Shown here: in pieces, positions 1 through 58,716 of the stretch | Layout: each line of letters opens with the position of its first letter | Numbering within the stretch: position 1 is the first letter of the stretch | Origin: Lachnospiraceae bacterium | GTDB taxonomy: Bacteria > Bacillota > Clostridia > Lachnospirales > Lachnospiraceae | Length of the DNA: 58,716 nucleotides | Direction: 5' to 3' | NCBI GenBank assembly: GCA_024684215.1 | Contig: JAIKXH010000029.1 | Coordinates: 1-58,716, forward strand | Notes under the pieces: generated by a model | Told to the model about the DNA's origin: nothing | What the model saw: only the letters and a program-made list of their open reading frames with translations | The model's database searches: none | Position numbers and translations under genes: made by a program

Positions 1-93
1 GCAAGACCTACCTTTGAAGTGGTTCAGCGGATAGACTCAAAAATAGAGGAAGAGATTAAAAAGGCTGCGGAGGCAAGGAAAGCCTGCAAATAG
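1..93 (+). CDS. C-terminal fragment of an unidentified protein
   Basis: The window opens inside an open frame that ends at a TAG at 91-93, leaving 30 residues. The visible tail is charged and helical-looking, rich in Lys, Glu and Ala, and ends in KAC-K. No family can be assigned from so short a piece. A perfect 7-bp stem-loop follows at 112-134. Confidence 0.5.
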   Translation, partial: ARPTFEVVQRIDSKIEEEIKKAAEARKACK

Positions 94-111
94 GCAGACC
101 TACAACAAATA

Positions 112-134
112 GGCAGGATTCTTTGAGTCCTGCC
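112..134 (+). other. stem-loop after the partial gene
   Basis: GGCAGGA (112-118) pairs perfectly with TCCTGCC (128-134) around a 9-nt loop. No T-run follows, so intrinsic termination is uncertain; it may instead act as a processing or 3'-end stabilising hairpin. Confidence 0.4.
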
Positions 135-166
135 GTGACAAAATATAACTTCAGAAAGTGATAGAT

Positions 167-808
167 ATGCTTAGAGAAGAATCACTCGAAGAAATATCCG
201 ACGGGCGAAGATATGGCATAAATGACATGGTTAGGGCAGATGCGGGAGGCTGCAAGGGCTGCTCGAAGTGCTGCGAGACCATGACTGATACCATAGTTCT
301 TAGCCCGATTGATATTTTTAGGATAGAAAATAAAACAGGAAAAGACTTTAGTGAGCTTTTAGCGGAAAATATCGAGCTTAAGGTTCATGACGGGCTTATA
401 TTACCAAACATAAAAGCAAATAATAACGGATGTAACTTTTTATCAGATGATAAAAGATGCACCATCCATGAGAGCAGACCGGATTTTTGCAGACTGTTTC
501 CGCTTGGAAGATTATATGAAAATGACAGCTTTTCGTATATACTTCAGATGGGACAGTGCGAAAAGAACTGCAGCAAAGTAAAGGTTAAAAAGTGGATAGA
601 TATACCGGATTTGGAGCTTCATGATAAGTATGTTTTGAAGTGGCATGAAATCATAAAAAACGCCAGAGAAAAGGTTTTTACATCAGAATCCGAGCAGCAT
701 CAAAAGCAAATCGTTATGAAGATACTTAATGTTTTTTACATGAAGCCTTATAATGATTTCTATCCTGAATTTTTTGATAGAATAAATATATACAACGAAA
801 CGGAATAA
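167..808 (+). CDS. YkgJ-type cysteine-cluster protein
   Basis: A 213-residue soluble protein with the cysteine signature of the YkgJ (UPF0153) family, thought to bind zinc or iron. From the ATG, C29-x2-C32-x2-C35-C36 forms the first cluster. It is followed by a C-T-I-H-x-S-R-P-x-x-C-R-x-F-P block near residues 103-119 and a further C-E-x-x-C. The role of the family is unknown, though some members sit near translation or chemotaxis genes. A GTG at 158 is in frame but neither start has a good ribosome site; ATG at 167 is chosen. The stop lies 4 nt before rqcH, so the two are almost certainly co-transcribed, which hints at a ribosome-related job (inference). Confidence 0.8.
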   Translation: MLREESLEEISDGRRYGINDMVRADAGGCKGCSKCCETMTDTIVLSPIDIFRIENKTGKDFSELLAENIELKVHDGLILPNIKANNNGCNFLSDDKRCTIHESRPDFCRLFPLGRLYENDSFSYILQMGQCEKNCSKVKVKKWIDIPDLELHDKYVLKWHEIIKNAREKVFTSESEQHQKQIVMKILNVFYMKPYNDFYPEFFDRINIYNETE

Positions 809-812
809 TAAA

Positions 813-2579
813 ATGGCATTTGACGGAATTACCATGGCAGCTCTTGTAAGGGAGCTTTCAGATAAAATAACAGATGGTAGGATAAGCAAGATTGCTCAGC
901 CTGAGGCGGATGAGCTGATAATTACGGTTCATACAAACAGCGGAAACCTTAAACTTCTTATTTCCGCAGATGCTTCTCTGCCACTCGCTTATTTGACAGA
1001 CAACAATAAACAGGGACCTTTGACGGCCCCTAATTTTTGTATGCTGCTTCGTAAGCATATACAGGGCGGACGCATAGTCGGCATCTCTCAGTACGGTTTG
1101 GAAAGAATTATGTATATTGAGGTGGAACACCTTGATGAAATGGGCGACGTATGCCGCAAAAAGCTTATTTTTGAGCTTATGGGGAAGCACAGCAATATTA
1201 TTTTTACAGACTCTGAGGGGAAAATCATCGATTCCATTAAAAGGGTGTCTTTCGCCGTAAGCAGCGTAAGAGAAGTATTGCCCGGCAGGGATTATGTCAT
1301 ACCGCCCACTCAGGATAAGGCGGAGCTTTTAGATTTATATAAAAATTCCAAAGAAGGTAAAACTACGGGCTCTATTATAGGGGCTTTGCAGACATCCGTC
1401 AGCGCTTATAAAGCTATATACGGCGGACTAAAGGGAATATCTCCGATGCTGGCAAATGAAATATGTTTCAGAGCGAAGATTGATCCGGACAAACCTATAT
1501 CCGAAATGGAAGGATCAGAAAAAGAAGCGCTTGAGAGAGAACTTATAAGGCTTGCCGCCTGCGTTGAAAAAGGAGAATACAGCCCCTGCATCGTATATGA
1601 AGGGAAAAATCCTAAGGAATACGCCGCTGTAGCGCTTACCAGCTACCCGGAGGGAATTACAAAAAATGCTTCTTCGATATCGGCTATGTTAGAGCAGTTT
1701 TACAGAGAAAAGAATCTTTCGGTCAGAATCAGACAAAGGTCGGCTGATCTGCGACATATCGTGCAGGTGGCTCTTGAAAGAAATGTTAAAAAATATGACC
1801 TTCAGTGCAAACAGCTTGATGATACAAAGGACAGAGATAAGTACAGGCTTTACGGAGAGCTTTTGACCGCGTACGCTTATCAGATAGAGAGCGGCAGCAA
1901 AAAAGCCACGGTAGATAACTATTATAACGGTGAAAAGATCACTATTCCCCTTGATGAGACGCTCTCGGCTTCAGAAAACGCTCAAAAATACTTTGATAAG
2001 TACGGAAAACAGAAGCGAACCTATGAAGCGCTAACGGGGCTTATTGAAGAGGTTTCTATGGAAATAGAGCACCTTAAGTCGATACGTGCGTTCTTAGATA
2101 TTGCCATAGCCGAGGAGGATCTTATCCAGATCAGACAGGAGCTTGAAGAGGGCGGCTATATCAAAAAGAATCATTCAAAAGGCAAAAAAGAAAAGATTAC
2201 CAGTAAGCCCTTCCACTATATATCCTCCGATGGATATGATATTTATGTAGGCAAGAATAATTACCAGAACGATGAACTCACCTTTAAATTCGCCAACAGC
2301 GGTGACTGGTGGTTTCATGCAAAAAAAATGCCCGGCTCCCATGTTGTCATGAGGGTGCGCCAGGGAGAAGAAGTGCCCGACAGAGCTTTCGAAGAGGCGG
2401 CTAAATTGGCAGCATACTACTCCTCCGGCAGGGAACTCGGAAAGGTCGATATCGACTATGTACGCAGGAAAGAAGTTAAAAAGCCCAATGGGGCCAAGCC
2501 CGGATTTGTGGTTTACTATACCAATTACTCCATGACTATGGATACTGATATCAGCAATTTAAAGTTGGCAGAAAACTGA
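813..2579 (+). CDS. rqcH: RqcH / NFACT-family ribosome quality-control protein
   Basis: A 588-residue NFACT protein (formerly called fibronectin-binding protein A). The N-terminal NFACT-N domain begins FDGITMAALVREL, and the central part is coiled-coil. The C-terminal NFACT-R (DUF814) domain at about 460-570 carries DGYDIYVGKNN, the W-W-F-H-A-K motif and PGSHVV. In Bacillus the homologue binds stalled 50S subunits with peptidyl-tRNA and drives alanine tailing of the nascent chain. Length and domain order are typical. It follows the cysteine-cluster gene by 4 nt and ends at a clear intrinsic terminator. Any fibronectin binding would be secondary. Confidence 0.92.
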   Translation: MAFDGITMAALVRELSDKITDGRISKIAQPEADELIITVHTNSGNLKLLISADASLPLAYLTDNNKQGPLTAPNFCMLLRKHIQGGRIVGISQYGLERIMYIEVEHLDEMGDVCRKKLIFELMGKHSNIIFTDSEGKIIDSIKRVSFAVSSVREVLPGRDYVIPPTQDKAELLDLYKNSKEGKTTGSIIGALQTSVSAYKAIYGGLKGISPMLANEICFRAKIDPDKPISEMEGSEKEALERELIRLAACVEKGEYSPCIVYEGKNPKEYAAVALTSYPEGITKNASSISAMLEQFYREKNLSVRIRQRSADLRHIVQVALERNVKKYDLQCKQLDDTKDRDKYRLYGELLTAYAYQIESGSKKATVDNYYNGEKITIPLDETLSASENAQKYFDKYGKQKRTYEALTGLIEEVSMEIEHLKSIRAFLDIAIAEEDLIQIRQELEEGGYIKKNHSKGKKEKITSKPFHYISSDGYDIYVGKNNYQNDELTFKFANSGDWWFHAKKMPGSHVVMRVRQGEEVPDRAFEEAAKLAAYYSSGRELGKVDIDYVRRKEVKKPNGAKPGFVVYYTNYSMTMDTDISNLKLAEN

Positions 2580-2615
2580 ATGTTACTTATACAGGTAAAA
2601 TGAAATAAGTGTCAT

Positions 2616-2650
2616 AAAAAGGCTCGCGAAAATATTTGCGGGCCTTTTTT
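2616..2650 (+). terminator. intrinsic terminator after rqcH
   Basis: AAAAGGCTCGC and GCGGGCCTTTT form a stem (one G-T pair) around an A/T-rich loop, followed by a T-run ending near 2650. It closes the cysteine-cluster/rqcH operon. Confidence 0.85.
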
Positions 2651-2765
2651 GTGATTTAAATGTCAAAAGTATATGAAAATTTTAAAACGACGACGTCGTC
2701 ATACCGGTTAACATAAAGAATATACGCCCCATAGGAGCAGGCTACATAAGATTAATTCAAAGGAC

Positions 2766-4472
2766 TTATGTTAACAGGTGAAGTCTCTTAGCCAGCTTAA
2801 CCAGGGCATTTCCTTTCGGAAACGATTTTAACTCCTCCTCATTGACCGCTCTTACCAAAAGTAGAGCTACAAAGTATACCGGAACGGAAATTATGATCGC
2901 AGGAATAACTGACACGCGTGCCGAATTTGTTGCCATAAGTACAAGTCTGTATACTCCGTATGCGGCTCCACCCATGATTATCGATGCAAAAAAAGGAAGG
3001 ACAAAGGTTTTTGGGATTTCCTGTTTATATCCAATATGCTTTCTGACCGCAAGCTGGTTTAGTATTGCGATTATAGCCGAGTAAAGGGTACTTGTTATAG
3101 CTATGCTAAATACGTCCAAATCGGTGAAAAATAAAAGCGATATACCCGCGACGGTTTGAATTACCAGCGCAACCCCGGCATTTATGATCGGTGTAACGAC
3201 TTTGCCGAGACCCTGCAGTACGGAACTGTTTAATGTGCTTAAAGCATAAAATACAACCGATAATGAAAGAGCCATAAGCGAGTATTTTGCAAGCTCAATA
3301 TTTGGAAGTGTATTTGGATATAACAGCAGCGTTATGGGCGCAGCCAAAACAAAAAGTCCCACGGCACAAGGAATCGATATAAGCATTGTGGCTTTAACGG
3401 CAAGTCCGATCTTTTGCTTTGATTCCTCTTTTTTGTTTGCGGCTATAAGCTGAGCAATCTGAGGAATCATTGCCGCAGCCATGGCTGAAGCAAATGCTAT
3501 GGGGATATTGGAAATTTTCATGGATTTACCGGAAAAAATTCCCCAGTGACTCGTAACCGTAACTGGATCAAGATTTCTAAACGCGGGATAGAAGGATGTA
3601 AATAATTTATTGTTTACGGTCGAGGCCAAATTGCTTATGGCGGTGCTTAAAATAAAAGGTGTTACGATAAGCGTGATCATCTTTATGATAGAGCCCGCAC
3701 TGTCAACGTTTTTGTGAGGGTCGGATGCAATCTGATTTTTAAACGAAGCCCTGCTTTTCATGTATGCTATAAACATAAATACAAGCGCGATAACAACACC
3801 GGTACCGGTTCCGAGAGCACTTCCTATTGCGCCGCGGACCGCTCTTGATACGGTAAATCCCAAATCCGATGAGATCGTTTCAAGCGGCTGCATGCCGAAA
3901 AGAGAATGTCCGGTAGTATATGTGATCAGAAAATATGCGGCGCCGACGCTTACCGCGGCGTTTGCTATCTGTTCAAATATCTGTGATACAGAGGTTGGAA
4001 CCATGTTTTTATGTGCCTGGAAATATCCTCTAAGTACACCTAAAATTCCGTATATAAATATTGTGGGTGCAAAAGTACGTAAAACAGGGACTGCCGCAGG
4101 CTCCACAAAAAGCCCGGCTCCGAAATACAAAAAGGCGGAGGCAGCCGCACCTATGACAAGTACGTAAATAAGCGCACCTATAAACAGCCTGTGAGCATTT
4201 TTATATTCGCCGGCTCCGAGCTTTCCTGCCATAACTTTAGATATGGCAGAGGGGATGCTGTATGAAGAGATAAGCAAAATAATAGTGTAATAATTGTAGG
4301 CTGAGGTGTAGTACCCGAGGCCCAGATCGCCTATGATCCCGGAGAGGGGGCTGGTATACAAAAGGCCGATTATGCGGCTTATAAATCCCGCCGCGGCAAG
4401 AATGCCCGCCTGTGTGATAAAATTGTTCAAAACGCCGCCTGATGCGGGTTTGCCTGTGTTTTTGTTTTCCAT
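2766..4472 (-). CDS. SpoVB/MurJ-like lipid-linked polysaccharide flippase (MOP superfamily)
   Basis: A 568-residue integral membrane protein with about 14 predicted helices. The N-terminal pattern is that of the polysaccharide-synthase/SpoVB branch of the MOP exporters: FITQAGILAAAGFISRIIGL, then Y-N-Y-Y-T-I-I-L-L-I-S-S-Y-S-I-P-S-A-I-S-K. Family members flip undecaprenyl-linked precursors such as lipid II or teichoic and capsular repeat units across the membrane. The gene stands alone on the minus strand, convergent with rqcH and divergent from glgA. SpoVB similarity alone does not imply sporulation; such paralogues are common in non-sporing Lachnospiraceae. The substrate cannot be read from sequence. 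Confidence 0.88.
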   Translation of the reverse strand: MENKNTGKPASGGVLNNFITQAGILAAAGFISRIIGLLYTSPLSGIIGDLGLGYYTSAYNYYTIILLISSYSIPSAISKVMAGKLGAGEYKNAHRLFIGALIYVLVIGAAASAFLYFGAGLFVEPAAVPVLRTFAPTIFIYGILGVLRGYFQAHKNMVPTSVSQIFEQIANAAVSVGAAYFLITYTTGHSLFGMQPLETISSDLGFTVSRAVRGAIGSALGTGTGVVIALVFMFIAYMKSRASFKNQIASDPHKNVDSAGSIIKMITLIVTPFILSTAISNLASTVNNKLFTSFYPAFRNLDPVTVTSHWGIFSGKSMKISNIPIAFASAMAAAMIPQIAQLIAANKKEESKQKIGLAVKATMLISIPCAVGLFVLAAPITLLLYPNTLPNIELAKYSLMALSLSVVFYALSTLNSSVLQGLGKVVTPIINAGVALVIQTVAGISLLFFTDLDVFSIAITSTLYSAIIAILNQLAVRKHIGYKQEIPKTFVLPFFASIIMGGAAYGVYRLVLMATNSARVSVIPAIIISVPVYFVALLLVRAVNEEELKSFPKGNALVKLAKRLHLLT

Positions 4473-4549
4473 ATTTAAAAAGATACTTCCTTATATATTG
4501 TAAAAATCTACTTTTAAAGTCTATCACGAATAGTCATTTTAATCTACCA

Positions 4550-4576
4550 TTAGACGGTCAAATATGCTATTATAAT
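4550..4576 (+). promoter_or_regulatory. candidate sigma-A promoter of glgA
   Basis: TATAAT at 4571-4576 is a perfect -10. The best -35 is TTAGAC at 4550-4555, giving a short 15-bp spacer. It lies 56 nt before the glgA start, in the divergent region shared with the flippase gene. Confidence 0.45.
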
Positions 4577-4632
4577 TATGTCTGTGAATTTGTCACAAAA
4601 CGGGGATAGCAAATTTATTTGGAGGATTTCTA

Positions 4633-6096
4633 ATGAAGAAAATTCTTTTTGTCGCATCCGAAGGAGTTCCATTTATAAAAACCGGCGGATTAGCTGATGT
4701 TGTGGGCTCGCTTCCGAAGTATATAGACAAAAAATACTTTGATGTCAGAGTATTTCTTCCTAAATATGCCTGCATGAAGCAGGAAATGAAAGACAAGCTT
4801 CGCTACGTTACAAACTTTTATATGGACTTTAACTGGCAAAATATCTATGTGGGTATTTTTGAGGCAGAGGTTGACGGAGTCCATTACTATTTCATCGATA
4901 ATGAATATTATTGGTCGGGCTCGAAGGTTTATAATGACGATCCCAGATACGAGATTGAGAGATATACATATTTTTGTAAGGCTGTTTTATCCGCACTCCC
5001 TGTTATCGATTTTAAACCGGACCTTATCCATTGCCACGATTGGCAGACCGGCATTATTCCGGTTTATTTAAAGGAAAGATTTGCGGGAAGCGATTTCTAT
5101 AACGGAATGAAGTCTGTTATAACCATTCACAACCTCAAATTCCAGGGAAAGTGGGATGTAAAAACGGTTCAGTCTATCACGGGACTTCCCGATTACTATT
5201 TTACTCCCGATAAGCTTGAATCCTATAAGGATGCCAATCTCTTAAAGGGAGGAATCGTTTTTGCGGATGCAATAACAACTGTTTCTGATACCTATGCCGA
5301 GGAGATAAAGACACCGTTTTTCGGTGAAGGACTCGATCCGCTCCTCCGCGCAAGATCAAATTCTTTAAGAGGTATAGTAAACGGAATCGACTATACTGAT
5401 TTCGACCCTGCTACCGACAGCCATATTGTTAAAAAGTACAATGCGGTCAATTTCAGAAAAGAAAAGGTCAAGAACAAGCATGCCCTTCAGGAAGAGCTTG
5501 GACTTGCCGTAGATGACAAAAAAATGATGATCGGTATCGTATCCAGACTTACCGATCAAAAGGGACTTGACCTTATAGCATATATAATGGACGAACTTTG
5601 CCAGGACGATATCCAGCTTGTTGTGCTCGGAACCGGCGAAGAGCGTTACGAGAACATGTTCCGTCATTTTGACTGGAAATATAACAATAAGGTATCTGCA
5701 AACATTTATTATTCGGATGCTCTTTCTCACAAGATTTATGCTGCGTGTGATGCGTTCCTTATGCCTTCATTGTTTGAGCCCTGCGGACTCAGCCAGCTTA
5801 TGGCGCTCCACTACGGAACTATTCCCATTGTTCGTCAGACCGGCGGACTTAAAGATACCGTTGAGCCGTACAATGAGTATGAGAGTACCGGAACGGGCTT
5901 TGGATTTGTTAACTACAATGCACATGAGATGCTTTCAACCATCAGATATGCCGAGCGTATATACTATGACCGCAAGCGCGAGTGGAATAAGATGGTAGAT
6001 CGCGCAATGGCGGTAGATTTTTCCTGGGAGGTATCAGCTAAAAAGTACCAGGAAATGTATATGTGGCTTTGCCCCGATTACGATGCGGATAAATAA
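4633..6096 (+). CDS. glgA: glycogen synthase (ADP-glucose type, GT5)
   Basis: A 487-residue GlgA that transfers glucose from ADP-glucose to the non-reducing end of glycogen. The GT5 N-terminal signature K16-T-G-G-L-A-D-V is intact. The C-terminal Rossmann half carries IGIVSRLTDQKG, MPSLFEPCGLSQ (the E-x7-E region) and RQTGGLKDTV. Length is normal. GGAGG at 4620-4624 precedes the ATG. It stands 25 nt upstream of yicC without other glg genes here, so glgC, glgB and glgP must lie elsewhere. The protein is cytosolic and supports glycogen storage. Confidence 0.95.
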   Translation: MKKILFVASEGVPFIKTGGLADVVGSLPKYIDKKYFDVRVFLPKYACMKQEMKDKLRYVTNFYMDFNWQNIYVGIFEAEVDGVHYYFIDNEYYWSGSKVYNDDPRYEIERYTYFCKAVLSALPVIDFKPDLIHCHDWQTGIIPVYLKERFAGSDFYNGMKSVITIHNLKFQGKWDVKTVQSITGLPDYYFTPDKLESYKDANLLKGGIVFADAITTVSDTYAEEIKTPFFGEGLDPLLRARSNSLRGIVNGIDYTDFDPATDSHIVKKYNAVNFRKEKVKNKHALQEELGLAVDDKKMMIGIVSRLTDQKGLDLIAYIMDELCQDDIQLVVLGTGEERYENMFRHFDWKYNNKVSANIYYSDALSHKIYAACDAFLMPSLFEPCGLSQLMALHYGTIPIVRQTGGLKDTVEPYNEYESTGTGFGFVNYNAHEMLSTIRYAERIYYDRKREWNKMVDRAMAVDFSWEVSAKKYQEMYMWLCPDYDADK

Positions 6097-6121
6097 ATAA
6101 CTTATAATAAGGACATTAGAA

Positions 6122-7003
6122 ATGATAAAAAGTATGACCGGCTTCGGAAGAAGCGAAATCACCGTTCACGAGAGAAAATTCTCCGTTGAGCTAAAAAGCG
6201 TTAACCACCGCTATTTGGATGTAAACATCCGCATGCCCAAGGCACTTAACTTTTTCGATTCAGCCATCAGACAGGAACTGAAAAAGTATATATCAAGAGG
6301 AAAGGTTGACGTTTATATCACCTATGAAAACATGGGTGAAGCTACTTCCACAGTCAGATATAACCACGATTTGGCTTCCGAATACCTCGGATATCTTAAG
6401 CAAATGAGCGAAGAGTTCGGACTTGAAAATGATATCAGAGTATCCACTCTCTCTAAATATCCCGATGTATTTGTGATGGAAGAGGGAGATGTTGACGAAG
6501 AGGAGCTTTGGAAGGATTTACAGAGTGCCATCGATGCGGCTTGCGAATTATTTGTAAAGACACGTATCACAGAGGGAGAGCATTTGAAGGACGACCTTGT
6601 TTCAAAGCTCGACCATATGGCTACTTTAGTAGACTTTATAGAACAGCGCTCGCCCAAAATCATCGAAGAATACAGAGCAAAGATTGATGCAAGAGTCAGA
6701 GAAATCCTGGGGGATAACACAGTTGATGAAGGAAGACTTTTAACCGAGGTTACAGTTTTTGCCGATAAGATCTGTGTGGATGAGGAAATCGTAAGATTAA
6801 AGAGCCATATAGGCACCGTTAAAAAAGAGCTTACGGGTGATGCCGACAATGTGGGACGCAAGCTGGATTTCCTGGCACAGGAGCTTAACAGGGAAGCAAA
6901 TACCATCCTGTCAAAATCAACTGATTTAGAGATTGCAAACTGCGGTATCGAGTTAAAGACCGAAATCGAAAAAGTACGTGAACAGATTCAGAATATAGAA
7001 TAA
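6122..7003 (+). CDS. yicC: YicC-family endoribonuclease
   Basis: A 293-residue YicC protein. The YicC-like N-terminal domain opens MIKSMTGFGRSE, and the C-terminal DUF1732 ends with the conserved ELKTEIEKVREQIQNIE. YicC proteins are RNases; the E. coli member degrades the RyhB small RNA, and YloC is the Bacillus counterpart. It is followed 19 nt later by gmk. Many Firmicutes have remA (DUF370) between yicC and gmk; here the space is too short to hold it. Confidence 0.93.
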   Translation: MIKSMTGFGRSEITVHERKFSVELKSVNHRYLDVNIRMPKALNFFDSAIRQELKKYISRGKVDVYITYENMGEATSTVRYNHDLASEYLGYLKQMSEEFGLENDIRVSTLSKYPDVFVMEEGDVDEEELWKDLQSAIDAACELFVKTRITEGEHLKDDLVSKLDHMATLVDFIEQRSPKIIEEYRAKIDARVREILGDNTVDEGRLLTEVTVFADKICVDEEIVRLKSHIGTVKKELTGDADNVGRKLDFLAQELNREANTILSKSTDLEIANCGIELKTEIEKVREQIQNIE

Positions 7004-7022
7004 TTTTTAGTGAGGACTTATT

Positions 7023-7649
7023 ATGGATAAAAAGGGTATTTTACTTGTGATATCCGGCTTTTCCGGGGCCGGTAAGGGCACCGTTGTAAACCGTCTTCGC
7101 GAGAAATATGACGAATATGCGCTTTCTGTTTCGATGACATCCAGACAACCTCGTCCGGGTGATGTTGAAGGAAAGACATATTTCTTTGTCACAAGAGAAA
7201 AATTTGAAAAAACTATTGCAGAAAACGGACTTCTTGAGTATGCTGAATATTGCGGCAATTATTACGGCACGCCCAGAGCTTTTGTTGAGCAGCAGTTAAA
7301 TGCCGGTAAAAATGTTATTCTGGAGATAGAAATTCAGGGAGCGACCAATATTAAAAAGGCATTTCCCGAGAGTCTGCTCCTGTTTATTACGCCGCCCAGC
7401 GCCGCAGAGCTCGAAAAGCGCTTAAAGGGCAGAGGAACCGAGACAGATGATGTCATTGCAAAGAGGTTAAAGAGAGCATACGAGGAATCGGATGGCATGG
7501 ATACCTACGATTACATCGTTGTTAATGACGACCTTGAGGAATGCGTTGACGAGGTACATCGTATCATTGACCTTGCAAAGCACCAGCCTCTCAGGATGGA
7601 ATCATTTATCGATGATATGAAAGAGCAGCTTAAAGTTTACGATAAATAG
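7023..7649 (+). CDS. gmk: guanylate kinase
   Basis: A 208-residue GMP kinase (GMP + ATP to GDP + ADP). The P-loop reads SGFSGAGKGTVV near residues 10-21. It is followed by the GMP-binding region SVSMTSRQPRPGDVEGKTYFF and E-I-E-I-Q-G. The lid region RLKGRGTETDDVIAKRL is normal. A GAGG site precedes ATG 7023. It is co-transcribed with yicC upstream and rpoZ 16 nt downstream, the usual Firmicute arrangement. Confidence 0.96.
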   Translation: MDKKGILLVISGFSGAGKGTVVNRLREKYDEYALSVSMTSRQPRPGDVEGKTYFFVTREKFEKTIAENGLLEYAEYCGNYYGTPRAFVEQQLNAGKNVILEIEIQGATNIKKAFPESLLLFITPPSAAELEKRLKGRGTETDDVIAKRLKRAYEESDGMDTYDYIVVNDDLEECVDEVHRIIDLAKHQPLRMESFIDDMKEQLKVYDK

Positions 7650-7665
7650 TTAAAGGAGATTTAAT

Positions 7666-7902
7666 ATGTTACACCCTTCTTATGTTGATCTTATGGACGT
7701 AGTTAATAAAGATGTTGCAGAGGATGAAGAGCCTGTTGTAAGCAGCCGTTACTCCATCGTTATGGCATCGGCAAAAAGAGCCAGACAGCTCGTCAGCGGA
7801 GATCCCCAGTTTGCGGGACAGGAGGACGAAAAGCCCCTTTCTGTTGCAGTAAAGGAAATTTACGAAGGCGACGTAAAGATTCTTCCCAATATTGAGGAAT
7901 AG
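7666..7902 (+). CDS. rpoZ: RNA polymerase omega subunit
   Basis: A 78-residue omega subunit. The conserved core SSRYSIVMASAKRARQL lies near residues 26-42, and a typical clostridial C-terminal extension contains KPLSVAVKEIYEGD. It promotes assembly of RNA polymerase. AAAGGAG at 7652-7658 precedes the ATG. It is the last gene before a terminator, closing the glgA/yicC-gmk-rpoZ unit. Confidence 0.92.
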   Translation: MLHPSYVDLMDVVNKDVAEDEEPVVSSRYSIVMASAKRARQLVSGDPQFAGQEDEKPLSVAVKEIYEGDVKILPNIEE

Positions 7903-7918
7903 ACCGTCACAGAAAAAT

Positions 7919-7960
7919 AGCCGAGATGGGGAGATAAATCCGCATTTCGGCTTCATTTTT
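7919..7960 (+). terminator. intrinsic terminator between rpoZ and rimO
   Basis: AGCCGAGATG (7919-7928) pairs with CATTTCGGCT (7943-7952) with one G-T pair, followed by TCATTTTT. The T-run ends just upstream of the rimO start, so rimO needs its own promoter or read-through. Confidence 0.75.
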
Positions 7961-7979
7961 GCGTATGGGTTCGGTGCAT

Positions 7980-9308
7980 ATGAAGATATTGTTTATTTCT
8001 CTCGGCTGCGATAAAAACCTCGTAGACACGGAAAAAATGCTTGGGCTTCTACTTGACAGAGGTTATGAATTTACCGATGACGAAAATGAAGCGGAAGCGG
8101 TAGTGGTCAATACCTGTTGCTTTATAGGCGATGCAAAAGAGGAGAGCATAAATACCCTCCTTGAGATGGCAGAACTTAAAAAAAGCGGAAAAATAAAGGC
8201 ACTCATCGCATCCGGATGTCTTTCCGAGAGATACAAAGAAGAAATACAAAAAGAGATTCCCGAGGTTGATGCTCTTATAGGAACCATGTCCGTTTCGGAC
8301 ATAGCGGATATTTTGGATAAGGTGCTTGATAAAAAGCCCGAAAATTCTTTTAGACCGCTAAACACAGACCCTACGGTAAGAGCAAAAAGAGTACTCACCA
8401 CCGGAGGCCATTTTGCGTACCTGAAAATAGCCGAAGGATGCGGCAAAAACTGCACTTATTGCATCATTCCAAAGGTAAGGGGAGCCTATAGGTCGATACC
8501 AATGGAAGAGCTTGTATCAGAGGCTGAAAGCCTTGCGAAAAGCGGCGTTAAGGAACTGATACTTGTGGCCCAGGAAACGACTTTGTACGGCAAGGATCTG
8601 TATGGTAAAAAATCCCTTCCGGAGCTTTTGCACAGGCTATGTAAAATATCCGGGATTTACTGGATCAGAATTCTATATTGCTATCCCGAGGAAATAACGG
8701 ACGAGCTTATAGAAACCATAGCTACCGAAAAAAAGATATGTCACTATCTTGATATACCTATTCAGCATGCATCCGACGATGTACTTAGGAGAATGGGAAG
8801 ATGGACTAACGAAGAGCAACTGAGGAATATGATAAACAAATTGAGGGAACGTATTCCGGACATCGCGCTCAGGACAACTCTTATCTCCGGATTTCCGGGT
8901 GAGACAGAGGAAGATTTTGAAGAATTATACAGATTTGTCAACGATATGGAATTTGACAGACTCGGTGTCTTTACTTATTCGCAGGAGGAGGATACTCCCG
9001 CAGCAACAATGCAGGACCAGATTGACGAAGAAGTAAAGAAATTTAGAAGAGACGAGCTTATGGAGCTTCAACAGGCTATTGCGTTTGAAAAAAATGAAGC
9101 TATGCCGGGTACTGTCATGACAGTTATGGTGGAAGGAAAGGTTGCCGATGAGGATACATACGTAACCAGAACTTACCGCGACGCACCGGGGGTTGACGGA
9201 TATCTGTTTTTAAATACAACAGCGAATCTGATGACGGGAGACTTTGTTAAAGTCATGGTCACCGATTCCAACGAATATGATCTGATTGGAGAAATTTATA
9301 ATGGGTAA
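7980..9308 (+). CDS. rimO: ribosomal protein S12 methylthiotransferase RimO
   Basis: A radical SAM methylthiotransferase that adds a methylthio group to the conserved Asp of ribosomal protein S12. From the ATG at 7980 the protein starts MKILFISLGCDKNLVDTE, the UPF0004 domain with its own cysteine cluster. The radical SAM triad is G-C-G-K-N-C-T-Y-C (C-x3-C-x2-C), and a C-terminal TRAM domain ends the protein. In-frame starts at 7959 (TTG) and 7965 would add residues not conserved in the family and would overlap the terminator. The last 8 nt overlap pgsA, implying coupled translation. Confidence 0.94.
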   Translation: MKILFISLGCDKNLVDTEKMLGLLLDRGYEFTDDENEAEAVVVNTCCFIGDAKEESINTLLEMAELKKSGKIKALIASGCLSERYKEEIQKEIPEVDALIGTMSVSDIADILDKVLDKKPENSFRPLNTDPTVRAKRVLTTGGHFAYLKIAEGCGKNCTYCIIPKVRGAYRSIPMEELVSEAESLAKSGVKELILVAQETTLYGKDLYGKKSLPELLHRLCKISGIYWIRILYCYPEEITDELIETIATEKKICHYLDIPIQHASDDVLRRMGRWTNEEQLRNMINKLRERIPDIALRTTLISGFPGETEEDFEELYRFVNDMEFDRLGVFTYSQEEDTPAATMQDQIDEEVKKFRRDELMELQQAIAFEKNEAMPGTVMTVMVEGKVADEDTYVTRTYRDAPGVDGYLFLNTTANLMTGDFVKVMVTDSNEYDLIGEIYNG

Positions 9309-9906
9309 TTCTGAAGAAACAGATGTTAAGAAAACAAAGATATGGAATGTCCCCAATATTATGACCAGCGTCAGGATGGTCCTTATAATTCCTTTTGTAC
9401 TGGCACTTTTAGGTGCAAATGCCGGATGGTTCGGAGAGGAGAATTTCTTTGCCGCATGCATCGTGGCCGATGCCATATTTATTTTAGCCAGCCTGACCGA
9501 CCTTATGGACGGAAAAATAGCTAGAAAATATAATCTGGTAACCAATTTCGGAAAATTCATGGACCCTCTTGCCGATAAAGTTCTCGTAGGAGCAGGGCTT
9601 ATATGCCTTGTGGAGATGGGCAGAGTACCGGCCTGGATCGTTATCGTTATTATCGCCAGAGAGTTTATAATAAGCGGATTCAGGCTTGTTGCATCGGATG
9701 CCGGAATAGTAATTGCCGCAAGCTACTGGGGAAAATGGAAGACCACACTTCAGATGACACTTGTTATTATGGCAATACTTGATTTGAGCCCTTATATTCC
9801 TTTCTACAATATACTTACCACGATAGTAATGTATTTGGCGCTTATTTTGACGGTTATATCGCTTGTGGATTATGTATTCAAGAATCATAAAGTTCTTATG
9901 CAGTAA
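9301..9906 (+). CDS. pgsA: CDP-diacylglycerol-glycerol-3-phosphate 3-phosphatidyltransferase
   Basis: A membrane enzyme that makes phosphatidylglycerol phosphate, the committed step to anionic phospholipids. The CDP-alcohol phosphotransferase signature D-G-x2-A-R-x8-G-x3-D-x3-D is complete, reading DLMDGKIARKYN through FGKFMDPLADK. Four to five membrane helices are predicted and the length, 201 residues, is normal. ATG 9301 is preferred over the in-frame TTG at 9286, because GGAG at 9288-9291 sits at the right distance. It overlaps the end of rimO by 8 nt. Confidence 0.93.
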   Translation: MGNSEETDVKKTKIWNVPNIMTSVRMVLIIPFVLALLGANAGWFGEENFFAACIVADAIFILASLTDLMDGKIARKYNLVTNFGKFMDPLADKVLVGAGLICLVEMGRVPAWIVIVIIAREFIISGFRLVASDAGIVIAASYWGKWKTTLQMTLVIMAILDLSPYIPFYNILTTIVMYLALILTVISLVDYVFKNHKVLMQ

Positions 9907-9934
9907 ATAATAAAGACTATGTATCGGAGTAAAT

Positions 9935-10726
9935 ATGAAATTAGATAAGATCAGAGAAGAAAACAATGACGGCGGGGAGTCTTTATTTTCAAGAACGGTA
10001 AAAATCTGCGGACTCGGAGAAGAAAAGGTTAAGTCCATGATGGCTGATGTGGATGCGCCCAAAGAGGTGCTTATAAGTATCAGTTCGATTGTAGGGGAAG
10101 TCCACATTAAAGTAGCTGCAAAAGCTGAGGACAAAAAGGCCGCGAGAAAGCTGATAAAGCCTGTTGTGGGTGAATTAAAGGAAATATTCGGAAACTATAT
10201 ATATACCACAGACGAAAGCGTTACATTGGAGCAGGCGGTAGTGGATCTGCTCTTGGCAAACGAGCTTACCGTTTCGTGTGCGGAGTCATGTACAGGAGGA
10301 ATGCTCAGTGCCAGACTGATAAATGTGCCCGGAGTATCCGAGGTTTATAAGTCCGGCTACATTACATACTCCAATAAATCAAAGAGAAAGATTCTCGGAG
10401 TCAGACGCTCGACCATCGACAAATACGGTGTTATAAGCGCCGAGACCGCAAAGGACATGGCAAAGGGTCTCGCCGCTGTCACAAAGGCGGATATTTGTGT
10501 TAGCGTAACGGGTAATGCCGGACCGGATGCGGTAGAGGGTAAGCCTGTTGGACTTGTGTATATCGGATGCTGCATCAAGGGAAAGGTTGCGGTTACGGAA
10601 GCACACTTTACCGGTGAGAGGAATGAGATAAGACTTGCGGCTACCGCGGCAGGTCTTGCATATATGAGAACCAATATGCTTGAATACTACAGCAGAGTTA
10701 CCTTCGGAAACGGTGAAGAGGAGTAG
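9935..10726 (+). CDS. cinA: CinA C-terminal (nicotinamide-nucleotide amidase-type) protein, lacking the COG1058 domain
   Basis: A 263-residue CinA. Residues about 17-95 match the middle KH-like region of full-length CinA (SRTVKICGLGEEKV, then GNYIYTTDE). Residues 96-260 are the amidase domain with the signature CAESCTGGMLSARL, SGYITYSNKSK and VTGNAGPDA. The N-terminal MoaB-like COG1058 domain (about 160 residues, ADP-ribose pyrophosphatase in other CinAs) is absent. A start codon with its own leader of about 15 residues replaces it. Family knowledge: the C-terminal domain deamidates NMN in the pyridine nucleotide cycle. In many Firmicutes cinA sits between pgsA and recA, as here. Confidence 0.9.
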   Translation: MKLDKIREENNDGGESLFSRTVKICGLGEEKVKSMMADVDAPKEVLISISSIVGEVHIKVAAKAEDKKAARKLIKPVVGELKEIFGNYIYTTDESVTLEQAVVDLLLANELTVSCAESCTGGMLSARLINVPGVSEVYKSGYITYSNKSKRKILGVRRSTIDKYGVISAETAKDMAKGLAAVTKADICVSVTGNAGPDAVEGKPVGLVYIGCCIKGKVAVTEAHFTGERNEIRLAATAAGLAYMRTNMLEYYSRVTFGNGEEE

Positions 10727-10744
10727 TATAAAGGAAAATATTTA

Positions 10745-10774
10745 AAAAGGGCTTGCAATAGCGGGCCCTTTTGT
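10745..10774 (+). terminator. intrinsic terminator after cinA
   Basis: AAAAGGGCTTGC and GCGGGCCCTTTT form a 12-bp stem (two G-T pairs) with loop AATA. The T-run is short. It separates the rimO-pgsA-cinA unit from recA. Confidence 0.75.
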
Positions 10775-10915
10775 GTTAACTTCGTAAGGACGGAAAGCAT
10801 CGCAAATGCGGTGAACAATCGAATTAAATTCTCAAAATTCGTACACTCTTGTGTAAAAGTGACTTTTATTACCCTTAAAATTATTATAATTAAAAATGTA
10901 AAGAGTTCATGCAGT

Positions 10916-10934
10916 AAATTCATGTAATGAATTT
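10916..10934. promoter_or_regulatory. perfect AT-rich inverted repeat upstream of recA
   Basis: AAATTCAT (10916-10923) and ATGAATTT (10927-10934) are perfect inverted repeats with a 3-bp centre. They lie 13 bp upstream of the recA -35. It could be an operator or a weak hairpin. The rest of 10775-10915 shows only a small CATCGC/GCGGTG hairpin near 10799 and AT-rich sequence with no convincing gene. Confidence 0.3.
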
Positions 10935-10946
10935 TTGTAATTACTG

Positions 10947-10975
10947 TTGACAAAATCGAACGAATGTTTTATTCT
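10947..10975 (+). promoter_or_regulatory. recA promoter
   Basis: TTGACA (10947-10952), a 17-bp spacer and TATTCT (10970-10975) make a strong sigma-A promoter 44 nt before the recA start. A LexA box occupies the spacer. Confidence 0.85.
10957..10970. promoter_or_regulatory. LexA box 1 (within the recA promoter spacer)
   Basis: CGAACGAATGTTTT matches the Firmicute LexA/DinR consensus CGAACnnnnGTTCG with the right half-site imperfect (GTTT). It lies between -35 and -10, so bound LexA would block polymerase. Confidence 0.75.
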
Positions 10976-10987
10976 TTTTAAAGAAAA

Positions 10988-11001
10988 CGAACATCCGTTC
11001 T
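10988..11001. promoter_or_regulatory. LexA box 2 (downstream of the recA -10)
   Basis: CGAACATCCGTTCT contains a perfect GAAC-n4-GTTC core, the Firmicute LexA consensus. Its centre is 31 bp from that of box 1, about three helical turns, so two dimers could sit on the same face. lexA itself is not in the window. Confidence 0.88.
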
Positions 11002-11018
11002 CAAAAGGAGATCATATA

Positions 11019-12089
11019 ATGGAAAACGAAGAGAAGAAAAAAGCACTTGAAGCGGCCCTCAGCCAGATTGAAAAGCAGTACGGTAAGGGAACCGTTATGA
11101 GACTGGGTGATCCCAATGCACAGATGTCGGTTGAAACAATCCCTACAGGCTCTATCAGCCTTGATATCGCCCTTGGACTTGGCGGTATTCCAAAGGGAAG
11201 AATCGTTGAGATCTACGGTCCCGAGTCCAGTGGTAAGACTACAGTTACTCTTCATATGATAGCAGAGGTACAAAAGAGAGGCGGTATTGCCGGATTTATA
11301 GACGCCGAGCATGCGCTTGACCCTGTATATGCTAAAAATATTGGTGTTGATATAGACAATTTATATATTTCACAGCCCGACAACGGTGAGCAGGCACTTG
11401 AGATTGCCGAGACTATGGTTCGCTCAGGCGCTATCGATATCGTTGTTGTTGACTCCGTTGCCGCACTTGTTCCCAAGGCGGAGATTTACGGAGATATGGG
11501 GGATTCACATGTTGGACTTCAGGCCAGACTTATGAGCCAGGCGCTCAGAAAGCTTACCGCAGTTATCAGCAAGTCAAATTGTGTAGTAGTATTCATTAAC
11601 CAGCTTCGTGAAAAAGTCGGAGTTATGTTCGGCAATCCCGAAACCACTACCGGTGGACGTGCTCTTAAGTTTTACTCTTCCGTAAGACTTGATGTAAGAC
11701 GTATCGAATCCATCAAACAGGGCGGTGAAGTAATCGGAAATAGAACCAGAGTCAAAGTAGTAAAGAATAAGGTTGCACCTCCTTTCAAGGAAGCAGAGTT
11801 TGATATCATGTTTGGCGAGGGAATTTCAGTCGCCGGAGATATTTTGGACAAGGCTGCGGATGCCGATATAGTTGTGAAATCCGGTGCATGGTATGCTTAT
11901 AATGGAGAAAAAATCGGACAGGGTCGTGAAAACGCAAAACAGTATCTTAAGGATAATCCGACAGTATGTGCTGAGATTGAGGCTAAGGTACGCAGTCATT
12001 ACAGCTTAAATGATGATTTTTCAGCTGCAGCGGCTACGCCCGAAAAGCCTGCCGGAAAAAGTTCTAAAACTAAAGCAAGCGAGGAATAA
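11019..12089 (+). CDS. recA: recombinase RecA
   Basis: A 356-residue RecA: ATP-dependent strand exchange and the co-protease that triggers LexA self-cleavage. Walker A GPESSGKT lies at residues 67-74. Walker B ([11 protein letters not shown]), loop L1 and L2 with [14 protein letters not shown], and the C-terminal acidic tail are all present. The start is ATG 11019 behind AAAGGAG (11004-11010). A longer in-frame extension back to 10947 would be coded by the promoter and LexA boxes and is rejected. recX follows after 18 nt, the usual pairing. Confidence 0.98.
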
Positions 12090-12107
12090 CGTATTGGGAG
12101 GTATTAT

Positions 12108-12734
12108 ATGCTGGTGACGCAGATACTTCCTCTTGATAAGAAGCGAAGCCGCATATGGCTTGATGAGGAGTTCGCCTTTGTGCTATACAAGGGCGAACTT
12201 CGTCGCTTTAATATTAAAGAGGGTGAGGAACTTGGTTCGGAATCATACAACGAAATAATGAACGAAGTACTGCCAAAGCGTGCAAAACTCCGTGCCATGA
12301 ACCTATTAAAAAGCCACACATATACCTTTAAGCAACTTAGGGACAAGCTCAGCGAAGGTCTATATCCCGCCGAGATAACCGAATTGGCAATTGAATATGT
12401 TGCTTCATACGGTTACCTGGACGATGAGAGATTGGCAGAGGAATATATCAGAATTCATCTATCCGACAAAAGCAAAATGAGGATAAAGCAGGATCTTCTT
12501 AGGAAGGGTGTGCCGGCGGATGTTATTACAAAAGCTTTTGAGAATTGTGATGACGAGGGATTTGTTCCCGATGAAATATCACAAATAAAAAAACTTTTGG
12601 AGAAAAGAAAATTTGATCCAAACCAAAATAAAGATCCAAAGGAAAAAGCAAAACAATTTTCTTATCTTGTGTCTAAGGGATATAAAACGGATACAATAAG
12701 AAAAGTTTTAGGTTCCTATGATGACTATGAATAA
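12108..12734 (+). CDS. recX: regulatory protein RecX
   Basis: A 208-residue RecX, which binds and destabilises RecA filaments. It shows the helical RecX repeats (AMNLLKSHTYTFKQLRDKL, YGYLDDERLAEEYI, KGVPADVI, KGYKTDTIRKVL). An N-terminal extension of about 50 residues resembling a small beta domain is common in Firmicute RecX. GGGAGG at 12096-12101 precedes the ATG. It is in an operon with recA and hence under LexA control. Confidence 0.9.
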   Translation: MLVTQILPLDKKRSRIWLDEEFAFVLYKGELRRFNIKEGEELGSESYNEIMNEVLPKRAKLRAMNLLKSHTYTFKQLRDKLSEGLYPAEITELAIEYVASYGYLDDERLAEEYIRIHLSDKSKMRIKQDLLRKGVPADVITKAFENCDDEGFVPDEISQIKKLLEKRKFDPNQNKDPKEKAKQFSYLVSKGYKTDTIRKVLGSYDDYE

Positions 12735-12792
12735 TTGGCATTTTTAAGGGATTTATTGAGGAAACGGATAATATTACAAGAGTTATTTGGGG

Positions 12793-12821
12793 TTGACATT
12801 ATTCCCTCAAAACACTATTAT
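12793..12821 (+). promoter_or_regulatory. rny promoter
   Basis: TTGACA (12793-12798), 17 bp and TATTAT (12816-12821) form a good sigma-A promoter 46 nt before rny, so rny is transcribed independently of recA-recX. Confidence 0.75.
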
Positions 12822-12866
12822 AATATTTGTTGTACTATGAAAATTTCATAAGGAGGTGCTCCTGTA

Positions 12867-14435
12867 ATGCCTATGCCACCAAATTCAATGGCTGCATTCA
12901 TCGGTATCCTCGCTGGTGCTATTATAATTACCGCCGTTTTGGCTGTACTTATCACGTCCAACTACCTCAAAAAATCAGCTTCAAGAACAATAGGTTCTGC
13001 TGAGGACAAAGCCAGAGAGATAATTGATGAAGCATTAAAAACTGCGGAGTCTGAAAAGAGAGAGACAGCTCTTAAAGCGAAGGAAGAAGCCATTCGCATT
13101 AAGAATGAGACCGATCGCGAGGTTAAGGAACGTCGTGCGGAAGTGTCAAAGAGCGAACACAGAATCCAGCAGAAGGAAGAAGCTATTGATAAAAAGACTG
13201 ACGCGTTAGAGCGTCGTGAGCAGAGTCTCGCAGCGAGAGAAGAGAATCTTTCAAAGATGAAGGAAGAAATCTCTAAGCTTAACGAGCAAAGACTACAGGA
13301 ACTGGAAAGAATTTCCGGATTAACCTCTGAACAAGCAAAAGAGTACTTATTGAAAATTGTTGAAGATGAAGTAAGACATGACGAAGCCCTGATGATCAAG
13401 GAAATGGAGAACAGGGCAAAGGAAGAGGCGGACAAGAAAGCTAAAGAATATGTTGTAACCGCTATTCAGAGATGTGCTGCAGATCACGTTTCTGAGACAA
13501 CGATTTCCGTTGTTCAGCTTCCTAACGACGAGATGAAGGGACGTATTATTGGTAGAGAGGGTAGAAATATCCGTACACTTGAGACCTTAACCGGTGTAGA
13601 GCTTATTATTGACGATACTCCCGAAGCAGTTGTACTTTCCGCATTTGATCCTGTGCGCCGTGAGGTTGCTAGGATTGCCCTTGAAAAACTCATTGTGGAT
13701 GGTCGTATCCATCCCGCGAGAATCGAAGAGATGGTTGAAAAGGCTCAAAAGGAAGTCGATCAGACCATTAAGGAAGAAGGAGAAGCAGCAGTACTTGAAG
13801 TTGGAGTACATGGACTGCATCCTGAGCTCGTTAAGCTCCTTGGCCGTATGAAGTATCGTACAAGTTATGGCCAGAATGCTCTTAAACATTCCATCGAGGT
13901 AGCTCATCTTTCAGGACTTCTTGCATCAGAACTTGGTTTGGATGTCAGACTTGCTAAGCGTGCCGGACTATTGCATGATATCGGTAAAGCAGTGGACCAC
14001 GAGATGGAAGGTTCTCATGTTCAGCTTGGTGCTGATCTTTGCCGTAAGTATAAGGAAAATGCAGTTGTCATTAATGCTGTTGAATCGCATCACGGTGATG
14101 TAGAAGCTACTTCACTTATCGCATGCATCGTTCAGGCAGCGGATACAATTTCCGCAGCCAGACCGGGAGCTCGAAGAGAGACTCTCGAAATTTATACCAG
14201 CCGCTTAAAGCAGCTGGAAGATATTTCCAACAATTTCAAAGGGGTAGAAAAGTCTTTTGCTATTCAGGCAGGACGAGAAGTTCGAGTTATGGTTGTACCC
14301 GAGCAGATTTCAGATACCGATATGGTATTACTTGCGCGTGATATTTCAAAACAGATTGAGGCTGAAATGAAATATCCCGGACAGATCAAGGTCAATGTTA
14401 TCCGCGAAAGCCGCGTAACCGATTACGCAAAATAA
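12867..14435 (+). CDS. rny: ribonuclease Y
   Basis: A 522-residue RNase Y, the membrane-anchored endoribonuclease that starts bulk mRNA decay in Firmicutes. The order is: one N-terminal transmembrane helix (about 8-31), a long charged coiled coil (about 40-190), a KH domain ([15 protein letters not shown]), and an HD domain with [10 protein letters not shown]. The C-terminal region ends [13 protein letters not shown] strong AGGAGGTG at 12851-12858 precedes the start. It has its own promoter and terminator. Confidence 0.97.
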
Positions 14436-14477
14436 TCATAATTCCGGTTCTAATTAAACATTACTAAAAGCAAAATT

Positions 14478-14511
14478 AATGCCATTACCGCAAGGTGATG
14501 GCATTTTTTTG
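14478..14511 (+). terminator. intrinsic terminator after rny
   Basis: AATGCCATTACC and GGTGATGGCATT form a 12-bp stem (one T-G pair) with loop GCAA, followed by seven T. Confidence 0.92.
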
Positions 14512-14544
14512 TATTACATTTTCTTTTTTGTACAATATTACCTA

Positions 14545-14574
14545 TTGAACAAAGGCGGATATCTGTTGTAGAAT
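14545..14574 (+). promoter_or_regulatory. promoter of the aminotransferase gene
   Basis: TTGAAC (14545-14550), 18 bp and TAGAAT (14569-14574) lie 63 nt before the start codon and just after the rny terminator. Confidence 0.6.
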
Positions 14575-14636
14575 AGTCAAGATGTATATTTGTATGATTG
14601 TATACAATTACAAAACAAAGTGATTGGAGATTTGCA

Positions 14637-15929
14637 ATGAAAGCTTACAAGGAAATGACTCGTGAAGAACTGCTTGTACTTAAGGCAGAACTCGAAAAAG
14701 CCTATGAAGATGCCAAGGGAAAGGGACTTAAGCTTGATATGTCGAGAGGAAAACCCAGCCCTGCACAGCTTGATCTTTCCAAGGGATTCTTGGATGTTAT
14801 TTCTTCAGAAGATTCTTTAAAAGCACAGGACGGAACCGACACCAGAAACTATGGTGTGCTTGACGGTATATTTGAAGCTAAAAAGCTTATGGCTGATATT
14901 ATGGATGTAAAACCCGAGCAGGTCATTATATGCGGAAATGCAAGTCTTAACATAATGTATGATACAGTAGCACGTTCATTTACACATGGCGTTAACGGGG
15001 GCACACCCTGGTGTAAATTGGACAAGATCAAATTTCTTTGCCCCGCACCCGGATATGACAGACATTTTCGTATCACCGAGTTTTTCGGAGTAGAAATGAT
15101 AACCATCCCTATGTCACCGGAAGGACCTGATATGGATATGGTGGAGAAGTATGTAAATAATGATGAGAGCGTTAAGGGAATCTGGTGCGTACCTAAGTAT
15201 TCCAATCCTCAGGGATACAGCTACAGTGATGAGACTGTAAAGAGATTTGCCGCATTAAAGCCTGCTGCAAAGGATTTCAGAATATTCTGGGATAACGCAT
15301 ATGCTATACACCATCTTTATGCAGAGGAGAAAAGACAGGACAAAATCCTTAATATTCTCGACGAGTGTGCTAAAAACGGTAACCCCGATATGGTATACGA
15401 GTTTGCATCAACATCAAAGGTTACTTATGCCGGCGGTGGAATTTCCGCTGTTGCGACCTCGGAAGCAAACCTTGCATGGATCAAAAAGTCTATGACTGTG
15501 CAAACCATTGGTTACGACAAAGTAAATCAATTAAGACATGTAAAATTCTTTAAGGATTTTGAGGGCGTAAAGGCTCATATGATGAAGCATGCGGATTCAA
15601 TGAGACCTAAATTCCTTGCAGTTTTAAATGTACTTGAAAAGGAACTTGGCGGTCTGGGAATCGGCTCTTGGACCAATCCCAACGGAGGATATTTTATATC
15701 TTTTGATGCACTCCCCGGATGTGCAAAAGCAATCGTAGCAAAATGTAAAGAGGCAGGAGTTGTGCTTACCGGAGCGGGGGCTACTTTCCCTTACGGAATT
15801 GATCCAAACGACAGCAATATCCGTATTGCACCGTCGTTCCCATCACCGGAGGAAATGGCACAGGCAACTGATTTATTTGTACTTTGTGTAAAATTGGTAA
15901 GTGTTGATAAAATACTTGAAAACAATTAG
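14637..15929 (+). CDS. PLP-dependent aminotransferase (aspartate aminotransferase Ic-like)
   Basis: A 430-residue fold-type I aminotransferase of the group with the Asp_aminotransf (PF12897) domain, sometimes called subgroup Ic. The PLP Lys is K261 in S-T-S-K, with D219-N220-A-Y contacting the pyridine ring and an N-I-R-I-A-P-S-F-P block for the substrate carboxylate. The start is ATG 14637 behind GGAGA (14626-14630); an upstream in-frame extension to 14598 overlaps the leader. The likely reaction is aspartate/2-oxoglutarate transamination, but the donor is not proven by sequence. It is flanked by a terminator on each side. Confidence 0.88.
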   Translation: MKAYKEMTREELLVLKAELEKAYEDAKGKGLKLDMSRGKPSPAQLDLSKGFLDVISSEDSLKAQDGTDTRNYGVLDGIFEAKKLMADIMDVKPEQVIICGNASLNIMYDTVARSFTHGVNGGTPWCKLDKIKFLCPAPGYDRHFRITEFFGVEMITIPMSPEGPDMDMVEKYVNNDESVKGIWCVPKYSNPQGYSYSDETVKRFAALKPAAKDFRIFWDNAYAIHHLYAEEKRQDKILNILDECAKNGNPDMVYEFASTSKVTYAGGGISAVATSEANLAWIKKSMTVQTIGYDKVNQLRHVKFFKDFEGVKAHMMKHADSMRPKFLAVLNVLEKELGGLGIGSWTNPNGGYFISFDALPGCAKAIVAKCKEAGVVLTGAGATFPYGIDPNDSNIRIAPSFPSPEEMAQATDLFVLCVKLVSVDKILENN

Positions 15930-15933
15930 AATT

Positions 15934-15966
15934 AAAGCGGTTCCTTTTATAGGGACCGCTTTTTTG
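15934..15966 (+). terminator. terminator whose T-run abuts the NUDIX ribosome site
   Basis: AAAGCGGTTCC pairs with GGGACCGCTTT, followed by TTT and immediately GGAGG (15966-15970), the ribosome site of the next gene. Termination here would set expression of the NUDIX gene by read-through. Confidence 0.8.
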
Positions 15967-15978
15967 GAGGAAATAATT

Positions 15979-16518
15979 ATGGATGAAATAAAGAGAATAA
16001 AAAGAGAACTCGTCGCTAAGGGTGCAATAATTGACTATTATCAGGACACAATGCAAATACCCAATGGCAATATTGCAAAGTGGGACCTCATCGATCACAA
16101 AGGTGCAGCAGCTGTTGTTGCCGTCAGAGACGACGGAAAGCTTATAATGGTTAAACAGTACAGAAATGCATTGGACAGAGATACGCTGGAAATACCCGCA
16201 GGCGGATTAAACGGACGCGGAGAACCCACAAAAGATGCAGCAATTAGAGAGCTTAGAGAAGAAACCGGATATGTAGCGGAAAATGTAGAATTTTTAACCT
16301 CTATTTACACCACAGTAGCGTTCTGTAATGAGAAAATAGATATATACCTTGCAACCGGATTAAAAAAACAGGTGGAACAGGATTTGGATGAAGATGAATA
16401 TGTGAACATTTGCACATATGATTTAGATGAACTTGTTAAGATGGTTTATGAAAATAAAATTCAAGATTCCAAAACAATATGCGGAATTATGATGTATGCA
16501 TACAAAAATCGTCAGTAA
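15979..16518 (+). CDS. NUDIX hydrolase, ADP-ribose pyrophosphatase-like
   Basis: A 179-residue NUDIX protein. The Nudix box G-x5-E-x7-R-E-x2-E-E-x-G is complete at about residues 76-98, with E91, E94 and E95 in the metal-binding core. The family signature for ADP-ribose pyrophosphatases (a beta-strand domain followed by Q-Y-R-N-A-L and the I-P-A-G-G loop) is present. It probably hydrolyses ADP-ribose to AMP and ribose 5-phosphate. The start is ATG 15979 behind GGAGG at 15966-15970. No promoter is evident other than read-through from the aminotransferase. Confidence 0.88.
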   Translation: MDEIKRIKRELVAKGAIIDYYQDTMQIPNGNIAKWDLIDHKGAAAVVAVRDDGKLIMVKQYRNALDRDTLEIPAGGLNGRGEPTKDAAIRELREETGYVAENVEFLTSIYTTVAFCNEKIDIYLATGLKKQVEQDLDEDEYVNICTYDLDELVKMVYENKIQDSKTICGIMMYAYKNRQ

Positions 16519-16679
16519 AAGGCTGGAACAATTGAAAATATTTTTGCAATAATTTTGTAATAAATAATTTTTTTTAAGGTAAATTTATTGCCTGCAAACA
16601 TTTGTTTCAACAATATGTTGGGTTACATAAATTTTCGAAAACCACTATCTTGTATAGATAGAAAAATCGTAGAAATTTC

Positions 16680-16703
16680 GGCAATTTTATAGTAAAAATT
16701 GCC
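16680..16703. other. perfect stem-loop upstream of xerD
   Basis: GGCAATTTT (16680-16688) pairs with AAAATTGCC (16695-16703). There is no T-run beyond it, so it is not a clear terminator on either strand. It sits directly before the xerD -35. The rest of the 306-bp gap 16519-16824 is AT-rich and shows no gene. Confidence 0.45.
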
Positions 16704-16706
16704 ACC

Positions 16707-16735
16707 TTGCTTTTATAAAAAGTCATATTTATAAT
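16707..16735 (+). promoter_or_regulatory. xerD promoter
   Basis: TTGCTT (16707-16712), 17 bp, and a perfect TATAAT (16730-16735), leaving a leader of about 85 nt before xerD. Confidence 0.65.
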
Positions 16736-16824
16736 AGGCTTTGCCGCCTTAAAAATTCTTCTTAGGGGTGAGAGGTATTTATTACAAACAAGGATTACTA
16801 TGGTGGCAAAGGAGTAGAGATGTG

Positions 16825-17697
16825 ATGAACGACGAACTGGACTCATTTTTAAGCTATTTGGAAGATGAAAAGAGAATGTCCGAGAATACTCGCTTATCAT
16901 ACAAGCGCGATCTGGTTAAACTTCAGCAGTATTGCAATGGATTGGCAATTCACGATGCAAGACAGATATCTGCAGCCAATCTCAAATCATATATTGTCTA
17001 TTTGGAGGCGGGCAGTTTTAAGGCTGCAACTATCTCAAGAAATGTTGCATCCATTCATGCCTTTTTCCATTATCTTTACAATGAGCACATTGTAGATACT
17101 GATGTTTCTGAATGTCTTCAGGCACCTAAAATTGAAAAGCATGTTCCGGAAATCATGACTGAAGAGGAGGTTAAAAAGCTTCTTAATCAGCCTAAGACTG
17201 TTGACCCTAAAGGGGTCAGAGACAAAGCTATGCTTGAGCTTTTATACGCTACGGGCATCAGGGTATCCGAACTTATCGGGCTTAAGGTAGAGGATGTGGA
17301 TCTTGGAAAGGATCTTCTTACTTGCAAAGGCAGAATTATACCTTTTGGAATCAATGCCAGAAATGCACTGGTTAATTATCTTTCAGAGAGCAGAGATATG
17401 CTTTTAAAGGGCAACAAGAGCGATATATTATTCCCCAGCTGTCTTGGTGACCCTATGAGCCGTCAGGGCTTCTGGAAGCTTATTAAAGCATATGGAAAGA
17501 AGGCAGGCATAGAGATGGAGATCACACCTCATACACTGCGTCATTCATTTGCGGCACACATGATGGCCGGAGGAGCCGATGTGCACAGCGTATCGGAAAT
17601 GCTTGGCCACTCCGATGTATATACTACACAGGTCTATGCATCACTTGGCAGCAATAATCTTAGAAAAGTTTATAGCGGGGCACATCCCAGAGGATAA
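16825..17697 (+). CDS. xerD: site-specific tyrosine recombinase XerD
   Basis: A 290-residue Xer recombinase that resolves chromosome dimers at dif. The N-terminal SAM-like domain covers residues 1-85. The catalytic set is complete: R146 (ATGIRVSEL), K168, H236-x2-R239, H262 and nucleophile Y271. Start ATG 16825 is chosen because AAAGGAG (16808-16814) sits 10 nt upstream; an in-frame extension to 16768 has poor similarity. XerD rather than XerC is chosen from overall resemblance and its partner cannot be seen here. A MarR-type gene follows after 75 nt. Confidence 0.88.
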   Translation: MNDELDSFLSYLEDEKRMSENTRLSYKRDLVKLQQYCNGLAIHDARQISAANLKSYIVYLEAGSFKAATISRNVASIHAFFHYLYNEHIVDTDVSECLQAPKIEKHVPEIMTEEEVKKLLNQPKTVDPKGVRDKAMLELLYATGIRVSELIGLKVEDVDLGKDLLTCKGRIIPFGINARNALVNYLSESRDMLLKGNKSDILFPSCLGDPMSRQGFWKLIKAYGKKAGIEMEITPHTLRHSFAAHMMAGGADVHSVSEMLGHSDVYTTQVYASLGSNNLRKVYSGAHPRG

Positions 17698-17772
17698 AAC
17701 TGTAAGGGAACAACTTACCACTATACTTTTAATAAACTTAACATCCCAAAACAAGCGAAAGAGAGGGCAAAC

Positions 17773-18264
17773 ATGTCAGAACATGATGTTACAAAAGAAG
17801 ACCTCATTAAACTTGCGAATCAGATGCTACAGGTTAGATCGACAATCGATTCAGATCATTTGAAAAAGATTTTTTCAAAAATATCTATTATTGATTACAC
17901 GGCCTTGAAGAAGGTGTATGGCAACACTACGGAAGAGCATATTTCCGAGCCTATATATCTTACTCAGCTTGCAGAGCAGTTTAATATGACAATCAGTCAG
18001 GTCTCAAATCAAGTAAAGAGACTGCAAACCAAAGGTTATATTTACTGGGAGCATGACGAAAACGGAACTTATATCAGATTATCCGAGACCGGACATCGTC
18101 TTATGCAGGAACAACAGGAAATATTAAACGATTATTTTTATAATGTTGTAAAGCGCATAGGATACATAAGATTCATTCAGCTTTTGGATAATATTAAAAA
18201 GCTTGAAGAGATTATGGATGAAGAGGCGTGCAAGATGATCGGTATACCCAAGGGGTCAAATTAG
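17773..18264 (+). CDS. MarR-like winged-helix transcriptional regulator
   Basis: A 163-residue protein with a winged-helix core at about 55-105: ISEPIYLTQLAEQFNMTISQ, then Q-V-K-R-L-Q-T-K-G-Y-I and a wing EHDENGTYIRLSETGH. Flanking helices would form the dimer interface, as in MarR proteins. No ligand or target can be assigned. GAGAGG (17761-17766) precedes the ATG. It may be co-transcribed with xerD and ends before a strong bidirectional terminator. Confidence 0.75.
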   Translation: MSEHDVTKEDLIKLANQMLQVRSTIDSDHLKKIFSKISIIDYTALKKVYGNTTEEHISEPIYLTQLAEQFNMTISQVSNQVKRLQTKGYIYWEHDENGTYIRLSETGHRLMQEQQEILNDYFYNVVKRIGYIRFIQLLDNIKKLEEIMDEEACKMIGIPKGSN

Positions 18265-18342
18265 GAATATCAGGATAGAAATATCACAATAACTGATTAG
18301 AAATTACAAAATAGAAATATCAAAAAAATTAAATAGCATAAT

Positions 18343-18375
18343 AAAATAACCGCTCTATTGAGCGGTTATTTTTGT
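18343..18375. terminator. bidirectional terminator between the MarR-like gene and aroF
   Basis: AAATAACCGCTC (18344-18355) and GAGCGGTTATTT (18360-18371) form a perfect 12-bp stem with loop TATT. T-rich flanks on both strands serve both converging genes. Confidence 0.92.
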
Positions 18376-18391
18376 ATCATAAACTTTAGAT

Positions 18392-19420
18392 TTATACTGA
18401 TTCGGCAATATCGTAAATAAGTCTTTCGGAAGCTTCCCATCCAAGACAGGGATCTGTGATTGATTTACCGTAGATATGCTCGCCGATTTTCTGACTGCCC
18501 TCTTCGATATAACTCTCAATCATGAGACCTTTAACGAGAGAACGGATATCGGGATTTAATTTACGGTTGTGCATAACTTCCTTTGCTATACGTACCTGCT
18601 GCTCAAACTGCTTATTTGAGTTTGAATGGTTGGTATCAACAACGCATGCAGGATTTTTAAGGTCCATCTTAGCGTACATATCAAGAAGTCTTACGATATC
18701 CTCATAGTGGTAGTTGGGGGTGTTGTTACCATGCTTGTTGGTGGCACCGCGCAAAATAGTGTGAGCATATTCGTTGCCGCTTGTGTTAACTTCCCAGCCC
18801 CTGTAGATAAATGAATGAGGATGCTGAGCGGCATATACCGAGTTAAGCATAACGGAGAAGTCTCCACTGGTAGGATTCTTCATACCTGCGGGTACATCAA
18901 ATCCGGAAACGGTAAGCCTGTGCTGCTGGTCCTCAACGGAACGGGCACCTACCGCAACATATGAGACGAGGTCTGAAAGGTATCTCCAGTTTTCCGGATA
19001 AAGCATTTCGTCAGCGGAGCTAAGGCCGGTCTCCATGACTGCACGCAAATGCATATGTCTGATGGCAATAAGACCTGCGAGGAAGTCAACACCCTTTTCG
19101 GGATCGGGCTGATGAATCATGCCCTTATATCCGCCACCGTTGGTACGGGGCTTGTTTGTATATATTCTGGGGATAAGGATAAGCTTGTCCTTAACCTTTT
19201 CATTAACCTTTGCCAAACGGTTTACATAATCGCAAACCGAATCCTCGTTGTCAGCCGAACAGGGGCCGATGATAACAAGGAATTTGCCTGACTTTCCGGT
19301 GATGACATCTTTGATTTCGGCATCTCTTGCGGCCTTAATCTTTAAGACGTCTTCGGGAACGGGATACTGTTCCCTGATTTCATCGGGGGTAGGCAGCTTT
19401 TTGATAAATTCGAAACTCAT
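18392..19420 (-). CDS. aroF: 3-deoxy-7-phosphoheptulonate (DAHP) synthase, class I
   Basis: A 342-residue AroF/G/H-type DAHP synthase, the first step of the shikimate pathway (phosphoenolpyruvate + erythrose 4-phosphate). Key motifs are IIGPCSADNE, R-x-Y-x-N-K-P-R-T, G-A-R-S-V-E-D-Q-Q-H-R and VVDTNHSNSNK. The start is ATG 19420 behind GTGAGG. A GTG at 19435 would add five residues and bury the ribosome site. The allosteric type (Phe, Tyr or Trp) cannot be told by eye. It is a single gene with its own promoter and a shared bidirectional terminator. Confidence 0.95.
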   Translation of the reverse strand: MSFEFIKKLPTPDEIREQYPVPEDVLKIKAARDAEIKDVITGKSGKFLVIIGPCSADNEDSVCDYVNRLAKVNEKVKDKLILIPRIYTNKPRTNGGGYKGMIHQPDPEKGVDFLAGLIAIRHMHLRAVMETGLSSADEMLYPENWRYLSDLVSYVAVGARSVEDQQHRLTVSGFDVPAGMKNPTSGDFSVMLNSVYAAQHPHSFIYRGWEVNTSGNEYAHTILRGATNKHGNNTPNYHYEDIVRLLDMYAKMDLKNPACVVDTNHSNSNKQFEQQVRIAKEVMHNRKLNPDIRSLVKGLMIESYIEEGSQKIGEHIYGKSITDPCLGWEASERLIYDIAESV

Positions 19421-19461
19421 AAGCCAAAACCTCACTTTTGTAAAAAATTAAAATCTCTTGA

Positions 19462-19490
19462 ATTATATTATAAGGAGAGTAGATGTGCAA
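19462..19490 (-). promoter_or_regulatory. aroF promoter
   Basis: On the minus strand TTGCAC (19485-19490), 17 bp and perfect TATAAT (19462-19467), 41 nt before the aroF start. Confidence 0.75.
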
Positions 19491-19540
19491 GATTTCACAT
19501 GATAAAAAATTAAGCTTTAAGAAAAAATGGTAAAAAATCC

Positions 19541-19569
19541 TTTTTGCTTTCTGCCTAATATGATATACT
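19541..19569 (+). promoter_or_regulatory. candidate promoter of the deacetylase gene
   Basis: TATACT (19564-19569) is a good -10. The -35 (TTTTTG at 19541-19546, 17-bp spacer) is weak. It lies 41 nt before the start at 19611. Confidence 0.45.
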
Positions 19570-19610
19570 GTAGCTTAGGTGTCGAATAGCTACTTTTAGG
19601 GAATTGTTAT

Positions 19611-20627
19611 ATGAATGAAAGTAAAAATACCGGAAACGCAAAAAGAGTTGCCAGACTAAAAAAAATTCTGGTGATTACGTTGGTATTTCTGCTGATATTT
19701 CCCAATATCACCTGTATATTCATGCTTGTAAAGCAAAGCTCCCTGGAAAAACAGATAAATTATCTTGCGGGAGAGATTGCAGACCTTAAGCTCTCCGGAG
19801 ACATGAAGATGGGAAGGCTTTCCGATGACGGAAGGCTTAAATCTGCGGATGCTCTGCTTCGGATATCTCTTGAAGATGAATCCGTTCCGGGCAGCGCTGT
19901 TGCCGATGCGGGTTTGGGAGATAATACGTCTTATGCAGAAGAAAATCCGCTCTTATCCGATGAGGTTGTATGGACTTTTTCTGCGGATGGGGACAGCACG
20001 GGCGCAGCGCATAAAGTTTATCTGACCTTTGACGACGGACCGAGTGCCTACACGGATGATATTTTGGATATATTGGATAAATACGGCGTGAAAGCGACCT
20101 TTTTTGTAGTCGGAAAAGATTCAGAAAGCGATATAGAGCTTTACAAAAGAATAGTAAACGAAGGTCATACCCTCGGAATGCACTCGTATTCGCATGTATA
20201 TTCCAAAATATATCAAAGCGAAGACAGCTTTACCGAGGATCTTGATAATATAACTACGCTTCTTACCGATGCGACAGGGGAAACACCATTATTTTACCGA
20301 TTCCCCGGAGGAAGCTCAAACAGTGTAAGTAAGCTTGATATGCATCGTTTTATAAATATTTTGAACGACAGAGGGATTACTTATTTTGACTGGAATGTAT
20401 CTTCGGGTGATGCTTCGGGAGAGCTTTTGAGCGCATATTCTATTCTTATTAATTCTACAAGAGGAATAGAAAGCAGAGATGTTTCGGTTGTGCTTATGCA
20501 TGACTCGCTTGATAAGCCGACTACGGTTGAAGCGCTTCCGGATATCATCGAAAAGATATTATCAATAGAGGGGACAGAAATATTACCTATTACATCCGAG
20601 ACCGAACCGGTTAGGCATGTAGAATAA
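19611..20627 (+). CDS. membrane-anchored polysaccharide deacetylase (NodB/CE4)
   Basis: A 338-residue protein. It has a short basic cytosolic tail, one transmembrane helix at about 18-40, a short coiled coil (41-62), a disordered linker, and a NodB domain from about 135. Motif 1 is T-F-D141-D142-G-P-S and motif 2 is H191-S-Y-S-H195, so the catalytic base and the D-H-H metal triad are intact. Substrates in the family are peptidoglycan or exopolysaccharide N-acetyl sugars. The enzyme should face the outside. It lies directly upstream of a bactofilin gene (18 nt), suggesting wall editing organised by a cytoskeletal scaffold (inference). Confidence 0.88.
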   Translation: MNESKNTGNAKRVARLKKILVITLVFLLIFPNITCIFMLVKQSSLEKQINYLAGEIADLKLSGDMKMGRLSDDGRLKSADALLRISLEDESVPGSAVADAGLGDNTSYAEENPLLSDEVVWTFSADGDSTGAAHKVYLTFDDGPSAYTDDILDILDKYGVKATFFVVGKDSESDIELYKRIVNEGHTLGMHSYSHVYSKIYQSEDSFTEDLDNITTLLTDATGETPLFYRFPGGSSNSVSKLDMHRFINILNDRGITYFDWNVSSGDASGELLSAYSILINSTRGIESRDVSVVLMHDSLDKPTTVEALPDIIEKILSIEGTEILPITSETEPVRHVE

Positions 20628-20645
20628 AAAGGAGGAATTACTTAC

Positions 20646-21602
20646 ATGGGTTTTTTTGGAGACCTTAAGCAGGATTTATCTCAGGCGGTTAACGAACTTA
20701 TTCCCGAGGAAAACACAGAAAATACCGCAGAAGAAACAAACAGTGAAGAGACTTTAACCGCAGAAGCGTCAAGCGAAGAAAAAGCGGAGGAGGCAAGTGA
20801 TATGCCCGATGTATCCGCGATGCTCGATGCTATCGATGAATCATCACCCCTAAGTGATGACGATTATGAGAAGCTTTTAAATGAAGCAATCGGAGGAGAA
20901 ATCTCATCCGAGGATTCGGATAAGGATGAGAACTCTAAGAGCGCTGAGGCAGATGACGCCGAGACTGCACTTGACAGCGTATTTGCCGATATGGAGGCAG
21001 AAAAAGAGGCCGCTGTTACAGAAGAGACAGTAGAGCCTGCAATTGAAGATAATAATTTCGAAGATAATACTTTCAAAGGAGCGGATTTTAAAATGGACAG
21101 TAATGCAAATTATTCAGATGAAACATCAGTAATCACACTGGGTATGACTGTAAACGGTGATATCAACACCGAAGGCTCTCTCGAGATACTCGGAAATGTT
21201 AAGGGCAATATCGATGTTGCCGGAAAGCTTAATATAACCGGACATGTTACCGGTAACTCAAAAGCTCATGAGATTTTTGCTGAAAATGCAAAGATTACAG
21301 GCGATGTAGCCAGCGAGTCTTCGATTAAGATTGGAGCAGGTACCGTTATTGTAGGAAATATCACAGGATTTTCAGCTGCTGTTGCAGGTGCGGTTAAGGG
21401 AGACATCGACGTACACGGTCCTGTTATCCTTGATTCATCCGCTATTGTAATGGGAAATATTCGTTCAAAGTCAGTTCAGATCAACAACGGTGCTGCAATC
21501 GAAGGTATGTGCTCACAGTGCTATGCCGATGTCAGCCCTACATCATTCTTTGACGATTATAAGGCTGACAGCATTCCTAAAAAGAATAAAAACGATAAAT
21601 AA
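20646..21602 (+). CDS. bactofilin (polymer-forming cytoskeletal protein)
   Basis: A 318-residue protein in two parts. Residues 1-150 are a low-complexity, strongly acidic Glu/Asp/Ser/Ala region starting MGFFGDLKQDL. Residues about 155-290 form a bactofilin beta-helix with regular G-x-I/V repeats (TVNGDINTEGSLEILGNVKG, GHVTGN, VVGNITG, VKGDIDVHG). Bactofilins polymerise without nucleotide and recruit wall enzymes, often M23 peptidases. Here the neighbour is a CE4 deacetylase. The acidic arm is unusually long compared with standard bactofilins of 120-200 residues. pyrH follows after 15 nt. Confidence 0.85.
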   Translation: MGFFGDLKQDLSQAVNELIPEENTENTAEETNSEETLTAEASSEEKAEEASDMPDVSAMLDAIDESSPLSDDDYEKLLNEAIGGEISSEDSDKDENSKSAEADDAETALDSVFADMEAEKEAAVTEETVEPAIEDNNFEDNTFKGADFKMDSNANYSDETSVITLGMTVNGDINTEGSLEILGNVKGNIDVAGKLNITGHVTGNSKAHEIFAENAKITGDVASESSIKIGAGTVIVGNITGFSAAVAGAVKGDIDVHGPVILDSSAIVMGNIRSKSVQINNGAAIEGMCSQCYADVSPTSFFDDYKADSIPKKNKNDK

Positions 21603-21617
21603 TTTGGAGAATAAATC

Positions 21618-22310
21618 ATGCGTATTTTATTAAAGCTTAGCGGTGAGGCTCTTGCAGGCCCCAACAAGATGGGATTTGATGAAGCTACCGTAAGAAAGGT
21701 TGCTCTTCAGGTTAAGCAGCTTGTCGATGACGGAATAGAAGTCGGAATAGTTACCGGAGGCGGCAATTTCTGGCGCGGACGTTCAAGCGAAAATATCGAT
21801 AGGACTAAGGCCGATCAGATAGGTATGCTTGCTACTGTAATGAACTGCATCTATGTATCCGAAATGTTCAGAAGTGTCGGAATGATGACAAATGTCCTTA
21901 CACCGTTTGAGTGCGGCTCATTTACAAAGCTGTTTTCAAAGGACAGGGCAAATAAGTATTTCGCACACGGTCAGGTAGTATTCTTTGCGGGAGGAACAGG
22001 TCATCCTTACTTCTCAACGGATACCGGAGTTGTGCTTCGCGCAATAGAAGTAGATGCCGACGTTATCTTGCTTGCTAAGTCGATCGACGGAGTGTATGAT
22101 TCCGATCCCGCCAAAAATCCTAACGCAGTTAAGTATGACGAGGTTACGATTGATGAGGTTATCGCAAAGAATCTTCAGGTTGTGGATATGACCGCATCCA
22201 TCCTTGCGAGGGACAACAAAATGCCAATGTGGGTATTTGGACTTAACGAGGAAAACAGCATTGTAAATACGCTTAAAGGAGACTTCCACGGAACCAAGGT
22301 TACCGTGTGA
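21618..22310 (+). CDS. pyrH: uridylate kinase (UMP kinase)
   Basis: A 230-residue hexameric UMP kinase of the amino-acid-kinase fold. It starts MRILLKLSGEAL and contains GIVTGGGNFWRGR, DVILLAKSIDGVYDSDP and the GTP/UTP-regulatory region. It phosphorylates UMP to UDP. GGAG precedes the ATG. tsf and rpsB, often upstream in Firmicutes, are replaced here by the bactofilin gene. frr follows after 20 nt. Confidence 0.96.
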   Translation: MRILLKLSGEALAGPNKMGFDEATVRKVALQVKQLVDDGIEVGIVTGGGNFWRGRSSENIDRTKADQIGMLATVMNCIYVSEMFRSVGMMTNVLTPFECGSFTKLFSKDRANKYFAHGQVVFFAGGTGHPYFSTDTGVVLRAIEVDADVILLAKSIDGVYDSDPAKNPNAVKYDEVTIDEVIAKNLQVVDMTASILARDNKMPMWVFGLNEENSIVNTLKGDFHGTKVTV

Positions 22311-22330
22311 TTTCATAGGAGACTTAAATA

Positions 22331-22882
22331 ATGGACGAAAGAATTAAAAGCTACGACGAAAAAATGACCAAAGCCATCGAGCATCTTGAGGCCGATTTCG
22401 CAGCTATCCGTGCAGGAAGAGCGAATCCCCATGTTCTCGATAAGCTTCGTGTTGACTATTACGGAACTCCCACCCCTATTCAGCAAGTGGGTAATGTTAC
22501 CGTTCCCGAGGCCAGAATCATTCAGATCGCACCTTGGGAGAAATCTCTTTTAAAGGATATCGAGAAGGCTATTCTTACCTCAGATATCGGAATCAATCCT
22601 ACAAACGACGGTAATGTTATCAGACTTGTATTCCCTGAGCTTACAGAGGACCGTCGTAAAGAGCTTGTTAAGGATATCAAGAAAAAGGCTGAGGATGCAA
22701 AGGTTGCGGTCAGAAATGTACGCCGCGACGGTAATGATGCATTCAAAAAGCTTGGTAAGGGTGAGGTATCTGAGGACGAGATCAAGTCACTTGAGGATGA
22801 GCTTCAGAAGATTACCGATAAATACGTTAAGGACATTGATGTACTTGTAGATGCTAAGACCAAGGAGTTAATGACAGTATAA
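22331..22882 (+). CDS. frr: ribosome recycling factor
   Basis: A 183-residue RRF that splits post-termination ribosomes with EF-G. It shows the conserved IRAGRANPHVLDKLRVDYYGTP (first helix and hinge) and R-R-D-G-N-D-A-F-K-K-L. The length is standard. Its stop codon overlaps the uppS start by one base (TAATG), so uppS is translationally coupled. Confidence 0.97.
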   Translation: MDERIKSYDEKMTKAIEHLEADFAAIRAGRANPHVLDKLRVDYYGTPTPIQQVGNVTVPEARIIQIAPWEKSLLKDIEKAILTSDIGINPTNDGNVIRLVFPELTEDRRKELVKDIKKKAEDAKVAVRNVRRDGNDAFKKLGKGEVSEDEIKSLEDELQKITDKYVKDIDVLVDAKTKELMTV

Positions 22883-23595
22883 TGTCTGATGAAAGAAAGA
22901 TTCCGCGTCATGTTGCCGTTATATTGGACGGCAACGGACGCTGGGCCAAGGCGAAGGGGTTACCGAGAAATGCCGGTCATGTTAAAGGCGCTCAGGTAGT
23001 AGAGGACATGCTTGATGTTGTTGATAAAGCAGGCATTAAGTATTTCACCGTATATGCTTTTTCTACCGAGAACTGGAACAGACCCAGCGATGAAGTGAGT
23101 GCTCTCATGGGGCTTTTGAGAAAGTACATGGTAGGAAGTCTTCGCAAAGCGGCTAAAAATAATGTACATATACAGGTTATAGGTGACAGGACCAGACTTG
23201 ATGACGATATTATCAAAAGCATCGAGGACTTAGAGCGTGATACTGCCGGTAATACCGGACTTCACTTCCAAATTGCCATAAATTATGGCGGAAGAGATGA
23301 AATCAGACGCGCGGTCACCAAAATAGCATCTAAGATTAACGGGGGAGAACTTAAGCCGGAAGATATTACGGAAGAAGTGGTGGCCGGGCAGCTTGATACT
23401 GCCGGAATACCGGATCCGGATTTGCTTATCCGCACATGCGGAGAGCAGAGGATTTCCAATTTTCTTCTATGGCAGCTTGCATATACTGAGTTTTATTTTA
23501 CAGACGTTGCCTGGCCTGATTTTAACAAAGCAGAGCTTGAAAAGGCCATCGACGCGTACAATCATAGGGAACGCAGATTTGGCGGCCTAAAATAA
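22882..23595 (+). CDS. uppS: isoprenyl transferase (undecaprenyl diphosphate synthase)
   Basis: A 237-residue cis-prenyltransferase making the C55 lipid carrier for wall synthesis. Motifs are V-I-L-D-G-N-G-R-W-A (catalytic Asp), AFSTENWNRP, NYGGRDEI, and DPDLLIRTCGEQRISNFLLWQ with AYTEFYF. It uses the overlapping TAATG start with frr. In order with cdsA, dxr and rseP as in other Firmicutes. Confidence 0.96.
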   Translation: MSDERKIPRHVAVILDGNGRWAKAKGLPRNAGHVKGAQVVEDMLDVVDKAGIKYFTVYAFSTENWNRPSDEVSALMGLLRKYMVGSLRKAAKNNVHIQVIGDRTRLDDDIIKSIEDLERDTAGNTGLHFQIAINYGGRDEIRRAVTKIASKINGGELKPEDITEEVVAGQLDTAGIPDPDLLIRTCGEQRISNFLLWQLAYTEFYFTDVAWPDFNKAELEKAIDAYNHRERRFGGLK

Positions 23596-23615
23596 AACTC
23601 ACATCCGGAGGTTCT

Positions 23616-24497
23616 ATGTTTATTAAAAGAGCAATAAGTGCAATAAGTTTGCTTGCACTCATCTTCTTTCTTTTCGCGATTGGGGGATATCCTCTTGCGG
23701 GGGTATTACTTATTATTTCTTGTGTGGGATACTGGGAGCTTTGCAAAGCTTTCGCTTGCAAAAATGCCCTACCCGGTGCCGAGAGGACACCTCTCCCCGC
23801 CAAAAAGAGTATCGATTGTTTTGATATAATCGGACTTATCACAGTGGTAGTTTACTATGTAGTGATGGTATTTATGAAGGAACCCATATACCAGTTTATG
23901 GTGGTGGTTTGCTTTGTTATTGCAATACTTTTCGCATACGTATTTTGCTTCCCTAAATTTCCGATAGACAGGATTGCTGCAGTGGCTTTTTCATTTATAT
24001 ACTGCCCGGTAATGTTATCATTTATCTATATGACCAGAGCTTCAGAGCCCTACGGCAAATACCTTATTTGGCTGATACTTATCGGCTCATGGGGCTGTGA
24101 TACTTTTGCATACCTTATAGGAAGTGCTTTCGGAAAAAGGAAGATTTTCCCTGTGCTTTCGCCCAACAAATCCCTTGCAGGATGCATAGGAGGAATTGCA
24201 GCGAGTGCTATTATCGGTGGCGTTTACGGTTATTTCTATGTTATGCCCGGACTTAAAGCCATGGGAAATGAAAAGCCGTATTTTTTCCTTGTGCTGGCAG
24301 CAATAAGCATGGTCGGCGGAGTGATCGGAATGCTTGGAGATTTGGTGGCATCGGGAATCAAGAGAAACAAGGGCTTCAAGGATTATGCAAAACTTATACC
24401 CGGCCACGGAGGTATGATGGACAGATTTGATTCCATGATATCGACTGCACCGGCGATATATGTGCTTTCGCTTTTGCTTATATTAAACAATTTTTAG
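23616..24497 (+). CDS. cdsA: phosphatidate cytidylyltransferase
   Basis: A 293-residue polytopic membrane enzyme forming CDP-diacylglycerol. The C-terminal signature is complete: S-G-I-K-R-N-K-G-F-K-D-Y, then P-G-H-G-G-M-M-D-R-F-D. CCGGAGG precedes the ATG. Its product feeds pgsA, also in this window. A hairpin terminator follows, so dxr-rseP may have separate transcription. Confidence 0.95.
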   Translation: MFIKRAISAISLLALIFFLFAIGGYPLAGVLLIISCVGYWELCKAFACKNALPGAERTPLPAKKSIDCFDIIGLITVVVYYVVMVFMKEPIYQFMVVVCFVIAILFAYVFCFPKFPIDRIAAVAFSFIYCPVMLSFIYMTRASEPYGKYLIWLILIGSWGCDTFAYLIGSAFGKRKIFPVLSPNKSLAGCIGGIAASAIIGGVYGYFYVMPGLKAMGNEKPYFFLVLAAISMVGGVIGMLGDLVASGIKRNKGFKDYAKLIPGHGGMMDRFDSMISTAPAIYVLSLLLILNNF

Positions 24498-24510
24498 AAA
24501 ATAATAGGGT

Positions 24511-24543
24511 GTCGCTCCCAAAAGGGGGCGACAAATCTTTTTA
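24511..24543 (+). terminator. terminator between cdsA and dxr
   Basis: GTCGCTCCC (24511-24519) pairs with GGGGGCGAC (24524-24532) around AAAA, one T-G pair, then AAATCTTTTT. Confidence 0.7.
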
Positions 24544-24630
24544 TAGATTTATTCTCATTTTTTAAAAATATAAAGTTATAAACCTTTATAAGTTGTTATT
24601 TTGCATGCGTTGTTGCATAGCGTAAGGTAA

Positions 24631-25785
24631 ATGGACATAGGATATATGAATAGTAAAAAAATTGTTGTCCTGGGTTCTACCGGTTCTATCGGAACCCAGA
24701 CACTTGAAGTAGTTGACAGTTACAGTGACAGGCTGTCGGTTGTGGCTTTGGCTGCGGGAACAAATGCAGATTTGATGGAAAAGCAGGTAAGGAAGTATAA
24801 GCCCGCTATTGCTGTGATGTGGTCTGAAAGTGCCGCAAAATCCCTTAAGGAGAAAATTAAAGATACAGATACAAAGGTCCTTCAGGGGATGGACGGACTT
24901 ATAGAGGCTGCCACCTATGAAGAGGCCGACATTGTATTGACGGCAGTTGTGGGGATGATCGGTATTAAACCTACTATAGCTGCTATCGAGGCGGGAAAGG
25001 ACATCGCGCTTGCCAACAAGGAAACACTTGTGTGCGCGGGACATATAATTATGCCGCTTGCAGCAAAAAAAGGCGTAAAGATTTTGCCTGTAGACAGTGA
25101 ACATTCCGCTATTTTCCAGTCACTTAACGGAGAAAAGGAAAACAAGATTTCAAAAATTCTTCTTACAGCAAGTGGTGGTCCCTTTAGAGGTATGACCGCC
25201 GAGCAGTTAAAGACAAAGACAGTTGAGGATGCGCTAAAGCACCCAAACTGGTCTATGGGAAGAAAGATAACCATTGACTCTGCAAGCCTTGTAAATAAAG
25301 GCCTTGAAGTCATGGAGGCCGGATGGCTTTTTAATGTACCCGTTTCTAAAATACAGGTAGTTGTACATCCTCAGAGTATTTTGCATTCGGCGGTGGAATT
25401 TGAGGACGGAGCGGTTATAGGACAGATGGGAGTACCGGATATGAAGCTCCCTATTCAATATGCTCTTTTTTATCCTCAAAGGCTTCCTATGAACGAAAGA
25501 AAACTTGATCTTTTCAGCGTCTCAAGTATGACCTTTGAAAAGCCGGATCCTGAGGTGTTTAGAGGGCTTTCTTTAGCACTTAGAGCAGCTCATGAAGGCG
25601 GAAGTATGCCCACAGTTTTCAATGCCGCAAATGAGATCGCTGTGGCAGAGTTTCTTGATAAAAAGATCAGATTTCTCGATATATACGATAAAATCGAAAA
25701 GGCAATGGATGCTCATAAAGTGATAGCAAATCCTACCGTGGAGCAGATTTTGGAGGCGCAGGCGGAGGCTATGGAGATATGTTAA
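24631..25785 (+). CDS. dxr: 1-deoxy-D-xylulose-5-phosphate reductoisomerase
   Basis: A 384-residue DXR, the second step of the MEP isoprenoid pathway. The NADPH motif is V-L-G-S-T-G-S-I-G-T-Q near the start. Metal and substrate sites are LPVDSEHSAIFQSL, TASGGPFR, HPNWSMGRKITIDSASLVNKGLEV and HPQSILHSAVEF. ATG 24646 is a credible alternative start, giving M-N-S-K-K-I-V-V-L-G; neither has an ideal ribosome site. The last 7 nt overlap rseP. Supplies isoprenoids for the UppS product. Confidence 0.96.
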   Translation: MDIGYMNSKKIVVLGSTGSIGTQTLEVVDSYSDRLSVVALAAGTNADLMEKQVRKYKPAIAVMWSESAAKSLKEKIKDTDTKVLQGMDGLIEAATYEEADIVLTAVVGMIGIKPTIAAIEAGKDIALANKETLVCAGHIIMPLAAKKGVKILPVDSEHSAIFQSLNGEKENKISKILLTASGGPFRGMTAEQLKTKTVEDALKHPNWSMGRKITIDSASLVNKGLEVMEAGWLFNVPVSKIQVVVHPQSILHSAVEFEDGAVIGQMGVPDMKLPIQYALFYPQRLPMNERKLDLFSVSSMTFEKPDPEVFRGLSLALRAAHEGGSMPTVFNAANEIAVAEFLDKKIRFLDIYDKIEKAMDAHKVIANPTVEQILEAQAEAMEIC

Positions 25786-26882
25786 ATACACTTATAAGCG
25801 TACTTTGGTTTCTTTTAATATTTTCCGTTGTGGTGGTCTCTCATGAGTTCGGACATTTTATTATAGCTAGAGCAAACGGAATTCATGTTGTGGAGTTTTT
25901 TGTCGGCTTCGGCCCTACCATCATTCACTGGACAAAGGGGGGAACCAAATATTCCATAAAGCTGTTGCCTCTTGGCGGAGCATGTGTGTTCGAAGGTCTT
26001 GACGATGTAGAGGACGAGGAGAAGAAAGAAAACGGCAAGGAAGCCTTGCCGGATAATCCCGATGGAAAATACGGCGGATCGTTCCTTGAAGCGAATGTAT
26101 GGAAAAGGCTTGCAGTAACTGTAGCAGGGCCTGTATTTAATATAATCCTCGGCTTTATTATAGCTTTTATAATGGTAAATCTCATAGTCATCAGAGAACC
26201 TGTGGCGACTTCAGTTACTGAGGGCGGGGCTGCCCAGGCAGCAGGACTCTGCGACGGAGACGTTATAAAGTCTATGAACGGACAAAAGATATGCATATAT
26301 GAAGATATCATCTTATTCAATGCCTTGTATGATGGCGGAGATGTAGAACTTGTATATGAGAGAGACGGTGAAAATTACGAAACTGTTTTGACGCCTCAGT
26401 ACGACGAGACAGAGGGCAGATACCTTATAGGTATCATGAACTCTTCGTTTGTGGATTTAAAAGGTTTTGATGCCATTAAGTATACATGGTATGAAGTCAG
26501 ATATAATTTCAAGATGACTTATGGAAGTCTTCTTATGCTCATAAAGGGAAAGGTTAAATCGAGCGATGTTGCCGGCCCTGTGGGTATAGCCGTAAATGTG
26601 GTGGGAAAAACCTACGAAGAGACAAAAGAGTACGGATTTTCCACTGTGGTTGTAAATATGCTAAACATAGCACTTATGCTTACGATAAACTTAGGAGTTT
26701 TAAACATGCTTCCGATACCTGCGCTTGACGGCGGAAAGCTTATGTTTATACTTTTCGAGATCATCAGAGGAAAGCCTGTACCGAGGGATAAGGAAGCTCT
26801 TGTCAATTTTATCGGAGTGGTATTTTTCATAGTGCTGATAGTGCTCGTGTTCTTTAATGATATTAAAAACATATTTTTTTAA
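25779..26882 (+). CDS. rseP: RseP/RasP site-2 intramembrane metalloprotease
   Basis: A 367-residue S2P-family protease. H22-E23-F-G-H26 in the first helix is the zinc motif. A PDZ domain lies in the middle (about 135-220), and the last helices carry N-M-L-P-I-P-A-L-D-G-G-K with the third zinc ligand. It cuts transmembrane segments of anti-sigma factors and signal-peptide remnants. Residues about 75-105 form an acidic cytosolic insert. It overlaps dxr by 7 nt. proS or ispG often follows in Firmicutes; here a Ser/Thr kinase cluster ending in PrsW does. Confidence 0.94.
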   Translation: MLNTLISVLWFLLIFSVVVVSHEFGHFIIARANGIHVVEFFVGFGPTIIHWTKGGTKYSIKLLPLGGACVFEGLDDVEDEEKKENGKEALPDNPDGKYGGSFLEANVWKRLAVTVAGPVFNIILGFIIAFIMVNLIVIREPVATSVTEGGAAQAAGLCDGDVIKSMNGQKICIYEDIILFNALYDGGDVELVYERDGENYETVLTPQYDETEGRYLIGIMNSSFVDLKGFDAIKYTWYEVRYNFKMTYGSLLMLIKGKVKSSDVAGPVGIAVNVVGKTYEETKEYGFSTVVVNMLNIALMLTINLGVLNMLPIPALDGGKLMFILFEIIRGKPVPRDKEALVNFIGVVFFIVLIVLVFFNDIKNIFF

Positions 26883-26934
26883 CTCATTCGGGGCATAAGA
26901 TCCTAATGAGCGAGTTTTGACAAGGTAGATAAAA

Positions 26935-27780
26935 ATGGATTTTTCAGATAAATACGAATCTCCCGTTAAGGTGGGTGAGGGCAGCTTCGGTACCGTATAC
27001 AGATGCAAAAACAAAGAGGACGGAAGCTTTGCGGCCCTTAAAGTAATTAAAGATAAAAAAGTGTGGGAAGTCGAAAAGCAGATTTTGCAGGAAGCCGACC
27101 ATCCGCTTTTTCCAAGGTTTATAGATGCAGGAGAATCGGACGGAGAATACTACATTTTAATGGAGTACATCTTTGGCGATAATTTAAACGATGTGCTGGA
27201 CAGACGAAAAGGCATGGCACAGCGCGAGGCTATGAGATTGGCTCTTACTATAGCTGACGGTCTCGGCTGGCTTCAGACTAAAGAGCACCCTGTGATCTTT
27301 AGGGATTTAAAAGCCGAAAACATAGTTCTTACACCTGAAGGTGATGTCAGACTCCTTGATTTCGGGTCCGCTTGCGGTCTCTACGGTGAAAGGGATTCTA
27401 TCAGCGGCACCCCGGGATCGTCTGCTCCCGAGCAGTTTGAAGGAGAAGAGGGCCTTTCAGCCGATGTTTATGCCTTTGGCAGATTGTTTCATTACATGCT
27501 TACGGGCGTAAATCCTTTAAGTAAAGGTGCCGAGGATAAATTCCTCCCTCTCCGGGAATTTGATGAGGGCTTAAGCTATAGCTTAGAGCTCCTTATAGAG
27601 GACTGTACCGTAGAGGACAAAAGTGAGAGACTTCCTGATATGTACTGCGTTACAAAGCGTATGGTTGAAATTGCCGCCTGCACACCTGCATCATATAAAA
27701 AGATGGAAAAGCTCTCTGCCAAAAAGATTAAGGAGAGACTTGAAAGAGGGGTTATCTACGAAAAAAACATCAGGTTATAA
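26935..27780 (+). CDS. cytosolic Hanks-type Ser/Thr protein kinase
   Basis: A 281-residue stand-alone kinase. The glycine loop G14-E-G-S-F-G19-T-V-Y, lysine K36 (A-A-L-K), catalytic loop F-R-D124-L-K-A-E-N129, D142-F-G and S-A-P-E-Q are all present, so it should be active. HRD is replaced by FRD. The activation segment contains Ser and Thr (RDSISGTPGSS). There is no transmembrane helix and no PASTA domain, so it is not the usual PrkC that monitors the wall. It starts 52 nt after rseP and heads a cluster with a PP2C-like protein, two membrane proteins and PrsW. The AAGGT ribosome site is weak. Targets are unknown. Confidence 0.88.
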   Translation: MDFSDKYESPVKVGEGSFGTVYRCKNKEDGSFAALKVIKDKKVWEVEKQILQEADHPLFPRFIDAGESDGEYYILMEYIFGDNLNDVLDRRKGMAQREAMRLALTIADGLGWLQTKEHPVIFRDLKAENIVLTPEGDVRLLDFGSACGLYGERDSISGTPGSSAPEQFEGEEGLSADVYAFGRLFHYMLTGVNPLSKGAEDKFLPLREFDEGLSYSLELLIEDCTVEDKSERLPDMYCVTKRMVEIAACTPASYKKMEKLSAKKIKERLERGVIYEKNIRL

Positions 27781-27819
27781 AGCCTTTGAGGGCAGCTTTT
27801 AAGGCTTTGCGAGTCGCAA
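27781..27819 (+). other. inverted repeats after the kinase gene
   Basis: AGCCTT (27781-27786) pairs with AAGGCT (27801-27806). Directly after, TTGCGA-G-TCGCAA (27807-27819) is a perfect palindrome. A nine-T run occurs only further on at about 27848. This may be an attenuator or operator before the next gene. Confidence 0.35.
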
Positions 27820-27887
27820 GGCTAAATGTATTAAATTAATAGCTGTAATTTTTTTTTATTTATGACCGAAATACAGAGGGGGACAAA

Positions 27888-28481
27888 ATGAAATATATTA
27901 CTTCACAGCTTAGAAAAGGACACGGAGGGAGAGTCCTTTTTGAAAAGGCTATGATAAAGAAAAACGGATTATCCGTAATCCTGGGCTGCGTATGCCTTTT
28001 ATACGGCAGGGAAGAAGAGACTATACTCCTAAGTATGGGAGAATGGTTTCAAAACACAGTAGTTGAAGAGGTCATTTCAAATGGCATCTGCGGTGACGAA
28101 GATGAGTGTACCGCGCTTTTATGTAAGCTTTTTGATTCGCCGTTTATACAGGAAATGGGAGAAATTTCCGACGAAGGGAAAATAAGTTTTTTCTTAGGAG
28201 TCGGAGAATATGTTATACTGACAGGTAGAAACACTTTCGTATTTCAAAAGGAATTCGGCATACAAAAGTTTATACCTGCGAGTGCCTACGGTGAACAGGT
28301 TATTTCGCTTGCTGAAAACAGTGCCGTTTTTATAAAGGATGGAAATTTCATTGATCTGTCGGATTATGATATAAAAAAATGTTTATCGGAAGCGGACAGT
28401 GACGAGAGGGCGCTTAGAGCTCTTGATGAAATATCCGCAGATCAAACGGACGCAGGGCTTATTTTCGTTAAGGTTGTATGA
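27888..28481 (+). CDS. degenerate PP2C-like protein (tentative)
   Basis: A 197-residue soluble protein with no certain family. The C-terminal 60 residues follow the pattern of a PP2C phosphatase tail: F-I-K-D-G-N-F at the place of the C-S-D-G-L motif, then L-S-D-Y-D-I, an R-A-L-R-A-L helix, and a closing Q-T-D-A-G-L-I-F-V-K-V strand. The N-terminal half could be read as the start of the same fold. The metal-binding Asp residues of an active PP2C (D-G-M-G and the final D-N) are not preserved, so it would be a pseudophosphatase. Placement after a kinase fits. RBS GAGGGGG precedes ATG 27888. Assignment to PP2C is inference; the gene itself is secure. Confidence 0.7.
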   Translation: MKYITSQLRKGHGGRVLFEKAMIKKNGLSVILGCVCLLYGREEETILLSMGEWFQNTVVEEVISNGICGDEDECTALLCKLFDSPFIQEMGEISDEGKISFFLGVGEYVILTGRNTFVFQKEFGIQKFIPASAYGEQVISLAENSAVFIKDGNFIDLSDYDIKKCLSEADSDERALRALDEISADQTDAGLIFVKVV

Positions 28482-28555
28482 GAGTGCGCGATGTTTATAT
28501 GGCTTTATAAAGCTTAAGTTTACTTTGGTAATAGATATGAAAGGAGGACTACGAC

Positions 28556-28879
28556 ATGGTAGATGCTGATGAACGTGTAGAAAAGCTGCTTAAGGATTCC
28601 ATCAGAAACAAAGAGAAAGAACAGATAAAAAGATCGATAATCGGTGAGATTGTCGGGTCGGTTATTTGCATAGCACTATTTGTCGTGGTATGTGTTTATC
28701 TTCCGGGTATCGGAGGAGAGAATAAGGATGTTATCAATTTCCGTTTTGGCAGCCTTATTTTACAGTCTTCCTTTATGGGATATATTGTTTTAGGTGTCCT
28801 AGGAGTAATACTGGGGACGCTCTTAACATTTATGGGAATAAAGATTCATAAGATGAAAAAAATGGATGGAGACAATTGA
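28556..28879 (+). CDS. small two-helix membrane protein
   Basis: A 107-residue protein of unknown family. Residues 1-32 are charged and cytosolic-looking (VDADERVEKLLKDSIRNKEK). Helix 1 is at about 33-55, a short outside loop holds an N-F-R-F-G stretch, and helix 2 is at about 72-96 with a basic tail. AAAGGAGG sits before the ATG. Its stop overlaps the next start (TGATG). No HxxxCxxC zinc anti-sigma motif is present, so it is not a standard anti-sigma factor, though it has the size of a regulated-proteolysis substrate. Confidence 0.75.
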   Translation: MVDADERVEKLLKDSIRNKEKEQIKRSIIGEIVGSVICIALFVVVCVYLPGIGGENKDVINFRFGSLILQSSFMGYIVLGVLGVILGTLLTFMGIKIHKMKKMDGDN

Positions 28880-29667
28880 TGGATCTATCATTTTTGTCCG
28901 AAATCTTAACTACATTATTTCAGGTGGCTATGCTTTTATTTGTGTTCATAGCTTCGACAAGACTTACAGACGGAGAGAAGAAACTTCTTGCCGTCTTTTT
29001 TGCATTCGCATTTCTTAGCTGGCTATTAAGCGATTTATATTGGCTGGTTTACGATCTGCTAAGGCCGGGAACAAGGATGCCATTCGCAGCAAATGAAATC
29101 GGTGAATGCGCGCTATCTCTTTTGCTTGGCGCAGGACTATTGTCAATAAAAGAAGAAAAAGGTGCCCCGGCTGTAGGGGAAATCATCGTTGCCATTATAT
29201 ATATGGTATGTAATGTTTCGCTTTGGATAGCGTGGTCCGGAGAATGGATGCAGGATATACTGTGCGGACTAAGCATCGGAACGCTTTTGACTATCCTTGT
29301 TAGAGAGATAAAAAGAACAAACGCGATTACAAAACAGGAGAGAATAATTATTCTTATAGCCGGCTTTTGCAATATTATTATGCAGGCGTCCATGTTTTAT
29401 GTAAATAAAAAAGCCGTAAGATTTATCGACCTTAGTTGTTATATTATAATGCTTGCGGGAGTGGCGTATTTCTGGATAAGGAGCTTATTGGGGTTAATAA
29501 AAGGCAATTCTACCAAGAACACACTCTTAGTTACGGTGGCCGCCTTTGTATGGACGATTTTGTCCATGTATATGAGCACCGGAGTGTTCTATACCGTGAT
29601 GTTACTTAGTTTAACCTTAATTCTGCCGCTTATATATGTGGCTCTTAAAAGGGAGGTAAAGGCATGA
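28879..29667 (+). CDS. polytopic membrane protein of unknown family
   Basis: A 262-residue protein with about eight hydrophobic helices and few charged loops. No enzymatic motif is visible. The arrangement of eight short helices with R-L-T-D-G-E-K-K loops resembles YhhN-like or other small sensor membrane domains, but similarity is not convincing. ATG 28879 overlaps the preceding stop by one base and has GGAG at 28868-28871. Its own stop overlaps the PrsW start (ATGA). It therefore belongs to a tightly coupled three-gene set. Confidence 0.75.
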   Translation: MDLSFLSEILTTLFQVAMLLFVFIASTRLTDGEKKLLAVFFAFAFLSWLLSDLYWLVYDLLRPGTRMPFAANEIGECALSLLLGAGLLSIKEEKGAPAVGEIIVAIIYMVCNVSLWIAWSGEWMQDILCGLSIGTLLTILVREIKRTNAITKQERIIILIAGFCNIIMQASMFYVNKKAVRFIDLSCYIIMLAGVAYFWIRSLLGLIKGNSTKNTLLVTVAAFVWTILSMYMSTGVFYTVMLLSLTLILPLIYVALKREVKA

Positions 29668-30320
29668 TAAACGCTGAAAATATTCTTATATGCATAGCGG
29701 CTCCCTTATTGATATCGGTAATTTTTTTAAAGGGAAGTTCAAAAAGATTCGGAATTTCTTTCCTGATAGGAATGATCGTATGCCTATTGTCGGCTTATAT
29801 AGGCGGGTTTATAAATCTGGCTACCGGAATGGGAGTGGATGATACCGCTGTTTTTATATCACCGATTATAGAAGAGATAATGAAGTTTTTGCCATTGGCT
29901 TTTTATGTGATTATATTTAATCCGCAAGGAAGCAATATCCTTCAGGTGGCAATCGGCATCGGAGCCGGTTTTGCCACCTTCGAGAATTGCTGCTATATCA
30001 TCACATCGGGCGCGGAAAAGCTTCATTATGTACTTATAAGAGGATTGTCCGTGGGAGTAATGCATATTGTGTGCATACTTGCTCTTGCCCTGGCAATAGT
30101 CTTACTTAGAAGGGTAAATGCTCTTTCAACCCCGGGCCTGGCAGGGGGTTTGTCATTATCCATGATTTTCCACGCCCTCTACAATCTTTTGGTTTCTGAG
30201 CCCGGGCTGTCATCCTATGTAGGATATGCACTTCCGCTTTTAACTGCGATTGCTCTTTATGTTCCTTATGTTAAGAATAAAAAGATAATAGATGAGGATG
30301 ATAACGAAGAAAAGCTATAG
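29664..30320 (+). CDS. PrsW-family intramembrane metalloprotease
   Basis: A 218-residue protein with six to seven helices. The PrsW motifs are present: E70-E71-x2-K74 (IIEEIMKFLP), F106-E107-N108, H134 and H170-x3-N174 (FHALYN). In Bacillus subtilis PrsW makes the first cut in anti-sigma factor RsiW and RasP (an RseP homologue) the second. The start overlaps the upstream stop by 4 nt (ATGA), with GGGAGG at 29651-29656. Finding PrsW and RseP about 3 kb apart is unusual and suggests a shared pathway (inference). The transcript ends in a hairpin overlapping the stop codon. Confidence 0.85.
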   Translation: MINAENILICIAAPLLISVIFLKGSSKRFGISFLIGMIVCLLSAYIGGFINLATGMGVDDTAVFISPIIEEIMKFLPLAFYVIIFNPQGSNILQVAIGIGAGFATFENCCYIITSGAEKLHYVLIRGLSVGVMHIVCILALALAIVLLRRVNALSTPGLAGGLSLSMIFHALYNLLVSEPGLSSYVGYALPLLTAIALYVPYVKNKKIIDEDDNEEKL

Positions 30321-30346
30321 GATATTTAAATCCTATAGCTTTTTCG
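30311..30346. terminator. bidirectional terminator overlapping the prsW stop
   Basis: AAAGCTATAGGAT (30311-30323) and ATCCTATAGCTTT (30330-30342) form a perfect 13-bp stem followed by T-rich sequence. The left arm includes the PrsW stop codon. It also serves the converging GH120 gene. Confidence 0.9.
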
Positions 30347-30348
30347 TT

Positions 30349-32361
30349 TTACATGACGATATTTAGCTTAGCTTTTGATGCCTTTTCATCGACAAAGGGT
30401 CCCGGTATAGCTTCGAGGCCGCGGTGATTTCCGAAAAAGTCGCTGTCAAATGTGATGGCGGTTCCGTCAGGGCTTTCAAAGCGCTGCTCCGGCTCGAAAG
30501 CGCAGCCCAATATATCACTGGTGATTATGCCGTTTTTAAAATCTTTAAGGAGGCCAAACAGATTAGTCTTGATGCTGTAGACACCTTCTTTTTCTGTTAA
30601 CTCAAACGTTACTTTATCTTTTTTGTCTACAAACTTTACCTTTTCATGCTTGCATACATTTGCGCCGTTGAAATAAGCATTTCCCTTAACCCATACAGGT
30701 AAATGACCGAAGTGAGCACCGGCTAGGGCTCCCATATCAGGCATTTCTCCGGAAGCAAAGGGTTTAAACCACTCTTCGTAGGTAGGGAAAATGTCAAAGC
30801 ACTTTGTTCCGACCGCCATGTAATCGTTGTCTGCGGGAGTCTTTTTCTTGTCCTCTATTTTATAGTGCTGAAGGAAAATATTGTTGTAAATACGATCGTC
30901 ACCGTGGAGTATGGTCATAAATCCGGCAACCTCGGTCCTGTGACGGATGTGGTAAGGAGTATAACGGGGCTCCCTCTGACCGTTAACAACACTGTCCACT
31001 CCGGAATTTATAAGAGTAAATGCTCCGAGTATAAGGTTATTTACAACACCGATTCCTTCGCTGGGAATAGTGATTGAAACCTTTGAAAGTAAAAGGTTAT
31101 TGTCGATAAGTGTAGGACCGTGGCCGACTTCGATAAATACGTCGGTGTTAAACATAATTCCGTCCCTAATCTTTACGCCGTCGGGTCTGTGGTTGTTGTG
31201 CATGAAGTTCTGGGTAATTCTCGCACCCTGTGCTTCCCAGTCGAGCCATACACCTTCAATACAGTCGTGGATATGGTTTCTGCGGATCGTAACGTCGATA
31301 GCGGCATGAAGCTTGATACCCGCGGTTTCAGCGCCTGCAAGCTGCGAAGAGTTGCAGATGTGGTGGATATGGCAGTCCTCGATAGTTGAGAAGACTCCTC
31401 CCATACGTCCGACGATACCGGTCTGTTCGCAGTGGTGTACATTGCAGCGGCGGATGATATGGCTTCCGATGCGCTCCTTTGTCCATCCGTGATACTGTCC
31501 TCTGCAGACAGCGTCGCGCTCCATCTGAGTAGGGCTCTTAACGTATTTCTCGGTAAAGTACATATTGTTTTCGGGGTCATAATACTTTCCGAGGGAGATA
31601 CCGCAGCAACGGCTTCCGTAGATCTCGCAGTCCTCGATGATCCATCCCTTTGACCAATGAGGTCCGACCATACCGTCCTGGTATGCGGCGGGAGGAGCCC
31701 AGGTAGGAGCTGCCTTATTGATATTAAAGCCGCTAACGGTTATATAGTTTACATAATTCTTATCAGGCATGAAGCAGTTTCTTCTTACCGTAACTTCGAC
31801 ATTTTCCTTGTTGGGGTCAGCGCCTCTGAAGTTTGCGTAGAGAACGGTCTCGTCTCCGACCTGTTCTGTGTACCATTTAAACCTTGATTCTTCGGCATTC
31901 CATGCGTATTCGTCCGCTTCGGCTTTGATACACTCATCAAGGGAAGCAGTCTCGTACATAGCAAGGTTGTTTAAAAATACGCAACCTGTATGACGAATTC
32001 TTGGAGCAAAATACCAGTCTCCATAGACATATTCTTTGTATGGATTGTAGGAGCCGAAGATTGAGTTGTTGATCCTTGCGGTCCAAACGTCCTTTTTGTA
32101 CTTCTTCCAGGTCTTGACCTCTTCGGCACCTGTTATTACAGCCCCCAGGGGCTTTTCTGAGCGGTATGTGATCCTTGCATCCTCGAGCCCGGCATTTACA
32201 GGGCAGACATACTCTCTGTAAACTCCGGGAGCAACGATGACTTCATCCCCCGGCTTGGCAACCTTTGCCGCATCATTAATATGCTTGAAGGGCATTTCCT
32301 TGCTTCCGTTTCCCTCCTTGGAAGCGTTAATATCAACGTAAATAATCCTGTTTTTCTGCAT
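30349..32361 (-). CDS. GH120-type beta-xylosidase (right-handed beta-helix)
   Basis: A 670-residue protein resembling Thermoanaerobacterium XylC, the founder of glycoside hydrolase family 120, along most of its length. Shared blocks include P-G-D-x-V-I-V-x-x-G-V-Y-R-E, N-P-Y-K-E-x-V-x-G-D-W, W-S-K-G-W-I-I-E-D and G-I-K-L-H-A-A-I-D-V. The beta-helix carries the two expected catalytic carboxylates: nucleophile D374 in W-L-D-W-E-A-Q-G and acid/base E411 in D-V-F-I-E-V-G-H-G-P. No signal peptide is seen, so it acts in the cytosol on imported xylo-oligosaccharides. AAGGAGG precedes the start. It stands alone, with a LacI-like palindrome upstream. Confidence 0.85.
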   Translation of the reverse strand: MQKNRIIYVDINASKEGNGSKEMPFKHINDAAKVAKPGDEVIVAPGVYREYVCPVNAGLEDARITYRSEKPLGAVITGAEEVKTWKKYKKDVWTARINNSIFGSYNPYKEYVYGDWYFAPRIRHTGCVFLNNLAMYETASLDECIKAEADEYAWNAEESRFKWYTEQVGDETVLYANFRGADPNKENVEVTVRRNCFMPDKNYVNYITVSGFNINKAAPTWAPPAAYQDGMVGPHWSKGWIIEDCEIYGSRCCGISLGKYYDPENNMYFTEKYVKSPTQMERDAVCRGQYHGWTKERIGSHIIRRCNVHHCEQTGIVGRMGGVFSTIEDCHIHHICNSSQLAGAETAGIKLHAAIDVTIRRNHIHDCIEGVWLDWEAQGARITQNFMHNNHRPDGVKIRDGIMFNTDVFIEVGHGPTLIDNNLLLSKVSITIPSEGIGVVNNLILGAFTLINSGVDSVVNGQREPRYTPYHIRHRTEVAGFMTILHGDDRIYNNIFLQHYKIEDKKKTPADNDYMAVGTKCFDIFPTYEEWFKPFASGEMPDMGALAGAHFGHLPVWVKGNAYFNGANVCKHEKVKFVDKKDKVTFELTEKEGVYSIKTNLFGLLKDFKNGIITSDILGCAFEPEQRFESPDGTAITFDSDFFGNHRGLEAIPGPFVDEKASKAKLNIVM

Positions 32362-32447
32362 ACAGCCTCCTTGTTATTAGATAGTGCATATTTCCCCGAT
32401 TTACGGGCTTCTCATAATCTGAATATACCCAAAAGTACCTCAAATTA

Positions 32448-32457
32448 ATACGCGTAT
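32448..32457. promoter_or_regulatory. LacI-type palindrome upstream of the GH120 gene
   Basis: ATACGCGTAT is a perfect 10-bp palindrome with the CG centre typical of LacI-family operators, 87-96 bp upstream of the xylosidase start. It may mediate sugar-responsive repression. Confidence 0.35.
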
Positions 32458-32486
32458 CATTCCTTAAACTGCGTAAATATTGCTAA

Positions 32487-32546
32487 AAATGCCCCCCACC
32501 CCGTCCCGGGGGTCATACGTCCCCGGGACGGGGGTGGGGGGCATTT
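32487..32546. repeat. GC-rich near-perfect palindrome (inverted pair); minus-strand terminator
   Basis: A left arm at 32487-32512 and a right arm at 32521-32546 pair over about 25 bp with one bulged base and an 8-nt loop (TCATACGT). The arms are nearly pure G/C inside ATTT ends, unlike the surroundings. The core (CCCCGGGACGGGGGTGGGG) resembles the element at 41325-41355. On the minus strand the hairpin ends in GCATTTTTAGC, so it terminates the upstream glucosyltransferase gene. Confidence 0.85.
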
Positions 32547-32550
32547 ATCC

Positions 32551-34202
32551 TTATTCAGGAGGTAGTAGTTCAGGTTTCCTCCAGTTATTACCAAGTTTAA
32601 CTATGTAATAATATAGCCCCAGTTCATCATCGCGTACTTCTGAGATATATCCATCATAAGGGTATGCAGGCATTGCATCAACTTTTGCACCGAAGTATTC
32701 GTCAAAGTAGTATCTGAAGGCAATGGTAGCGCCATCGGAGAAGTATGGTGTATCTCCGATAGGATACCCGCAGGTCTTTAAAAACTTATATATACGTCCT
32801 CTTAGGATTTGGTTTGAGTCCCAGTTTATAGAGGAGCTCCCTATGGTGGCATAGCCGGGTAGGCTCATATCGTTGTAAGTTATATTTACATCCCCAAGAA
32901 ATACAACTTGGTTTCTTTCGTCCTCGGGAAGATTGTTATCTATAAAGAACTGATCGAGATCTTTTTTCAGATCTTTGGCAATAAGTTTTTCTTGATCAAA
33001 TCTATATTCATTGGTGTAGTACAAACGTGTCGTGTAATTGAGTCCTTTCATGGAGTCAATAAACAACGGGATGCAGAAAGCTATTATGAGAACCGACTTA
33101 AAGATCGTCACTCGTTTTATACTACGACATTTATCGAAAAAGAAAATAAATTCCGAATAACAAAATAGAAGTACAAGTGCTTCAGCAATTGGAAAAATAT
33201 ATCTCATTCGTGGGCTTACTTCGCTTCCGAATAAAAGGACAAAGAAAAACGGTGAAGCAAATACAAATAATTCGCATAAAACAGGTAGTAAATATTGAGA
33301 TATTTTTTCTCGCGTTTTAAAGCAGTTGATGACAGTAAGGGCAAAGGCAATCAGACATAGCGGTACATACAGAAAACTATATAACTCTGATCCTTTTAAA
33401 ACAGCTTTGATCACGCGCAAAATATTCAGGATTCCCGTCTTGATCCCTACTTGTGGCCAAATGATCTGTTCTGTGAGGTAAGAGGAGTATTGAGAATAGA
33501 ATAATGCTGTAATGACCTCGTATATCACAAAACCTGCTATAACAAATACAGCCTGGGTAGCAAGAAATATGATCTGTTTCTTAAAGGATTCTTTTTCGTG
33601 AAGAGAAGCAATCGCAAATGTGCAGCATACATATGTCACATAAATGATCATGTTAAGCTGATAAGTGCTCACTACCAACTGAAACAGTGCTGAACTTAAA
33701 AGCAACAGGCATATTTTTTCGGGTACTTTGCTGTTTATTGATAACCTTATCAAGATATCAATCAAAGGGATCAATAATAAAGAAATAAGTACCGGGACAC
33801 TTTGACTTAAGAAGTACAACTGGCATGCCCAGTAAGGTGATACTATGAATATAATACAAAATGGGAACAGGAGATTTCTAAGTTCTTTTTTCTGAATCAT
33901 TATGGCTGCGAAAAAGAAAAGGGGCACAAAAATTAACAGAAAGAAGGTCAGAGAATTAGTAAGCCAGAGATTAAATTTGGTCATTCCCAAAAGATTTCTG
34001 ATCCACAGGATACCTTGCCTTCCTTGTCCGTCATAGGCTTCAATTCCTAAAATTGCTGCTTCGGTATCGACTCCGATTACATTTGAAAAGATCATACTGC
34101 CATGGGCAACGAAAGCAACAATAAATATGGAAAGAAGTGACCATATCGGAAAAGAAAATATATTTTTTTTAGCTCTTTGAATACTTGCAGGTTATTTGCC
34201 AT
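32551..34202 (-). pseudogene. GtrII-like glucosyltransferase, frameshifted at an A8 tract (possibly phase-variable)
   Basis: A polytopic membrane protein with about ten helices and a soluble C-terminal domain, resembling GtrII glucosyltransferases that modify surface polysaccharides. The long frame runs from 34095 to 32551 (514 residues). A well-placed AAGGAG (34211-34216) and ATG at 34202 lie upstream in another frame. Its first 13 codons lead into eight A (T8 on plus, 34163-34170), after which that frame stops. One extra A would join it to the long frame, giving 550 residues and a complete first helix (I-W-S-L-L-S-I-F-I-V-A-F-V-A-H-G). The gene has a near-consensus promoter. AT-rich codon use differs from its neighbours. 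A sequencing error, an inactive allele and slipped-strand phase variation are all possible. Confidence 0.7.
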
Positions 34203-34244
34203 GAGTTATTCTCCTTCTGAAAACTAGAGAAAAAAGACATAAAA

Positions 34245-34273
34245 ATTATATATATACATATATATTAAGTCAA
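34245..34273 (-). promoter_or_regulatory. strong promoter of the glucosyltransferase gene
   Basis: On the minus strand TTGACT (34268-34273), 17 bp of alternating A/T, and TATAAT (34245-34250), 43 nt before the ATG at 34202. The spacer is a TATATA-rich tract. Confidence 0.8.
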
Positions 34274-34346
34274 GTTCATTTCACCTTTTTACAATGCATT
34301 CCTTTATGATCTTTGTTGATATTAAGATTTGGTTAAAAAGAGTTGA

Positions 34347-34520
34347 ATGGTGGTAATAGAGAATACAATAATACTGAATCTTATCGGACTTGAAGAGTAT
34401 AATCCCTATAGTATCTGCCTGAAAACTCACGGGAAAATGGCTCAGGATAAGACTTGGTTTAAGTTTGAAGGGGAGACACTTAATTACAGTGCCTTATTAA
34501 GGAGTGGATATGCTTTCTAA
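34347..34520 (+). CDS. 57-residue orphan ORF, possibly a gene remnant
   Basis: An ATG at 34347 opens a 57-codon frame ending TAA at 34520. The product is protein-like (I-G-L-E-E-Y-N-P-Y, T-H-G-K-M-A-Q-D-K-T-W-F-K-F-E-G-E) rather than random, but I do not recognise the family. No good ribosome site is present. It ends 31 nt before a strong terminator. It looks like the C-terminal remnant of a larger gene or a genuine small protein, and lies inside the AT-rich island with the glucosyltransferase. Confidence 0.4.
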   Translation: MVVIENTIILNLIGLEEYNPYSICLKTHGKMAQDKTWFKFEGETLNYSALLRSGYAF

Positions 34521-34551
34521 TAGCATAACTAAACTACTAAACTGAAATAAC

Positions 34552-34583
34552 AAACCCGCTGCATTTTTTGCAGCGGGTTTTTC
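34552..34583 (+). terminator. intrinsic terminator upstream of metK
   Basis: AAACCCGCTGCA (34552-34563) and TGCAGCGGGTTT (34569-34580) form a perfect 12-bp stem with a T5 loop, followed by TTC-T. It closes the unit containing the orphan ORF. Confidence 0.9.
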
Positions 34584-34725
34584 TGTCCACGGGGGCATTA
34601 ATAAGTAATTTTTATCACTAACAATAAACTTTACGTAATTTTCAGGATAGCGCCCTAATGATAGTATCTTAAAAACGATTAAATAAGGCGAGAGAAAAAA
34701 CGCCGGAAAAGAAAGGTAAAGGAAA

Positions 34726-35907
34726 ATGGGAAAGTTATTTACATCAGAATCAGTTACGGAAGGACACCCCGACAAGATCGCGGATCAGATTTCGGATGCT
34801 ATCTTAGATGCACTCCTTGAGCAGGATCCCTATTCAAGAGTAGCCGCTGAAACCACTGTAGCTACAGGAATAGCTCTTATCGTTGGAGAGATCACTACAA
34901 AGGCTTATGTAGACATTGCGAAGATCGCAAGAGATACCATCGAGGAAATCGGCTATGTCAATAACGTAGACGGTTATAACGCAAGATCAATTGCTGTACT
35001 TACTTCAATTGATGAGCAGTCAGCTGACATCGCACTTGGTGTAGATAAGGCGTTTGAATCAAAGGTAGAGGGAGAGACCAAGGACTACGGAACAGGTGCC
35101 GGCGATCAGGGTATCATCTTTGGATACGCAACAAACGAGACTCCGGAGTACCTTCCCCCCGCAATTTCATTTGCACACAGACTTACAAGACGGCTTGCAA
35201 GGGTAAGAAAAGAGGGAACGCTTCCCTATCTTCGTCCGGATGGAAAGAGCCAGGTTACTGTAGAATTCGGAGACGATGGAAAGACTGTAAAGAGAGTACA
35301 CACAATTGTTATTTCAACTCAGCACTCAGAAGAAGTATCCCTTGACAAAATAAGAAGAGATGTTATCGAGTTCGTAATTAAGCCGGTTATCCCTGCGGAG
35401 CTTTTAGATGACGAGACGATTTACTACGTAAATCCTACGGGAAGATTTGTTATCGGCGGACCTCAGGGAGATTCGGGACTCACCGGAAGAAAGATAGTAG
35501 TTGATACCTACGGCGGAACTTCAAGACACGGAGGCGGAGCATTCTCCGGAAAGGATCCCACAAAGGTAGACCGTTCGGCAGCATACGCAGCAAGATGGGT
35601 TGCTAAAAACCTTGTGGCAGCAGGCGTTGCGGACAAGCTCGAGGTAGAAATCGGATATGCTATCGGTGTAGCAAAGCCCGTTTCAATCGCAGTAGATACC
35701 TTCGGAACCGGAAAGATTTCCGACGAAAAGATTGAAGAGATCATCGACAAAGTATTTGATTTAAGACCCGCAGCTATCATTGACGCCCTTAACCTCAGAA
35801 GACCGATCTACAAGCAGACTGCAGCATACGGACACTTCGGTAGAACAGATATCGACCTTACATGGGAACATCTTGATAAAGTTGATGAGATAAAAGCACT
35901 TATTTAA
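34726..35907 (+). CDS. metK: S-adenosylmethionine synthetase
   Basis: A 393-residue MAT making SAM from methionine and ATP. Signatures are [17 protein letters not shown], the hexapeptide-type G-A-G-D-Q-G and the second signature [16 protein letters not shown]. The leader 34584-34725 shows a small GGCG/CGCC hairpin near 34689-34707 but no SAM-I riboswitch that I can draw. Only 12 nt separate it from a radical SAM gene, so SAM supply and SAM use share a transcript here. Confidence 0.97.
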
Positions 35908-35919
35908 TGGAGGAGAAAG

Positions 35920-37173
35920 ATGGCACAGCTTGAGTTTAACACGGAATGGAGAAAAAAGGAGGAGAGCCTTGATGAGATCATAAAAAAGTATCCTGAGCTT
36001 CCCCCTATTTCGATTTTGGAAATAGATGCGCACAGACGCGGAGTTTTTTACACGGATAAAGCTCTCGAAAGGCTTGATGAATCGGTTCATCAGGTTACTG
36101 AATACACATTAAGAGATAAAACGCAGAGAAAGGTTCCTGCATCTCTTACATTCAGAGATGGAAGTCACCTTGTAGTAGGAGAGGATTTCACAAAAACAGC
36201 CAGAGAACCGTATCTCGTTGATGTTGTTGATGACAAGATCGTTCTTGTGGATAAGGACAAGGTTTACGAGGAGGTTTCTTTCTGGGAGAAGCCTAAATTC
36301 TTCGATAAGGTAACCAGCCGCGGAACCCCTATGAAAAATGTGATAGCGGCAAGACCCCAGAGATACTCGATTCAGCCCAGCAAGTTCTGTCACTTTTGGG
36401 AGTGCGCCAAGGATGGCTGCAAATACTGCTCGTACGGCTCCAGCGGAGTTAAATACCACGGCAGACCGGATGATCTCATCAATCTTCAGGATGTAGAAGA
36501 AACAATGAGGGAGCTTGTAAAAGAGCCCGGAAGATTTGTAGGTGTAATCCTTACCGGCGGAAGTATCCTTACAGGATCTAAGCTCTGCGAGGATGAGCTT
36601 CAGATTTACATCGAGGTTCTCCAGGCTATGGGAACAGTATTTAAAACTAAGAAATGGCCTAGCCAGGTAAATTCCACTGCCCTTGACAAGGAACAGCTCC
36701 AGAGGCTCTACGACCAGACCGGACTTACCAGCTATACCACAGACCTTGAGGTCTTTGACGAGGAACTTTATAAATGGGTATGCCCCGGAAAGGCTAAGGC
36801 GATACCTCAGGCAGAGTGGAAAAAGAGACTCTTTGATGCAGTAGATGTATTTGGAAAAGGCCGCGTTGATACCGGACTTGTATCGGGAGTAGAGCTCGCT
36901 AAGCCCAACGGATTTAAGTCTGAAGCAGAAGCACTTAAGAAGGATTTTGAAACCGCAGAGGAAATGGCATCTCACGGCGTACTTATCAAGCATGATATTT
37001 GGCATGTAGGCGACAATTCAATCTTTAGAGGACAGCTTACTCCCTCTCTTGATTACTACGTACAGCTTACGAAGGGACTGTATGAGATAAATCAAAAGTA
37101 CGGGCTTTCCGGAGATATGGACAGTTACAGGAAGTGCGGAATGCATCCCAATATCAATCTTGACAGAATCTAA
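35920..37173 (+). CDS. radical SAM protein with a non-canonical cysteine motif
   Basis: A 417-residue protein. After an N-terminal region of about 150 residues, C157-x4-C162-x4-C167-x2-C170 (CHFWEC, C-K-Y-C) stands where radical SAM enzymes carry C-x3-C-x2-C. It is followed by V-I-L-T-G-G-S, like the SAM-binding GGE segment. The spacing resembles the extended motifs of Elp3-like enzymes more than the standard one. Operon position between metK and a PNPOx-like gene, upstream of an SsuABC/TauABC-type importer, suggests it transforms an imported compound, perhaps by C-S or C-N cleavage (inference). The substrate is unknown. GGAGGAG at 35910-35916 is a good ribosome site. Confidence 0.8.
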   Translation: MAQLEFNTEWRKKEESLDEIIKKYPELPPISILEIDAHRRGVFYTDKALERLDESVHQVTEYTLRDKTQRKVPASLTFRDGSHLVVGEDFTKTAREPYLVDVVDDKIVLVDKDKVYEEVSFWEKPKFFDKVTSRGTPMKNVIAARPQRYSIQPSKFCHFWECAKDGCKYCSYGSSGVKYHGRPDDLINLQDVEETMRELVKEPGRFVGVILTGGSILTGSKLCEDELQIYIEVLQAMGTVFKTKKWPSQVNSTALDKEQLQRLYDQTGLTSYTTDLEVFDEELYKWVCPGKAKAIPQAEWKKRLFDAVDVFGKGRVDTGLVSGVELAKPNGFKSEAEALKKDFETAEEMASHGVLIKHDIWHVGDNSIFRGQLTPSLDYYVQLTKGLYEINQKYGLSGDMDSYRKCGMHPNINLDRI

Positions 37174-37193
37174 GAAGACGCAAGGAGAAAACT

Positions 37194-37682
37194 ATGAGTA
37201 TACAGTTAGAGAAGAAGATTATTGATGCGATAAAGGATCCCGCTTCTATTAAGGTGATAGCTACCGTCAGTAAAGAAGGCATTGTACACGTTACGCCAAA
37301 GGGATCTTTAACAGTTGATGAGAATGGCAGGATCAAATTTCTTGAGCTTTTGGAAAAATCACAGACTCAAAAAAATCTGGTTTATTCTATCTGGTTTGAC
37401 AAGTTTGTAGCGGTAAACATTATTACAGCAGACCGAAAAAGTTATCTCATCAAGGGGAAGATTTACAAGACAATTAATTCCGGAAAAGTATTCCAGGATG
37501 AATATGTAGCGGTTCAGGAAAAGTTAGGATATGATATCGATCTTTCAGCCATCTGGCTTGTGGACGCGGAAGAGGTGTCCGAGCAGACTTTTGAGGTAAG
37601 AAGGGAAATACTTGAAACCGCGTATCCTTATGAAAAACATGTAGACCGTTTTGCAAAAGACGAGTTGAGATTTGCTAAATAG
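37194..37682 (+). CDS. pyridoxamine 5'-phosphate oxidase-like flavoprotein
   Basis: A 162-residue FMN-binding split-barrel protein. The opening strand pattern (SIKVIATVSKEGIVHVTPKG) and F-D-K-F-V-A-V-N-I are typical of the PNPOx-like superfamily, which includes flavin reductases and haem-binding members. The C-terminal part is charged and carries a Y-P-Y-E-K-H stretch. It lies 20 nt after the radical SAM gene and 19 nt before the substrate-binding lipoprotein. It might serve as reductant for the radical SAM enzyme or act on the same substrate (inference). Confidence 0.75.
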   Translation: MSIQLEKKIIDAIKDPASIKVIATVSKEGIVHVTPKGSLTVDENGRIKFLELLEKSQTQKNLVYSIWFDKFVAVNIITADRKSYLIKGKIYKTINSGKVFQDEYVAVQEKLGYDIDLSAIWLVDAEEVSEQTFEVRREILETAYPYEKHVDRFAKDELRFAK

Positions 37683-37701
37683 GATCAGGGAGGAAGAAAA
37701 A

Positions 37702-38709
37702 ATGAGAAAACAGGCACTTAAAAAGACATTAGCCACTGCACTTTTGTTTGCTTTTGCGATAGGATCATTGGCGGGATGCGGAAATAAGAATATATCATCA
37801 GCTCAGGCAGCAGAGCTTAATCAGGACAGAGTTATCCGAATCGCCGATCAGGCCAATTATTTTACAGCAAAAGTGGCTCTTGAAAAAGGCTTTTTAAAAG
37901 AAGAGTTCGGAGACGATTTCACTTTCGAACTATCTATATTTGAGAATGGCCCGGCCATCAACGAGGCATTAACCGCAGGAAAGATAGATCTTGCTTCTTA
38001 TGGGGATAACCCGGCTATTCAGGGGTACTCGGGGGGCGTTGATGTAAAGATCGTTTCAACGCTTTGGCTTTCGGATAATGCATATGCTCTTATAGCCGGA
38101 CCAAATTCCGGAATAGAGAGCCTTGATGATCTTAGGGGCAAAAAAATCGGCTATGCCGCCGCTACAACAACTCATCAGCTCATCCTCAAGATTCTTGACA
38201 GACAGGGAATATCCGAGTCTGATGTGACTCTTGTAAATATCAAAAGAGTTGAGGGAAATGCGGCCGTAGCTTCAGGTGAGCTGGATGCAAACATTGCGGA
38301 GCAGCCCTTTGAAGCAGCTCTTGAACAAACCGGCGGAAAGATCATAACAACAAACAAGGATTACAATGTTCAGCCTATTTTTGTACTTGCAAGCGGTGAG
38401 TTTGCAAGAAACAATCCCGACACCGTATCAAGAATCCTTAAAGCATACGATAAGGCTAACCAGTGGATATCTGAGAACGAAGAGGAAGCTGCTAAGATCG
38501 TATCCGACATAAACGGCAATGACATTGAAGGCGTTAAGACTTACTACAAGACCAGACAGTGGACTATAGGATGGGATGAGAATCTTACAAAAGGGTTAAA
38601 TGAATCAATTAAGTTCTCTTACGATAACGGAAATATTCCCGCGATATTTGACGCCGAGGAACTTGTCGATACCTCGTTCTTGGAGAAGGCAGGCCTTTAT
38701 AAAAAGTAA
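37702..38709 (+). CDS. substrate-binding lipoprotein, SsuA/TauA/NMT1-like
   Basis: A 335-residue lipoprotein with signal peptide MRKQALKKTL and lipobox L-A-G-C26. The fold follows nitrate/sulfonate/taurine/thiamine-precursor binding proteins (A-L-T-A-G-K-I-D-L-A-S-Y-G-D-N-P-A, then D-L-R-G-K-K-I-G-Y-A). ATG 37702 is chosen for AGGGAGG (37687-37693); an upstream in-frame ATG at 37672 would lose the signal peptide. It delivers substrate to the permease and ATPase that follow. Ligand identity is open: sulfonates fit the sulfur-related neighbourhood. Confidence 0.88.
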   Translation: MRKQALKKTLATALLFAFAIGSLAGCGNKNISSAQAAELNQDRVIRIADQANYFTAKVALEKGFLKEEFGDDFTFELSIFENGPAINEALTAGKIDLASYGDNPAIQGYSGGVDVKIVSTLWLSDNAYALIAGPNSGIESLDDLRGKKIGYAAATTTHQLILKILDRQGISESDVTLVNIKRVEGNAAVASGELDANIAEQPFEAALEQTGGKIITTNKDYNVQPIFVLASGEFARNNPDTVSRILKAYDKANQWISENEEEAAKIVSDINGNDIEGVKTYYKTRQWTIGWDENLTKGLNESIKFSYDNGNIPAIFDAEELVDTSFLEKAGLYKK

Positions 38710-38724
38710 AAACCGGAGGATGCG

Positions 38725-39486
38725 ATGGACAGAAATAAAAGAAAACCGGTGGATTATTTGATAATCGTTTTTTCACCCATACTTCTTCTTTTTATATGGC
38801 AGTTTGTGTCAGAAGGAGGTTTGGTGAATACAGCTTTTTTGCCATCTCCCGTAAAGGTTTTACAGACATTTATCGGTATGCTTTCGAACGGAAGATTTCA
38901 TGAACATTTTTCGGCAAGTATTGTAAGAGTATCGATAGGCTTCTGTATCGGAACAGTATCAGGTATAACCATTGGCATACTATCCGGACTGTTCAAAAAG
39001 GTAGATGATGTTCTTACGGTTTTGTTCAGTGTGCTTAGGTCGATACCTACGATCGGTCTTATACCTCTTATCATCTTATGGCTTGGAATCGGAGAGATTT
39101 CAAAGGTCGTTATTATAGCCATTGGTTCATTCTGGTCAATCCTTTTGAACACTCAAAGTGGTATAAGCGGAACAGATGTAAAACTTCTTGAAGTAGCAAG
39201 AATACTTCAAAAGGATAAGCTCACCGTACTCGGAAGAATCATTCTTCCGGCATCCTTACCCTCTATTATTACCGGTATCAGACTCGGTATAAGCGGGGCC
39301 TGGAGAAGCGTTATCGCGGCGGAGATGATCGCCTCTATGAGAGGTATAGGTTATATGATCCAGTACGCCAGAGAAATGTCACAACCGGCGGTTATGTTTG
39401 TTGGGCTTTTTATACTCGGAATAATAGGACTTGCTCTCGATTTAATAGTGAAACTACTTGAAAAGAAATTGATTTTTTGGTCTTAG
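38725..39486 (+). CDS. ABC transporter permease, SsuC/TauC-like
   Basis: A 253-residue permease with six predicted helices and the EAA loop (EVARILQKDKLTVLGRIILPASLPSIITGIRLG) that docks the ATPase. RBS CCGGAGG precedes the ATG. It is 15 nt after the binding-protein gene and 1 nt before the ATPase gene. Confidence 0.92.
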   Translation: MDRNKRKPVDYLIIVFSPILLLFIWQFVSEGGLVNTAFLPSPVKVLQTFIGMLSNGRFHEHFSASIVRVSIGFCIGTVSGITIGILSGLFKKVDDVLTVLFSVLRSIPTIGLIPLIILWLGIGEISKVVIIAIGSFWSILLNTQSGISGTDVKLLEVARILQKDKLTVLGRIILPASLPSIITGIRLGISGAWRSVIAAEMIASMRGIGYMIQYAREMSQPAVMFVGLFILGIIGLALDLIVKLLEKKLIFWS

Positions 39487-39487
39487 G

Positions 39488-40294
39488 ATGATTATGGCAA
39501 ACGAAGAAATAAACCAGATAGAAATACGTGGAGTAAACAAGAATTTTGCTATCGACAAGAAAAGCGTAGATGTTTTAAAGGATATAAACCTTGAGTTTAA
39601 GAGGGGGGAGTTTGTCTGCATTGTCGGAGCTAGCGGATGCGGCAAAAGCACGTTGCTGCGTATGCTTTCCGGCCTTGAACCCGTGGAGCAGGGGGAGATA
39701 GTTATCGGCGGTGAAAAGGTTCTTGCTCCATCGCTTAAGACGGGGATGGTGTTTCAGGAGTCAAGACTTTTTCCCTGGCTGAGCGTTGAAAAGAATGTTG
39801 AGTTCGGTATTACAAGATCAAAAGCAAAGAGGAGCAAACCTGCGGATAAAAAGAAAGTGGTGGAGAACCTGATACAGCTTGTTGGCCTAAAAGGCTTTGA
39901 AAAGGCTATTCCTAAGCAACTTTCCGGCGGAATGCAGCAAAGGGTAAGTATAGCGAGAGGACTTATAAATAACCCGGAAGTACTGCTGCTCGATGAACCC
40001 TTTGGTGCTCTTGATGCTATCACGAAGATAAACATGCAAAATGAAATCTTAAGAATCTGGGAATCGGAAAGAAAAACCATGATCCTTGTAACTCATGACA
40101 TCGACGAAGCGGTTTATCTCGGAGATAAGGTGGTTGTACTTTCTTCAAGACCCGGCAGTGTGAGAAAGATAATAAACGTGGATCTTCCCAGGGAAAGAGA
40201 CAGGAGTTCACCTGAATTTGCGGCAGTGTGTTCCAAGATCTATAAAGAATTTTTCAAGGACGCTAAGATTAAAGAGCCTGAGTATTATATTTAA
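39488..40294 (+). CDS. ABC transporter ATPase, SsuB/TauB-like
   Basis: A 268-residue ATPase. Walker A G-A-S-G-C-G-K-S-T lies at 47-55. The Q-loop, LSGGMQQR signature, Walker B LLLDEPFGALD and H-loop are all intact. The C-terminal region resembles nitrate/sulfonate/taurine importers. ATG 39494 is a possible alternative start. It is the last gene of the metK operon, and no clear terminator follows. Confidence 0.92.
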   Translation: MIMANEEINQIEIRGVNKNFAIDKKSVDVLKDINLEFKRGEFVCIVGASGCGKSTLLRMLSGLEPVEQGEIVIGGEKVLAPSLKTGMVFQESRLFPWLSVEKNVEFGITRSKAKRSKPADKKKVVENLIQLVGLKGFEKAIPKQLSGGMQQRVSIARGLINNPEVLLLDEPFGALDAITKINMQNEILRIWESERKTMILVTHDIDEAVYLGDKVVVLSSRPGSVRKIINVDLPRERDRSSPEFAAVCSKIYKEFFKDAKIKEPEYYI

Positions 40295-40344
40295 GCCCTA
40301 TAAGTATAATCCCATCCTATCGCAAGCTATAGAAACTGAGTATT

Positions 40345-40372
40345 TTGAGGATTCTTATCATCTTGCTATTAT
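40345..40372 (+). promoter_or_regulatory. candidate promoter of the LysR gene
   Basis: TTGAGG (40345-40350), 16 bp and TATTAT (40367-40372), 42 nt before the start. Confidence 0.5.
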
Positions 40373-40413
40373 AGTGCAGTAAGAGTAAATTCACTTTATT
40401 TAGGGGGCTCTGT

Positions 40414-41319
40414 ATGACGATCTTACAGCTTAAATACATCGTGGTTATTTCAATGTCTTCGTCTATGCGAGAGGCGGCAAGCAAACTTTACGTTTCGCAG
40501 CCCGCCCTGTCTGCATCCGTAAGGGAGCTTGAGGAAGAACTTGGAATAAAGATTTTTGAACGTACGAATAAGGGTATAAACCTTACCGAGGCGGGAAGCG
40601 AGTTTCTCGAATCGGCAAAACAGGCAGTCGGCCAGTATGAGATTGTGGAGCATAAGTATTTAAAGCTCGACCCCGAGAAGGATTACTACTCCATATCCAT
40701 GCAGCACTACGTCTTTGCCGTACATGCCTTTGTCAATTCCATCAAAAAGAGAAACTCAGATGCTTTCTCTTATCTTATCAAGGAGACAAAGACGGAAGAG
40801 GTTCTTCAGAATGTGCGGGACTATAAAAGCGAGATAGGTGTGCTATCTTATGCTGAAAGCAACAAGAATATCATCGGCAAGCTTCTAAAGGGGTACGATC
40901 TTGATTTTTATCCTTTAAAGGTTTGCTCAACATACGTTTATCTAAGTAAGAACCATCCTCTTTCCGGAGAAAAGGAACTTTCTGTTGAGCAGTTAAAGGA
41001 TTACCCCTGCGTTATTTTTGACCAGACGGGGGATAGCGAGTTTTACCTCTCGGAGGAAGCCTTGTCCGGCTACCATTTTAAAAAGGTCATAAAGACCGGG
41101 GACAGGGCGACTTCCTGCGAGGTGCTGACTATGCTTGGGGGCTTTGCCATCGGAACCGGCGGAATGACGGACTCTATAGCGGTAAAGGACGTGTTTGTTT
41201 CGATCAAGCTCAAAGAGGAAGATACGCTAACCATAGGTTATATCACAAAGAAGAATCACATAATAAGTGACTTCGGGAACCTCTATATAAATGAACTGAA
41301 AAAACTCGCAGCGGGCTGA
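40414..41319 (+). CDS. LysR-family transcriptional regulator
   Basis: A 301-residue LysR regulator. The N-terminal winged HTH (SMREAASKLYVSQPALSASVRELEEELGIKIFERTNKGINLTEAG region, residues 14-58) is clear, and a periplasmic-binding-protein-like effector domain follows. It lies just downstream of the transporter on the same strand and is the likely regulator of the metK-radical SAM-transport block. LysR proteins such as CysB, CysL and Cbl often control sulfur acquisition. The effector is unknown. Confidence 0.9.
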   Translation: MTILQLKYIVVISMSSSMREAASKLYVSQPALSASVRELEEELGIKIFERTNKGINLTEAGSEFLESAKQAVGQYEIVEHKYLKLDPEKDYYSISMQHYVFAVHAFVNSIKKRNSDAFSYLIKETKTEEVLQNVRDYKSEIGVLSYAESNKNIIGKLLKGYDLDFYPLKVCSTYVYLSKNHPLSGEKELSVEQLKDYPCVIFDQTGDSEFYLSEEALSGYHFKKVIKTGDRATSCEVLTMLGGFAIGTGGMTDSIAVKDVFVSIKLKEEDTLTIGYITKKNHIISDFGNLYINELKKLAAG

Positions 41320-41324
41320 TCATA

Positions 41325-41355
41325 ATGACACCCGGGGACGGAGTTGGGGGGTCAT
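41325..41355. repeat. GC-rich dispersed repeat unit (ATGAC...GTCAT ends)
   Basis: ATGAC (41325-41329) and GTCAT (41351-41355) bound a CCCGGGGACGG...TTGGGGGG core. The core resembles each arm of the palindrome at 32487-32546. It lies between the LysR and MATE genes, 5 nt after the LysR stop. It may be a REP-like element or miniature transposon remnant. Confidence 0.6.
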
Positions 41356-41436
41356 CTGTGAAATATATTGTTATTGCAAAGTTTTATTTTAGGCGTAAAA
41401 TGGTAATGTTGTCTAGAATAAAAAGGAATAACAATT

Positions 41437-42774
41437 ATGACAGAAGGCTCTATTACCAAAAAACTTATTACATTTGCAATACCTCTCTTTGTGGGTCAGC
41501 TCTTGCAGCAGCTTTACAACGTTGTTGATTCTGTGGTGGTTGGAAATGTACTCGGAAAAGAAGCGCTTGCCGCCGTAAGTACAGCGGGAAGCCTTATCTT
41601 TTTAATGGTCGGATTTATAACCGGACTCTTTATGGGAGGAGGCGTTATAATCGGCAAAAGATATGGCGCCAAAGACTTTGAAGGCGTCAGCACAGCGGCC
41701 CATACCGGTATCACCTTTGCCCTTATAATGGGCGTAGCTCTTACGGTTGTGGGATTTTTTGCAACCCCTGTCATCCTTGGATGGATGGGGACTCCGGATA
41801 ACGTTATGCCCAGCTCCGTTTTATATTTCAGGATATACTTCCTCGGCGGACTTGGAAATGTCATGTACAACGCTTGCTGTGGCGTATTCCAGGCTGTAGG
41901 CGATTCAAAGCATCCCCTGTACTATCTTATAGTCAGTACGGTTATCAATACGGTCCTTGATATTTTGTTTGTCAAATTCCTTGGATTCGGGATCGGAGGT
42001 GCCGCTGCAGCTACCATCATAGCGCAGTTTGTCAGCGCCCTTCTTGCTTTTATCCGCCTTACAAGGGTGGACGGGCCCCACAGGATCTATATCCGTAAGC
42101 TTAGGATTGACAGGGAGACCCTTAATAAAGAGCTTAAGATCGGCTTCCCTACAGGTATTCAAAACAGCGTTATCGCCATCGGAAACGTTGTGGTTCAGTC
42201 CAATATCAACTCCTTTGGAGATGTTGCCATGGCAGGCTGCGGAAGCTACTTTAAGCTGGAAGGCTTTGTATTTTTGCCCATCACCTGTATGTCAATGGCT
42301 CTTACCACATTTGTCAGCCAGAACCTTGGCGCGGGCCAGTACGACAGAGTTAAAAAGGGCGCAAGGATCGGAAGTATTATCAGTGTCTCCTGCGCCGAAC
42401 TTATAGGCGTACTTGTATTTTTGCTGGCGCCGCTCCTCCTTCGGATGTTTTCAAACGAGGCCGAGGTAATTGCTGTAGGAACAAGACAGGCAAGGACGGA
42501 GAGCCTCTTTTACTGCCTCCTCGCCTTGAACCACTGTCTTGCGGGAATCCTTAGAGGAGCTGGAAAAACGAAGGTTCCGATGATCGTTATGCTCTCAAGC
42601 TGGTGTCTGTTACGTATTACATACATCACGATAATCGTTCGGATAATCCCTGTTGTTAATGTTATTTTCTGGGCTTATCCCCTTACCTGGAGTGCAAGTG
42701 CAATAGTATTTCTTATTTACTATTTCAGAGCCGACTGGATACACAGCTTTGCCAAGAGCAAAGAACTTGCTTAA
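41437..42774 (+). CDS. MATE-family efflux transporter
   Basis: A 445-residue protein with twelve helices in the two-lobe MATE pattern: G-S-I-T-K-K-L-I-T-F-A-I-P-L-F-V-G start, Q-L-Y-N-V-V-D-S-V-V-V-G-N in helix 1 and A-G-I-L-R-G-A-G-K-T late. It exports cationic drugs or metabolites by H+ or Na+ exchange. AAGGA (41423-41427) precedes the ATG. Its stop overlaps that of comEC on the opposite strand by 3 nt, with no terminator between them. Confidence 0.92.
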   Translation: MTEGSITKKLITFAIPLFVGQLLQQLYNVVDSVVVGNVLGKEALAAVSTAGSLIFLMVGFITGLFMGGGVIIGKRYGAKDFEGVSTAAHTGITFALIMGVALTVVGFFATPVILGWMGTPDNVMPSSVLYFRIYFLGGLGNVMYNACCGVFQAVGDSKHPLYYLIVSTVINTVLDILFVKFLGFGIGGAAAATIIAQFVSALLAFIRLTRVDGPHRIYIRKLRIDRETLNKELKIGFPTGIQNSVIAIGNVVVQSNINSFGDVAMAGCGSYFKLEGFVFLPITCMSMALTTFVSQNLGAGQYDRVKKGARIGSIISVSCAELIGVLVFLLAPLLLRMFSNEAEVIAVGTRQARTESLFYCLLALNHCLAGILRGAGKTKVPMIVMLSSWCLLRITYITIIVRIIPVVNVIFWAYPLTWSASAIVFLIYYFRADWIHSFAKSKELA

Positions 42775-45068
42775 ATAAACGAATTTATGACAATTCTGCG
42801 GGGCAGCACCTTTATGGTGACTGCTCCGTTTTCTTGCGTTCCAAGGATACTTATTCCCCGCTCTTTAAGCCTATTTGTCAGCTCTTTATGAGGATGGCCG
42901 TATAGGTTGCCTCGACCTGCGCTTATAAGGGCGATATTAGGACCTGCAAGGTTTAAAAATTCCTCACTTGTTGAGTACTTTGAGCCGTGGTGGGCTACCT
43001 TTAGGATTGTGAATCTTCCCTGCAACTTTTCGGCATTTATAAGATCACTAAGACTTTCCGCAAACGCCTTTTCCCCGTCTCCTTCTACATCTCCTGTAAG
43101 TATGAGACTGACCTTGTCTGAGATACTGACGTAGAAACACTCCGAAAATTCATTAGTTGAAGTAAGCTCTTTATCTTTGTCCGGGTGAAGGCAGATAAAT
43201 TCGTTTCGCCCGCTTTCAAACTCATCTCCCAAAGAAATATAAGCGACCGGAATACTCTTTTTATAAGACGCTTTCGAGCAGTTTTCTATAAGATTTTGTA
43301 CCTCTCCGGGATTTTCTTTTACCGGGCAGGGAAGTACAAGGCTTTTTACATCAATCCCCCAGGCGTCCCGGTTTTTAACTATTTCCGAGATCCCGTTAAA
43401 ATGGTCCTCGTCAGGATGAGAGATAAAGGCTGCCTTTATATTTGAAAGGCCGTAATACTTAAGGGCCGGCTTAATGACATTTTTTCCCACCTCTTTGTAG
43501 GAAGAGGATCCTCCGTCAAAGGTAAAGACTTCTCGGACATCGGACAGATATATAAAAGAATCCCCCTGCCCTACATCAAGCATTATAAGCGTATTGGGCC
43601 TGAGCCTTGGGTAAGCCATTATTAAGGGAAGCAAAAAGGCTAAAGCGGGGACAAACTTAAAATATCTTTTCGCCCTGCCTTTAAGCTTTTTATCTAAAAT
43701 TTTGTCTTTTCGCATTTTTGGGTACAAAATGACGAGAAGCCAGACAAAGTAATAAATGACAATGGATAATATGTTTTCCCGCCCCGGATTCCAGCTCCTG
43801 CCGGGAAGATTGTCGAATACGCCGCAGATAAATTCATAAAACTTAAGTACCAGATAGGCTATAGTCCCGAGAAAGCCGCCGCCGGGGATGATCATAGCGA
43901 GAAATGCGCTGATCAAAAGGGCAGATAAGAGAGGAACTATAAACAGATTCAAAAATACGCTGTAGATGGGAATTTCGAAGAAATAATACAGCATAACAGG
44001 CAGCGTGGTAAGGCTGATGGAAAGAGAGATCAAAAGGGACTGACAGATAAAATCTAAAAACCTTTTTACGTGAGAATCCTTTCTAAGCCATAAAGAGTAG
44101 GGTATGCGACTTTCTATGTCCTTTGCGCAAAGCTTTAGAGCAGGATACAAAAAGATGATTCCGCAAACCGAGCCGAAGGAGAGCAAAAATCCGCAGGAAA
44201 AAAGATCCCTCGGGTCCGGAATCAGCATAATAACGGCTACAAGTGCGAGTGAAGTCAGCTTATCGGGTGTTCTTTTAAGAACGTCTCCCAAAAGCGCGAT
44301 GAGAAACATCAAAACAGATCTTAAGGCGGGGATGCTCATGCCACTAAGAAAGGCATAGAAAACAAGAAAAAATGCCGTGCCGGCGGCAGCTGCGGGTACT
44401 TTCGCACCCAGCCTTTTAAGGGCCTCGTAAAGTCCGAGCCCAAATATGGATATGTGCAGATTTGAGATTGAAAGAATATGAGCTATACCGTTTCGGGTAT
44501 AGAGATCCTTGATCTCGGGTAGAACGCCCGCCTTATCTCCGACGGTAAGGTCGCATAGAACGGAAGCCTCCTTTTCGGGAAAGACGCTGTAGATCCTTTT
44601 CTTTAAAACAAGCCTTAATTCATACAGATTTCCGCGAATATAACTCTTTTTTCCGGAGACCTTTTTGATATCACCGCCGGTTATTTTTCCGTATATATCC
44701 TTTTCAAGATAGTATTTTCTTTTGTCAAATTCACCGGGATTAGAAGCCCGGTCATAAGCTTTAAAGCTACCGGACAGAACAATGCTTTGACCTATATATA
44801 GATCGTCACGGATGGTTTCGGAGAAGGGAAGCTTTAGCTTTTTGCCTTTAAAGGCATCAAAAAAAGTCCCGGTATCTCCCGATACCGAAATACATTTAAG
44901 AGTATAAGAGTATTCGTCTTTATCCGTGATTTGCGCGCTTATATTAAGTAGACCGAAGTCCCTGCCGGAAAGCAGAGGGCTTTTTTCTTTAGAAAAAACA
45001 CCGGAAATATTCAGACTCCCTATTATGATCACGATAAAAAGACACAAAAAAAACATCGGTCTTTTCAT
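42771..45068 (-). CDS. comEC: ComEC/Rec2-family DNA internalisation protein
   Basis: A 765-residue channel for single-stranded DNA uptake. The order is: N-terminal DUF4131-like region, Competence domain with many helices (A-H-I-L-S-I-S-N-L-H motif near 192), and a C-terminal metallo-beta-lactamase-like domain (L-D-V-G-Q-G-D, H-P-D-E-D-H, K-V-A-H-H-G-S). All three parts are complete, so it should be functional. No other competence genes are in the window. GAGGGG precedes the ATG. Tail-to-tail overlap with the MATE gene may give antisense interaction. Confidence 0.93.
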   Translation of the reverse strand: MKRPMFFLCLFIVIIIGSLNISGVFSKEKSPLLSGRDFGLLNISAQITDKDEYSYTLKCISVSGDTGTFFDAFKGKKLKLPFSETIRDDLYIGQSIVLSGSFKAYDRASNPGEFDKRKYYLEKDIYGKITGGDIKKVSGKKSYIRGNLYELRLVLKKRIYSVFPEKEASVLCDLTVGDKAGVLPEIKDLYTRNGIAHILSISNLHISIFGLGLYEALKRLGAKVPAAAAGTAFFLVFYAFLSGMSIPALRSVLMFLIALLGDVLKRTPDKLTSLALVAVIMLIPDPRDLFSCGFLLSFGSVCGIIFLYPALKLCAKDIESRIPYSLWLRKDSHVKRFLDFICQSLLISLSISLTTLPVMLYYFFEIPIYSVFLNLFIVPLLSALLISAFLAMIIPGGGFLGTIAYLVLKFYEFICGVFDNLPGRSWNPGRENILSIVIYYFVWLLVILYPKMRKDKILDKKLKGRAKRYFKFVPALAFLLPLIMAYPRLRPNTLIMLDVGQGDSFIYLSDVREVFTFDGGSSSYKEVGKNVIKPALKYYGLSNIKAAFISHPDEDHFNGISEIVKNRDAWGIDVKSLVLPCPVKENPGEVQNLIENCSKASYKKSIPVAYISLGDEFESGRNEFICLHPDKDKELTSTNEFSECFYVSISDKVSLILTGDVEGDGEKAFAESLSDLINAEKLQGRFTILKVAHHGSKYSTSEEFLNLAGPNIALISAGRGNLYGHPHKELTNRLKERGISILGTQENGAVTIKVLPRRIVINSFI

Positions 45069-45168
45069 GATTTCCCCTCAAAAAAATACTTTTAATAAAT
45101 TAATGCAAAAACTATATCCGGTCAAGTAAAAAAATAGCATAACGAATTGGTATATTTTCATAAAACTC

Positions 45169-45197
45169 TTGATACAAATGTCTAAAATTGGTAGAAT
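45169..45197 (+). promoter_or_regulatory. mscL promoter
   Basis: TTGATA (45169-45174), 17 bp and TAGAAT (45192-45197); start codon 69 nt downstream. Confidence 0.75.
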
Positions 45198-45266
45198 TAT
45201 AAAGGCTATCGTTAACGGTTCGGTAGTTAGAAACAGTTATGAACTGATTATTGGGAGGTTATTAAT

Positions 45267-45740
45267 ATGAGTGGAAAAAAACCGGCATTTTTAAACGAAT
45301 TTAAGGAATTCATCACCAGGGGCAACGTGCTTGATATGGCAGTTGGTATCATCATCGGCGGAGCATTTACCGCAATAGTAAATTCTCTTGTAAATGATAT
45401 ACTCAATCCTTTTATCAACACTATTTTCGGCGGATTCGGTTTCGACGGAATGAACATTGTCGTTAAGTTACCCTGGGTTACCCTTATGAGAAATATGGGT
45501 ATGGCTGTAGATTACCCCGTATTTGCGTTTGGAAATTTCATTTCCGCTGTTATTACATTCCTTATTACTGCACTTGCACTTTTCTTCCTTGTAAAGGGAA
45601 TCAATGCTTTGAGAAAGCTTTCTGAGAAGAAAAAGGCAGAGGAGGAGACTGCAGCTCCCACAACAAAGATGTGCCCTTATTGCCGTACCGAGATCGATAT
45701 CGAGGCTACCCGCTGCCCTCACTGCACTTCACAGTTATAA
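45267..45740 (+). CDS. mscL: MscL mechanosensitive channel with C-terminal zinc ribbon
   Basis: A 157-residue MscL, the large-conductance channel that opens on hypo-osmotic shock. The N-terminal helix and first transmembrane segment (EFKEFITRGNVLDMAVGIIIGGAF region) and the second helix (about 88-110) are standard. After the usual cytoplasmic helix a short linker leads to a zinc ribbon C136-P-Y-C139...C150-P-H-C153 that most MscL proteins lack. GGGAGG precedes the ATG. The channel part is secure; the ribbon's role is unknown. Confidence 0.94.
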   Translation: MSGKKPAFLNEFKEFITRGNVLDMAVGIIIGGAFTAIVNSLVNDILNPFINTIFGGFGFDGMNIVVKLPWVTLMRNMGMAVDYPVFAFGNFISAVITFLITALALFFLVKGINALRKLSEKKKAEEETAAPTTKMCPYCRTEIDIEATRCPHCTSQL

Positions 45741-45777
45741 TCAGCGGAAAAATATCTTAATTAACATTCTATGACTC

Positions 45778-46818
45778 ATGAAAAAATTCTATCCTTCTGC
45801 ACTGCTGGCGATGGCATGTATTTTTCTTGTCGGCTGTGGCAGCGTTAACACGAAAACTGAAGAAGGAATGCAGCAGATCAGCGCATTGCAATATAGTGAT
45901 GCGCTGGTACTTTTTGACGATGCGCAAAAAGCCGGGGAAAATCCCAGGCTTATTGCCAGAGGCAGAGGGATTGCTTATTTGGGACAGACCGACTATGAGG
46001 CTGCAAGGGATGCCTTTCTGGAATCCTTAAGCTTGTCGAAAGGCATAGTGGGTGATGTTGATTTTGACATCAATTATTATCTCGCGGATGCATATATAGG
46101 CCTTGGTGATTATGAGTCTGCCGAGGAGACTTACACCGCGATAATCGGACTTGAGAAAGAACCGAGAGCGTATTATTTAAGGGGTAAAGTCAGACTGCTT
46201 ATGGAATCATATACTCTTGCAAAGGAGGATTTTGACCGGGCGGTACAGCTTTCACCCAAAGACATCGAGATGTTTATAAACATCTACAAGGCCCTTGCCG
46301 ATAACGGATATACCCAGGCGGGGGAGGAATATTTAAACTTTGCTCTTTCCGAGGGAGGAAAGACCATTTCTTCGCTTAACGAAGGAAAAATTTATTATTA
46401 TCTGGGCCGGTACCAGACGGCGGCGGCTTCTTTGGAGGAGGCCAGAAGCGCGAACGGTGATGATGCCGAAGCATCCTTGTATCTGGGCAGATCCTACGAG
46501 GCTGTCGGTGAATACAATTATGCTTCAAATGTTTATGAGAGTTATTTGGCCAGAAAACCTGATGCCGCTGCAGTGTATAATCAGCTTGCACTCTGCAAAA
46601 TGGCTATGGGTGATTATGAAGGTGCGCTTGAGAGCATTCAGTCCGGAATGCAGACGGGCGATCAGACATGTATGAAAAGCCTCAGTTTTAACGAGATTGT
46701 AGCATACGAATATCTCGGAGAATTCAAAAAGGCGCAGGCACTTATAAATGCATATCTGGATGGGTATCCTGCAGACGAGGAAGCCCTCAGAGAACAGATA
46801 TTTTTACAGACAAGATAA
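45778..46818 (+). CDS. TPR-repeat lipoprotein
   Basis: A 346-residue exported lipoprotein with signal peptide and lipobox L-V-G-C20. It is followed by about seven tetratricopeptide repeats (for example A-Y-I-G-L-G-D-Y-E-S-A-E-E-T-Y and D-Y-E-G-A-L-E-S-I-Q). It probably scaffolds protein contacts on the outer face of the membrane. No recognisable enzyme domain is seen. The ATG lacks an obvious Shine-Dalgarno. pyrF begins 18 nt after it. Confidence 0.85.
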   Translation: MKKFYPSALLAMACIFLVGCGSVNTKTEEGMQQISALQYSDALVLFDDAQKAGENPRLIARGRGIAYLGQTDYEAARDAFLESLSLSKGIVGDVDFDINYYLADAYIGLGDYESAEETYTAIIGLEKEPRAYYLRGKVRLLMESYTLAKEDFDRAVQLSPKDIEMFINIYKALADNGYTQAGEEYLNFALSEGGKTISSLNEGKIYYYLGRYQTAAASLEEARSANGDDAEASLYLGRSYEAVGEYNYASNVYESYLARKPDAAAVYNQLALCKMAMGDYEGALESIQSGMQTGDQTCMKSLSFNEIVAYEYLGEFKKAQALINAYLDGYPADEEALREQIFLQTR

Positions 46819-46836
46819 AATTTAAAGGAATTGATT

Positions 46837-47763
46837 ATGATTAATAAGCTTATTGAAAAAATTGAAAAAACCCAGGCTCCGATAGTTGTGGGACTTGATC
46901 CCATGATGAAATTCGTTCCTGAATATATACAAAAGAAAGCTTTTTCCGAACTCGGAGAGACATTGGAAGGAGCTGCAGAAGCTATCTGGCAGTACAACAA
47001 AGGAATCGTTGATGCCATTTACGACCTTGTGCCCGCCGTAAAGCCCCAGGTTGCTATGTATGAGCAGTTTGGTATTCCCGGAATGATTGCTTTTAAAAAG
47101 ACTGTTGATTACTGCAAGGAAAAAGGTCTTGTAGTTATCGGAGACATTAAAAGAGGAGATATTGGTTCCACTTCCGAAGCATACGCGGTAGGACACCTCG
47201 GAAAGGTAGCTGTCGGATCGAATTCATTCTACGGATTTGATGAGGACTTTGTTACCGTAAATCCTTATCTTGGTTCGGACGGTGTCAATCCTTTTATCAA
47301 GATCTGCGCTGAGGAAAAGAAGGGACTTTTCATTCTTGTAAAGACCTCAAATCCCTCAAGCGGAGAGTTCCAGGACAGAATCTGTGACGGCAGACCTTTA
47401 TACGAGCTTGTCGGAGAAAAGGTTGCCGAGTGGGGCAGTAGCTGCATGGGAGACAAATACAGCTATGTGGGAGCCGTTGTGGGCGCTACATATCCCGAGC
47501 AGGGCAAAATCCTTCGCAAGATCATGCCCAAATCATTTATTCTTGTTCCCGGTTACGGAGCGCAGGGCGGAAAGGGCGCAGACCTTGTACACTTCTTTAA
47601 TGAGGATGGTCTGGGCGCTATCATCAATTCATCCAGAGGAATTATCGCCGCATATAAACAAGAGCAGTACGCAAAATTTGGAGAGACCGGATATGCGGAT
47701 GCTTCGAGGGCAGCAGTGCTTGCTATGAAGGAAGATATAAAGCAGGCGCTTGAGAGCCGCTAA
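46837..47763 (+). CDS. pyrF: orotidine 5'-phosphate decarboxylase (type 2)
   Basis: A 308-residue OMP decarboxylase of the longer PyrF type. It converts OMP to UMP in de novo pyrimidine synthesis. Active-site motif V-I-G-D-I-K-R-G-D-I-G-S-T carries the catalytic Lys and Asp, and the phosphate loop V-P-G-Y-G-A-Q-G-G is present. ATG 46837 with AAAGGA (46824-46829) is preferred to the TTG at 46831. It is unlinked to pyrD or pyrE here. Its product feeds PyrH. Confidence 0.94.
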   Translation: MINKLIEKIEKTQAPIVVGLDPMMKFVPEYIQKKAFSELGETLEGAAEAIWQYNKGIVDAIYDLVPAVKPQVAMYEQFGIPGMIAFKKTVDYCKEKGLVVIGDIKRGDIGSTSEAYAVGHLGKVAVGSNSFYGFDEDFVTVNPYLGSDGVNPFIKICAEEKKGLFILVKTSNPSSGEFQDRICDGRPLYELVGEKVAEWGSSCMGDKYSYVGAVVGATYPEQGKILRKIMPKSFILVPGYGAQGGKGADLVHFFNEDGLGAIINSSRGIIAAYKQEQYAKFGETGYADASRAAVLAMKEDIKQALESR

Positions 47764-47814
47764 CCACCAAAAGAGATGCATTTCAGGCATTATGCGCTTT
47801 ATGAATGTTTATTC

Positions 47815-47892
47815 GAGTATTTAATTTGAATAATAAAATATGAGTATTTAGTTCGAGTATTAAGTCTGAATACTTAGTTTGAGTATAGAAGA
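47815..47892. repeat. 13-bp tandem repeats upstream of the FAD gene
   Basis: Units beginning GAGTAT/GAATA recur at 47815, 47828, 47842, 47855, 47868 and 47881. The period is 13 bp (one 14), with consensus GAGTATTTAGTTY and decay at both ends. It occupies most of the intergenic region before the gene at 47917, so it may be a protein-binding array or a contingency-type repeat affecting promoter spacing. Confidence 0.65.
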
Positions 47893-47916
47893 AGACTTGT
47901 TATAAGGAGTACGCTG

Positions 47917-49290
47917 ATGAAATATGACGTAATAATAATAGGTGCCGGCCCCGGCGGTATTTTCTCCGCTTATGAGCTGACAAAAAAAGCACCTAATCTT
48001 AAAGTAGCGGTATTCGAGACCGGTTATCCCTTAGAGGAGCGCCACTGTCCCATTGACGGTGACAAAGTAAAATCATGTATAAAATGTAAGACCTGTGCCA
48101 TTATGAACGGATTTGGCGGTGCGGGAGCTTTCTCTGACGGTAAATATAATATTACCAACGATTTCGGAGGAACTCTCCATGAATACATCGGTAAACAAAA
48201 GGCACTTGAGCTTATGAACTATGTTGATGAGATCAATGTTTCTCACGGTGGAGAAAACACACATATGTTTACAACCGCGGGCAGCGAATTTAAAAAGCTT
48301 TGCATGCAAAATAAGCTGACCCTTCTCGATGCTTCCGTGAGACATTTGGGAACCGATATCAACTATATCGTTCTCGGAAAGCTTTATGATGAGCTCAAGG
48401 ACAAGGTTGACTTTAAATTCAAGACTCCCGTAAGCGATATCGAACAGACCGAGGGAGGATATAAAGTTATATACGGCGAGGGCGAATTCGACGAGTGTAA
48501 AAAGTGCGTCGTCTCCGTCGGAAGAAGCGGATCTAAGTGGATGGAGAGCGTCTGCAAAAAGATGGGAATCCCCACAAGCTCCAACCGTGTTGATATAGGT
48601 GTCAGAGTGGAGATCCCCGCTGAGATCTTCTCACACCTTACAGATAAACTCTATGAGAGTAAGATCGTTTACCGTACCGCTAAATTTGAGGATGCGGTTA
48701 GAACATTCTGTATGAATCCCAACGGTATCGTTGTTAATGAGAACACCAACGGAATCGTTACAGTTAACGGACACAGCTTTGAGGATCCTTCCAAAAAGAC
48801 CAATAATACCAACTTTGCGCTTCTTGTTGCAAAGCATTTTTCAGAGCCTTTCAAGGATTCAAACGGATACGGTGAATCAATCGCCAGACTTTCAAATATG
48901 CTTGGAGGCGGTGTAATCGTACAGCGTTTCGGAGATCTCGAGAGAGGAAGAAGAAGTAATCAGAAGCGTATTGACGAGGGAACCATACAGCCCACACTTG
49001 CGGCTACTCCCGGTGATCTTTCGCTTGTTCTTCCCAAGAGAATTCTTGACGGAATCATTGAGATGATATACGCGCTCGACCGTATTGCTCCGGGTACCGC
49101 CAATGACGATACACTTCTCTATGGCGTAGAGGTTAAATTCTACAATATGGAAGTTAAATTAAACGAACGCCTTGAGTGCAATTACCCCGGCCTCTTTATC
49201 ATAGGAGACGGAAGCGGTGTTACTCATTCGCTTTCACATGCATCTGCCAGCGGCGTATATGTAGCGGACATAATTGCAGAAGAGTCATAA
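47917..49290 (+). CDS. FAD-dependent dehydrogenase (COG2509-like)
   Basis: A 457-residue flavoprotein. The dinucleotide-binding motif G8-A-G-P-G-G occupies the N-terminus, and a C-terminal I-G-D-G-S-G-V-T-H-S motif completes the FAD site. A cysteine-rich insert at about 44-63 (C-P-I-D-G-D-K-V-K-S-C-I-K-C-K-T-C) could hold an iron-sulfur cluster or metal. Family members are described only as uncharacterised FAD-utilising dehydrogenases. AAGGAG (47904-47909) precedes the ATG. The upstream region is the 13-bp repeat array. Confidence 0.85.
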   Translation: MKYDVIIIGAGPGGIFSAYELTKKAPNLKVAVFETGYPLEERHCPIDGDKVKSCIKCKTCAIMNGFGGAGAFSDGKYNITNDFGGTLHEYIGKQKALELMNYVDEINVSHGGENTHMFTTAGSEFKKLCMQNKLTLLDASVRHLGTDINYIVLGKLYDELKDKVDFKFKTPVSDIEQTEGGYKVIYGEGEFDECKKCVVSVGRSGSKWMESVCKKMGIPTSSNRVDIGVRVEIPAEIFSHLTDKLYESKIVYRTAKFEDAVRTFCMNPNGIVVNENTNGIVTVNGHSFEDPSKKTNNTNFALLVAKHFSEPFKDSNGYGESIARLSNMLGGGVIVQRFGDLERGRRSNQKRIDEGTIQPTLAATPGDLSLVLPKRILDGIIEMIYALDRIAPGTANDDTLLYGVEVKFYNMEVKLNERLECNYPGLFIIGDGSGVTHSLSHASASGVYVADIIAEES

Positions 49291-49387
49291 AAAATATATA
49301 CTTTTGTAATATTTTATGATAAAATGATAACACTTGTGTCACTTTTGGTGTTATTATTATAGTTGACAGCTACGAAAGGTGAGTTAT

Positions 49388-49864
49388 ATGCAAGAAAACG
49401 ATACCGAATATATGAGAGAAAAAATGGCGGAGTATCGCAGAGAGCTGGAACCTCTTGTGCGTTACCTTCCCTGGTTTGAACAGGCTTCAGGAAAGACTGC
49501 GTCCTCAATGTACAGGGGAAACGGACTTGACGGTCCCGGAGCACTTGCTGTTCCCGTATATGATGCGACACTTATGTCGTTTATAAAAGAGGCGTCTGCG
49601 TCCGCTCTCATGGATAGAAACTATTTATATGTTTTTACCCGTAAAAATATCAAAACTCCCGAGGATGAGAGAAAAGCTATCGCGGAATGCGATTACAGGA
49701 ATTGGGATATTTTGTGCGGTATATTGTCAAAGTATGTGCTTGGCGGCAGGACCAGAGCGGTTCTGTGGAGTCAGGGCGTATCTGAGAGGATTTTTTATCT
49801 GTGCGTTTCAAAGATGCTTGAAATTGTTACAGAGTGGAATGCAGAGAGAAATCTTACGAGATAG
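49388..49864 (+). CDS. DUF6508-like protein
   Basis: A 158-residue soluble protein resembling DUF6508 members. It shows Y-L-P-W-F, P-V-Y-D-A-T-L-M-S-F, a L-M-D-R-N-Y-L-Y-V-F strand and G-I-L-S-K-Y-V-L-G-G. No catalytic motif can be pointed to and the function is unknown. The start is ATG 49388 with GAAAGG (49374-49379) upstream; a GTG at 49379 would overlap that site. Confidence 0.7.
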   Translation: MQENDTEYMREKMAEYRRELEPLVRYLPWFEQASGKTASSMYRGNGLDGPGALAVPVYDATLMSFIKEASASALMDRNYLYVFTRKNIKTPEDERKAIAECDYRNWDILCGILSKYVLGGRTRAVLWSQGVSERIFYLCVSKMLEIVTEWNAERNLTR

Positions 49865-49940
49865 TTTTGCTGTTGAATTGTTATTTTGATTAATATTTGA
49901 GGATTTGATATACAGACTTAAAGAAGGGGATTTTCCGTAA

Positions 49941-50534
49941 ATGGGTGACAAATCGGTCAGGAAAAAGCAGTACATTATAGAGAAAGCACGTGAGGTATTT
50001 GCCCAGAAGGGTTATAAGGACGTAACCATGAAGGACATTGTTGATGCTTGCGAGATCAGCCGTGGTGGCTTGTATTTATATTTTGATTCAACCAGATCGC
50101 TTTTTCTTGAGATACTTAAAAAAGAACAGGAAAGCGAAGATATATTTAACGGCAGGGTTTCAGAGGATTCTACCGCAGCAGAGATTCTTGTTATGTTCCT
50201 TGTAGAGCAGAAAAAGGAGATCCTTCGCAAGAGAAATTCTCTTATTAAGGCTACTTATGAATTCTATTTCCAGGAGAGACCTGAGCGTAAGGAAGATTCT
50301 TACAAAAAGGATTACGATTCCGCTCAAAAGGTATTGCAGAGGGTTATAGAGATAGGTGTTGAGAGTGACGAGCTTATCTGCGATAAACCCGGGGAAGCGG
50401 CTACAAATATTATGTTGGTCCTTGAAGGATTAAAGATTATGTCTCTGACTATCGGAATTTCAGCAGAGATGATAGATAAGCAGTTTATCTATATCTTAAA
50501 TACCCTTGGTGTTGAGGACAAATCCGAAAACTAA
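49941..50534 (+). CDS. TetR/AcrR-family transcriptional regulator
   Basis: A 197-residue TetR regulator. The N-terminal HTH is typical (I-I-E-K-A-R-E-V-F-A-Q-K-G-Y-K-D-V-T-M, then D-I-V-D-A-C-E-I-S-R-G-G-L-Y-L-Y-F). The ligand domain is unassigned. It lies between DUF6508 and an AstE/AspA-like pair and ends at a terminator, so its target may be local but is not shown. Confidence 0.9.
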   Translation: MGDKSVRKKQYIIEKAREVFAQKGYKDVTMKDIVDACEISRGGLYLYFDSTRSLFLEILKKEQESEDIFNGRVSEDSTAAEILVMFLVEQKKEILRKRNSLIKATYEFYFQERPERKEDSYKKDYDSAQKVLQRVIEIGVESDELICDKPGEAATNIMLVLEGLKIMSLTIGISAEMIDKQFIYILNTLGVEDKSEN

Positions 50535-50562
50535 TCATAAAAGCTTTATATAACGTAAAAAC

Positions 50563-50591
50563 AGGCAGGAGGTTTTTCTCCTGCTTTTTTC
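50563..50591 (+). terminator. intrinsic terminator after the TetR gene
   Basis: GCAGGAG (50565-50571) pairs with CTCCTGC (50578-50584) and is followed by six T. Confidence 0.88.
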
Positions 50592-50613
50592 GCTTTATGG
50601 CTTGAGGTGGAAG

Positions 50614-51549
50614 ATGAAAGAGATTGTACTTGAATATGAGCTCCCTGTGGGAGAGAAATTAACAATATACAGAAACAGAATAATGCCATGTTCGGAGATA
50701 AATTCTCCCGGCAGAATATCCATAGTCAGCGGAACTCACGGTGATGAACTTGAGGGGCAGTACATATGCTATGAGCTGGCAAGAAGGATAGCCTTAGAGC
50801 CTGAAAATCTCATGGGAATTGTAGATATTTATCCCGCTATAAATCCTTTCGGAATTGATATGGCCAGCAAAAACAGTCCTCTTTTTAACAGGGATTTAAA
50901 CAGGTCATTCCCCGGCAGCAGCTCCGGAGACCTTATTGACAGGGTGACAAGCGGAGTTGTAGAAAGTGTTCTCGGATCGGATCTATGTTTGGATATCCAT
51001 GCCAGTGATATCTTTGTCAGAGAGATACCACAGGTAAGATTAAGCGAGGACTTTGCGGATAATCTGCTTCCTTTTGCAAAGCTTACAAATGCGGATATGA
51101 TATGGATGAATGCTACCGCAACGGTGCATGAGTCCACGCTTGCCCATTCACTTAATATACTTGGAGTACCTACCATGGTTATAGAGATGGGACAGGGACA
51201 TCAGATAAACAAACCATACGGTGACCAGATAGTGGACGGGATTTTTAATATAATGTGTGAGCTTGGAATGTGGATGGGTACAAGACCGAGGACTCAGCTC
51301 CCAGCCATATCGAGTGATGGTTCGGTAGAATTTATCAGAAGCGAAAAAGCCGGAATATTTATCCCGCTTACCGAGCACAACCATTTCGTTAAAGCAGGAG
51401 ATATCATAGGCGAGATATTTGATCCTTTTATCGGAGAAAAGCTTATGGATGTTGTTTCGGAACAGCCCGGACTTTTATTTACTCAGAGAATATATCCGGT
51501 GGTTAGCGAAGGCGACCTGCTTGCAAGAATTTTAACCGGAGCGTTCTAA
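50614..51549 (+). CDS. succinylglutamate desuccinylase/aspartoacylase-like metallohydrolase
   Basis: A 311-residue M14-like AstE/AspA protein. Zinc ligands H42-G-D-E45 and H129 (L-D-I-H-A-S), the substrate arginine block N-R-D-L-N-R-S-F-P-G and catalytic-type E191 (M-V-I-E-M) are intact, so it should be an active hydrolase of N-acyl amino acids or a carboxypeptidase. A C-terminal beta-rich domain (G-D-I-I-G-E-I-F-D-P-F) is typical. ATG 50614 is chosen over the TTG at 50602. The next gene is a paralogue that has lost these residues. Confidence 0.85.
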   Translation: MKEIVLEYELPVGEKLTIYRNRIMPCSEINSPGRISIVSGTHGDELEGQYICYELARRIALEPENLMGIVDIYPAINPFGIDMASKNSPLFNRDLNRSFPGSSSGDLIDRVTSGVVESVLGSDLCLDIHASDIFVREIPQVRLSEDFADNLLPFAKLTNADMIWMNATATVHESTLAHSLNILGVPTMVIEMGQGHQINKPYGDQIVDGIFNIMCELGMWMGTRPRTQLPAISSDGSVEFIRSEKAGIFIPLTEHNHFVKAGDIIGEIFDPFIGEKLMDVVSEQPGLLFTQRIYPVVSEGDLLARILTGAF

Positions 51550-51573
51550 AACAGTACCGAAAAATATTCTGTG

Positions 51574-51602
51574 TCCGATTATGTATAATAATTAAAATCG
51601 GA
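51574..51602. promoter_or_regulatory. inverted repeat flanking a TATAAT before the pseudoenzyme gene
   Basis: TCCGATT (51574-51580) and AATCGGA (51596-51602) are perfect inverted repeats on either side of TATAAT (51584-51589). This could be an operator over a promoter -10; no clear -35 is found. Confidence 0.35.
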
Positions 51603-51616
51603 AGTGTGGTGGAGAT

Positions 51617-52552
51617 ATGCAGATAGTTGATTTATACAGTTTTAAGTCCATATACAGAGATGATATGCAGGTTAAGGGCTATGTTTTCGGATCGGGTGAA
51701 AAGAGTGCCTGTATTGTCGGCCCTTCGAGAGGAAACGAGTACCAGCAGCTTTATATTTGCTCTCAGCTTGTTAAAAAGCTTACAGAGCTTGAAAAACTTG
51801 GAGTTATCGCTAACGATAAGCAGATTATGGTTATTCCGTGTATCAATGAGTATGCCTTTAATCTGTCAAAGGATTTTTTTGGAGTTAAAAACCTTGATAT
51901 AAACACGTCATTTCCCGGAAATGATTATGGAGAGCCTATAACAAGGCTTACCGGAGGACTCTTTGAAAAGATAAAGGAATATACTTACGAAATCCAGTTT
52001 ACTTCATTTTATGAGCGCGCTCAGTGCGTTCCTCATGTCAGAATGACCGAAACCGGATATCAAAACGTTTCTCTTGCCAATCTTTTCGGATTGCCTTATG
52101 TGGTTGTTAAAAAGCCTCTTCCTACAGATACGGCTACCCTTAATTACAACATGTCTACCGAGACAAGCTCAGCGTTTACCATTTATACCAAAGCTAAAGA
52201 GCAGCTTGACGAAAAGTGTACCAATAGCGCAATATCGGCAGTATTAAGATTTCTTACCAGAATGGGTATAATCAAATACGAGTGTCACTCAGGCTATATA
52301 AGCCATGTACTCAAGGACGAGGATCTAACCGATGTTTATACCGAGAAGGCAGGAATATTTAAAGGCAAGGTAGAGTGCGGCGAGTATGTTCAGTACGGGC
52401 AGAAGATGGCAGAGATAATAAATCCCTTTGACGGAAGCGTTTTGGAAGAAATAGTTGCTTCCACGGACGGAATAGTGTTTTTTGCCCACAATTCCGCTTT
52501 AATTAATCAATATGAAACGGCCTTTAGAATGGTTCACAGATTGCATGATTGA
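51617..52552 (+). CDS. AstE/AspA-like pseudoenzyme (paralogue of the upstream gene)
   Basis: A 311-residue protein colinear with the upstream hydrolase. P-S-R38-G-N-E41 replaces T-H-G-D-E, N-L-D-I-N-T-S-F-P-G replaces N-R-D-L-N-R-S-F-P-G, E-I-Q-F-T-S replaces D-I-H-A-S, and V-V-K-K replaces the catalytic V-I-E-M. Thus two zinc histidines, the substrate arginines and the catalytic Glu are lost while the scaffold and C-terminal domain remain. It probably regulates or completes the active paralogue, or binds a ligand without catalysis (inference). No frame damage is seen, so it is under selection. Confidence 0.82.
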   Translation: MQIVDLYSFKSIYRDDMQVKGYVFGSGEKSACIVGPSRGNEYQQLYICSQLVKKLTELEKLGVIANDKQIMVIPCINEYAFNLSKDFFGVKNLDINTSFPGNDYGEPITRLTGGLFEKIKEYTYEIQFTSFYERAQCVPHVRMTETGYQNVSLANLFGLPYVVVKKPLPTDTATLNYNMSTETSSAFTIYTKAKEQLDEKCTNSAISAVLRFLTRMGIIKYECHSGYISHVLKDEDLTDVYTEKAGIFKGKVECGEYVQYGQKMAEIINPFDGSVLEEIVASTDGIVFFAHNSALINQYETAFRMVHRLHD

Positions 52553-52622
52553 ACTATTGTTATAGATTCGCGAATTATTTTTGAAATTTTAATAAAATTT
52601 TATATTTATTTAATTGAGATTT

Positions 52623-52664
52623 ACCTCCGATTCGACTACATTTGTTTTATGCGAATTTGGAGGT
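52623..52664 (+). promoter_or_regulatory. hairpin sequestering a ribosome-binding site
   Basis: ACCTCC (52623-52628) pairs with the ribosome site GGAGGT (52659-52664) and ATTCG (52630-52634) with CGAAT (52652-52656), leaving small bulges and a 17-nt loop. The start codon is 8 nt after the stem. Translation of the next gene should be off unless the hairpin opens. Confidence 0.6.
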
Positions 52665-52671
52665 AATTTTT

Positions 52672-53073
52672 ATGAACAAATTCAGGAATTGGTTACAGAG
52701 AGTAATGTACGGCAGATATGGTCAGGACAGCTTCGGAATGTTTTTGATGGTACTTGCACTTATACTTTTTACGGTATCACTATTTACAATTCCGTATGTA
52801 TATATTGCCGCATTCGCTATCATCGGTTATGAGTATTTTAGAATGTTCAGCAAAAACAGAGCAGCCAGGTACAAGGAAAACATGTGGTTTATAAGAAATA
52901 CCGCATGGGCGAGAAACCTCGGCGCAAAGATTAAATATACTTTTACCGAAGGAAGAAAATACAAGGTTTTTAAATGCCCCAAATGCGGACAGAAGTTGCG
53001 CGTACCCAGGGGCAGAGGAAAGATTGAGATAAGATGTCGCAAATGCGGTGAGCAGTTTATTAGAAAGAGTTAA
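52672..53073 (+). CDS. two-helix membrane protein with C-terminal zinc ribbon
   Basis: A 133-residue protein: basic N-terminal tail, two hydrophobic helices (about 22-40 and 41-57), then a basic region and a zinc ribbon C102-P-K-C105...C122-R-K-C125 facing the cytosol. No known enzyme domain is visible. ATG 52672 is set by GGAGGT (52659-52664). An earlier in-frame ATG at 52642 would overlap the sequestering hairpin. It lies upstream of DUF5685 and DnaJ-like genes, with which it may be co-transcribed. Confidence 0.78.
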   Translation: MNKFRNWLQRVMYGRYGQDSFGMFLMVLALILFTVSLFTIPYVYIAAFAIIGYEYFRMFSKNRAARYKENMWFIRNTAWARNLGAKIKYTFTEGRKYKVFKCPKCGQKLRVPRGRGKIEIRCRKCGEQFIRKS

Positions 53074-53097
53074 GCGTCGTACGCTCGGAGAAATGCT

Positions 53098-53919
53098 ATG
53101 TTTGGTTATATTACTATAAATAAAGCCGAGATGAAATTTAAAGAGTTTGATGTTTACCACGCATACTATTGCGGGCTGTGTCAAAGTCTGTTAAAACGTT
53201 ACGGTGCTATGGGGCAACTGACCCTCAGCTATGATATGACCTTTGCGGCAATACTTCTTTCATCACTGTACGAGCCCGATATGGCAGTTAAAAGATGTGC
53301 ATGTATAGCGCATCCGTTTGAAAAGCATGATTATATCTGCAGTCCGGTTGTTGACTATATAGCCGATATGAATGTCATACTTACGTTATACAAATGCGAA
53401 GATGACTGGAATGACGACAAAAGAGCGGACAGGGCGATGTTTGGGTGTATGCTCAGAAAGCTCAGCCGCAAAAAAAGAAGACTGTACAGAGAAAAAGAAA
53501 ACCGGATAAAGGACAATCTTGCATGGATAGCAGAACTGGAAAAAAATGAAAGTCGTGACGTAGACCGTATTTCCGGACTTTTCGGGGAAGTAATGAGAGA
53601 TATTTTGGTACCAAGACCTGACGAATGGTCAGAAACCCTTGGAAATCTGGGGTATTATCTCGGAAAATTTATTTATATCCTCGATGCATATGACGATCTT
53701 GAAAAAGATATTAAAAAGAAAAAGTTTAATCCATTCAAAGAAAGGGCAGCCGGTCCCGAGTTTGACGAAGAAATAAAGCAGATTCTGACAATTATCATGT
53801 CGGAATGTTGCAAACAGTTTGAGATGTTACCAATCATTGAAAATGTTGAAATACTCAGAAATATTCTCTATTCCGGAGTTTGGGGAAAATACGAGATAGC
53901 CAGAGACAGAAGGAAATAA
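53098..53919 (+). CDS. DUF5685-family protein
   Basis: A 273-residue helical protein matching DUF5685: opening [18 protein letters not shown] near 28, and Y-D-D-L-E-K-D near 200. Conserved Cys and Asp residues resemble those of isoprenoid-like helical folds, but no activity is established. The next gene, a J-domain protein, begins 1 nt later, a pairing I associate with this family in Clostridia (from memory, unverified). Confidence 0.8.
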
Positions 53920-53920
53920 T

Positions 53921-54652
53921 ATGGATCCTTATCAGATTCTGGGCGTAAGCAGAAGCGCCACCGAAGAAGAAATCAAAAAAGCATATAGGACCCTCAGCCG
54001 AAAGTATCACCCCGATGCGAATGTTAATAATCCTAACAAGGCACAGGCAGAGGAAAAATTTAAACAGATTCAGGCCGCATATCAGCAGATAATGAAGGAA
54101 CGCACAGAAGGCTATACCGGTAATTACGGAGGATCTTCCGCATATGGCGGAAGTTCTTCCGGGTATGGTAGCGGCTATAGGAGTGGATTCGAGTACAGTT
54201 ATAATGATTATGGACCTTTTGGCGGTTTCGGAGGATACAGAAATACCAATTCCCAGACCGGTTATGAAGAAGAGCCCAGACTTCGTGCTGCTGGCAATTA
54301 TATTAGAAGCGGATATTACAAAGAAGCAAGAAATACTCTCGATGATATTGAGGAAGAACTCAGAAATGCGAGATGGTATTTTTACAGTGCGACAGCGCAT
54401 GCTTATCTTGGAAATTCGGTTTCCGCACTTGATCATGCCGGCAAGGCTGTGGCTTTAGAGCCCAATAATTTCGAGTACAGAAGGCTTTTGGAGCAATTGC
54501 AAAACGGTTCTAACTGGTACTCGCAGCGTCAGACCAGTTATGGCTACAGTCAGAGCAGTACTTCAAAAATCTGTACCAGAATATGTATAGCAAACCTTAT
54601 CTGTAATCTTTGCTGCGGAAGCGGCGGTATGTGTATGGGTTACGGATGTTAA
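53921..54652 (+). CDS. J-domain protein with Gly/Ser/Tyr linker and TPR-like region
   Basis: A 243-residue protein. The N-terminal J domain (about 1-65) carries H30-P-D32, which stimulates DnaK ATPase. A Gly/Ser/Tyr-rich linker (66-120) and a helical TPR-like region with [14 protein letters not shown] (about 122-190) follow. The end is cysteine-rich and hydrophobic ([12 protein letters not shown]). It lacks the DnaJ zinc-finger and client domains, so it is a specialised co-chaperone. The neighbour DUF5685 is a candidate client or partner. Confidence 0.85.
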
Positions 54653-54660
54653 AACAGAAT

Positions 54661-55263
54661 CTATCTGTCGGGATAATCCGCAAGTACGATTTTACCTGAT
54701 TTAATGGTTTCTTTCATATCTATGATTCTTTGATTTTCAGAACCTCTGAATTTTAATCTCAGGTTCTTTTTTTCTTTCATAAATTCGCCGTCTACGATAA
54801 CGTCGGTGAGCTTTAAAAGCTCTGCGAGCGAAGCAGCATCGGGGGCAGGCTCATAATCGGGAAGGACACGGTTTCTCGGTACTTCATCGTAAGTAGGAAC
54901 TTTATCCGGAGTCCATATTCCGGCTCTGGCCATAAGTTCCTCCACAAGATAGCCGCTGTAAATCCAAATGGTTTTATATGGATACAGTGATTTAATCTGT
55001 CTCGATAAATCAAGCACTACTCCACGGTTGGCGCATTCCATAGGCTCTCCGCCCAAAAAAGTCATTCCTGCTACGTATTCCGGTTTTAATGCTTCCAGAA
55101 TTTCATCGGTCTGTTTTTTTGTATATTCCTGTCCATATTTAAAATCCCAGGTATCGGCGTTAAAGCACTCCTCGCACTTATGGGTACAACCGCTGACAAA
55201 AAGGTTAACACGTACTCCGGGGCCGTTTGCTATATCGTTTTTCTTTATTACTCCGTAATACAT
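54661..55263 (-). CDS. nrdG: anaerobic ribonucleotide reductase activating protein (radical SAM)
   Basis: A 200-residue NrdG that generates the glycyl radical on NrdD, allowing dNTP synthesis without oxygen. Cluster motif C26-x3-C30-x2-C33 follows the usual N-G-P-G-V-R-V-N-L-F-V-S-G. L-G-G-E-P lies near 80. The start is ATG 55263 with AGGAGA upstream; an in-frame extension to 55293 is rejected. nrdD is not in the window. It diverges from map. Confidence 0.93.
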   Translation of the reverse strand: MYYGVIKKNDIANGPGVRVNLFVSGCTHKCEECFNADTWDFKYGQEYTKKQTDEILEALKPEYVAGMTFLGGEPMECANRGVVLDLSRQIKSLYPYKTIWIYSGYLVEELMARAGIWTPDKVPTYDEVPRNRVLPDYEPAPDAASLAELLKLTDVIVDGEFMKEKKNLRLKFRGSENQRIIDMKETIKSGKIVLADYPDR

Positions 55264-55341
55264 ATAATCTCCTGTTTGAAAAAGTGAAACCACAACATAT
55301 AGTATTATTATAACTTATTAACCACAATTTTCAAGTATATA

Positions 55342-55370
55342 TTGACATTTAAAGTTTGTTAGTATAAACT
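55342..55370 (+). promoter_or_regulatory. map promoter
   Basis: TTGACA (55342-55347), 17 bp and TAAACT (55365-55370). Confidence 0.75.
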
Positions 55371-55373
55371 AAC
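55358..55373. promoter_or_regulatory. operator-like inverted repeat over the map -10
   Basis: GTTAGT-ATAA-ACTAAC is a perfect 16-bp inverted repeat covering the -10 of the map promoter. A bound protein would repress. The half-site TTAG/CTAA recalls DtxR/MntR-type metal boxes, but identity is open. Confidence 0.5.
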
Positions 55374-55449
55374 CATTAGCGTTATTGATAACGGGTATCA
55401 TGTAGACATACATATTATATAAATGAGAATTAATACAGAGGCGATTTTT

Positions 55450-56322
55450 ATGGTTAAGATAGGCAGAAACGATCCCTGCTGGTGCGGCAGCGGAAAGAAA
55501 TATAAACAGTGCCATGAGGCATTTGATGCTAAGATTAAAAAGTATGCTCTTGCAGGTGCGAGAGTCCCGGACCATGAGATTATAAAGACACCCGAACAGA
55601 TTGAGAAAATCAAGGAAAGCTGTAAGATTAATGTTCAGATCCTTGATACCATAGATAAAGAGATATGTGAAGGAATGGAGCTTTCAAAGATTAATGATAT
55701 AGTTAACGATATTACCTACGGAGCCGGAGCAATCCCTGCTCCTCTTAATTACGAGGGATATCCTTACAGCGTTTGTACTTCTGTAAACGATCAGGTTTGT
55801 CACGGATTTCCTCACAAGGGTGTTTATCTTAAGGACGGAGATATCGTAAATGTTGATTGTTCCACCATTTTAGACGGATATTTTTCCGATTCGTCAAGAA
55901 TGTATTGCATCGGCAATGTCAGCGAGGAAAATAAAAAGCTTGTTGAAGTGACAAGGGAATCCGTATATGCAGGACTTGAGCAGGTTAAGCCTTGGGGCTT
56001 TTTGGGAGATATGGGTCAGGCAGTTCATGATTATTGCTATGACAGAGGCTATACTGTTGTTCGCGAGATTGGAGGACACGGCGTAGGACTCGAATTCCAC
56101 GAGGATCCATGGGTAGGTTATCATACCAAAGCCGGTACCGATATGCTTCTTGTACCCGGAATGATATTTACTATCGAACCGATGGTTAACCTTGGCAAGG
56201 AAAAGATAAAGACAAATAAGGAAAACGGTTGGGAAGTAACTACCGCTGACGGAAAAAATTCCGCGCAGTGGGAGATTATGGTGCTTGTTACCGAGGACGG
56301 TCACGAAGTGCTCAGCTGGTAG
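55450..56322 (+). CDS. map: methionine aminopeptidase with N-terminal SEC-C zinc motif
   Basis: A 290-residue type I MetAP removing the initiator Met. Residues 1-20 carry the SEC-C motif G-R-N-D-P-C-W-C-G-S-G-K-K-Y-K-Q-C-H, which likely docks the enzyme to ribosomes via zinc. The catalytic core has the metal ligands (V-D-C, D-S-S, G-G-H-G-V-G, T-I-E-P, Q-W-E) and H-G-F-P-H. ATG 55450 is preferred; ATG 55423 would add nine residues before the SEC-C motif. Its promoter carries an inverted repeat. Confidence 0.92.
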   Translation: MVKIGRNDPCWCGSGKKYKQCHEAFDAKIKKYALAGARVPDHEIIKTPEQIEKIKESCKINVQILDTIDKEICEGMELSKINDIVNDITYGAGAIPAPLNYEGYPYSVCTSVNDQVCHGFPHKGVYLKDGDIVNVDCSTILDGYFSDSSRMYCIGNVSEENKKLVEVTRESVYAGLEQVKPWGFLGDMGQAVHDYCYDRGYTVVREIGGHGVGLEFHEDPWVGYHTKAGTDMLLVPGMIFTIEPMVNLGKEKIKTNKENGWEVTTADGKNSAQWEIMVLVTEDGHEVLSW

Positions 56323-56453
56323 GAATAGTAAAACCTAAAGAGGCATCTGCTGCTTTATAAAGGCATCAGAGCATATTCTTTGAAAGATTTAAGGGGTATG
56401 TAAAAATTAAGTTAAGCATGCCTTTATATATGAGGGTTAGAAAGGACTAACAC

Positions 56454-56885
56454 ATGGCGAAGATGGTTACCAATATGCAAAAGGATATAATTGTACAGAG
56501 ACTTAGGGACAGAGGATGTAGAATTACTAAACAGCGTCTTATGCTTTTGGATGTTATTCTTGAGGAGGAGTGCTCAAGCTGCAAGGAGATATTTTATAAG
56601 GCGTCAAAGATTGACAAGACTATCGGCAGCGCAACAGTTTACAGAATGATAAATACTCTTGAAGATATAGGAGCGATAAGCAGAAAAAATATGTATCGTA
56701 TAGCCTGCGGTACCGAAACCTGTGCGGAAAAAGCCTGTACCGTTACATTTGAGGACGGTACGATTTTAGAGCTTTCCGGCGCGGAGTGGAACAAGGTAAT
56801 TAAATCCGGCCTTGCTGCCGAAGGGTACAAGGAAGGCTGCAGGCTTGTCAGTGTGGATGCCAGAAGCTGCGACTGTGCAGGCTGA
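56454..56885 (+). CDS. Fur-family regulator without histidines
   Basis: A 143-residue protein with the Fur winged helix (R-L-R-D-R-G-C-R-I-T-K-Q-R-L, then S-A-T-V-Y-R-M-I-N-T-L-E-D-I-G-A-I). The C-terminal dimerisation region is altered: it contains no His at all, so the H-H-D-H metal-sensing site of Fur/PerR/Zur is absent, while nine Cys occur (22, 40, 43, 85, 90, 95, 129, 139, 141). It may use cysteines for metal, haem or redox sensing (inference). It lies 131 nt after map. Confidence 0.8.
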   Translation: MAKMVTNMQKDIIVQRLRDRGCRITKQRLMLLDVILEEECSSCKEIFYKASKIDKTIGSATVYRMINTLEDIGAISRKNMYRIACGTETCAEKACTVTFEDGTILELSGAEWNKVIKSGLAAEGYKEGCRLVSVDARSCDCAG

Positions 56886-56893
56886 AATTATGA

Positions 56894-58090
56894 CTAGAGA
56901 GATATATCGATACTTACTCCCGGATCGGAGAATCCCGTATCGGGGATTCCTGAATTAGAAATTCCGAGATTAGAGATTCCGGAATCAGGGGAAGTATTTT
57001 GACTGCCGGATACGGGCGAAGCAGAAGCTTTACCTGTATCCGACATTTTTTTAAAAATAACCTTCAGATATTCTTTGTCGGCTTTTGCGATTTCTTTCAT
57101 TTCATCGCCTCTGTGCTTTGTTTTAAGCATTTTAAAATCTTCTTCATTCATTTTTCCGACGGGAGCGGAGAGCATTTCCATAAGGTCAAATTGCTCCATC
57201 ATTTCAGCCATTTGCTCCTGCAAAACGTCCATCATTTCATACATCATTTCCGACATCTGCTCAGACATTTGTACAGCCATTTGCTCCGTCATAATCTCAG
57301 AAATCTCTGACATATCTTCTAAAGCAAGTTCAGCCATATCCGACATTTGTTCAGGCATAATATCAGCACTATCAGACATTTGTTCAGGCGAAAATTCAGC
57401 CATATCTTCTGCTGAGAGCTTGGCCATATCTTCTGAAGAAAGGTCAGACTGTTCCTCATCGCTCAGTCTTTTCATTTGTCCTTCTTCAATTTTAAAAGCA
57501 TCCTTTAATGACATTGTTTCGGAGCCGTCATCCGTAACTTCAATCATCTCTTCCTGTTGCAAATGGGCGGCCTTTTTCTTGGCAACACGTTCCATGGCCT
57601 TGGCGTGAACAATAGCTGCCTGAATCTCTTCGGTGTCGTAATTACCGCTGCGCATTTGCCTTTTTAAACGAAGTACCTCACTGCGGGCCTTTCTTGCGGC
57701 GGATTTTGCAGCAAGGGAGGTCTTACTTCTTATGATTTCCGTAGATACTTTTTTGAAATTATATTGAAGTCTTTTTAAAGCAAGATTTGATTTTTTCTTA
57801 TTTGCTCTGGTTTCCTGTAAAGACTGTGCGTAATTTCCGCTAAATAATGAAGAGGTGTTTTGAGATTTAGAAGCACCTGTAAGATCGCTTTTGTTGGCGC
57901 ATTTAGCCATACGCTTAAGGTCCTTTACAGCCATGGCGCCGGAGGAATTATTATATGTACTTGTTTTTTTGCATGCGGAAGAGAGGCCGGAAACCGCGGC
58001 CTTTGCCTTATTTGTATATAACAGATTATTTTGTTTCTGATTTTGGATTATACCGACTTTGGAAAAGCCGATCTTTCTGATATTTCCCAT
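56894..58090 (-). CDS. methionine-rich repeat protein of unknown function
   Basis: A 398-residue soluble protein. Residues 1-180 are basic and helical (ending A-I-V-H-A-K-A-M-E-R-V-A-K-K-K-A). Residues 222-306 are Met/Glu/Ser-rich with 20 Met in repeated E-Q-M-S/E-D-M-A units. The C-terminus has five tandem pentapeptides of (D/N)-x-G-(I/F/V)-(S/P) before I-D-I-S-L. Start ATG 58090 has GGAGG upstream; an extension to 58150 is rejected. I do not recognise the whole. A Met-rich stretch could bind copper or form hydrophobic coils. It is convergent with the Fur-like gene, with an 8-nt gap. Confidence 0.75.
   Translation of the reverse strand: MGNIRKIGFSKVGIIQNQKQNNLLYTNKAKAAVSGLSSACKKTSTYNNSSGAMAVKDLKRMAKCANKSDLTGASKSQNTSSLFSGNYAQSLQETRANKKKSNLALKRLQYNFKKVSTEIIRSKTSLAAKSAARKARSEVLRLKRQMRSGNYDTEEIQAAIVHAKAMERVAKKKAAHLQQEEMIEVTDDGSETMSLKDAFKIEEGQMKRLSDEEQSDLSSEDMAKLSAEDMAEFSPEQMSDSADIMPEQMSDMAELALEDMSEISEIMTEQMAVQMSEQMSEMMYEMMDVLQEQMAEMMEQFDLMEMLSAPVGKMNEEDFKMLKTKHRGDEMKEIAKADKEYLKVIFKKMSDTGKASASPVSGSQNTSPDSGISNLGISNSGIPDTGFSDPGVSIDISL
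56912..56986 (-). repeat. 15-bp tandem repeats encoding pentapeptides
   Basis: Five consecutive 15-bp units encode D-S-G-I-S, N-L-G-I-S, N-S-G-I-P, D-T-G-F-S and D-P-G-V-S at the C-terminus of the methionine-rich protein. Confidence 0.7.
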
Positions 58091-58129
58091 AAGCATCCTC
58101 CTTGACGCAAATTGAAAACAATATTTTGT

Positions 58130-58143
58130 AAAAAGCGCTTCCA
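58130..58143. promoter_or_regulatory. weak cre-like site
   Basis: AAAAAGCGCTTCCA matches the right half of the CcpA cre consensus (AAGCGCTTnCA) but not the left. It could serve catabolite control of either divergent gene. Low confidence. Confidence 0.25.
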
Positions 58144-58205
58144 TGCGCAAAATATGTCAATTTATATATCGGATAGTTTTATTAAATATTTAGTTATATA
58201 TCCGC

Positions 58206-58234
58206 TTGACATAGGGAACGCAGAATGCTATACT
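58206..58234 (+). promoter_or_regulatory. strong promoter of the right-edge gene
   Basis: TTGACA (58206-58211), 17 bp and TATACT (58229-58234). Confidence 0.85.
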
Positions 58235-58248
58235 CACGCTAGAGCAAC

Positions 58249-58261
58249 CGATTGCGCAACG
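58249..58261. promoter_or_regulatory. LacI-type operator 1
   Basis: CGATTGCGCAACG contains the TTGCGCAA core with CG centre typical of LacI-family operators, just after the promoter -10. Confidence 0.6.
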
Positions 58262-58272
58262 ATAAATAAAGG

Positions 58273-58284
58273 GATTGCGCAATC
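58273..58284. promoter_or_regulatory. LacI-type operator 2
   Basis: GATTGCGCAATC is a perfect palindrome. Its centre is 23 bp from that of operator 1, about two helical turns. Binding of a LacI-family repressor would block transcription from the promoter at 58206-58234. Confidence 0.7.
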
Positions 58285-58348
58285 TGATATCACTGTGAAA
58301 TTTTTTTAAAACTGCGGGTAAAAACCTGCTAAAACCGGAGGATTTTTG

Positions 58349-58716
58349 ATGGACAAATTTATTCTTAATGTTATCCATCGTCCCGAGATGGTTCCGGAGT
58401 ATTCCGCTACCGTGACGGGACAGGGCAAGGAAGAGGATATCGGAGACAAGGTTTTGATTAACGAGTCTTTGGATATTTTCAAAACTCAGCAGCGTCTTGC
58501 ACATGAAAACGGCCTTAAATGTACTATTCAGATGACATACGCTTCTTTGTTTAACGATGAGGCTGTAGAGATTGCAAAGCATGACCACGAAGTGTACGGT
58601 GATGAGATTGCGCTTTCACTTTTGGGACTTCCCTGTGAGCAGTTCCGTGAAAAGTACAAGACCAAGGATTTCTGTATCTGGATGTTTTCCATGGAGGATA
58701 AAAAGACCATCGTTCG
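58349..58716 (+). CDS. 5' part of an unidentified, probably carbohydrate-related protein
   Basis: The first 122 codons of a gene that runs off the window. CCGGAGG (58335-58341) precedes the ATG. The start reads N-V-I-H-R-P-E-M-V-P-E-Y and later H-D-H-E-V-Y-G-D-E-I-A, which recalls DUF3863-type or polysaccharide-deacetylase-like (NodB/GH57-like) folds; this is a guess. The promoter with two LacI-type operators supports a role in sugar metabolism. Confidence 0.75.
   Translation, partial: MDKFILNVIHRPEMVPEYSATVTGQGKEEDIGDKVLINESLDIFKTQQRLAHENGLKCTIQMTYASLFNDEAVEIAKHDHEVYGDEIALSLLGLPCEQFREKYKTKDFCIWMFSMEDKKTIV

Follow-up and report, generated by a model that had tools for sequence, protein, structure and literature searches.

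The window, a contig of 58,716 bases from a Lachnospiraceae bacterium, carries six open reading frames on the forward strand between positions 25,779 and 30,320, all of which were found in the ORF listing at the positions given by an earlier, sequence-only reading. The first, rseP/rasP (25779..26882), encodes a site-2 protease of the M50 family that carries one PDZ match and has HEFGH in its translation (Peptidase_M50, PDZ, and TIGR00054 in Pfam/NCBIfam scans) and is the housekeeping member of an uppS-cdsA-dxr-rseP block that is also present in relatives. It is followed by genes for a soluble Hanks-type Ser/Thr kinase (here named KIN, 26935..27780) and a protein of 197 amino acids (PP2CL, 27888..28481) and, after a gap of 74 bases, by genes for a protein of 107 amino acids (TM2a, 28556..28879), a multi-helix membrane protein (TM8, 28879..29667), and a PrsW-family intramembrane protease (29664..30320). 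The proposed translational couplings of the last three genes are real: the TM2a stop codon and the TM8 ATG overlap in TGATG (28877-28881), and the PrsW ATG overlaps the TM8 stop codon in ATGA (29664-29667). The ORF caller placed the TM8 start at a TTG at 28876; the ATG at 28879 is the likelier one. A terminator-like inverted repeat followed by a T run (30309..30344, on this and also the other strand) marks the cassette end and has a 15-pair stem, the longest among the sites listed; such sites occur at 10 per 10 kb versus 8.7 in shuffled sequences. The block combines two units, rseP/KIN/PP2CL and TM2a-TM8-PrsW, and is not one pathway.

KIN matches Pkinase in Pfam (E 7.8e-38) and shows no obvious hydrophobic stretch by eye, and its catalytic lysine, glutamate, RD, DxG, and APE residues are invariant across nine aligned orthologues, in agreement with its designation as a soluble Hanks kinase. 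The gene was found (>200 bits) in 29 of 30 genomes of the same genus. It lies behind rseP/dxr in 27 of the 29 KIN-bearing relatives, the other two being cut by contig ends, and PP2CL, a partner of about 200 amino acids, adjoins it in 28 of 29 (neighbors in G019, G024, G010, and G022 were read from all frames). KIN and PP2CL are a gene pair typical of the genus. Of the PP2C-like tail ascribed to PP2CL, a weak C-terminal profile similarity stands, but the PP2C catalytic motifs are not kept. PP2CL had no Pfam or NCBIfam match up to E 1, and hhalign comparison with PP2C gave a probability of 43 (E 2.5e-4, 76 columns; 0.1 and E 0.58 for an unrelated kinase profile used as a control). Across 16 PP2CL rows only F54 and G124 are invariant, and neither the PP2C metal-binding aspartates nor the DGxGG/DN motifs are conserved; in a 16-row PP2C alignment, D19, D39, D119, D193, and D232 are invariant. 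The PP2CL profile yielded three matches in the PDB (best E 0.035), and a Pfam scan of the 16 members gave a single match in one member, at 0.024. The single-sequence structure model had a pLDDT of 40 and was left out of the fold search. Judged from these sequences, PP2CL may be a pseudophosphatase. The window's genome contains a further gene pair, on contig C95, that consists of a PP2C gene and a kinase gene, the latter presumably of the PASTA type, as we take it from gene order and size. Both pairs place a kinase gene beside a phosphatase-like gene, but KIN is short and soluble, and PP2CL lacks the PP2C catalytic motifs.

The genes from KIN to PrsW are not co-conserved, either in the same-genus genomes or in 80 cassettes of named genomes, which is the outcome that the earlier reading had itself named as a refutation. 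TM8 was found in 5 of the 30 same-genus genomes, KIN and TM8 lie on different contigs in all four that have both, and no cassette match was obtained in any fetched KIN surroundings in this genus. Two of the 80 named cassettes contain weak kinase matches (64-75 bits), and the fetched flanks of all 80 are free of KIN. It had been proposed that phosphorylation by KIN/PP2CL gates the cleavage of the small protein by PrsW and RseP in a single pathway, which is consistent with the common orientation and short gaps of the genes in the window's genome and with the intact catalytic residues of KIN. The linkage, however, is limited to this one genome, although nearly all relatives possess KIN, and kinase-gated proteolysis is unsupported because none of the named cassettes carries KIN nearby. 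Gene linkage thus largely refutes this model, which we regard as highly improbable.

Six-frame profile searches, on which all cassette counts are based, located TM2a-TM8-PrsW mainly in ruminant-gut Lachnospiraceae and neighbors. In the window, the cassette occupies an accessory site between PP2CL and a convergent gene, and the same site is empty in three relatives. The constant partner of the cassette is an ECF sigma factor, detected as a profile match beside TM8 in 79 of the 80 named loci. Its gene lies directly upstream of TM8 on the same strand in 78 loci and is divergent in one (L193); in L189, the contig starts 127 bases before TM8 and cuts off the sigma position, and TM8 and PrsW are identical to those of L187, which has the sigma gene. 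The sole sigma factor scanned, that of L141, showed Sigma70_r2 and r4_2 over the cut-off. Sigma-bearing cassettes are often accompanied by genes for TM2b, which is a further two-helix protein, and for a giant protein; TM2a and/or TM2b adjoin the cassette in 78 of 80 named loci, with no TM2 protein seen in the other two. Full cassettes are carried, for example, by Eubacterium ruminantium FB3002 (L183) and Lachnospiraceae bacterium FE2018 (L208). The sigma factor escaped the sequence-only reading because its gene is missing from the window. In titles and abstract starts of the open-licence literature on PrsW, ECF sigma factors, and Lachnospiraceae, we found no description of this sigma-bearing cassette.

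The assignment of the last gene as a PrsW protease was confirmed by a match to PF13367 over the cut-off (E 3.8e-15); against the NCBIfam equivalog NF033739 the protein scored 25.2 bits, below the cut-off of 225. The EE, FEN, H, and HxxYN residues are kept, and the acidic and histidine residues, which we take to be catalytic, are invariant in six aligned rows. TM8 had no match to a known family. Its AlphaFold2 model (mean pLDDT 95.7) contains nine helices rather than the eight counted earlier. Comparison of the fold with the PDB gave no match at E <=0.001 (best 0.062, receptor and rhodopsin bundles), with query TM-scores of 0.18-0.43 in the best 50 of 472, and neither did comparison with viral models (best 0.12). 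Since no fold match was obtained, a sensing role for TM8 is a guess.

For TM2a, the reported size of 107 residues was confirmed, and a short N-terminal part followed by two hydrophobic stretches could be recognized by eye. TM2a and TM2b belong to one family (hhalign, 99.8%) with a common N-terminal motif; in the alignment, some 30-35 residues precede their first helix. Class I anti-sigma domains (ASDI) have some 50 cytosolic residues or more, and domains of <50 amino acids have been set aside as possible class II (PMC7406223), so that the pre-helix part of TM2, its length being read by eye, appears short for a class I domain. No family match above the cut-off was found for the one window protein scanned, and 25 TM2b members gave scattered weak matches only. 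From their position and apparent topology, TM2a and TM2b are best read as short membrane anti-sigma factors. The window TM2a is probably an orphan anti-sigma factor and a candidate substrate of PrsW; position and known families make plausible both this suggestion of the earlier reading and a second step carried out by RseP.

A promoter-like signal, GTGAGTAA-N13-TGCAAYTAA, precedes TM2b in 61 of the 83 upstream regions. Over the 80 loci, 988,333 bases in total, this pattern, which was derived from the same sequences on which it was counted, matched 60 times before TM2b and 17 times elsewhere, compared to 29 matches for the reversed motif. A loose two-box pattern was present before TM2b in 68 of 83 regions versus 10 of 83 shuffled ones. 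It was found upstream of the sigma gene in only 5 of 83, and there is therefore no sign of autoregulation through the motif. In the window's genome, the motif matches exactly at a single site, in front of TM2b in the other cassette, which bears a sigma gene and lies on contig C68; 13 further matches have three mismatches each, and the window contig has no match even with up to three mismatches.

Of the 66 named loci with enough sequence, 50 have an ORF of at least 700 amino acids within 2.5 kb downstream of PrsW. Among four giant proteins scanned for domains, that of L163 (cut by the locus end) has isopeptide, beta-helix, and DUF7601 domains, that of L183 has collagen and FG-GAP domains, and no domain was found at E 0.001 in those of L141 and L161, of which L161 is likewise truncated by the locus end. 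The corresponding ORF on C68 is a short one, and not merely through truncation by the contig end. This arrangement would also fit a role of PrsW and TM8 in releasing or exporting the giant protein rather than in controlling a sigma factor, and a PrsW-dependent toxin export route has been proposed before (PMC3482391). We consider this very unlikely, as the constant neighbor is the sigma gene, the giant ORF is lacking in 16 of the 66 loci, the promoter-like signal splits TM2b and the giant gene from PrsW in the 61 regions mentioned above, and no giant gene follows PrsW in the window.

Nowhere in the window contig was an ECF sigma match found, including the operon itself, and the genome holds one sigma factor of the cassette type. 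In a tree, the window copy nests among sigma-bearing cassettes, and its end branch (0.45) is within the range of four siblings (0.31-0.55). The best reading is that this copy lost its sigma gene. With 168 contigs and 92% completeness, the assembly might lack a second sigma gene, which would then lie in a gap or have been moved elsewhere; this appears distinctly unlikely, since the cassette runs on from PP2CL across 74 bases and ends in the terminator-like repeat, leaving no room, and the sigma gene adjoins the cassette in nearly all named loci. Loss of sigma could also have left a functionless, decaying remnant. Both sigma and promoter motif are absent, and the window TM2a, which outscores only 5 of the 47 loci where TM2a was matched, has the most divergent N terminus of 28 (0.74 versus 1.41-2.80); its C part is likewise the most divergent (2.07 versus 2.44-3.36), and erosion is therefore not restricted to the N terminus. 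About 590 codons, however, are open and translationally coupled, and the end branch is no longer than those of siblings. TM8 and PrsW also score like other family members (outscoring 53 and 37 of the 80 named loci, respectively), and of 101 PrsW columns that do not vary among five other members the window protein retains 93, which makes decay unlikely. The copy that lost sigma would be an old paralogue or a within-genus transfer that came to lie downstream of KIN-PP2CL, a pair unrelated to it. Its ability to cut membrane substrates probably persists, and it may act in trans on the C68 cassette.

Taken together, TM2a-TM8-PrsW is likely the membrane half of an ECF sigma regulatory cassette that operates through sigma, anti-sigma, and proteolysis, with a sigma-less copy in the window. 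In sigma-bearing cassettes, the sigma factor would be held by TM2a and/or TM2b, and TM8 might sense an envelope or surface signal and license PrsW. PrsW would then cut the TM2 protein at site 1, and housekeeping RseP would complete the release at site 2; in B. subtilis, RsiW is cut by PrsW before RasP (PMC10202637). The freed sigma would read one dedicated promoter, the motif before TM2b and the giant surface protein, and the TM2b product could provide negative feedback. It is a further and rather unlikely step to regard this as a signalling system so far undescribed, in which the very short two-helix TM2 proteins form a new family of anti-sigma factors, TM8 is a new membrane sensor, each copy serves a single giant surface protein, and the window copy is a stand-alone sensor-protease controlling the other cassette in trans, possibly under the adjoining kinase pair. 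What seemed a kinase-protease cluster resolves into two separable units, and this brings to light an ECF sigma cassette in rumen bacteria that has a precisely defined putative promoter and a single main target, in most cases a giant protein. If the model is true, it represents a one-sigma, one-surface-protein switch under the control of intramembrane proteolysis, and the TM2 proteins and TM8 would be candidates for a new family of short anti-sigma factors and for a new membrane sensor, respectively. The window copy would then be a natural sigma deletion showing what the membrane half does alone.

Compared with the SigW-RsiW-PrsW-RasP system of B. subtilis, the cassette shares an ECF sigma factor, a putative membrane holder, PrsW, and a second protease of the RseP/RasP type. 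It differs in that PrsW adjoins the sigma gene and that TM8 and a second TM2 protein are added. Unlike RsiW, TM2 carries two membrane helices behind an N-terminal part that is very short, and the cassette sigma, in contrast to SigW, apparently serves a single target of its own. In Clostridioides difficile, Ho and Ellermeier are said to have found in 2011 that PrsW is needed for ECF sigma expression (CsfT/CsfU); there, too, a clostridial PrsW is tied to an ECF sigma factor, but gene order, TM8, TM2b, and the giant protein differ. Class II (CnrY-like) anti-sigma factors resemble TM2 in their short putative sigma-binding part, a likeness drawn without a sequence match, whereas TM2 proteins have two membrane helices and come from Firmicutes.

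The six genes that the sequence-only reading set out as one run from an RseP to a PrsW protease all proved, upon ORF and translation checks, to lie where it had placed them on the plus strand, and the TGATG and ATGA overlaps among the last three are real. Pfam/NCBIfam searches placed the rseP product (25779-26882) among the M50 proteases, also matching PDZ, and identified the last gene (29664-30320) as encoding a PrsW protease. The 281-amino-acid Ser/Thr kinase (here named KIN; 26935-27780) has catalytic residues that are invariant across nine aligned orthologues. No family over the cut-off in Pfam or NCBIfam was found for the 197-amino-acid KIN partner (PP2CL; 27888-28481), the 107-amino-acid two-helix protein (TM2a; 28556-28879), or the multi-helix protein proposed as the sensor (TM8; 28879-29667). 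The TM2a-TM8-PrsW cassette closes with a terminator-like inverted repeat (30309-30344). GC content leaves its origin undecided: the cassette genes have 38 to 41%, dxr-rseP and KIN 43 to 45%, PP2CL 40%, the convergent gene downstream 47%, and the window as a whole 42%.

KIN orthologues (>200 bits) were present in 29 of 30 other same-genus genomes, many of them incomplete, and absent only from G005 (72% complete). In 27 of these 29 genomes, rseP or dxr precedes KIN directly or with the partner gene between; in G018 and G022 the contig stops before that position. A co-oriented partner gene adjoins KIN in 28 of 29 genomes, and in G014 KIN lies at a contig end with the partner at the end of a different contig. 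The partners comprise 187 to 235 amino acids, except for 157 in G006 and 141 visible residues at the contig end in G022, and are very divergent in sequence. The PP2C-like tail ascribed to PP2CL was weakly supported as a similarity, with the PP2C catalytic motifs not retained: with PP2Cs from this and related genomes, the PP2CL profile gave a weak match covering 76 columns at its C terminus (probability 43, E 2.5e-4; unrelated kinase profile as control, 0.1 and 0.58), and the aspartates invariant in true PP2Cs are not conserved among the aligned partners, which makes a degenerate PP2C possible. Directly 3' of KIN, 16 of 29 genomes carry an ORF of 426 to 450 amino acids; in the four that were read (L066, L067, L068, and L083), it resembles trigger factor and clpP-like genes come next. 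Such surroundings are an odd location for a kinase (L066, L068, L083, and other relatives).

The proposed co-conservation of kinase and PrsW was not borne out, as KIN (>200 bits) occurred in 0 of 80 fetched stretches when named genomes were scanned with a PrsW alignment and the best 80 of 130 confirmed loci were kept. By title, most of these 80 are Lachnospiraceae assemblies from ruminant or other sources; others carry the name Oscillospiraceae or Coriobacteriales, and isolates are few. Contigs of five same-genus relatives recur among them. Near-duplicates are present (e.g., L148 and L155), so all counts are of records rather than independent events, and since the survey was seeded on PrsW relatives of this subfamily, cassettes lacking PrsW would escape it. 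Genes were called by a simple ORF caller plus profile matches, and cassettes were counted by six-frame profile search. An ECF sigma factor gene (sigma) lies at most 700 bases upstream of TM8 on the same strand in 78 of these 80 loci. In L193 it is divergent from TM8, and the contig of L189 begins 127 bases before a TM8 that is, like its PrsW, identical to that of sigma-bearing L187. A family sample of 397 genomes gave TM8 matches in 16, including the window's own genome, and all twelve stretches taken from it carry sigma (12/12; five are contigs already among the best 80). Of the 20 matches listed, 13 fall within these stretches and two are the copies of the own genome; the remaining five, with E values above 1e-5, were left out. 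Three loci (L175, L176, and L180) harbor two adjoining, partly divergent sigma/TM8/PrsW sets on separate tree branches.

Many cassettes encode a second two-helix protein, TM2b (among the best 80 of 130, 38 loci have both TM2 proteins, 31 only TM2b, 9 only TM2a, and two neither; of these two, L179 stops 88 bases past PrsW and L184 continues further). TM2a and TM2b form one family by alignment (hhalign 99.8%), with an N terminus of about 30 to 35 residues that bears a DEQLxEIMKRAE-like motif; a short loop then connects the first helix, which is hydrophobic, to a second one conserved as YGSLLL...GYVVxGVLAFxLG (helices by eye). The short N terminus and the sigma neighbor would fit a short-type anti-sigma factor. 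In L021 (2782-3561), a single 259-amino-acid protein joins the N-terminal portion of a TM2b-like protein to the trypsin-like protease, which suggests that the two act together. An ORF of at least 700 amino acids (a "giant" where it lies behind TM2b) was found within 2.5 kb behind PrsW in 50 of 66 loci with enough sequence and was missing from 16; 14 more of the best 80 were too short. Proteins are called membrane, secreted, or surface proteins here from inspection of their sequences and from the domains identified in two of the giants.

The own genome carries a second cassette on another contig, C68, in the order sigma, TM8, PrsW, TM2b, trypsin-like protein, and giant, without TM2a; the trypsin and sigma domains were confirmed on its near relative L141. 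The C68 giant ORF (L018 51-3734; 1,227 amino acids) ends 51 bases before the contig end and aligns to residues 1 to 1,223 of a 1,895-amino-acid relative (94%), indicating that it is shortened, or erroneous at the contig edge.

TM2b is preceded by a promoter-like signal, two boxes resembling GTGAGTAA and TGCAAYTAA at a spacing of exactly 13 bases, in 61 of 83 de-duplicated regions; two regions show another spacing and 20 none. When the best 80 of 130 loci were scanned in full (988,333 bases), the pattern, derived from the same regions used for counting, matched 60 times before TM2b and 17 times elsewhere (reversed control, 29); among the latter matches with at most one mismatch, L177 and L184 have theirs immediately 3' of a cassette PrsW. 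A more independent point is the single exact match in the whole own genome, before TM2b on C68, with none at one or two mismatches and 13 at three (reversed control, 10 in all). The pattern was not found in the window.

TM8 matches occurred in five of the 30 same-genus relatives, all in cassettes of the same locus type with sigma in front, and twice in the own genome. In G029, G006, and G014, the KIN partner gene and a convergent gene adjoin with a gap of 11 to 24 bases and no cassette. The latter gene (window 30349-32361, minus strand; 1348 to 1519 bits in four relatives) is conserved across the genus and encodes a 670-amino-acid product resembling a right-handed beta-helix protein. In the window, the two flanks are retained and stand 1.87 kb apart, with the three cassette genes in the interval, which argues for an insertion, or for losses in the other genomes, and against an assembly error. 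In G009, the same site is occupied by a 442-amino-acid protein (L026 7365-8693) that looks like a MATE-type transporter; with this different gene in place, the gap may be an insertion hotspot.

Profile search found no sigma in the window contig. In the own genome, the region-4 cut-off was passed at three places, with cassette-sigma profile scores of 264 bits on C68 versus 31 to 32 bits at the other two; a further ECF-like gene on contig C159 scored 41 and has a different partner. In a joined TM8-PrsW tree (85 rows; quick method, simple model), the window copy falls, on an ordinary end branch, into an eight-row clade (SH-aLRT 95) with same-genus cassettes and UBA1258. Every other row of this clade has sigma, so that loss in the window lineage would be the simpler history. 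Measured against the best 80 of 130 loci, the window TM8 scores higher than 53 and the window PrsW higher than 37; this PrsW keeps 93 of 101 columns invariant in five other rows, each of which keeps 93 of 94 to 101 in the same leave-one-out comparison. The window TM2a outscores just 5 of 47. Aligned with 27 others called directly before TM8 (from 44 loci >60 bits), it has the lowest similarity at the N terminus (0.74 versus 1.41 to 2.80) and in the C part (2.07 versus 2.44 to 3.36), with an ordinary middle; after a simple, weak regression on the C part (r 0.32), the N terminus lies 3.2 residual SD low. We rank three possibilities for the sigma-less copy: first, in-trans action on the C68 cassette; second, repurposing; and third, gradual loss.

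The reading with the best support is that the sigma-bearing cassette encodes a sigma/anti-sigma system switched on by intramembrane proteolysis. PMC10202637 describes cleavage of RsiW by PrsW and then RasP in the SigW system of Bacillus subtilis; on this model, proteolysis would free the cassette sigma. RseP would serve as the shared second protease, as RasP acts on RsiV in Clostridioides difficile (PMC9044953). The cassette resembles SigW in this predicted control by intramembrane proteolysis; its new features are PrsW adjoining sigma, TM8, paired TM2 proteins, and a private promoter-like signal before TM2b and the giant.
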